Shown here piece by piece: positions 1 through 29,429 of a stretch of DNA of 29,429 bases. Under the pieces are notes generated by a model. That model searched no databases. It worked only from the letters and a program-made list of their open reading frames with translations, and was not told the origin of the DNA. The number at the start of each line of letters is the position of its first letter. Within the stretch, counting starts at the first letter, position 1. This DNA is from JBDREC01 sp043820105 [NCBI: Pseudomonadota bacterium] (GTDB lineage Bacteria; Bdellovibrionota_F; JAHFAK01), in the NCBI GenBank assembly GCA_043820105.1, contig JBDREC010000092.1, forward strand, positions 1 to 29,429, read 5' to 3'. Made by a program: the position numbers and the translations under genes.

Positions 1-48
1 GCTGAAGTTAATGCCAGAGCACATTATGTGAGATTGATGCTTATTTAA
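1..48 (+). pseudogene. 3' end of a gene interrupted by the RAYT element (partial at window edge)
   Basis: Frame 1 is open from the window edge and ends at TAA 46-48, reading A-E-V-N-A-R-A-H-Y-V-R-L-M-L-I. Its last codons come from DNA inside the inferred insertion. If the segment between the two ATTATGTGAGAT copies (23-34 and 972-983) is removed, the frame continues into 984 and onward as H-Y-V-R-C-N-Y-R and then a stop. An ending with Y-V-R-C is common in DUF1566 and Fibrobacter-paralog type surface proteins, so the original gene may be of that kind. Only about 15 residues are visible, so the family is a guess. The altered tail itself is a direct reading. Confidence 0.4.
23..34 (+). repeat. 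Left copy of direct repeat ATTATGTGAGAT
   Basis: Exact 12-base match to 972-983. The two copies flank the transposase gene. Confidence 0.7.
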
Positions 49-232
49 TCAATATTTCAATTTTGATAGCAGCTTCTCCGATTAAATCTAAATCAGTTTT
101 TATTTTATAACTGTTTTTATTTGAAATTAGGTAATGCTTAAATGATTTTATTTGATTTTAAAAACAGCTATATTATTGAATATATATTAGGTGCATGATT
201 GTTAATTAATTTAAGAGTAACATTACAACACT

Positions 233-880
233 TCAACCAGGGCAATATTTTTCAACCATATCTTTCACAAAATCAAAGGACCCGAAGAATCGGTTGTTAA
301 GCCCATATTTTGTTTTTTCCAATTCCTCTTCATGTTTTTCATAGTTTACCAAATCCAAAAATGCTCTGCGTCTGATTTCATCATTCTTTCCCATCGATAT
401 ATAATAAGAATCTTCTGTTAATACAATATCAACTCGTTTCCCGAAGGCATAAAAAGTAATAGTTGATGCATCATAATCTTCTGGATTAGTTGATATCCCC
501 GCTCTTACTGCATTGTTATAAATATAATGAATTGCTCTTTCATAATACTTTTCATCCTCTATTATCGAAGAATGATAGCGCTTCTCCCATAAATGGCCCG
601 TTCTTTTATTTAGCTTATTGTACCAAAGGGCTACGCGTGAATTTATATATTGAAAAGCCCTATCTATGTTTTCCCCAGCTGTTTGGCATAGCAAGTGATA
701 ATGGTTTGATAGTAAAATAAAATGAAATATTTTGATTTCATATTTCTTTGATGCCTCAAAAATAACTTTAGCAAAAGCTTTGATAACTTTCTTTTTATTA
801 ACAAATCGAAATTCCCTGTTATTAGTCCTTGTAGTAATGTGATATGGAAATTCATCCTGCTTAACCCTATGTGGTCGCAC
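233..880 (-). CDS. REP-associated tyrosine transposase (Y1_Tnp / RAYT family)
   Basis: A 215-residue single-strand DNA transposase of the IS200-like HUH superfamily. The motif S-N-H-Y-H-L-L supplies the two metal-binding histidines (about residues 60 and 62). The stretch around F-Q-Y-I-N-S-R-V-A-L-W-Y-N carries the probable nucleophilic tyrosine (about residue 87), followed by the family's R-T-G-H-L-W-E-K-R-Y-H-S. RAYTs cut and join single-stranded DNA at hairpins beside their gene. The start is GTG at 880: AAGGAG (892-887) lies 6 bases upstream and the protein begins V-R-P-H-R-V, as family members do. A longer frame up to 970 has no ribosome site. The coding frame is undamaged, so the gene may be active. 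Confidence 0.88.
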   Translation of the reverse strand: MRPHRVKQDEFPYHITTRTNNREFRFVNKKKVIKAFAKVIFEASKKYEIKIFHFILLSNHYHLLCQTAGENIDRAFQYINSRVALWYNKLNKRTGHLWEKRYHSSIIEDEKYYERAIHYIYNNAVRAGISTNPEDYDASTITFYAFGKRVDIVLTEDSYYISMGKNDEIRRRAFLDLVNYEKHEEELEKTKYGLNNRFFGSFDFVKDMVEKYCPG

Positions 881-971
881 AATTAGCTCCTTGTTGTAAA
901 ACACATAATTCTTTGAAAAATAATCACTAACACCAATAAGAAAAAGAAAATACATGCAAAAAGTGTGCAAA

Positions 972-983
972 ATTATGTGAGAT
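972..983 (+). repeat. Right copy of direct repeat ATTATGTGAGAT
   Basis: Exact 12-base match to 23-34. It lies upstream of the transposase start, 2 nt past a TGCA/TGCA mini-hairpin (955-969). Confidence 0.7.
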
Positions 984-1042
984 GCAATTACAGATAGTTA
1001 CAAGACAGTATGCTTTTATTTCTTTCTGTATTCTAGAAATTG

Positions 1043-1065
1043 AATTTATTATTTGGAAATAAATT
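1043..1065. repeat. Inverted repeat AATTTATT / AATAAATT
   Basis: A perfect 8-base inverted repeat (1043-1050 and 1058-1065) with a 7-base loop, between the interrupted gene on the left and the gene remnant on the right, whose 3' ends face each other here. It could act as a weak bidirectional terminator, but the stem is all A/T and there is no clear T-run. Confidence 0.2.
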
Positions 1066-1082
1066 AACTGTGAAAAGCTATT

Positions 1083-1292
1083 TTAATATGCTCTGTCACC
1101 ATTATTATTAAATCCTGGATTAATTGCCTTTAAATAATCTGTAATTCCATTAACGTGTCTATGTCCAATTACAACATAAAGATCTTTCTGCGCTTTCACA
1201 GCAGAACAATAGATTTTAGAAATTTCAACAGCTGAATTTTCATCTCTATAAGGCCTGATTGTATTGTAAAATATTTTTGGGAAAATATTGTC
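1083..1292 (-). pseudogene. 3' remnant of an unrecognised gene
   Basis: On the minus strand a frame of 69 codons runs from just after an in-frame TGA to TAA at 1085-1083. It contains no ATG, GTG or TTG start. The translation looks protein-like: D-N-I-F-P-K-I-F-Y-N-T-I-R-P-Y-R near the front, and Y-V-V-I-G-H-R-H-V-N-G-I-T-D-Y-L followed by K-A-I-N-P-G-F-N-N-N-G-D in the second half. I do not recognise the family. It sits 35 bases beyond the stop codon of the minus-strand lipoprotein gene (1328-2293). The likeliest reading is the tail of a gene whose 5' part was lost or frameshifted. Chance cannot be excluded. Confidence 0.35.
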
Positions 1293-1327
1293 TCAATTTT
1301 TAGGAGTTTTATTTATAGAAATTTTGT

Positions 1328-2293
1328 TTAAATAGACTCTTTAATTCGTTCTAATTCAATTTTTCTTTGCCTTAAACGGGCTATGGCTTTATTGCACCAG
1401 GAATCATTTCTGCATTCTGAGAATTCTTCTATTGCACTTTCTATTTTATCTTCTTTTTCATATAAAACACCAATATTATGGTGAATTGCTGCTTCATCTT
1501 CAGGAAGCAAGCCTTCGCCTTTTAATATTTCTTCCCAAAGGATTTTTGCCCCTTTTAGATCACCATTTTCTGCAATTTCGCCAGCCTCTTTAATTCTTGA
1601 ATCTTCTCCATTTCTAAACTTCCTTTTTACCTTTACAAAATATGGAAGGATATCACTCATAATTTTAGGCATTAAATCTTGAATCATGTCTTCTGTTACA
1701 TATTCCCAATTATCAAAGGTCTTAGCAACTTCATATTCATTTTTACCAGTAGCATAATCAGATTTATATTTTCTATGAACATTGGCGCCTGCTAGCTTTC
1801 CTTTACCGACAAATACAACTTCATATCTTAGATTTAAATCATATTCGCGTCTGACTTCCCAATATTTTTTCTTACCAATAACTCTACCATCTTTATAAAC
1901 ATCTTCTGTTTTTCTTTCCTTTGAATCTTGCACCTCAATTTCACCGGATAAATCTATCTTATATTTTGCATTATGTTTATAAGTTGCAAATTGATTTTGA
2001 GCAATCTCACTTCTCATTATTTGCTCAAGTGATTTTTTTAATTCTTCTGAGCCTGACCAAGTTTCAAGGGCGTTTCCAGCTACAGCACCAACAGCTCCCC
2101 AAAAGCCTTTGCCTTGTTTTTTTAGAAGATGAAGTTTTGGGTGAACTGCAACTTTGCCAATTTTAAAACTTGGTTCTTTGCCAAGAGAAAAGCGAGCAGG
2201 TTTTAGCTGATGGTATTTAATTGAAGGAGCACAAGAAAAAAGAAATAAGCAAAAGAAAAGTGCAAATGATATTTGCATAAATAATTTATTCAT
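1328..2293 (-). CDS. Lipoprotein with C-terminal TPR-like helices
   Basis: 321 residues. The N-terminus is a lipoprotein signal with lipobox L-F-S-C (Cys21), so the product is probably anchored to the cell envelope. The middle (about 40-190) is a mixed region with a glycine-rich stretch (G-F-W-G-A-V-G-A-V-A-G-N-A) and beta-type segments (Y-K-I-D-L-S-G-E-I-E-V-Q, Y-D-L-N-L-R-Y-E-V-V). The last 90 residues resemble TPR hairpins (A-E-N-G-D-L-K-G-A-K-I-L-W-E-E, then I-G-V-L-Y-E-K-E-D-K-I-E-S-A-I-E-E-F), a protein-protein interaction fold. I do not recognise a specific family. The ribosome site is weak (GAG about 6 bases before ATG). The 52-residue secreted gene lies upstream on the same strand, 74 bp away. 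Function unknown. Confidence 0.8.
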   Translation of the reverse strand: MNKLFMQISFALFFCLFLFSCAPSIKYHQLKPARFSLGKEPSFKIGKVAVHPKLHLLKKQGKGFWGAVGAVAGNALETWSGSEELKKSLEQIMRSEIAQNQFATYKHNAKYKIDLSGEIEVQDSKERKTEDVYKDGRVIGKKKYWEVRREYDLNLRYEVVFVGKGKLAGANVHRKYKSDYATGKNEYEVAKTFDNWEYVTEDMIQDLMPKIMSDILPYFVKVKRKFRNGEDSRIKEAGEIAENGDLKGAKILWEEILKGEGLLPEDEAAIHHNIGVLYEKEDKIESAIEEFSECRNDSWCNKAIARLRQRKIELERIKESI

Positions 2294-2367
2294 ATTGGGC
2301 TCATAAATATGATTATTATTAACATGATTTTTATGTTTTTTATTTAGGCAGTCAAGGAAAAGATAAA

Positions 2368-2526
2368 TTAGAAGTTAGATTCAAGATCAAAATTAGCGCA
2401 AACAATACAACTATTAGGTGCTTGAATTTGAAAAGAGGAAAGTTCTGAGTAGAAAGCTAAAGAAATGAGAATAGCAGATGTGAGAATTAGCAAAGAGATA
2501 AAAATCTGACTAATAAATTTATTCAT
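2368..2526 (-). CDS. Small secreted or membrane-anchored peptide, 52 aa
   Basis: A short gene starting at ATG 2526-2524 behind GGGAGA, 7 bases upstream, and ending at TAA 2370-2368. The product has a charged start (M-N-K-F), a hydrophobic run (about residues 5-26) and a short tail with two cysteines spaced C-I-V-C before A-N-F-D. This is the plan of a Sec-exported peptide or a one-pass membrane peptide. It lies directly upstream of the 321-residue lipoprotein gene on the same strand and could share its transcript. No family is recognised. Support comes from the good ribosome site and the typical signal sequence. The short length keeps confidence moderate. Confidence 0.5.
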   Translation of the reverse strand: MNKFISQIFISLLILTSAILISLAFYSELSSFQIQAPNSCIVCANFDLESNF

Positions 2527-2687
2527 AACAAAGTCTCCCAACCATATTGAATTGGGATATTTTATAGCTTAAGTTTTTGTGAAATACAAGTAGAAATACC
2601 TAAGTTGTGAAAATTATACTTTTATCCCTTGTCTGTATTGTCAAGTATTTATCCTAAATAGTTGAGCACAGATTTCCAGGACACTAG

Positions 2688-2740
2688 TCTCCAGTTTATT
2701 TGGAGAACAAGAGCGCAAGGGAACAGGGGGACAAGAGAAC
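2688..2740 (+). repeat. Dispersed repeat with ACAAGAGCGCAAGGGA core and adjacent hairpin
   Basis: A hairpin TCTCCA (2688-2693), loop GTTTATT, TGGAGA (2701-2706) is followed by ACAAGAGCGCAAGGGA (2707-2722) and degenerate copies of the same A/G-rich unit up to about 2740. The 16-base core recurs exactly at 11465-11480. It lies downstream of the minus-strand MarC gene. Confidence 0.55.
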
Positions 2741-2804
2741 AATAAATAAAAAAATCATTATTGTTCATGATTAAGTGTAAAAAAACAATTGTTACAGGAT
2801 TGAG

Positions 2805-3431
2805 CTAAATTTTAAAGTATGCTTTTATTCCTTGTAATATGTACTCAGTTGCAATTGAAGCAAGGATCAAACCCATGACCCTTGTGACAATGTTTAAACC
2901 GGTTTGGCCTAAAAACTTAAAAAGCTTTTCACTTAAGAATAAGATTAAGTAAAGAATAAGTGATGAAAGAGCTATACATAGAATTAAAATTGTCCAATGG
3001 CTAAATGTTGTTGTTTCACTGGAAATTAAGACAAGGGTTGAAATTGTACCAGGGCCCGCTATCATGGGTATGGCGAGTGGAAAAATTGAGACGTCATCTT
3101 TATCAAGGCTTTCTCTGTGTTCATCTGGGGTAACACGCACTTTGGATCTTTTGGCTTGTAACATGTTTATGGCCATTAAAATTAGCAGCAATCCACCCGC
3201 TATTCTAAAAGAGTTTATAGTGATACCAAATAATTTAAAAAGCGAAGTTCCAAAAAAAGCGAATACTATGCACAAAAGAAATGAAGTTGTGATTGTTTTT
3301 CTTATGATTTTTAATTTCTCTTCTTCAGTATTATTTTCTGTTAATGAAATGAATATTGGGATTATAGAAAATGGACCCATAATAATAAAAATTGTGGTAA
3401 AGGTTTTAACAGCATATAATAAAATATCCAT
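2805..3431 (-). CDS. MarC family (UPF0056) integral membrane protein
   Basis: 208 residues with about six transmembrane segments, the normal size for MarC/UPF0056 inner-membrane proteins. Recognisable family stretches are I-I-M-G-P-F-S-I-I-P-I-F near the start, F-R-I-A-G-G-L-L-L-I-L-M-A-I in the middle, and F-P-L-A-I-P-M-I-A-G-P-G-T-I-S-T before the C-terminal half. The substrate is not established: the old link to multiple antibiotic resistance was withdrawn, and an amino acid or small-molecule export role is only suggested for relatives. The start ATG has AGGA about 6 bases upstream. The gene stands alone, with the dispersed repeat behind it. The family call is confident, the function is not. 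Confidence 0.9.
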   Translation of the reverse strand: MDILLYAVKTFTTIFIIMGPFSIIPIFISLTENNTEEEKLKIIRKTITTSFLLCIVFAFFGTSLFKLFGITINSFRIAGGLLLILMAINMLQAKRSKVRVTPDEHRESLDKDDVSIFPLAIPMIAGPGTISTLVLISSETTTFSHWTILILCIALSSLILYLILFLSEKLFKFLGQTGLNIVTRVMGLILASIATEYILQGIKAYFKI

Positions 3432-3711
3432 AATTTATCCTGATTATTCTTGTAAACAAAAAACAATAAATGAGAAATTCAAATTATTTTGTTATATTGT
3501 AAGCATTATTACTATTTTTGCAATAGCAGATATCTAATAAAAATTAATATAAGTATCAAAAAGAGGATATATTTTCTGGATAGTATCTTTATGTATCTAA
3601 ATTAATCATGCTTTTCACACTTGGAAAACGGTCTAAGGCCATGAAATCAAAGGGAACTATCGCTTGCCAAAGCTTTGGTATGTATTTTAATATTTAAAAG
3701 GTGTAAATTAA

Positions 3712-4841
3712 TATATCTTAAACCAAATTTTAATTAGTAAGCATTTTATTGAAACATGGCTAAATAATACAAATTTTTTACTTTGGTGGGATAACATGAT
3801 TTCATGTTATCAACTGCAAAGATTTTTGAATATACAGCAAGTCCAATTATTTATAAGCCAAGAGACAATAGATTGCCCATCCTAAGCTTAACAGCACCTG
3901 GTTTGGTTGGTTCTGTTATTGCAATGAATATTAAAAACGTGGCAATAGCTGTGAACATGGTTCCTGGTAATAGTAGTAATCCAGACAGACCTGGGATGAA
4001 TTCTTCAATTCTCGCTCGCCATATTCCTCATGTTTCTAATACTTCTTTGGAGGCTGCTGAAAATATAAGAAAAACTCAAAGAGGGGTTTCATGGCTTTAT
4101 ATTGTTGGAGATGGAAAAGATCAGACATCTTTTGTAGCAGAAACTGGAATGAAGAAAGATAATTTTAATCCACTTAATTACACTAAAGAATCGCTAAAAA
4201 AGAAATCACTTTTGCCAAGTCTTAGTTTCTTAAATTTTTACCAAGACAAAGGTCATGATGAAGGTTTGGTTTTTAGATGGAGTGACTATAAATATCCACT
4301 TGTCTTTCAAGCTTTTAATGAAGGTCTTTTCAACGATTATGGCAAAATATCAGAGCCTTCATATTTCTATGACAACTTAGGATTTATTAATAAAAGTTAT
4401 AATGAAGAAAATTGTCCGCGTTCTTATTATTTTCCACCACAAAGAGAAGATAAAGATGATGTGATATTAATGACAAATCATTTTATAAGTCCTTCAATGA
4501 GATTAACAAGTATGAATCCATGGACTGTTATGCTTACCAAGAAAAGACATGATGAAAGTCAGTGGCGTTATGATGAAGTAAATAAGCTTTTGCTAGATAA
4601 TTATGGAAACATTGATGAAAAAAAGGCAATTGAAATTTTAGATTTATTAAGTCCCTATGGAAAATTTCCTAACTACTATCTGGATATGAAAGCTGAAACA
4701 ACTTATAATTCATCAGATGGCAGAACAAGACTTATAAGAGGTTCTTTAGCACTGTGCGATTTAACAGATGGAATTATGCATATTCATGTTGGATTCTATG
4801 CAGATCATTGGATTAATGTTTCTCTTTTGAATTATTTTTAG
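3712..4841 (+). pseudogene. C45-family (NAAA/penicillin acylase-like) hydrolase, frameshifted
   Basis: The main frame (ATG 3804 to 4841, 345 codons) carries the C45-type core P-G-L-V-G-S-V-I-A-M-N followed by A-I-A-V-N-M, then the helix A-R-H-I-P-H-V-S-N-T-S-L-E-A-A-E, and V-A-E-T-G. These enzymes are Ntn-hydrolases that cut linear amides with an N-terminal cysteine. The N-terminal part is missing from this frame. Reading the preceding frame from 3712 gives F-L-L-W-W-D-N-M up to 3798. Reusing base 3798 joins it to D-F-M-L-S-T-A-K, recreating the family's N-M-D-F motif. That looks like loss of one G from ATGGAT. No cysteine lies at the expected place about 17 residues before that motif, and the frame is closed by TAA at 3709-3711. 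The gene is probably inactive, unless the missing base is a sequencing error. Confidence 0.6.
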
Positions 4842-5337
4842 TCAAAATCCGAAGGTAATTCATCAGCTTCTCTAATGACAAGAGCTTCAGGAGTAGATAG
4901 GCCTGTGCTTGAAAATGAAGCACTTGAGACAGTAGTATTAGCAGAAGAGCAGTCATCACCCCAAAGGGCTGTTTCATTATCTTCTTCTAATAAGCAAAAT
5001 GGATTTGCATATTCTGATAAATCAGGAACATAATCATCAGTTATTCCATAGGTATCAAAAAAATTTGCCATTGCGTAGGTCTCAAAAGCTTCATCAGTAA
5101 TGGCGTCTTGTGTTCTGAGCATTATAGCTGGTTCAACCTTAGAGGCTGTATCATTGCCAGCAAACCTGGTAATAATATTTGCAGCTGAAGCATCAGAGCC
5201 AGCATCTGTGCATGTAAGTTCATCATCAATATCCCACCATCTTGGATTATACATGTGTGCTCCACCAATCCAAAGACCATCTGTTTTTGCAATATAAATT
5301 TCCATCTTTTCTGGTTTGCCTAAATCATTTTCATCAC
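4838..5337 (-). pseudogene. 5'-truncated ORF of unknown function (acidic, Ser/Asp-rich)
   Basis: The minus-strand frame is open from 5337, just after a TAA, to 4838, and overlaps the end of the opposing C45 gene by 4 bases. The first ATG (5305) has no ribosome site, and the codons before it (C-D-E-N-D-L-G-K-P-E-K) read as normal protein, so the real N-terminus seems lost. The content is acidic, with W-I-G-G-A-H-M-Y-N-P-R-W-W-D-I near the front, several cysteines, and a Ser/Thr-rich tail, like the mature part of an exported protein. There is no signal peptide. I recognise no family. It may be a gene remnant, or an intact short gene starting at 5305. Confidence 0.4.
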
Positions 5338-5548
5338 ATTATGTTATTGATAACTATTATGTCAAGTATGTTGATTTTAGTGCAGTATTTTGGCCCTAGC
5401 TTCTAAATTATTTCCTAAATTATATTGCCTTATTTATCTGTTAATTATAACAATCTTTTATGTTTTTAAAATGGTTAGGTTCCAGATATTATTATGCTGT
5501 TTTTACAGCCTGCCATAGATCTTAATTTGAGTTTTGAGAAAAAATAAA

Positions 5549-6736
5549 ATGCATAAAAATTATTTAAAACATTTCCAGTTGAATCCTGAAATAACTTTTC
5601 TGAATCACGGATCTTTTGGTGCTTGTCCTTATAAAATATTGGAGAAACAGATAGAATTTAGGAATAAGCTGGAGCGTGAGCCGGTGCAATTCTTTACTAA
5701 AGAATTTGAGCACCTACTTGACGCTTCATTAAAAGTTCTTGCTGACTTTATGGGAGCCTCTTTTGATGATATTGTTTTTATAAGAAATACAACAAGCGGA
5801 ATTAACACCGTACTTCGTTCTTTTAATTTAAAACAGGGTGATGAAGTTATTGTAACAGATCATGAATATAACGCTTGTCGCAATGTACTTGATTTTCTTT
5901 CAAAGAAACAAAGATTTGATATAGTCGTTGCTAAAATTCCATTTCCTTTGGACAATTCTAATCAGGTAACCCAGATATTAACCTCTTGTATTACAAAAAA
6001 AACGAAATTGCTGCTTATAGATCATATTACAAGTTCTTCAGCTTTGATTTTTCCAATTGAAGAAATACTTAAATCTTTTAATGAAAGAAATATTGATGTC
6101 CTGGTGGATGGTGCACATGCACCGGGCATGCTTGATCTTGATATGAAGAAATTGAAGCCTGCTTTCTATACAGGAAATTGTCATAAGTGGATGTCTGCTC
6201 CAAAGGGAGTAGCGTTTTTATATGTGAGGGAAGATAAGCAAGATATTATTCAACCACTTTCTATTAGTCATGGGTATAACTCCAAAAGGCTTGATAAATC
6301 AAGATTTAAGCTTGCTTTTGAATGGACTGGTACAGAAGATTATTCACCTTATCTTTGCATTCCCATTCTCCTGGAATTTTTTAATAAACTTATTAACGGT
6401 GGTTTAGAACAAATAAAAAAAGATAGTAAGAAAAAAATTATTAATGCCCGTGATTATTTATGTGATTCTATGGAAATTGAAGCTCCAGCTCCTGATAATA
6501 TGATAGGCTCAATGGTATCGTTGATATTGCCAGAACAATTGGATCTAGGTGAAGCTAAAGATCCTAGGTCTCATGATCCTCTCCAGGAATTACTATATAA
6601 AAGATACAAAATCGAGGTGCCTGTGATTAGTCTTCCTGCAATTGGCAAAAAATTACTTAGGATTTCTGCGTTTATCTATAATAATGAAGAAGATTATATT
6701 ATGCTTTCTCAAGCATTAAAGGAAATTTCTAGATAA
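5549..6736 (+). CDS. PLP-dependent class V aminotransferase (isopenicillin N epimerase-like)
   Basis: 395 residues, the usual length of the family. Class V landmarks: F-L-N-H-G-S-F-G-A near the N-terminus, N-T-T-S-G-I-N-T for the phosphate side, D-H-E-Y-N-A, V-D-G-A-H-A-P-G with the cofactor-binding Asp187, and T-G-N-C-H-K-W-M-S-A-P-K-G with the Schiff-base Lys213. The closest named relatives are isopenicillin N epimerase-type and cysteine desulfurase-like enzymes. The true substrate cannot be told from sequence, and no beta-lactam or ergothioneine genes lie nearby. Start: ATG 5549 has GAGAA 8 bases upstream, whereas the in-frame TTG at 5534 has none. The gene ends 5 bases before the stop of the converging lipoprotein gene. 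The sequence is complete, unlike its left neighbours. Confidence 0.85.
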   Translation: MHKNYLKHFQLNPEITFLNHGSFGACPYKILEKQIEFRNKLEREPVQFFTKEFEHLLDASLKVLADFMGASFDDIVFIRNTTSGINTVLRSFNLKQGDEVIVTDHEYNACRNVLDFLSKKQRFDIVVAKIPFPLDNSNQVTQILTSCITKKTKLLLIDHITSSSALIFPIEEILKSFNERNIDVLVDGAHAPGMLDLDMKKLKPAFYTGNCHKWMSAPKGVAFLYVREDKQDIIQPLSISHGYNSKRLDKSRFKLAFEWTGTEDYSPYLCIPILLEFFNKLINGGLEQIKKDSKKKIINARDYLCDSMEIEAPAPDNMIGSMVSLILPEQLDLGEAKDPRSHDPLQELLYKRYKIEVPVISLPAIGKKLLRISAFIYNNEEDYIMLSQALKEISR

Positions 6737-6741
6737 AAATG

Positions 6742-7764
6742 TTATTGGCAATCATCAAGCGAGGCAATTGCTTGAACTGTTCTTTCATACATAGTCCATT
6801 CACTTGCAACTTCGCCTGTTTCATAATCAAAACCAGCGATTTCAATTGTAAAGTAATTATCAGTTTGATCGCTAGCATCATCTAGGTCAAATTCATTGTC
6901 ATCTATTATTATTTCTATTGTTCCATTAACATAATTGCTATCAGCGCTTCTAAAAAAAGATCTTTCAGCGAAAATAAATTCAAATTCAGATTCAAGGCTT
7001 CCATTATCTGACATTTGAACAAAAGCTCTTTTAAATGTTTGACCTTGTAAAGAGTCAATAAGGTAATATTGAAAAGGGTTTCCGCCTTCTGAGGTAAATG
7101 TTTTTTCAAGTCTGATTATATAATATTGGAGACCATTTCCTGAAAAACTTATTCTTGTACCAGGAGAACCTGCACTATATCCAAACTTACCTTGTCCTGT
7201 ATTTGAATAAGAATCAATTGTACTTTTACATAATGATATATCATCAACTGGACAAATTTCATCGAAACCATCTGAGTCCTGATCAATACCATCACCGCAA
7301 ATTTCAATAGCACCTGGATATTTGCTAGCTTCAGTATCATCAGTGTCAGTATTGTCAGTAATATATCCGCTTGGTGCAAGACAAGCAGCTACTGAAGAAT
7401 TGGGATCACCAAAACCATCTTGATCTACATCTGCAAAAAAATCTATTACATCTTGTGCGTCTTCATCAATTTCACCATTACAGTTATTATCAATTTCATC
7501 ACAAAGTTCACTTGCTTCAGGATTTATTTCAATATTTGCATCATCACAATCACCTTCTGCTTCAGTATAACCATCTAAATCATTATCAATTAAACTTTCA
7601 TCAACAACCGCCTCTGGAGGAGTGTTATCGTCGATTGTGATTATCTCATCTGTGCTTTTATCTATAACTTCTTCTTCACCACCACATGAAATTATAATTA
7701 GTGATGCAAAAGTTAATAAAAGTATTATTGAAAAATAGAAAATAAGTTTTTGTAAGATATTCAT
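6742..7764 (-). CDS. Lipoprotein with MopE-type metal-binding (Asp/Cys-rich) repeats
   Basis: 340 residues. Lipobox I-I-S-C places the acylated Cys at 27. Residues about 57-175 form a run of acidic repeats of the 'putative metal-binding motif' (MopE-like) type: D-L-D-G-Y-T-E-A-E-G-D-C-D-D, then L-C-D-E-I-D-N-N-C-N-G-E-I-D-E, then D-V-D-Q-D-G-F-G-D, and a second Cys pair with I-C-G-D-G-I-D-Q-D-S-D-G. Such repeats are common in surface proteins of deltaproteobacteria and probably bind calcium or similar ions, with the cysteines in disulfides. The C-terminal 150 residues look like a beta-rich domain, not recognised. A strong AAGGAGGA lies 6 bases before ATG. It is transcribed divergently from the small secreted gene at 8006. 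Confidence 0.85.
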   Translation of the reverse strand: MNILQKLIFYFSIILLLTFASLIIISCGGEEEVIDKSTDEIITIDDNTPPEAVVDESLIDNDLDGYTEAEGDCDDANIEINPEASELCDEIDNNCNGEIDEDAQDVIDFFADVDQDGFGDPNSSVAACLAPSGYITDNTDTDDTEASKYPGAIEICGDGIDQDSDGFDEICPVDDISLCKSTIDSYSNTGQGKFGYSAGSPGTRISFSGNGLQYYIIRLEKTFTSEGGNPFQYYLIDSLQGQTFKRAFVQMSDNGSLESEFEFIFAERSFFRSADSNYVNGTIEIIIDDNEFDLDDASDQTDNYFTIEIAGFDYETGEVASEWTMYERTVQAIASLDDCQ

Positions 7765-7925
7765 TGGAATCCTCCTTGATTAAATCATCAAATATAATTT
7801 AATGCTATAAAAATGCCAAAATCTTATGTTTAGACTAAATTGTGTTATATCAATGCCTTAATGGTGTTTGGTCTTGTTTTTATAAATCTAAAAAAAGAGA
7901 AGTTTTTCCTTTTTTTACAAATTTA

Positions 7926-7954
7926 TTAACAATTTCTTGACCTGTGCTTATATT
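7926..7954 (+). promoter_or_regulatory. Probable sigma-70 type promoter of the 8006 gene
   Basis: TTAACA (7926-7931), a 17-base spacer and TATATT (7949-7954) match the -35 and -10 consensus at 5 of 6 positions each, with optimal spacing. A start near 7961 would place the short direct repeat in the 5' leader. Confidence 0.45.
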
Positions 7955-7957
7955 TTT

Positions 7958-7982
7958 CTTACCACTTACAGCTTACCACTTA
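7958..7982 (+). repeat. Short tandem repeat CTTACCACTTA in a 5' leader
   Basis: Exact 11-base copies at 7958-7968 and 7972-7982 (14-base period), with a weaker ACTTA copy after them. They lie between the predicted promoter and the ribosome site of the 8006 gene. Confidence 0.6.
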
Positions 7983-8005
7983 CTACTTAATAAAGGAGTT
8001 CTCAT

Positions 8006-8386
8006 ATGAAAAAATTATTAGCAGTTTCAATTTTTTCGATTCTCTTATTATCAAGCCTTGGCCTGGCTCAGGCAAACATTGATGGCGTTTATTCATTTAA
8101 GGCTAGGTTCATTGATGGGAAAGCAGACATGGAAAATTGGTGGGGTGTTATGGTTATTACTAATCCTACTATGAGCAGATTCTTTTTATCACCTGATAAG
8201 AAAACAGAAAAGTATTATGTTGGTACTATGAAAAATGATGGTAAATTTGTGAATCTCACTTTAACTTATTCTTATAAGGCCATGTATGTTGGCAATGTTC
8301 ACAAGAATATGTTTTACATGCAAGGCACTGATTTTGTAATTGAAAGCGAGGATAAAAAGTTTAAAGAAGTTTGGGTGAAAAAATAG
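8006..8386 (+). CDS. Small secreted protein of unknown function
   Basis: 126 residues with a clear Sec signal peptide (M-K-K-L-L-A-V, hydrophobic core, cleavage expected after A-Q-A at residue 23). The roughly 103-residue mature part is beta-type and basic, with N-W-W-G-V-M-V-I-T-N and several aromatic residues. It has no cysteines, so it is probably a compact periplasmic or extracellular beta fold. The start is set by AGGAG 7 bases upstream. It has its own likely promoter at 7926-7954, is divergent from the MopE-type lipoprotein gene, and converges on the zinc-ribbon gene with 8 bases between stops. No family is recognised. Confidence 0.75.
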   Translation: MKKLLAVSIFSILLLSSLGLAQANIDGVYSFKARFIDGKADMENWWGVMVITNPTMSRFFLSPDKKTEKYYVGTMKNDGKFVNLTLTYSYKAMYVGNVHKNMFYMQGTDFVIESEDKKFKEVWVKK

Positions 8387-8394
8387 ACTTTGAA

Positions 8395-8727
8395 TTAAAG
8401 TAAATCTTCAAGACTCTTAGTTTCTTCATTTTCTTGGATTTCCTTTTTTAACATTTCAAAGGTTTCTAAAGTTTCCTTTTTGAATTCTTCAAGAAGGTTT
8501 TGGGTGTTTGCACCTGAGGACATTCTTCTTTCGTGAAGTAATCTTAAAAATGATTTATAAAAGTCATGGCTAACGTAGTTTTTGAGATTATATCTGGCTA
8601 CAAAAGTTTTGCAATTTGCACACTCTACATATATTTCAATATCTTTTCCTGGTTCAACGTGAACATAGTTGGTAGATGTTGTGTTTTTGCATTTTGGACA
8701 ATGTTCTCTTTTTGTTGAGCCTCTCAT
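8395..8727 (-). CDS. Small zinc-ribbon protein
   Basis: 110 residues. C10-P-K-C13 and C36-A-N-C39 form a four-cysteine zinc ribbon in the first 40 residues. The remainder is helical and charged, rich in Glu/Lys, ending in a probable coiled coil. There is no signal peptide, so it is cytoplasmic. The family is not recognised, and a nucleic-acid or protein-binding role is only a possibility. It starts 17 bases after the stop of the truncated DASS transporter on the same strand, so loss of that operon's 5' end may also have removed its promoter. Confidence 0.7.
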   Translation of the reverse strand: MRGSTKREHCPKCKNTTSTNYVHVEPGKDIEIYVECANCKTFVARYNLKNYVSHDFYKSFLRLLHERRMSSGANTQNLLEEFKKETLETFEMLKKEIQENEETKSLEDLL

Positions 8728-8744
8728 TATAAACTCTGCCTTTC

Positions 8745-9635
8745 TTAAAAAAAGTTGGAGATTAAATAATATTCATAAAAAACTGTTAATAAAACTGCAA
8801 TTATTGATATGATTATGCCTGCTTTTATCATATCTTTAATTTTTATAAGCTCAGAGCCATAGGCAATTGCATTCGGTGGTGTACTTATAGGCAAGGCCAT
8901 TCCATAGGATGCACAAATTCCAGTAACAATAGCAATAAGCGCTGGATTGCCTGGAAAAAGTGAAATAGAAAGAGGAACAAGTAAGTTAGCGCTAGCTGTA
9001 TGGCTCATAAAAGTCCCCATGATTACTGTTACAGTTCCAAAGATTAGGGCAATTGTCAAATAGCTAAACTTATTTAAATCTAAAAATGAAATTATATAAT
9101 CACTTAATCCAGTGCTTGTTATAGCAATGCCCATTGAAATTCCACCACCAACTAAAATTAATATTTCCCAGGAAATATCTCTGAAATCTCTTTTCCCACT
9201 GATCCTTGCCATAAGAAAAACTAGCATTGGAATTAATGCTATCAATGAAGAATGAATTCCATGAATCGAATCTGTTAGCCAAAGTAAAATAGTTATGCAA
9301 ATCGTAGAATAAATTAATATGTGATGCTTAGTCCTGCTATCATCAACTAGAATTTTTTCTAAATCAAGTTTCTTAACTTTTGGAGGAAATAATATTAATA
9401 AAATTCCCCATAAAACAAATATCAATACAAGCATAGGTGGAAAGGCAGCGAGCATCCATTTTATGAAACTTATATTTATTCCTTTATCCGAAAGAAGGCC
9501 TAAAACAATAGCATTTGGAGGAGTACCTATAGGAGTTGCTATGCCACCAATATTAGCTGAAAATGGAATGCCTAATAAAAGTGCTTTTATTATATTTGAT
9601 CCCTTTGGAATCTTTTTAACAATAGGTAAAATAGT
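8745..9635 (-). pseudogene. DASS (SLC13-type) anion/Na+ symporter, N-terminal half missing
   Basis: The frame is open from 9635 to 8745 (296 codons) and is closed upstream by TAA (9638-9636). It begins T-I-L-P-I-V-K-K and continues through the family signature I-G-G-I-A-T-P-I-G-T-P-P-N-A-I, then four to six membrane segments and the second substrate loop S-H-T-A-S-A-N-L-L-V-P and I-S-T-P-P-N-A. In intact divalent anion/Na+ symporters (about 450-500 residues) the T-P-I-G-T-P-P-N region follows a first scaffold half with an S-N-T-A loop. Here everything before about T-I-L-P-I is gone. An internal ATG (9455) gives only 236 residues and splits the transport domain. A functional transporter is unlikely. 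It meets the divergent secreted-protein gene at the break. Confidence 0.75.
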
Positions 9636-9641
9636 TTATCA

Positions 9642-10406
9642 ATTAACCTAAAAAGAATCATTCAAATATCATTATTAAGCTTATTATTATTTTCCTTAAC
9701 AGTCTTTGGCATAAGTAAAACAAATACACTTTTGGGTCAGGTTCCTGTTGTATCTGATAGGCATACAGAAGTCGAATCAAGTAGTGCACAAGGAACAAAT
9801 TATGGAGAACTTCTTGCATTATTAGAAAGCAAGCAGGGTTTTGAAAATGTTATTCAAGTTTTGGATATTGCTTTAGATATGGTAAGTAAAGGTGAAGAAA
9901 AAATAGATGAAATTCGTGAAATAGTTTTTACAATTGATTATGAAAAATTTAGTGGCCTGGAGAAAAAAACAGTAGTTTATTATTTAGTTGAAATTATCTA
10001 TGAAGCTAAATTTGTTGGTGGAGATGTAATCAGCTTGATTACTAGCGTTTATGATATGTATGATGAATATGCAATCACTGTAGCAAGAATTCTAACCTTG
10101 CCAGGTAATGATTCGGCAAGTTCTCAGCAAGTATTAATTACTAAAGGTCTTACACATGAATTAAAAGATGTCAGACTTTTATCTGCATTTGCACTTTCAC
10201 TTTCTGGTAACTACAGACCTGGTACAGTGGAAGCCTTAACGGACGAGTGTCAGGGGGTTAATGATGCTGATCTAGAAGTAGTTGCTCAATCAAAAGAAAC
10301 TTTAAGACTAATTGAAGAAGAAACCGGAAAATCTCTAGCCTCGCTCTACCAATATGATGTTCCTTTTAACAATAGCTGTGAAGGTAATATTTGTTCTGTA
10401 GAATAG
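9642..10406 (+). CDS. Secreted helical protein of unknown function; start codon uncertain
   Basis: The frame is open from 9630. A normal signal peptide is encoded upstream of any standard start: I-N-L-K-R-I-I-Q-I, then S-L-L-S-L-L-L-F, then S-L-T-V-F-G. There is no ATG, GTG or TTG before it. ATT at 9642 would give a 254-residue precursor with a perfect n-region, but has no ribosome site. The first standard start, TTG 9732, would remove the signal. The mature protein is acidic and helical, possibly with HEAT-like repeats (A-S-S-Q-Q-V-L-I-T-K-G-L, then L-L-S-A-F-A-L-S-L), and ends with two cysteines (C-E-G-N-I-C). The break lies at the same place as the truncation of the divergent DASS gene, which suggests a deletion removed the promoter and start. 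Confidence 0.6.
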   Translation: MNLKRIIQISLLSLLLFSLTVFGISKTNTLLGQVPVVSDRHTEVESSSAQGTNYGELLALLESKQGFENVIQVLDIALDMVSKGEEKIDEIREIVFTIDYEKFSGLEKKTVVYYLVEIIYEAKFVGGDVISLITSVYDMYDEYAITVARILTLPGNDSASSQQVLITKGLTHELKDVRLLSAFALSLSGNYRPGTVEALTDECQGVNDADLEVVAQSKETLRLIEEETGKSLASLYQYDVPFNNSCEGNICSVE

Positions 10407-10513
10407 TTTTTTAAAAAAAAATACAAAATATCACATCTCTAAGTTTCTTTTGACATCAATCATCTAAATAAGTATTAAAATTATATTCCTTATATATAGA
10501 TCAGGATATGCAA

Positions 10514-11503
10514 ATGTTTGAAAATATACTTAAAGCAAAAGAAAGACTAAATGGTATTGTAAACAAAACTCCAGTAATGACTTCTAAAACACTGAATGAA
10601 AAATATAAAAGCCAATTTTATTTTAAATGTGAAAATTTCCAAAAGGTAGGAGCTTTCAAATTTCGCGGTGCTTATAATGCTATTGTTCAGCTCAGTGATG
10701 AAGAAAAAGCAAGGGGAGTTTTAACTTATTCTTCTGGCAACCATGCTCAAGCTGTTGCATTAGTTTGTAAAATGTTAGGCATAAAAGCTACAATTGTAAT
10801 GCCACATAATGCTCCCATTACTAAACTTGAAGCAACCCGAGATTATGGAGCTCAAATTATTAAATTTGATCCAGATGAAACTAGCAGGGAAAATTTAGCT
10901 AAAGATATTCAAAAAGAACATTCATACACTATCATTCCCCCATTTGATCATATCAATATTGTTGCAGGGCAGGGAACAGCTGCTCTTGAGCTTTTTGAGG
11001 AATATAAGGATATAGATATGCTTATAATTCCCTGTGGGGGTGGTGGCTTAATAAGTGGCTCAGCTATCACAGCAAAAGCAATGAACCCAAATTGCATAGT
11101 TATAGGCATTGAACCAGAATGCGCTGATGATGCATGCAGGTCCTTTCACACTAAAACCTTACACACTGTTAAAAATCCACCAACAATAGCAGATGGCGCA
11201 AGAACTCCTTCTTTAGGTAAAGTCACTTTCCCTTTAGTATTAGAATATGTTGATGATATACAAACCGTAACAGAAGAATCCATCAAAGAAGCAGTGCGAT
11301 TTTTCTTTTATCGCATGAAACTAGTTATAGAACCTTCAGGAGCTTTAGGTTTAGCCGCTATATTAGAAGGTAAGGTTAAAGCAAAAGGCAAAATCGGAAT
11401 TATCTTAAGTGGTGGAAATGTAGATGCAAAGACTATGGGTTTGATTTTGCATGGGAACAAGAGCACAAGAGCGCAAGGGATCAAGAGCACAAGGGAACAC
11501 TGA
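10514..11503 (+). CDS. Threonine/serine dehydratase (PLP-dependent, fold type II)
   Basis: 329 residues, the length of catabolic threonine dehydratases without a regulatory ACT domain. It deaminates L-threonine (or L-serine) to the 2-oxo acid and ammonia. The PLP lysine is in G-A-F-K-F-R-G-A-Y-N-A (Lys49). S-S-G-N-H-A-Q-A-V-A contacts the cofactor, C-G-G-G-G-L-I-S-G holds its phosphate, and L-S-G-G-N-V-D is near the C-terminus. AGGA lies 7 bases before ATG 10514. The earlier ATG at 10508 is only about 2 bases from the site. The last 16 residues (N-K-S-T-R-A-Q-G-I-K-S-T-R-E-H after G) are encoded by a dispersed A/G-rich repeat and are not expected to be conserved. Without a regulatory domain, a biosynthetic role in isoleucine formation is less likely than a degradative one. 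Confidence 0.9.
   Translation: MFENILKAKERLNGIVNKTPVMTSKTLNEKYKSQFYFKCENFQKVGAFKFRGAYNAIVQLSDEEKARGVLTYSSGNHAQAVALVCKMLGIKATIVMPHNAPITKLEATRDYGAQIIKFDPDETSRENLAKDIQKEHSYTIIPPFDHINIVAGQGTAALELFEEYKDIDMLIIPCGGGGLISGSAITAKAMNPNCIVIGIEPECADDACRSFHTKTLHTVKNPPTIADGARTPSLGKVTFPLVLEYVDDIQTVTEESIKEAVRFFFYRMKLVIEPSGALGLAAILEGKVKAKGKIGIILSGGNVDAKTMGLILHGNKSTRAQGIKSTREH
11453..11500 (+). repeat. Dispersed repeat inside the 3' end of the dehydratase gene
   Basis: Three degenerate tandem copies of an ACAAGAGCRCAAGGGA-like unit. The copy at 11465-11480 is identical over 16 bases to 2707-2722. The repeat supplies the last codons of the upstream gene and its stop region. Confidence 0.6.
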
Positions 11504-11698
11504 ATACCAAATACCAATTGTAAAGCAGCGTTGCATTTTCATCGTCTTTTAACATAAAAAACAAAAAAACAAATTTCTAAACCATTGAAATTAAAGCAAA
11601 ATAAAAACAAACCCTTTTTGGCACACTTCTTCCAATATTATCTTTACAACAATAAAATTTGTATTATGTTTTTTTATTATAAGGTAGGAGGTTCCACA

Positions 11699-12742
11699 AT
11701 GAAAAGTAAAATATCAACAATTACTTTCCTGTTTGTCTTTATCGCTTTTACAGCCCAATCAATTTTCGCATCAGTTTGCGGAAAAGAAGATTTTGGCAAA
11801 GGAAATGAATTTAGTGTAAGAAAAGCAGCTAAATTTATGAAAAATGATCCAAGTAGCTTAAATGTAGACGACCTTAAATGTTTTTATAGAGGTCTTATTG
11901 GGATACAATCATATATTCAAGAGCAAAGAGTTAAAGATTTGTCACCTGAAGAACTAGCTGAACTTGATGAATTTGAAAGAACATTTAATTTAGTAAATAG
12001 AGCTTCGAAATCAGTAATGGAAGAACATTGTTCAGCAGTCTCATGTTTAGATAATCTTGAAGAAACACAATGCGCTGATTGGTCAGGATATTTAGCATTT
12101 GAAGATAACAGAAGTCTTGCAGATAAAAGAGAAGAAAAAAGAGATGCAAGATTAGCTGCAGCAAGATTTGCTGATAAACATACAAGAGAGTCTTATGATA
12201 GAGAAGTTGAAGAAAGACTTGCTGCAAATCAAGCAGTAGTTAATCAAACACAAATGGATCTAATGGCAGCAATGGATGAAGATAGAGCTGCAAGACAATC
12301 AGGTGATCCTGCTAGAATGGCTTCAGCAATGATGAATCTTTCTAGAGCACAAAATAGATATGACCTTGCTAAAGCTGGCAAACTAGGAGCTGATGACCAA
12401 GCTGTAGCATCAGCATCAGGAATTTTAGGCGCTGATTTTTCATCTGAAGTTTTCACTAGACAATCTTCAGCACTTGCTGCCTGGAATGCACAACATGGTA
12501 AACAAGCTCCAGTAGTTGCTCAGCCTACTATCATAGAAGGAAGACCAGATGCTGATATCGGCGATTTGCCTTTAGCAACTGGTGGAACAGTTACAATTAC
12601 TGATGCTCCTCAAATAGTGATTGAAGGCCGTGAAACTGAAGAAGAAAGATTTGCAAGACTTAATATTTGGGACAATATTGAAGAAGAATACAATACGGAT
12701 TCACAAGATCAAGGACAAGAAGTAGCTACAGAAAGTAACTAA
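11699..12742 (+). CDS. Secreted Ala/Glu-rich helical protein of unknown function
   Basis: 347 residues starting at ATG 11699, fixed by GGAGG (11687-11691) 7 bases upstream. A longer frame from 11585 has no ribosome site. The signal peptide M-K-S-K-I-S-T-I-T-F-L-F-V-F-I-A ends near S-I-F-A (residue 24). The mature protein begins with a cysteine-bearing globular part (about 27-140: C-G-K-E-D-F, C-F-Y-R-G-L, H-C-S-A-V-S-C, Q-C-A-D-W). About 150-250 is a charged Ala/Arg/Glu helix likely to form a coiled coil. The acidic tail holds two I-E-G-R motifs, the second as V-I-E-G-R-E-T-E-E-E-R. No family is recognised. The stop is 3 bases from that of the converging S41 protease gene. Confidence 0.75.
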   Translation: MKSKISTITFLFVFIAFTAQSIFASVCGKEDFGKGNEFSVRKAAKFMKNDPSSLNVDDLKCFYRGLIGIQSYIQEQRVKDLSPEELAELDEFERTFNLVNRASKSVMEEHCSAVSCLDNLEETQCADWSGYLAFEDNRSLADKREEKRDARLAAARFADKHTRESYDREVEERLAANQAVVNQTQMDLMAAMDEDRAARQSGDPARMASAMMNLSRAQNRYDLAKAGKLGADDQAVASASGILGADFSSEVFTRQSSALAAWNAQHGKQAPVVAQPTIIEGRPDADIGDLPLATGGTVTITDAPQIVIEGRETEEERFARLNIWDNIEEEYNTDSQDQGQEVATESN

Positions 12743-12745
12743 TCT

Positions 12746-14251
12746 TTATAAGTTCGCATACCTTTCCATAAAACGATAACAATACATCAATTCAATATCA
12801 TCATTTACAAAAACAGCATTTTCAATTTTAATATCTTCATTTATAATTTCATTTAATTCATGTATGATGCTTTTTAAGTCAAAGGACTGGTCAGCAGTAT
12901 CATGATCACTACTATAATCAATTGTTATTGAATCTTGGGCATCTAGATTTAAAGATATATCAGCAATTATACCAACATTCTGCGGAGAATGTCCTGATGG
13001 TAAATAGTAAAAACCTTTTGTAATGAGCAGCATTCCCCAATAGTTAAGATAATTATTTTTCTTTGAAATCATGATTCCATTTTGGAAGCTGCCTTTTCCA
13101 AAGGTTGTTTTATTTTCAACACTTTTTCCAGCAATCAAAGCAAGATCATAATCTTTTAAAATTCCGCTAAAAATTTCAGCTGAACTCGCTGTGTTTTGAT
13201 TAACTAGCACTATAATTTTCTTATCCTCAAAAATATCCCAATATTCAATTTCTTTGTAAACCTTAATGTTATCAAATGCACTTGCCAAACTAATATCACT
13301 ATATATTTTTGTTAGTAAAAGGGCATCATTTTCCTTGATAAAAAGGCTAGCCACTTTTAAAGCTTCTTCAATATATCCACCAGGATTATTTCTTAAGTCT
13401 ATAATCAGACCTTCATGTTTTCTAAGCGCTTCTTCATGGGTGGAAACCTTGCTAACAAAGCTATCAAATAGACCATCTGAAAAAGCCTTAATTTTAATGT
13501 AAGAAGTATTATATTTTTCAAAGAATTCAATGTCTATAAAACCTGATTTTGATATTACTTCCTGAAATTCTTTTCCATTTCTTCTAATTTTAAATTTTAT
13601 GGTATCTTCATTATCTATCATGTCATTAAAACTTGTTAAGGTTAGTTGATTGCTTTTTAGTTCATTGATACTTAATATTATGTCACCTTTTAAGATTTTG
13701 CCATGAAATGGGCTGATTACGCTAATATAAGTAATCTCAAATCCATCGTCTACCATTTTTATTGCAAAGCCTTTTGAGGACGAAAACTCAGCTTTTGTGC
13801 ATTCTGAAAAAAACATGGAATGTGAATCCAGGTTTTTTAAGTAAAGATTTAACACCTCGATAATAAAGTCATTATACTTTTGATCATTATAAACATCATC
13901 ATAAAGCTTAAAAAAATTTTCAATGGCATAAGGAAAATCAATTATTCCATCATTAATTAGTTGTTTTTGATAAATTAAATTACAAATCTCATTATTGGGA
14001 TCATATTTTTCAAAAAGACTAAGTAATGAGTTTTCATAGGCTTTTGCAATTTTATTTTCATTTATTTCAAAGTGATTTTTATTAACAGTATCAAGTGCAA
14101 ATGACAAAAACTCAATTCCGTACTCATATAGTTGAGATTTCAACAAATTTCTTTCAAAAGCTGGGGTTTTATCTACAATTGAGAAAATATTTGTTGAAAT
14201 AAGCGCTAAAAGAATTATTAGAATAAGAAAATGTCTTTGCAATGTTTCCAA
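12746..14251 (-). CDS. S41 family C-terminal processing-type protease with PDZ domain
   Basis: 501 residues. An N-terminal hydrophobic segment (about 8-24) exports or anchors it, so it acts in the periplasm. Residues 30-150 form a helical domain. A PDZ domain follows (about 155-235: G-F-A-I-K-M-V-D-D-G, then L-K-G-D-I-I-L-S-I-N), then the tail-specific protease core (245-440) with G-L-I-I-D-L-R-N-N-P-G-G. The catalytic pair is Ser356 in N-T-A-S-S-A-E-I and Lys386 in T-F-G-K-G-S-F-Q. A five-residue insertion separates them compared with E. coli Tsp. It cleaves unfolded or tagged proteins at hydrophobic C-termini. The start is TTG (14251), with AGAGGA 9 bases upstream and no ATG nearby. Which neighbours are substrates is unknown. 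Confidence 0.9.
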   Translation of the reverse strand: METLQRHFLILIILLALISTNIFSIVDKTPAFERNLLKSQLYEYGIEFLSFALDTVNKNHFEINENKIAKAYENSLLSLFEKYDPNNEICNLIYQKQLINDGIIDFPYAIENFFKLYDDVYNDQKYNDFIIEVLNLYLKNLDSHSMFFSECTKAEFSSSKGFAIKMVDDGFEITYISVISPFHGKILKGDIILSINELKSNQLTLTSFNDMIDNEDTIKFKIRRNGKEFQEVISKSGFIDIEFFEKYNTSYIKIKAFSDGLFDSFVSKVSTHEEALRKHEGLIIDLRNNPGGYIEEALKVASLFIKENDALLLTKIYSDISLASAFDNIKVYKEIEYWDIFEDKKIIVLVNQNTASSAEIFSGILKDYDLALIAGKSVENKTTFGKGSFQNGIMISKKNNYLNYWGMLLITKGFYYLPSGHSPQNVGIIADISLNLDAQDSITIDYSSDHDTADQSFDLKSIIHELNEIINEDIKIENAVFVNDDIELMYCYRFMERYANL

Positions 14252-14849
14252 TATAAAATATCCTCTTTTTATTTTAACCTGGAGATCATACGAATCTCTG
14301 CAATAATGATGCCATGCGTTAGTTATGCAATTATTGAATGATTCTTATTCCTTAATTGATTTCATATTATGCTTTTTATGTTAAATGATAGAATTTTAGA
14401 TTAACTCTATTATTCTTGGGTCAATTGTGCCCTGGTTTTAATATAAACTCTAACCTAATTTATCAAGCTTCAATGTATCAAAGCAATAAGATAATCATGT
14501 AATCTAATAACTATATTTTAGTTCAAAAATATTTAGGAGCTATTGTTTAGAATAATGTCTGAGGGGATAAATTAGTCTATATTTGATATTAGAGCCTCTG
14601 GGTGATATTGATGTCATTTTGGCTACAGTAAAATGAAATTTTATATCTTTTGAATTTTATGTTATATTCTTTAAATCTTAATTATAACCAATAGTTAAAC
14701 AATCATTATTAGCATTTTCTGCTTTTGGCACATATTTTGATAGTTAATCTTAAAGCAATCACATCATGTTTATCAAAAAAAACCAAATTTTACTATGGGT
14801 TCAATAGCATATTATTTTAGTCTTTTTTAATTCTTGTAGGAGACTTGCT
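14252..14849. other. 598-bp intergenic region between divergent genes
   Basis: No coding frame longer than a few dozen codons was found on either strand. A 7-base inverted repeat, CAATAAT (14301-14307) and ATTATTG (14330-14336), sits near the protease start. TGGCAC-N5-TTGAT at 14726-14741 resembles a sigma-54 promoter, but the -12 GC is GA, so it is weak. Otherwise I see only A/T-rich sequence that must hold the two divergent promoters. Confidence 0.5.
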
Positions 14850-15512
14850 ATGAATTCGTTAATTAAATTTGTTGCTTACGCGGTTTGTTCATTTTTTACA
14901 TTAAGTTCTTTCTTGTTTTCATTTGAAATAGACTTCCTCAAACAGCCTGATACCTTTATTTTTGATAATAGTTATGACTTGCTTGAGGCTTTTAATGGAA
15001 TTGCTAGTTCTGATTATTTAAATGAAACTTATGAGGATGATGAAGGCCTTTTGAGAAATGACTATCGTTTCATGGTCATTTGTTCATCCTTTAGAGTATT
15101 TGATTTTGATATTAATAGCATTGAAGACGCTTTAGATATTGATTCTGAATATTTTCTTTGGTTTTTGGGAAAAAATGTTTCCAAAGAGGATGAGTATTTT
15201 CATGAAGAAATCAAGGTGGCTTTTGTTAACTTGGCTGATGTTAGTTTTTTAGCCAGATCTCAAATTGTGGAAGCTGCAGATGGCTTTGTTGCCAGTATTG
15301 ATCTATATGATTTTTCACATATTTTCAAACAAGTAATGACTAATATTTACATTACAAAAAAAAGAGCTGCATATCAAGTAGAAATCTTTCAACTAGCTTT
15401 AATTAAAGGATCTTCTGTTGATAAGCTTGAAAAACTGCATCTAACTAAGCTTTTTTACACATCTGTTGAAAATAAGTTCAATCATATGCTCGATGTCTTG
15501 GAGGATATGTAA
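14850..15512 (+). CDS. Secreted protein of unknown function, first gene of a two-gene operon
   Basis: 220 residues behind AGGAG 7 bases upstream of ATG. The signal peptide is long (about 1-24, ending near F-L-F-S) and the mature part begins F-E-I-D-F. The protein is acidic, helical and aromatic, with repeated Asp/Phe clusters (F-D-F-D-I-N-S-I-E-D-A-L-D-I-D). Only one cysteine (C-S-S-F) lies outside the signal. No family is recognised. The stop codon is one base from the start of the next gene, whose ribosome site lies inside this gene, so the two are translationally coupled and probably work together. Both mature proteins start with F-E-I after the sequence F-S. The large upstream region suggests its own regulation. 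Confidence 0.75.
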   Translation: MNSLIKFVAYAVCSFFTLSSFLFSFEIDFLKQPDTFIFDNSYDLLEAFNGIASSDYLNETYEDDEGLLRNDYRFMVICSSFRVFDFDINSIEDALDIDSEYFLWFLGKNVSKEDEYFHEEIKVAFVNLADVSFLARSQIVEAADGFVASIDLYDFSHIFKQVMTNIYITKKRAAYQVEIFQLALIKGSSVDKLEKLHLTKLFYTSVENKFNHMLDVLEDM

Positions 15513-15513
15513 G

Positions 15514-16698
15514 ATGAGGAATATTGTATTTTTCTTAATTATTATTATTAGCCTTAAAGTATTTTCCTTTGAAATAATAAAAGACTGTGAATTGAATCCT
15601 TATATAGGATATTTATATCAGCAAAAAAGGCCTAGTAAAAATGATTTGGCAGGTGATTATGCCCTTTTTGGTCTTGGTGAGCTTAGAGTGAAAATATTAA
15701 AAGATTTTATAGGCATAGAAAAATTTGCAGAACGTCACATAAGTCATGAGGCTAATATTGAATGGCTAAAGTCTAACTGTGATTTGGAAGACGAAGGTTT
15801 TCTAAAAAGAACAGAATTAAGGCATGAATCCACCTCCGTACTGCATGCTTTTGAGGATCCAGGTGAAGTTTTTGACAAGCTATGTGTTGAAAATAACATG
15901 GAAATTAGGGGCAAGAAGGCTCCTTTTAAAACAAGAAATTTTTTAAATATGTTCAAGCAAGTAATTTATGAAGAATCTATTAATGGTATAATACCTTATA
16001 TTAGTTCTCCACACCTTTGGTCCACGGAAATTGATACGACCTTTAGGAATTATAATAGATATCGAAAAATTTCAAAACTTTTATGGGTGCTTGCAAATGG
16101 TGTAAGTTCCAGGTTTATGATAACTGGAAAAGAAGAAGAATTACTTGATTATATTTTAGCATCTGAAGATGAGGCAATACTGCCTGCTGATCTTTTTCGA
16201 GTTTCATATGTTTTGAATAATGGAGATTTATATTTTACCTTTTTGAGTATTGAGAATGTGCTTTCAAGACAATGGTTAAATGAAGACAGGCAAAATTTAC
16301 TTTTTATTTCTAAGCTTTCATCCATAGTAAATTATTGTGGAGATAAACTTGGAGAGTTTTATGAAGATCGATTTGGAAGCTGGTATCATCTTTTTGGTAT
16401 AATGCTCTATGGTTTAATGTCTGGAGCACAAAAGGGTTTAGCAGTGGGAACTATTGAAGGTTTGGGAGGCAGGCTTTTTGAAGTTAAGAATGATATCAGG
16501 CCTGTGGATAAGTTTAAAACAATTGTATTTGGTCAAGATAAGCAAGAAGAAAAGTTGAATCGCAGAGGAGGAATAGTTGGTGGAAAATTAAGGTTATATA
16601 TTCTAAAAGAAAGATATAAAAATTTTCAGGCAGACTCAGCTTACTTGGATCCGGCTTATTACATGAACCTAAATGAAGATTTTTCAAAGGAGTTTTAA
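15514..16698 (+). CDS. Secreted protein of unknown function, second gene of the operon
   Basis: 394 residues. ATG 15514 follows the previous stop by one base, with GGAGG 9 bases upstream. A longer in-frame start at 15466 would bury the signal peptide and is rejected. The signal is M-R-N-I-V-F-F-L-I-I-I-I-S-L, cut near V-F-S. The mature part is largely helical, with four or five cysteines and regions such as L-W-V-L-A-N-G-V-S-S-R-F and G-S-W-Y-H-L-F-G-I-M-L-Y-G. The glycine-rich segment A-V-G-T-I-E-G-L-G-G-R-L-F is near residue 320. No family is recognised. The coupling with the 220-residue protein suggests a shared periplasmic or surface complex. Confidence 0.78.
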   Translation: MRNIVFFLIIIISLKVFSFEIIKDCELNPYIGYLYQQKRPSKNDLAGDYALFGLGELRVKILKDFIGIEKFAERHISHEANIEWLKSNCDLEDEGFLKRTELRHESTSVLHAFEDPGEVFDKLCVENNMEIRGKKAPFKTRNFLNMFKQVIYEESINGIIPYISSPHLWSTEIDTTFRNYNRYRKISKLLWVLANGVSSRFMITGKEEELLDYILASEDEAILPADLFRVSYVLNNGDLYFTFLSIENVLSRQWLNEDRQNLLFISKLSSIVNYCGDKLGEFYEDRFGSWYHLFGIMLYGLMSGAQKGLAVGTIEGLGGRLFEVKNDIRPVDKFKTIVFGQDKQEEKLNRRGGIVGGKLRLYILKERYKNFQADSAYLDPAYYMNLNEDFSKEF

Positions 16699-16743
16699 CA
16701 TAATTAGCTTGTAAGTTAATTATTTTTAATATCTAGTCTCGCC

Positions 16744-18273
16744 ATGAAAAATAACATAATAAACATTCAAATTCCAATTAAAGATCAAGGCTATATTGAT
16801 GTAGATAAATACCTCGAGAAGCACCTTTGCTCAAGTGAATTTCTGATATTACGAAAATCAATTGATGCCAGAAGAAAGAATCAAATTAAAATTGTGCTAT
16901 CAGTATCAGTAATGCAGCACGGAGGTGAGGATCTTGAGAAATTTGAAATAAAGTACAAAAAGAAAAAAAACATTAAAATTCCAATAATTGGCTCAGGTCC
17001 CGCTGGTTTGTTTGCAGCTTTGGGCTTGATTGAAAATGGTTATACTCCCATAATTTTTGAAAGAGGAAGTGATCTTGAAACTCGAGTAAAAGATGTGTTT
17101 TCCTTTTGGGATGGAGGTTTATTAAAAGAAGCTTCAAATATTCAATTCGGAGCAGGGGGTGCTGGAACCTTTTCTGATGGCAAATTAACCTCAAGGTCAA
17201 AAGATAAAGAATTAAAGCAAAAAGTTTTAGCTTACTTTGTGAAATTTGGAGCACTAGAAAAAATTTTATATGAAAATAAGCCACACATTGGATCCGATAA
17301 ACTCAGACAGATAGTTGCCAATATTATCAAATATATAGGTGAATATGGAGGTGAGGTTCATTTTTTATCAAAAATGACAGGGCTTTGTTTAGAAGCAAAT
17401 CATGATAAATTTAAATTAAAAGGCTTTAAGCTTGAAAATGGCAGTACCTTTGATTGTGAAAAACTTATTTTAGCACTGGGCCACTCAGCGAGGGATACCT
17501 TTTTTGCACTTGAAGATGAATCTGTGGCTCTAGAGGCAAAAGATTTTGCAATTGGTTTAAGAGTTGAACATGAACAGGAATTAATAAATAAAAATCAATA
17601 TGGTGACTTTTATAAGCATCCAAATTTACCTCCAGCTGAATATTTTATGACTTTTAAAAAGGGCAATCATTCAGTTTATACTTTTTGTATGTCCCCTGGC
17701 GGAAAAGTTATTAACGCAAGTTCTGAAGCCAATCATCTTGTTACAAATGGCATGAGCTTCCAAAAAAGAAATTCTGCTTTTGCCAATTCTGCAGTTTTAA
17801 TTAATATTCCCAAAGATTTGTTTTTCAAAAATAAAGCAACAGATGGAATTTTATTTCAAAGGCAGATTGAAAAAATGGCTTTTGAATTAGGTGATAATTG
17901 CTATATGGCGCCTGCTCAATATGTGCAAGATTTTCTAAATAATCATCCAACAAAATCCATAAAACCTGCTTATACATTTAAGCCTGATTTAGTGCCAGGC
18001 ACAGTCAAGCCATTGATTCCAAAGGAATTAGTTTCTATATTTAAAAAAGGTTTGATTAGTTTTGATAAAAAATTAAATGGATTTTCAAAGCAGAATGCGC
18101 TCTTAATTGGTCCTGAAACTAGAACTTCCTCTACTATTAGAGTTCTAAGAAATAAAGAAAACTTAGAATCTATAAATGTGTCTGGACTTTTTCCAATCGG
18201 AGAAGGAGCAGGATATGCTGGTGGAATTATTAGTTCAGCCATTGACGGTTTAAAAACAGGATTTCTCCTATAA
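16744..18273 (+). CDS. FAD-dependent dehydrogenase-like protein (COG2509 type)
   Basis: 509 residues, cytoplasmic, normal length for this uncharacterised flavoprotein family. Residues 1-75 form a small N-terminal domain. The Rossmann fold begins at I-I-G-S-G-P-A-G-L-F-A-A-L (glycines 83, 85, 88) and ends the second strand with a glutamate (F-E-R-G) that binds the ribose of FAD. Further family marks are N-I-Q-F-G-A-G-G-A-G-T-F-S-D-G-K-L, the G-H-S-A-R-D-T-F segment, and the C-terminal flavin motif F-P-I-G-E-G-A-G-Y-A-G-G-I-I-S-S-A. The substrate is unknown for the family, so only a redox role can be claimed. There is no obvious ribosome site. It begins 45 bases after the secreted-protein operon and ends before the pilin regulatory region. 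Confidence 0.85.
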   Translation: MKNNIINIQIPIKDQGYIDVDKYLEKHLCSSEFLILRKSIDARRKNQIKIVLSVSVMQHGGEDLEKFEIKYKKKKNIKIPIIGSGPAGLFAALGLIENGYTPIIFERGSDLETRVKDVFSFWDGGLLKEASNIQFGAGGAGTFSDGKLTSRSKDKELKQKVLAYFVKFGALEKILYENKPHIGSDKLRQIVANIIKYIGEYGGEVHFLSKMTGLCLEANHDKFKLKGFKLENGSTFDCEKLILALGHSARDTFFALEDESVALEAKDFAIGLRVEHEQELINKNQYGDFYKHPNLPPAEYFMTFKKGNHSVYTFCMSPGGKVINASSEANHLVTNGMSFQKRNSAFANSAVLINIPKDLFFKNKATDGILFQRQIEKMAFELGDNCYMAPAQYVQDFLNNHPTKSIKPAYTFKPDLVPGTVKPLIPKELVSIFKKGLISFDKKLNGFSKQNALLIGPETRTSSTIRVLRNKENLESINVSGLFPIGEGAGYAGGIISSAIDGLKTGFLL

Positions 18274-18337
18274 CAAATGTCTTTTTTGAATTTCATGACG
18301 CTTTGCTATTGCTGACAAATACTGAGTTGAAGGCGAT

Positions 18338-18438
18338 TGACAAAAATTGTCACCCTGCGCGCACGAAAATCTCGTTTAAAAACATGGACTTAAAAAAAAG
18401 GTGACAAAAATTGTCGGCGAGCTTGACAAAAATTGTCA
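18338..18438. promoter_or_regulatory. Enhancer array: three TGACAA-AAA-TTGTC(A) sites upstream of the pilin gene
   Basis: The near-palindrome TGACAAAAATTGTCA occurs at 18338-18352 and 18424-18438, and as TGACAAAAATTGTC plus G at 18402-18416. The arms TGACAA and TTGTCA are separated by AAA. The centres are 64 and 22 bases apart, close to 6 and 2 helical turns, so all sites face the same side of the DNA. They lie about 100 to 190 bases upstream of the -24 element, where NtrC-family activators usually bind. A further half site TGACAA is at 18313. The binding protein, perhaps PilR, is inferred. Confidence 0.7.
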
Positions 18439-18531
18439 CTTTTTGTTTTAAACTAAGATTTTCAAAAAGGCCAATTTTAAAATGTTCAATTAAATTAAAT
18501 GCTTATAAAATATGATAATTTGCTTGAAATT

Positions 18532-18547
18532 TGGCATAGAACTTGCT
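18532..18547 (+). promoter_or_regulatory. Sigma-54 (-24/-12) promoter of the pilin gene
   Basis: TGGCAT-AGAAC-TTGCT matches the consensus TGGCAC-N5-TTGCW, with the essential GG (18533-18534) and GC (18545-18546) at the correct spacing. Transcription would start near 18558, leaving a leader of about 85 bases. Confidence 0.75.
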
Positions 18548-18643
18548 ATAGAAAGAACTGCTTTGGTCTTTTTGTTGAATTGGCAAGGTGCCTATTCAAT
18601 TGAAAAAGATTTAACATTAATTTTTATTTAAGGAGATCGGACT

Positions 18644-19141
18644 ATGAAGAAAAAAGGCTTTACATTAGTTGAACTAATGATCGTTGTTGCTATTATTGGT
18701 ATCTTAGCAGCAATCGCAATTCCATCTTTTATGGCTTATATTAAAAAGTCAAAAAAATCAGAAGTTAATTCAGTAATCAATGGTGTATTTGCAGCAGAAG
18801 CTGATTACAACATTGACAATGCAAAATTTCACGTTTGTGCTGTTAAACCTTTAGCAGCAACTGGAAATAACTACAATGGATACAAAGTTTCTGGATCTCA
18901 AGGAATTTTTGCTGCTGATGGACCTGGTTTCAAAATCATTGGTTATGTTCCTGATCAAGATCTTTTATCTGGTGTTGCAGTTACATCCTCAGCCATTACT
19001 ACAGATGGTATAGTTCATGTATATCAAGATTTAGATGATGATGATACCCTCGGACATTATGAACAAGTATTTAAAAGAGATAAACTTGGTAGCGCAGATG
19101 CTTACAAACAAGGAGCAATGACAACAACAACAGAAGATTAA
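18644..19141 (+). CDS. pilA: Type IV pilin major subunit (PilA-like)
   Basis: 165 residues. The class III leader M-K-K-K-G is cut before [11 protein letters not shown] by prepilin peptidase. The mature protein has the N-methylated Phe1, the conserved Glu5 and the long hydrophobic helix [12 protein letters not shown]. The C-terminal head is beta-rich, with an acidic [14 protein letters not shown] strand typical of deltaproteobacterial pilins, and ends in a Thr-rich tail. Only one cysteine is present, so the usual pilin disulfide loop is absent. AAGGAG lies 8 bases before ATG. The gene is expressed from the sigma-54 promoter at 18532 under the triple enhancer, and ends at a strong terminator. 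No other pilus assembly genes are in the window. It could be a minor pilin, but the promoter and terminator favour the major one. Confidence 0.88.
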
Positions 19142-19164
19142 ACATTTAAAAAACGTTCAAAAAT

Positions 19165-19205
19165 AAAAAAGGGATGCTGGCATTTATGCAAGTGTCCCTT
19201 TTTTT
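19165..19205. terminator. Bidirectional intrinsic terminator after the pilin gene
   Basis: A-run, then GGGATGCT (19171-19178) pairing with AGTGTCCC (19191-19198) around an inner GCA/TGC stem, then eight or more T residues. The A-run on the other side makes it work for the converging beta-propeller lipoprotein gene too. Confidence 0.75.
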
Positions 19206-19230
19206 ATGCCTAAAATTATCTTTATATATA

Positions 19231-21393
19231 TTACCAGCAATAAAAATAAGAATCTGGAATTTCAAATGATTGAGATATGATAAATTCAATATCATCGATT
19301 TGATTAACCATTATGCCACCCTCTGAAAGGGTGTAGATATAATCTTCAATGAAGTGACTTCTGCTTGGTGATAAAGTGTAATATGTATAACAGTTATCTT
19401 CAGGAGGGCTTATAAAATCAGCGTGAGAGATTATCCCAATTTCTTCAAATCCATTTTCAATTGTGACATTGTAAACATAGATGCCTGATAATATATCTGA
19501 AGATCCATAATCCCAGCTATATAAAGGTATAGCTAAAATATTTTTTGTTGGAAAATATGAAAATGCTTTATGATTGTAAAGTGCTTCTGAATAAGTCCAG
19601 CCTGTGCCAATAATTTCTTCTGCTTTAATTGTTGGATTTGCAAAATCACTAACATCAAATATTGAAAGTTTAATTTCGCCTGTTAATCTTCCGTCATTAT
19701 CCGCTACTTGACCTATTGCCAAAATATGATCAGCATCCATAGCTTGAAGATATGTAGAATATCCTGGCATTTCCAGTTCTCCGACTAAAGAAGGAGCTGT
19801 TGGATCGCTTAGGTCAATTGTAAATAAGGGGTCAGTTCTTTCAAAAGTTACTAAAAAGCCTTTATCTTCCACAAAGCGTGCTGCATAAATTTCTTCTCCA
19901 GGTGCTATGTCATTTATTTCTCCAACTTTTTCCAAGACTCCATTTCCATTGTTTTTTAAAACAAAAACATGATTTTTCTTTTCCTCATCTGCTTGCTGGC
20001 TATCCCACCAGCTCCAAAAGGTGAATCTGTCTGTTGTTGTAGCTACACGCAAATAGCCATCATGCTCATCCATTGAAAATTGATTTAAAATGTAACCCTC
20101 AACTTCTCCGCTAGCAGTGTATTCAACACTTGCTTCAGCACTTTTTAACTCGAATTCATGAATAGCAGAATAATCGTTAAAACTTGAGTAAAGACTATAA
20201 TACCAAAAATACCAAGCATATGAGCTTTCAATATAAAGCTTGTTTTCAGACATAAATACAATATCAGCATCAGCTATTAGGCTCACAGTGTTTTGCATAT
20301 CACTTGATTTGCTTGAATCCAGTGAAACAATAGTAAATAAACCAAAGCTATTTGGTGTTTGGGGTTTGTAAATGTTATTGCATGCTGTTAATAATGCTGC
20401 TTCAGAGTTATCTTCTATATAAAGAGGAAGGAAATCAGTAATATCTAGTGCGTCAATTATATCTAAATTTTCCTGTCTAAGTTCTTCATAGTCCTTGGAA
20501 AGACTGCCTGTATCACAATTATTACTATCATAATCATAATAATCCCAATAACTGAGATAGGTGTCAATTCCAAGGTCATAAGTTGAAATGCTATGCTCTA
20601 AGACTATATATACATTGTCACTAATTCTTCGTGAAGTGTTGTATTGACCCTGATAAAAAAGTTCTTTTGTTAAGCTTAAGCTTTCCTTATTTGAAATATC
20701 CAATATAGTGACTTTCGTGACATAATAATTATTTTCAAAGAGACTGGAAATATCTTCATTTGTATTTTCTGAGCTTGAACTGCCACCATTATCATAATCA
20801 TAAGCGATGTCTTCTGAACCCAGACTTGTTTCATATGAATATATGTTTGAAAAGATTATGGCTTTATTATCAGTGATGAACATTTCAAGCGCTTCACCTT
20901 CAAGTTCATAGGTGGCAAGTTCAGTTGTTTCACTAGCTGGCCAGGCTTTTAAAAGGCGAAAGCTATTTCCAGCAATTGCATATAAATAATCGCCATCTGT
21001 TTTAAAAATATCAGCCTCATCTACACCATCAACTTGAGTGTTTGTCTCAGAATATTCATTATCACTATCAGAAGATCTTGATTGTGTATCAGAAGATTCA
21101 TTCGCGTCATCAGATGTTGTATCTGCTCCTGATAATTCAGCTGTATCTTCTGCATATATTTCAACATCACATCCATTTTCAATCTGTCTATTGATTTCAT
21201 TTTCAACATACTTTGTTAAAAGGTCTTTATAGTAGTTTTCAAGGTCTTGGCAAGATTCTAATAAGGATAGTTTGTAACCAAGTGTTTTTCCAACAGTGTC
21301 ATCAGTATTATCATCATCATTGCCCAAAAAAGGGAAATTACATGAGGCTGTAAAAAATAAAAATAATAGGATGATTATAAATTTTATCTTCAC
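19231..21393 (-). CDS. Beta-propeller lipoprotein (COG4880 / Beta_propel family)
   Basis: 720 residues. The start is GTG 21393, given by AAAGGAG (21407-21401) 7 bases upstream. It yields the signal V-K-I-K-F-I-I-I-L-L-F-L-F-F-T-A-S-C with acylated Cys18. Longer frames to 21462 lack a ribosome site. After an Asp/Ser-rich linker (about 85-115) comes the secreted beta-propeller domain distantly related to WD-40. Its opening signature is Y-S-E-T-N-T-Q-V-D-G-V-D-E-A-D-I-F-K-T-D-G, followed by Y-L-Y-A-I-A-G-N, and later repeats such as V-G-E-I-N-D-I-A-P-G-E-E-I-Y-A-A-R-F and L-Q-A-M-D-A-D-H-I-L-A-I-G. The role of this family is unknown; a surface-exposed binding protein is likely. It follows the 5'-nucleotidase gene by 68 bases on the same strand. 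Confidence 0.88.
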   Translation of the reverse strand: MKIKFIIILLFLFFTASCNFPFLGNDDDNTDDTVGKTLGYKLSLLESCQDLENYYKDLLTKYVENEINRQIENGCDVEIYAEDTAELSGADTTSDDANESSDTQSRSSDSDNEYSETNTQVDGVDEADIFKTDGDYLYAIAGNSFRLLKAWPASETTELATYELEGEALEMFITDNKAIIFSNIYSYETSLGSEDIAYDYDNGGSSSSENTNEDISSLFENNYYVTKVTILDISNKESLSLTKELFYQGQYNTSRRISDNVYIVLEHSISTYDLGIDTYLSYWDYYDYDSNNCDTGSLSKDYEELRQENLDIIDALDITDFLPLYIEDNSEAALLTACNNIYKPQTPNSFGLFTIVSLDSSKSSDMQNTVSLIADADIVFMSENKLYIESSYAWYFWYYSLYSSFNDYSAIHEFELKSAEASVEYTASGEVEGYILNQFSMDEHDGYLRVATTTDRFTFWSWWDSQQADEEKKNHVFVLKNNGNGVLEKVGEINDIAPGEEIYAARFVEDKGFLVTFERTDPLFTIDLSDPTAPSLVGELEMPGYSTYLQAMDADHILAIGQVADNDGRLTGEIKLSIFDVSDFANPTIKAEEIIGTGWTYSEALYNHKAFSYFPTKNILAIPLYSWDYGSSDILSGIYVYNVTIENGFEEIGIISHADFISPPEDNCYTYYTLSPSRSHFIEDYIYTLSEGGIMVNQIDDIEFIISQSFEIPDSYFYCW

Positions 21394-21461
21394 AATAAAA
21401 CTCCTTTGTATTTTATTTATTATATTAATCATAATAAAACTAATTATGTTAGTCAAAAACA

Positions 21462-22808
21462 TTAAGCTTCATGAGGTAAGGGTCTTCTTTTGGGTCTGAA
21501 ATAGTGTCTGGGTGAATAATCAATTAAATCTGAAACTTTGCTCATGTAAATACAAGCATATCTTTCGATTTGATTAGCTATTCTGCTTGGTTCTTGCCCA
21601 GCTCTCATTAAAGGTCCCCAGAATTTATTGAAATTTTTTTCATATTCAACAATTAAAGATGAAATTTTTTCATCTATATTTTTTACTTTTTTAAAAATTG
21701 CATTTGATTCTGCATCGCTTTGTTTTTTAAATAAGAGTTGTTCCAAGGCTTCTTTTTCAATCATAAGCTTTGTTATCATTTCATGATTTTTTTGGCCTTT
21801 ATTTATTGCATTAATTTCTTCAGCGATTTCTTCTACTACTAGAGCCGTTCTCCAATTGCAAGATTTCTTAAGAGTTACCACATCTCCATAGATATGATCT
21901 CCCAGATATAGAATCTCATCTCCTTTTAAACCTAAATACTTTTCTACTGAAACACTGTTTCCTCCCTGGAAAACGCCACTTTCTAAGTTTCCAAAATGAT
22001 TTGTCATGCTAGCGTCTGAAATATTTACTTTGAGAAATTTGCGATTTGAAGTAAAAAAACTAGGTTTTTCTGATTGAGTAATAACTAAATCAAAAATATC
22101 AAGCCAGGTTCTGTTTTTATCAAGAAATGAATTTATGGTGTAATCCATTAATAATTTTGTGTAATGATAATCAGAATTAGTTATTATTTGCAAAGATTTG
22201 CCACTTGCTTTTAATTTTTCAAGGACTTTGACTAAGTTTTCATCCTTTATAATATATTTTTCAGTATTTTTTTTAACTTTATCTTTTAATGATCCATCAA
22301 TATGAGCTAAATCAATCATTTGAAAAATATCCATTGCAAGATCAGCATAATTGGGCTTATAATCTGAAAACAAATTGGAATTTGAATCAATAAAATCTAC
22401 TAATTGCAAATATAAAGAAGAAGCTGATATGGAAAATGTAGTATCAATTGATTCATATCTTTCCTCTCTTACATCAACTGATAGTTCTCTGTAGATCTTT
22501 GATGTATCTTTATAAAAAAGCTGTAGAGAGCCATGATAACATTTTTTAACTTTACCAAATAAACTTAATTTTAGTAAATTACCTAATTTTTTATCAATAA
22601 CCAGGCCCTTAATTACTTTATCATAATCAAATTTGAATTCTAGGATTTGACCTGGGTAATTTTTAATTTCTACAAGTTTTTTTAACATCTCATGGTAAGC
22701 CATGGTTTCAAACATTTTTGAATTATAGCGCACCAAAGTATAGTCCATGTCAAAGCCAATTGCTTTTATCTTTTTAAAATCCAAGACGCGATTAGTGTAA
22801 ATATTCAT
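21462..22808 (-). CDS. HAD-IG family 5'-nucleotidase (cN-II type)
   Basis: 448 residues, cytoplasmic. HAD motif I is F-D-M-D-Y-T-L-V-R-Y (nucleophile Asp20, acid Asp22), motif II is the I-I-T-N-S-D-Y-H segment, and motif IV is Y-L-G-D-H-I-Y-G-D-V-V-T-L-K-K. These, with the long cap region, match the HAD-IG/cN-II family, which removes phosphate from purine nucleotides such as IMP and GMP. The family is common in eukaryotes and is found in a limited set of bacteria, including Legionella and Bdellovibrio. AAGGAAA lies about 10 bases before ATG. It is divergent from the PRMT-like gene and leads the transcript that may include the beta-propeller lipoprotein. Confidence 0.9.
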   Translation of the reverse strand: MNIYTNRVLDFKKIKAIGFDMDYTLVRYNSKMFETMAYHEMLKKLVEIKNYPGQILEFKFDYDKVIKGLVIDKKLGNLLKLSLFGKVKKCYHGSLQLFYKDTSKIYRELSVDVREERYESIDTTFSISASSLYLQLVDFIDSNSNLFSDYKPNYADLAMDIFQMIDLAHIDGSLKDKVKKNTEKYIIKDENLVKVLEKLKASGKSLQIITNSDYHYTKLLMDYTINSFLDKNRTWLDIFDLVITQSEKPSFFTSNRKFLKVNISDASMTNHFGNLESGVFQGGNSVSVEKYLGLKGDEILYLGDHIYGDVVTLKKSCNWRTALVVEEIAEEINAINKGQKNHEMITKLMIEKEALEQLLFKKQSDAESNAIFKKVKNIDEKISSLIVEYEKNFNKFWGPLMRAGQEPSRIANQIERYACIYMSKVSDLIDYSPRHYFRPKRRPLPHEA

Positions 22809-22904
22809 AAAATTGATTTCCTTTTTTCGTTTTTATACCTGTTTAACTTGTTAATTCTAATTAATCTAATTTACAATATAAATAATAATCTGTTTTTAAT
22901 ATGC

Positions 22905-22928
22905 TTTAATGATGACATTCTCATTAAA
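22905..22928. promoter_or_regulatory. 8-bp inverted repeat upstream of the PRMT-like gene
   Basis: TTTAATGA (22905-22912) and TCATTAAA (22921-22928) with an 8-base loop, 48 bases before the methyltransferase start, in the region it shares with the divergent nucleotidase gene. It could be an operator or a leader hairpin. Confidence 0.3.
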
Positions 22929-22976
22929 AGAATATCTTAATCTGAAAATAATAATTCAAGATCGGATTATTTACTT

Positions 22977-23915
22977 ATGGAACAATATTTTATTAATTAT
23001 GCTAGTCTTGATCAGCAACGTTGGATGGTATCTGACAAACCTCGCACAGATGCTTTTGCAAGAGCAATAGCTGAAGTTGTAAAACCAGGTGATTTTGTTA
23101 TTGATGTTGGGGCAGGTACGGGTGTTCTATCTCTATTAGCCGCAAAAGCAGGGGCTAATCGTGTGATTGGTGTTGAACAATCAGAGATAGCTAATTTTGC
23201 AAAAGAACTCATTTTGCATAATAATTTTGATTCTAAAATAGAAATTATTCAAAGTAATGCCTTTAAATTGCAGCTTGATGAGCCTGCTGATTTAATTGTT
23301 AGTGAATGGTTGGGGCATATGGCTTATGTGGAAAACATGTTTCGCTCTGTCATTCATGTTCGTGATGCTTGGCTTAAACCTCAAGGGACCATGATTCCTT
23401 ATTCTGTGGATGTAATGCTAGCTCCAATTGATGATGTGGAATTTTACAATGAGCATGGTCCTGGATATTGGGAAAAAAGCAATATCTATGATATTGATTT
23501 TTCTTGTTTTACACAAAAAGAATTGCAAATGGGGCATTCAAGTAAAATGCTTATTCCTGATAAATTTCTTCTAGCAAAAGGAAAATCTATTCATCACCTG
23601 AATTGTATTGATGCAAAACCTAATGATGAGTGGTGCCTGGGATCAGTTGAATATGAAATTGAGCGTGATGGTATGATAAATGGATTCGCAGGTTGGTTTA
23701 GCTCCTTACTATCCCCAAATGTTATTTTAGATACAGCACCAAATTGTCCACGAACTCATTGGGAACAGACTTATTTTCCATTTTATCCCATGGAGGTAAA
23801 GGCTGGTCAAATTATTAAGCTAGATTATCGAATGGATGAACCTTATGAGGACTCACGTTTAATGGAACTAGCTTTGCGTATTGGTAAGAAAGAAATTAAT
23901 TATATAATTGATTGA
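22977..23915 (+). CDS. PRMT-like protein arginine methyltransferase
   Basis: 312 residues. It starts with Y-F-I-N-Y-A-S-L-D, equivalent to the Y-F-x-x-Y helix of PRMTs. The SAM site is V-I-D-V-G-A-G-T-G-V-L-S (residues 41-52), with post-I acid Glu67 in G-V-E-Q-S-E. The double-E loop is S-E-W-L-G-H-M-A-Y-V-E, with Glu110 and Glu119 nine residues apart, as in human PRMT1. The THW loop is T-H-W-E-Q-T-Y-F-P-F (260-269). Together these are the active-site parts that hold and methylate arginine. After the Rossmann half comes a beta-barrel half ending near 310, as in the minimal PRMT core. Bacterial members are uncommon, and the target is unknown. The ribosome site is weak. It is transcribed alone and divergently from the HAD nucleotidase. 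Confidence 0.8.
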   Translation: MEQYFINYASLDQQRWMVSDKPRTDAFARAIAEVVKPGDFVIDVGAGTGVLSLLAAKAGANRVIGVEQSEIANFAKELILHNNFDSKIEIIQSNAFKLQLDEPADLIVSEWLGHMAYVENMFRSVIHVRDAWLKPQGTMIPYSVDVMLAPIDDVEFYNEHGPGYWEKSNIYDIDFSCFTQKELQMGHSSKMLIPDKFLLAKGKSIHHLNCIDAKPNDEWCLGSVEYEIERDGMINGFAGWFSSLLSPNVILDTAPNCPRTHWEQTYFPFYPMEVKAGQIIKLDYRMDEPYEDSRLMELALRIGKKEINYIID

Positions 23916-24002
23916 TCAGCGGAGCCTGTCTCAAAATAATCACCAAATTTCCAAGACAAGTAAGTAATGTTAGATAATATTAACAAAGCAAAAAAAATAT
24001 AA

Positions 24003-24039
24003 TATTGAAAAAATTTAATTTTATATGTATTTTTCAATA
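24003..24039. promoter_or_regulatory. 10-bp inverted repeat before the signalling operon
   Basis: TATTGAAAAA (24003-24012) and TTTTTCAATA (24030-24039) with a 17-base loop, followed by a 10-base palindrome TGAATATTCA at 24075-24084, just before the ribosome site of the operon. This may be an operator, or a weak terminator for the methyltransferase gene. Confidence 0.35.
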
Positions 24040-24106
24040 GTTAAAAATAATAACTTTAATTGGAGTGTATTGTCTGAATATTCAAGAATAAATCCAAGGA
24101 GAGAAA

Positions 24107-24820
24107 ATGATAAAATTTAATTTGGAAGATCTGGACGATATTAAACAAAAAGGTTTATACTTGAAGCTCGAGGATTCTACTACTTTAGAGCTTTCCCAAA
24201 GTGTAATAGAAGAAAAATATAATAATTTTATTCAAGATCCATCTTTATTTACAGAGGAAATGAAGGAGATATCACAATTTAGAAAATGTGCTGTATGTCC
24301 ATATAAAGACGATAAAAAGGTTGTTTGTACAGCTTTAAAACCGATAATTCCTTTTCTACATATTGTAGATAAATATGTATCCTTTAATAAGATTTTCGCA
24401 ATCTATAAATATGATGAAACAAAATCATTTGACTTAGCTATAACTGATATGCAAAGTGGAATAAAGTATTTATCTGTTCTTTCTCTTTTTTATTATTGTT
24501 CAGCAGGTCTTAAGTATTGGAAGTATTTTGCGGGTATTAAGCCACTTATGAAAGTTGAAGAGATTGCTATAAAATTATATTTAAATATTTATCAACATTG
24601 TGGTGGAAATAAAAATATGATTGATGATTTGCTTGCTAAATTTATGTTTGATATAAAAATCATTAATAAAGATATTGTACATAGATTAAGACTAATATGT
24701 AAGAACGATGTTTTTTATAATTCTTTTGTAAGTGCCCAGGTAATACCCGAGTTTTTAACACTTGATATTGATGAAATAGTTAAAAAACATTTTATTGAAC
24801 ATGAGAAAAAAGCTTTTTAA
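24107..24820 (+). CDS. Conserved-looking cytoplasmic protein with C-x2-C-x9-C motif
   Basis: 237 residues. AAGGAG lies 6 bases before the ATG. The central feature is F-R-K-C-A-V-C-P-Y-K-D followed by V-V-C-T-A-L-K-P-I-I-P-F-L, giving Cys61, Cys64 and Cys74 next to a proline. This pattern fits a metal or iron-sulfur site, or a redox switch. It is followed by mixed helices. There is no signal peptide or membrane segment. It is the first gene of an operon with the sensor kinase (26-base gap) and response regulator, so it probably feeds into or modulates that pathway. I recognise no named family. The position before the kinase is the main clue to function. Confidence 0.75.
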   Translation: MIKFNLEDLDDIKQKGLYLKLEDSTTLELSQSVIEEKYNNFIQDPSLFTEEMKEISQFRKCAVCPYKDDKKVVCTALKPIIPFLHIVDKYVSFNKIFAIYKYDETKSFDLAITDMQSGIKYLSVLSLFYYCSAGLKYWKYFAGIKPLMKVEEIAIKLYLNIYQHCGGNKNMIDDLLAKFMFDIKIINKDIVHRLRLICKNDVFYNSFVSAQVIPEFLTLDIDEIVKKHFIEHEKKAF

Positions 24821-24846
24821 ATTCGAAAAATTCATAAGGAAGTGCA

Positions 24847-27321
24847 ATGGAAAAACATATTAGAAGAAAGATAATTTTTCCTTTTGTGATTATTATGCTT
24901 TTGGTTTCATCAGTTTTATTTTATACAACATATAAGCATGAAGTTGATGATTTAAATGAAAATATTTCGCACAGATCACAAATGATTAAGCATCATTTTA
25001 ATCATTTTCTATTAAAAGACGCTGAAGTTATGAGTGGATTAATGGATTTGCTTGTCCATGATAAAACAATATTAAAAACCTTCGAAGAAAATGATCGAGG
25101 CAAGTTATTAGATTTATCCTTGCCTTTATTTAATATGTTTAAGTCAAAGTATAGAGTAAGTCATTTTTATTTTATTGATACAAGTGGAAAATGTTTTTTA
25201 AGAGTTCATAATCCTGGGAAATATGGGGATGTAATAAATAGATTTACATTTAAAGAATCACAAAAAACTGGAAAGAGTGTTTATGGTATTGAACTTGGAA
25301 TTTTTGGGACCTTTACTCTTCGAAATGTTTTCCCTGTTAAAGTTAATTCAAAAATAATAGGTTACTTAGAACTTGGAGAAGAAATTGAGCATATTTCCCC
25401 GATGCTTAAAGGCTTTTCAGAAACAGATCTTCTTTTTGTAATAAAAAAATCCTTTATAAATAAAGATAAGTGGGAAGAAGGCCTTGAAATGCTCGGCAAA
25501 ATAGGATATTGGGATAATTTAAAAGATTATGTAATAATTGATCAAACAATTCATGATGTATCTTTGGTATTTAAAGAGAAAATAATGTCTGTTGTAGAAG
25601 GAAACTCTAAAAAATTAAATATATATGAAATTGACGATAGAAAATACTCAATATCCAGTGTAAAATTAATGGATGCTGGTGAGCAGGATATAGGTGCTAT
25701 TATAATTCTGCATGATATTACAAAAAATATAATGCAGAAAAAAAGAGATATATTTTTAGTTGGGATAATTTATGTTTTTGGCTTGTTATTAATAGTTGCA
25801 GTTTTCTATATCTATTTAGGAAGGCTGCAAAAAAGCTTGACCATAGCTGGAGAGAAAATAAAAGATGCCAGTCATGTATGGCAAAAAACTTTTGATAGTA
25901 TTTCAGAACTTGTTTTTATTCTTGATAAGGATCACAGTTTTATTAAAGCAAATAAAGCAGCATACGATGTTCTGGGGGTTACGCAGGCTGACCTGGCAGG
26001 GAAGAAGTGCTATGAGGTCATACATAAATCAGATCTGCCATGGCATAATTGTCCCTTTGAAAAGTCTATGAAAGATGGCTTGCCCCACTCAGCTGAGGTT
26101 ATTGATGAAAGTCTAGGATGTCCTTTGTTAGTTAGTACCTCCCCGATTTTTAATGACAAGAATGAAATAATTGGAGGTGTTCATATTGCCAAAGACATTA
26201 CTAAAATAAAAGAATACGAAGAATCATTAAAAAGTGCAAAAGAATATGCAGAACTTATTTTTCAAGTTACACCCAGTGCAATATTTACAATTGATAAAAA
26301 CCAAATAGTTACTAGTTGGAACAAAACAGCTGAAAGTCTAACTGGTTTTAAAAAAGATGAAATGCTTGGAAAAAAATGCACAGAATTTGCATTGTTTCCT
26401 TGTTCAGAAGTCTGTGGCTTGTTTTCAGATAAGCTTGAAAAACCACTTGTTGCGAGAGAGTGTACGATAAAAACAAAAAGTGGGCTAGTTAAAAGTATTT
26501 CAAAAAATGCTGACTTGTTACATGATTCAAAGGGGAATTTCATTGGTGGAATTGAAAGTTTTGAAGATATTACAGATAGAAAGAAAGCTGAAATAGCCAT
26601 CAAAGAAGCCGCTGAAATGAAAACTCAGTTTGCTTCAATGGTATCACATGAATTGAGAACCCCATTAGGGCCAATTAAAGAAGGTGTAAGCATTGTTTTG
26701 GATGGCTTAACTGGAGAGATAAATGAAGAACAAATAGATCTTTTATCTACAGTAAGAAGAAATGCTGAAAGATTAAATAGACTAATAAATAGCGTACTTG
26801 ATTATCAAAAACTGCAAGCAGGGAGAATGAGATTTGATATTAAAGAAAATAATTTAAATAAAGTTATTGAAGAAACTCATAAATCAATGGTTTTAGTTAC
26901 AAATAAAAAAGGATTGGATTTTCAACTAAACTTAGATCAGGATATACCAAAAGTATTTTTTGATAGTGACAAAATAACACAGGTTTTAATAAATTTAACC
27001 AATAATGCTATTAAATTTACTGAAAAGGGGAGTATAAAATTCATTACAAAGTTAGAAAATTATAAAGTTGTTATAAGAGTTGAAGATACAGGGCCAGGGA
27101 TAAGAGAAGATGAGTTTCATAAATTATTCCAAAGTTTCGTTCAGCTTAGTCATTCAAAAGAAAATAAAATCAAAGGAACGGGTCTTGGCTTAGTGATAAG
27201 TAAAGAGATTGTCGAACATCACAAAGGAAAAATGTGGGTAGAATCTGAATTTGGAAAAGGATCTTGTTTCTGTTTTAGTCTTCCAATTAATAGTAAAGGA
27301 GATGAAAAAAATGAGTCATAA
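24847..27321 (+). CDS. Membrane sensor histidine kinase: dCache, two PAS, HisKA, HATPase
   Basis: 824 residues. TM1 is about 9-27 and TM2 about 302-323. The periplasmic part between them resembles the dCache_3 double sensor, with F-L-R-V-H-N-P-G-K-Y-G-D (117-128) and L-R-N-V-F-P-V near 158. Two PAS domains follow (about 345-455 and 470-585). Both are unusually cysteine-rich (K-K-C-Y-E-V, N-C-P-F-E-K, L-G-C-P-L; then K-K-C-T-E-F, F-P-C-S-E-V-C), and might sense redox or metals. The HisKA box M-V-S-H-E-L-R-T-P-L-G-P has His601. The ATPase has N-L-T-N-N-A-I-K-F-T, D-T-G-P-G-I and G-T-G-L-G-L-V-I. It ends by overlapping the response regulator by 11 bases, which is presumably its partner. Confidence 0.92.
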   Translation: MEKHIRRKIIFPFVIIMLLVSSVLFYTTYKHEVDDLNENISHRSQMIKHHFNHFLLKDAEVMSGLMDLLVHDKTILKTFEENDRGKLLDLSLPLFNMFKSKYRVSHFYFIDTSGKCFLRVHNPGKYGDVINRFTFKESQKTGKSVYGIELGIFGTFTLRNVFPVKVNSKIIGYLELGEEIEHISPMLKGFSETDLLFVIKKSFINKDKWEEGLEMLGKIGYWDNLKDYVIIDQTIHDVSLVFKEKIMSVVEGNSKKLNIYEIDDRKYSISSVKLMDAGEQDIGAIIILHDITKNIMQKKRDIFLVGIIYVFGLLLIVAVFYIYLGRLQKSLTIAGEKIKDASHVWQKTFDSISELVFILDKDHSFIKANKAAYDVLGVTQADLAGKKCYEVIHKSDLPWHNCPFEKSMKDGLPHSAEVIDESLGCPLLVSTSPIFNDKNEIIGGVHIAKDITKIKEYEESLKSAKEYAELIFQVTPSAIFTIDKNQIVTSWNKTAESLTGFKKDEMLGKKCTEFALFPCSEVCGLFSDKLEKPLVARECTIKTKSGLVKSISKNADLLHDSKGNFIGGIESFEDITDRKKAEIAIKEAAEMKTQFASMVSHELRTPLGPIKEGVSIVLDGLTGEINEEQIDLLSTVRRNAERLNRLINSVLDYQKLQAGRMRFDIKENNLNKVIEETHKSMVLVTNKKGLDFQLNLDQDIPKVFFDSDKITQVLINLTNNAIKFTEKGSIKFITKLENYKVVIRVEDTGPGIREDEFHKLFQSFVQLSHSKENKIKGTGLGLVISKEIVEHHKGKMWVESEFGKGSCFCFSLPINSKGDEKNES

Positions 27322-27673
27322 AATATTAATTATTGATGATGAAGTTGATGTAATGAAAATGGTAGTTTATAGATTAAAAGCTAAAAACTATGAAGTTTTT
27401 ACAGCAACAGATGGAAAAAGCGGGATAGAACTTGCAAAAGAAATAAAACCCGATCTTATAATACTTGATTACCATCTGCCTGATATGATGGCGTCCGAAA
27501 TATCTAAGATTATAAAAAGTGAAGAATCCCTGAAAGATGTTGAAATTATTTTAGTATCCGCAAGCGTTGAATACCTTAGCGATAAAGCAAAAGAATGTCT
27601 TGCAGCTGCATTTATTCCCAAACCCATAGAACCTGAAGAGCTTTATGAGAAAGTTGAAAAGTATATTAAATAA
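27311..27673 (+). CDS. Receiver-only response regulator
   Basis: 120 residues, a single CheY-like receiver domain with no output domain. Phosphoacceptor Asp53 is in I-L-D-Y-H-L-P, the acidic pocket is D9-D10 in I-I-D-D-E-V-D, the switch Ser is in I-L-V-S-A-S-V, and the conserved Lys is in I-P-K-P-I-E-P. The start is ATG 27311, with AAAGGAG 9 bases upstream. It overlaps the kinase gene by 11 bases. Earlier in-frame starts lie inside the kinase. It must act by protein contact, for example in a phosphorelay or on a motor or pilus component. A T-run just after the stop may aid termination. Confidence 0.9.
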   Translation: MSHKILIIDDEVDVMKMVVYRLKAKNYEVFTATDGKSGIELAKEIKPDLIILDYHLPDMMASEISKIIKSEESLKDVEIILVSASVEYLSDKAKECLAAAFIPKPIEPEELYEKVEKYIK

Positions 27674-27941
27674 TACATTTTTTTTTCGACCTGGGCCCAT
27701 CTTAAATTTGCTCTGCCTAGTTGTATACTATTATTTGTTGACTTTGCTTTTCATAGACAATACATGGAATATGATCTTAATACGAATGATGTTTATAAAG
27801 TAGGTTCAATGTTTCCAGCCCTTGGCAAGGGAGTTTGTAAATAAGGTTACAGCTTCAAGCTACATTCACATATAAATATATATAAGTTTCCAATCTACGC
27901 TTTAGATTTGTATGTATGTCTGGATAGTGGGAATATGATTT

Positions 27942-28268
27942 TTATTCTATATTTGCACTGACAACAGCGGCCATCTGCATCATGTCGATCGTTTGGCCTT
28001 CTTTAAGCTTAGTAAGGTTAGTGACCTTGCCGGATTTGCTTTTGGAATTTGTATTTTTGAAAATCGAGAGCAATTTTGCATCTGCAACAATGAACTTGCC
28101 AGCGTTTTCAGGCTTTCCATTTACAATCTTTGTCTGAAGTTTGTTTGCTTTAATATAGTCCCATAGTTTTTTAGTAATCTCTGTTCTTGGAAGTTCTTTT
28201 GCCCCCAGAAACACAGCTAGATCACTTTTTAATTTTACAGGTTTACTTAATCCTTTTGCTTCTGCCAT
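27942..28268 (-). CDS. SWIB/MDM2-domain protein
   Basis: 108 residues that are almost entirely one SWIB domain. The pattern D-L-A-V-F-L-G-A-K-E-L-P-R-T-E-I is followed by K-K-L-W-D-Y-I-K-A-N-K-L-Q, then the D-A-K-L-L-S-I-F segment and a basic Lys/Ser linker. In eukaryotes SWIB is part of chromatin remodelling complexes. In bacteria it occurs free-standing or fused to topoisomerase (chlamydiae), and its role is not settled. The start is the second ATG (28268), because AAGGAG (28280-28275) sits 6 bases ahead of it. The ATG at 28283 overlaps that ribosome site. No tail or signal is present, so it is a cytoplasmic, probably DNA-associated protein. Confidence 0.85.
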   Translation of the reverse strand: MAEAKGLSKPVKLKSDLAVFLGAKELPRTEITKKLWDYIKANKLQTKIVNGKPENAGKFIVADAKLLSIFKNTNSKSKSGKVTNLTKLKEGQTIDMMQMAAVVSANIE

Positions 28269-28314
28269 TTTTATCTCCTTCATAATTAGATATAAATTAA
28301 ATTATCAGATTATA

Positions 28315-28346
28315 TTATTGTTCCTATAAACATTTATTAACAATAA
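28315..28346. promoter_or_regulatory. 8-bp inverted repeat in the SWIB upstream region
   Basis: TTATTGTT (28315-28322) and AACAATAA (28339-28346) with a 16-base loop, between the LysR stop and the SWIB start. On the minus strand TATAAT just downstream of the repeat could be a -10 element, but no good -35 is present. Confidence 0.3.
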
Positions 28347-28399
28347 CAATCAAGTTAATAAATTCAATCGAATTTAATATTAAAGGACACTAATTTGGT

Positions 28400-29290
28400 T
28401 TAATAATCTAAATTCACGCAATAATCAATAAAGTCTTTTTTAAAAGCTTTAATAAGTGGAGATTCATATTTTTCATTTCTTGATATTATATATGCAGGTC
28501 TGTTAATGTTAAAGCCGGGAAGACCCACAAGCTTCTTGTTGTCAAGCTCTGATTTAATATACATTTTTGCAACAAAAGAGACACCAAGACCTTCTAAGAC
28601 ATGTGCTTTGCAAGCTTCCATGTCATTTAGAAAAACATCACCAATATCTTTTTCAGATGGATATCCAAGCTCTTTTGCTATTGATTTTATTGTTCGTGAG
28701 TGTGCTTCAGCATGTGAAAATATTCTAGCTTTATCAAGATCTTTTCTTGTAATAGTTTTTTTTTTAGCCAGGAAATAATCTTTTGAGCAGACCATTAATA
28801 TGTGATTTTCACATAATTTCTGAATTCTTAAAGAATCTCTTTTGCATTTTCCAATAATAATTCCAATATCAGATTTTGCCGTAACTAAGCTCTCCTCCAC
28901 ATATTCTGAAATTTTAGCATCTTTAACAGTGAACTTTGCTTCTGGATATTTATTCCAAAAGAGTTTCAAAAATTTAGGAAAAACATATGTTATAAAACTT
29001 GAAACAGTGGTGATATGAATATGCCCTGTAACCCGCGATTTTCTGTCTGTTATCCAATTGTCTAATCTATCGAGCTCTTGTTTCATGTTTTGACATAAGT
29101 CTAAAAATTCTTCACCAGAACGATTAAGCTCCATACCAGATCTTTTTCTGTTAAATAACGATTCACCAATATAATTTTCTAATATCTTTATTTTTTGGCT
29201 AACACCAGGTTGTGTAATTCGAAGGTTTTTGGACGCTTTTAGAATATTGCCAGTTTTGGCAACTTCGAGAAAAACTTTTATATAATTAAT
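28400..29290 (-). CDS. LysR-type transcriptional regulator; apparent ATT start
   Basis: 296 residues if read from ATT 29290, the normal LysR length. Residues 1-62 form the winged helix-turn-helix: N-Y-I-K-V-F-L-E-V-A-K-T-G-N, A-S-K-N-L-R-I-T-Q-P-G-V-S-Q-K-I, and L-E-N-Y-I-G-E-S-L-F-N-R. The rest is the periplasmic-binding-like effector domain (G-H-I-H-I-T-T-V-S-S-F near 95; D-I-G-I-I-I-G-K). No ATG, GTG or TTG precedes the HTH in frame. The first ATG (29134) would delete it. Either ATT is used or the start has mutated. The ribosome site is poor (AGG one base away). The region to the window edge probably holds the operator and a divergent target gene beyond it. Confidence 0.8.
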   Translation of the reverse strand: MNYIKVFLEVAKTGNILKASKNLRITQPGVSQKIKILENYIGESLFNRKRSGMELNRSGEEFLDLCQNMKQELDRLDNWITDRKSRVTGHIHITTVSSFITYVFPKFLKLFWNKYPEAKFTVKDAKISEYVEESLVTAKSDIGIIIGKCKRDSLRIQKLCENHILMVCSKDYFLAKKKTITRKDLDKARIFSHAEAHSRTIKSIAKELGYPSEKDIGDVFLNDMEACKAHVLEGLGVSFVAKMYIKSELDNKKLVGLPGFNINRPAYIISRNEKYESPLIKAFKKDFIDYCVNLDY

Positions 29291-29429
29291 ACCTAAACAA
29301 GGCGATTCTTAATAAAAGAGAAGAATAGAAAACAGAGCAAACCAAGATAAGGTCGGGATATTAAGCAAAAGATTACTATTTTTATAAATAACCCAATGGG
29401 TGCACACTCCAATATTCAATAAAAAGTAA

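Follow-up and report, generated by a model that had tools for sequence, protein, structure and literature searches.

A predicted type I protein arginine methyltransferase of bacterial lineage encoded on a Bdellovibrionota_F contig

The locus and its gene neighbourhood

The window, by which we mean the whole 29,429-nucleotide stretch of contig JBDREC010000092.1 analysed here, carries a gene for a protein related to protein arginine methyltransferases (PRMTs), which we call P0001 (Table 1). Its coding sequence runs from ATG to stop in a single reading frame of 312 codons, the one frame read on the opposite strand contains many stops, and the start codon is backed by alignment, with a methionine at the equivalent position in nine other members of the close clade described below. 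On one side lies a divergent nucleotidase gene; on the other, a DUF6901-like gene, a histidine kinase and a response regulator follow in that order. An Rfam scan of the window returned no family at gathering score, and a promoter scan gave nothing better than shuffled sequences.

Table 1. Features of the PRMT-like gene and its surroundings in the window
Feature	Position	Strand	Basis or remark
Coding sequence of type I PRMT-like protein P0001, 312 aa	22977..23915	+	Open reading frame, homology, starts of relatives
YFxxY motif, residues 4-8 (Y4-F5-x-x-Y8)	22986..23000	+	Aligned with PRMT1/Hmt1/CARM1
M17, column of PRMT1 M48 (product-specificity methionine)	23025..23027	+	Alignment; role from PMC8619983
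SAM-binding motif I VIDVGAGTG, residues 41-49	23097..23123	+	Sequence, alignment
Double-E loop, residues 109-121, with E110 and E119; M121 in column of PRMT1 M155	23301..23339	+	Alignment
C-terminal barrel/oligomerisation region, Pfam PRMT_C residues 146-294	23412..23858	+	46 bits, AlphaFold model
Putative dimerisation arm, about residues 152-188, helices 154-160 and 176-184	23430..23540	+	PRMT1 arm alignment, model
THW loop, residues 260-262, inside P-R-T-H-W-E-Q	23754..23762	+	Alignment
HAD-type 5'-nucleotidase (cN-II), divergent	21462-22808	-	Flanks the PRMT gene
Gene weakly like DUF6901	24107-24820	+	191 bases downstream of the PRMT gene; Pfam 25.9 against cut-off 27
dCache-PAS-PAS histidine kinase	24847-27673	+	End overlaps start of the response-regulator ORF
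Stand-alone small SWIB-domain protein	27942-28283	-	60.7 bits
Putative tRNA-Cys (perhaps a false positive)	2116-2194	+	ARAGORN; antisense within ORF 1328-2293 (-)

The cN-II nucleotidase, together with the SWIB protein, had initially been read as a hint of genes shared with or acquired from eukaryotes. The nucleotidase turned out to be an ordinary gene in Bdellovibrionota, found in 148 of 240 genomes at 37-53% identity, and is therefore no mark of such kinship. Among the four close Bdellovibrionota carriers of the PRMT it is present at threshold in G137 and G140 and absent in G206 and G033, and it was not found in four genomes of the class of G033. Another window protein is 37-42% identical to proteins of Bdellovibrionota, Myxococcota and Verrucomicrobiota alike, so that protein identities place the source of the window only probably in Bdellovibrionota.

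We compared eight regions around relatives of the PRMT gene, both with the window and among themselves. In the four Bdellovibrionota regions, no window protein except the PRMT was matched at 1e-6, and the neighbours that the PRMT gene has in the window were absent. L100 and L101 encode a histidine kinase that partly matches the window one (34% and 26%), and L101 also has a 21% match to the window ORF at 2805-3431; we take the extra matches of the L099-L102 regions to window proteins as generic. Gene order is shared only between L095 and L097; their PRMTs have 88% identity, and a glycosyltransferase gene comes next. Since the neighbourhood is unconserved outside this one sister-genome pair, the context suggests no substrate.

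P0001 has the domains and predicted fold of a PRMT

Searching PDB chains with phmmer matched P0001 over nearly its full length to CARM1 (2e-38), PRMT3 (4e-37), PRMT6 (2e-36) and PRMT1 (4e-36), the best match spanning residues 3-280. Moreover, Pfam PRMT_C scores 46 bits (cut-off 27) over residues 146-294, and all 10 members of the close clade match this model at E <= 1e-3. The phmmer and PRMT_C matches together exclude a chance resemblance to PRMTs.

The methyltransferase half is matched by several general class I Pfam models, including PrmA (residues 29-114, 45 bits, cut-off 22). Although P0001 shares the class I SAM-binding domain with PrmA, it scores far below the cut-off of the equivalog TIGR00406 (29 bits against 183.15) and its C-terminal half is PRMT_C, and a PrmA identity was rejected. 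In the NCBIfam scan of P0001, every model remained below its cut-off. We also rejected a PRMT5 (type II) identity: PF05185 scores 20.2 bits against a cut-off of 22.9, and residue 17 is Met and not Phe, the mark of PRMT5 in the column of PRMT1 M48 (PMC8619983). Separately, the PADLOC mad2 profile matches P0001 at 63 bits, above the PRMT_C score; a defence-system reading was set aside, the profile covering residues 24-142 only, in the methyltransferase domain.

The AlphaFold model, built from 9 sequences, has a mean pLDDT of 89.1 and a pTM of 0.86, with low points in the arm (pLDDT 68-76 at residues 161-190) and at residues 1-6 (below 50). We compared it with known structures by VIA-align over the Foldseek top 1000 PDB chains. 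The best 50 PDB entries were all PRMTs, with Z 34.3-36.5 and nearly the whole model covered, including PRMT3 (2fyt; Z 36.5, rmsd 2.3, 303 residues aligned) and PRMT1 (1or8; Z 35.9), and the match to these two covers residues 5-312. The arm region appears both in the alignment with PRMT1 and in the model, which is of a monomer. The predicted structure thus contains the PRMT barrel, with PRMT3 and PRMT1 as top matches, and the full-length fold match and PRMT_C bear out the initial assignment to the PRMT class. By fold, the C-terminal barrel sets P0001 apart from plain small-molecule methyltransferases.

The type I active site is intact

The motifs named in the initial annotation, E110/E119, T260-H261-W262 and Y4-F5-x-x-Y8, lie exactly where it had placed them in the 312-residue translation, and their equivalence to PRMT1 was upheld: the columns are shared with rat PRMT1, yeast Hmt1 and CARM1, and, apart from Y4 and F5, with human PRMT6. 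YFxxY is likewise common to P0001 and PRMT3. In the alignment of these five proteins, Y8, M17, D20, R23, S109, E110, G113, E119, M121, W165, D174, S176, T260, H261, W262 and Q264 are invariant. Within the close clade, Y8, M17, D20, R23, S109, E110, W111, G113, E119, M121, W165, T260, H261, W262 and Q264 are kept in all 10 members, and F5 in eight. The two glutamates of the double-E loop stand nine residues apart. The SAM site consists of VIDVGAGTG (residues 41-49) and the acidic post-I residue E67, which is E in six and D in four of the 10 members, and D too in yeast Hmt1 and PRMT3.

P0001 therefore has in common with the eukaryotic type I PRMTs (PRMT1, PRMT3, CARM1/PRMT4, PRMT6 and Hmt1) the predicted fold, the double-E and THW loops, both methionines and the arm region, but it is only 27-33% identical to them, belongs to a separate bacterial clade, and has SEWLG in place of the SEPMG of CARM1.

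A review of PRMT1 assigns neutralisation of the target guanidinium to E144 and E153, positioning of the arginine for asymmetric dimethylation to M48 and M155, and stabilisation of the N-terminal helices to the THW loop (PMC8619983). In P0001, M17 and M121 take the place of these methionines and suggest asymmetric dimethylation of its substrate. The product-specificity methionine is preceded by H-E-E in PRMT1 but by Q-R-W in P0001, and thus the substrate preference of P0001 may differ from that of PRMT1.

These features lead us to predict, with good confidence, that the window gene encodes a cytosolic type I PRMT of bacterial lineage. We infer that it is active: SAM would be bound in the Rossmann domain, E110 and E119 would hold the guanidinium of a peptidyl-arginine, with the N-terminal helix and THW loop as a lid above it, and one terminal nitrogen would be methylated once or twice to yield mono- and then asymmetric dimethylarginine (ADMA). 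The working form is probably a dimer, and the substrates of such a stand-alone PRMT would most likely be proteins of the bacterium's own cell.

It is scarcely credible that P0001 is instead an inactive PRMT-fold protein retained as a partner or scaffold. Some relatives, such as L069 and the pair L113/L114, have indeed lost double-E residues, but all 10 clade members retain the active-site positions examined. Furthermore, dN/dS is below 1 in the two relative pairs in which it was measurable, at 0.048 for L065-L067 (dS 1.48) and 0.384 for L116-L117 (dS 0.89), the other 13 pairs, including every pair with the window gene, being saturated.

Location and candidate substrates

Bdellovibrionota include predators, and P0001 might be an exported effector that modifies proteins of prey or host, in line with the action on a host suggested at the outset. 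A precedent exists in Rv1988 of M. tuberculosis, a secreted arginine methyltransferase that acts on histone H3 (PMC10117894). We nevertheless regard this reading as very unlikely. P0001 starts at its first catalytic helix, the one bearing YFxxY, without an N-terminal extension, which would leave no space for an N-terminal export signal, and among nine other window proteins scanned with Pfam only one, prepilin-like (18644-19141), has a link to secretion.

The initial annotation had also proposed RGG-type bacterial proteins as substrates. We counted matches to a codon pattern for two RGG units (RGGRGG) on both strands of 30 genomes against a reversed control, a loose test that admits some Ser codons and uses the genomes of relatives and not that of the window. 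The four closest carriers, all Bdellovibrionota, showed no excess (matches/control: G137 1/3, G206 0/3, G140 0/4 and G033 4/4), nor did G882 (274/521), G796 (47/71), G473 (4/5) and G002 (32/56). Matches exceeded the control in two Planctomycetota carriers (G003 7/4 and G005 24/9). The same holds for some genomes without the gene among the 20 Bdellovibrionota taken for comparison (for example G104 9/5 and G169 3/2). The counts thus speak neither clearly for nor clearly against RGG substrates.

Distribution of relatives

A scan of GTDB contigs found at least 58 loci, nine of which (L007-L015) matched over most of the protein. We then searched genomes with the nine-row bacterial alignment at E <= 1e-20; phylum labels are those of the loci at the centre of each search, and the counts are lower bounds, many genomes having had only part of their first-look candidates scored. 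PRMT-like matches occurred in at least 20 of 240 genomes for Bdellovibrionota, 15 of 288 for Verrucomicrobiota, 35 of 246 for Planctomycetota, 51 of 235 for Myxococcota and 44 of 195 for the phylum of a Heimdallarchaeota record. In the phylum of a Paracoccaceae record, searched with the ten-row close-clade alignment, at least 28 of 398 genomes matched (best 7e-66); these 28 do not appear to belong to the clade, whose full-length members reach 1e-118 or better under the nine-row alignment.

Members of the close clade were found in at least nine of 1009 genomes of Bdellovibrionota, Verrucomicrobiota, Planctomycetota and Myxococcota (four, two, one and two, respectively), two of which (G002 and G003) were search centres picked as carriers and one of which (G137) holds a contig-end fragment. 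The view that such enzymes are uncommon in bacteria therefore fits the close clade, but not PRMT-like proteins in the wide sense, with at least 121 of the same 1009 genomes matched at E <= 1e-20. P0001 shares 60-63% identity with three full-length orthologues from Bdellovibrionota, 75% over 95 residues with the G137 fragment, and 56% with the Myxococcota orthologues. A canonical active site is also present in the Planctomycetota proteins L009, L104-L107, L109 and L111, while L108 has Leu in the M121 column and L110 has Asp for the second Glu.

No relatives turned up in viral contigs, whether these were scanned with P0001 alone or with an alignment of three rows, and phage records gave four matches that cover 18-39% of the query, within the methyltransferase domain. 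Plasmid records gave 13 matches, five with coverage of at least 80%; six of the 13 (three of the five long ones and three partial) were taken up, and L001-L004 were put into the trees.

Other PRMT-like groups with altered loops were noted alongside. Ten Verrucomicrobiota proteins (L084-L093) have an HEQMGD double-E loop and PHW replacing THW, and among the Asgard-phylum proteins L135-L144, eight of 10 have a CEMLS loop and a DGW end and two have a SEPIS loop.

Phylogeny of the window gene

Trees were built from loci returned by the searches and not from all matches; they are unrooted, and their eukaryotic sampling is thin. The main tree of 88 sequences left out the duplicates L080, L103 and L115, the fragment L072 and the odd sequence L005. 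In it, the window gene groups with three Bdellovibrionota and two Myxococcota proteins (100/100), the addition of Verrucomicrobiota and Planctomycetota proteins completes a clade of 10 (100/99), and this clade sits inside a bacterial clade of 24 (99/92). PRMT1, PRMT3, PRMT6, CARM1 and Hmt1 are united in another clade (100/100), to which the window gene does not belong. The placement of the window clade was unchanged in a tree to which PRMT7, PRMT8 and T. brucei enzymes were added and from which 15 further sequences, including the long-branch L069, were dropped for speed.

A clade of 13 (100/100), with long branches and a mostly unresolved inner order, unites PRMT7 and PRMT9 with proteins from bacteria, and bacterial proteins stand on either side of the split between the eukaryotic type I PRMTs and PRMT7/9. 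The 100/100 branch keeps P0001 apart from this clade, and a PRMT7/9 type was rejected. The bacterial proteins of PRMT7/9 type (L001-L004, L070, L071 and L073-L079) belong, like P0001, to the PRMT superfamily and keep both double-E glutamates. The nine from Bdellovibrionota (L070, L071 and L073-L079), however, begin this loop with TEIFD or AEIFD and have SCW (seven of nine) or SSW (two of nine) at the place of THW. They represent a second PRMT-like family in this phylum, near PRMT7/PRMT9 (L070 matches mouse PRMT7 at 3e-52). Ten Asgard proteins, with altered loops, were placed elsewhere in the tree.

As for the plasmid-borne proteins, L001, L003, L004 and L005 are annotated as '50S ribosomal protein L11 methyltransferase' and L002, of PRMT7/9-like type and with TPR repeats, as a TPR protein; these names are probably wrong. 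The plasmid relatives bear on whether the target of the PRMT fold is a guanidine-bearing small molecule or peptide natural product instead of cellular proteins. The distant PRMT-like L003 of a Pantoea plasmid adjoins Rieske, ATP-grasp, iron-containing redox and MFS genes, and four of the six plasmid relatives carry the L11 methyltransferase name. We consider such a target unlikely for P0001, however, as L001-L004 fall in the PRMT7/9-like group outside the window clade, no biosynthetic cluster was recognised around the window gene or among ten scanned neighbours of relatives, and the entire peptide-arginine site is conserved.

Origin and spread of the close clade

The initial annotation saw a hint of genes shared with or acquired from eukaryotes; the donor might have been, for example, protist prey or a host. 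Some observations favour such an origin. CARM1 (135 bits) and PRMT1 (128 bits) outscore the best plasmid-borne bacterial relative (85 bits). The only bacterial protein in the eukaryotic type I clade of the 88-sequence tree, L015, is nested beside CARM1 (100/99), while its flanking ORFs, inspected by eye, look bacterial, and a real case of transfer may therefore exist. Furthermore, in approximately unbiased (AU) tests, whose groupings were defined only once the first tree had been inspected, grouping the 10 close-clade members with all sampled eukaryotic type I PRMTs was not rejected (p 0.154), which makes a transfer from a stem eukaryote possible. The same tests on a 33-sequence tree, however, rejected placing the 10 with CARM1 and L015 (p 2.4e-6) or with PRMT1, PRMT3 and Hmt1 (p 1.7e-11); the window gene was thus not copied from either of these branches. 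Bacterial relatives are also nearer over the full length than the eukaryotic PRMTs, and the eukaryotic type I clade leaves the window gene outside. Recent acquisition is not supported, given these rejections and the gene's membership of a bacterial clade of its own, and we regard a eukaryotic origin as highly improbable. The window clade may still have an old link to the common ancestor of the eukaryotic type I enzymes.

L015 itself (6860-8290), from a Polyangiaceae (Myxococcota) MAG, is a CARM1-like PRMT that, in contrast to the window gene, may have passed from a eukaryote to a bacterium.

Lateral transfer between phyla has probably spread the close clade. The two Myxococcota members fall with the Bdellovibrionota ones (100/100), and occurrence is patchy: in one Bdellovibrionota family, the gene is present in three of 76 genomes, alongside one PRMT7/9-like match. 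The PRMT also shares 61% identity with that of G140, whereas two other window proteins reach 46% and 40%. Its 56% identity to the Myxococcota orthologues is above the best value (53%) that two other window proteins attain in any Bdellovibrionota genome searched, a contrast that suggests lateral transfer but could alternatively reflect strong constraint. The gene has a GC content of 36.0%, against 32.1 +/- 2.5% for 23 other window genes, and a GC3 of 22.0% against 22.4%; these values give no clear signal of foreign composition.

Discussion

PRMT-catalysed arginine methylation is usually presented as a feature of eukaryotes. Prokaryotes are nevertheless yielding more and more evidence of arginine methylation (PMC8466066), and predicted bacterial PRMTs are already in print, including two in L. 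pneumophila Paris (PMC10117894), which, like Rv1988 (PMC10117894), were compared with P0001 by description only. A review of PRMT7 mentions bacteria as expression hosts (PMC8399567). In the open-access literature on bacterial and prokaryotic PRMTs, we recognised no description of the close clade among the matches listed.

Taken together, the sequences lead us to propose, tentatively and at rather less than even chances, that PRMTs radiated in bacteria before or beside the eukaryotes, that Bdellovibrionota, Myxococcota, Planctomycetota and Verrucomicrobiota may have working type I PRMTs that make ADMA on their own proteins, and that the eukaryotic type I enzymes and PRMT7/9 may have been drawn from this bacterial pool. 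This reading follows from the eukaryotic type I enzymes forming one branch among bacterial proteins, from PRMT7/9 lying inside a mixed clade, and from the Asgard proteins falling elsewhere. Early transfers from eukaryotes could also have taken place, given the unrooted trees, the unresolved PRMT7/9 order and the thin eukaryotic sampling.

One carrier, L007, is Pelagicoccus mobilis KCTC 13126, which, judging from its strain name and collection number, is presumably cultured. Deletion of the gene in this bacterium combined with methylarginine proteomics would be feasible in principle. A bacterial clade with an intact type I site offers a handle on ADMA in bacterial proteins and on the origin of the eukaryotic enzymes. 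Its interest therefore extends beyond a single gene, as the diversity of bacterial PRMTs bears on where PRMTs came from.
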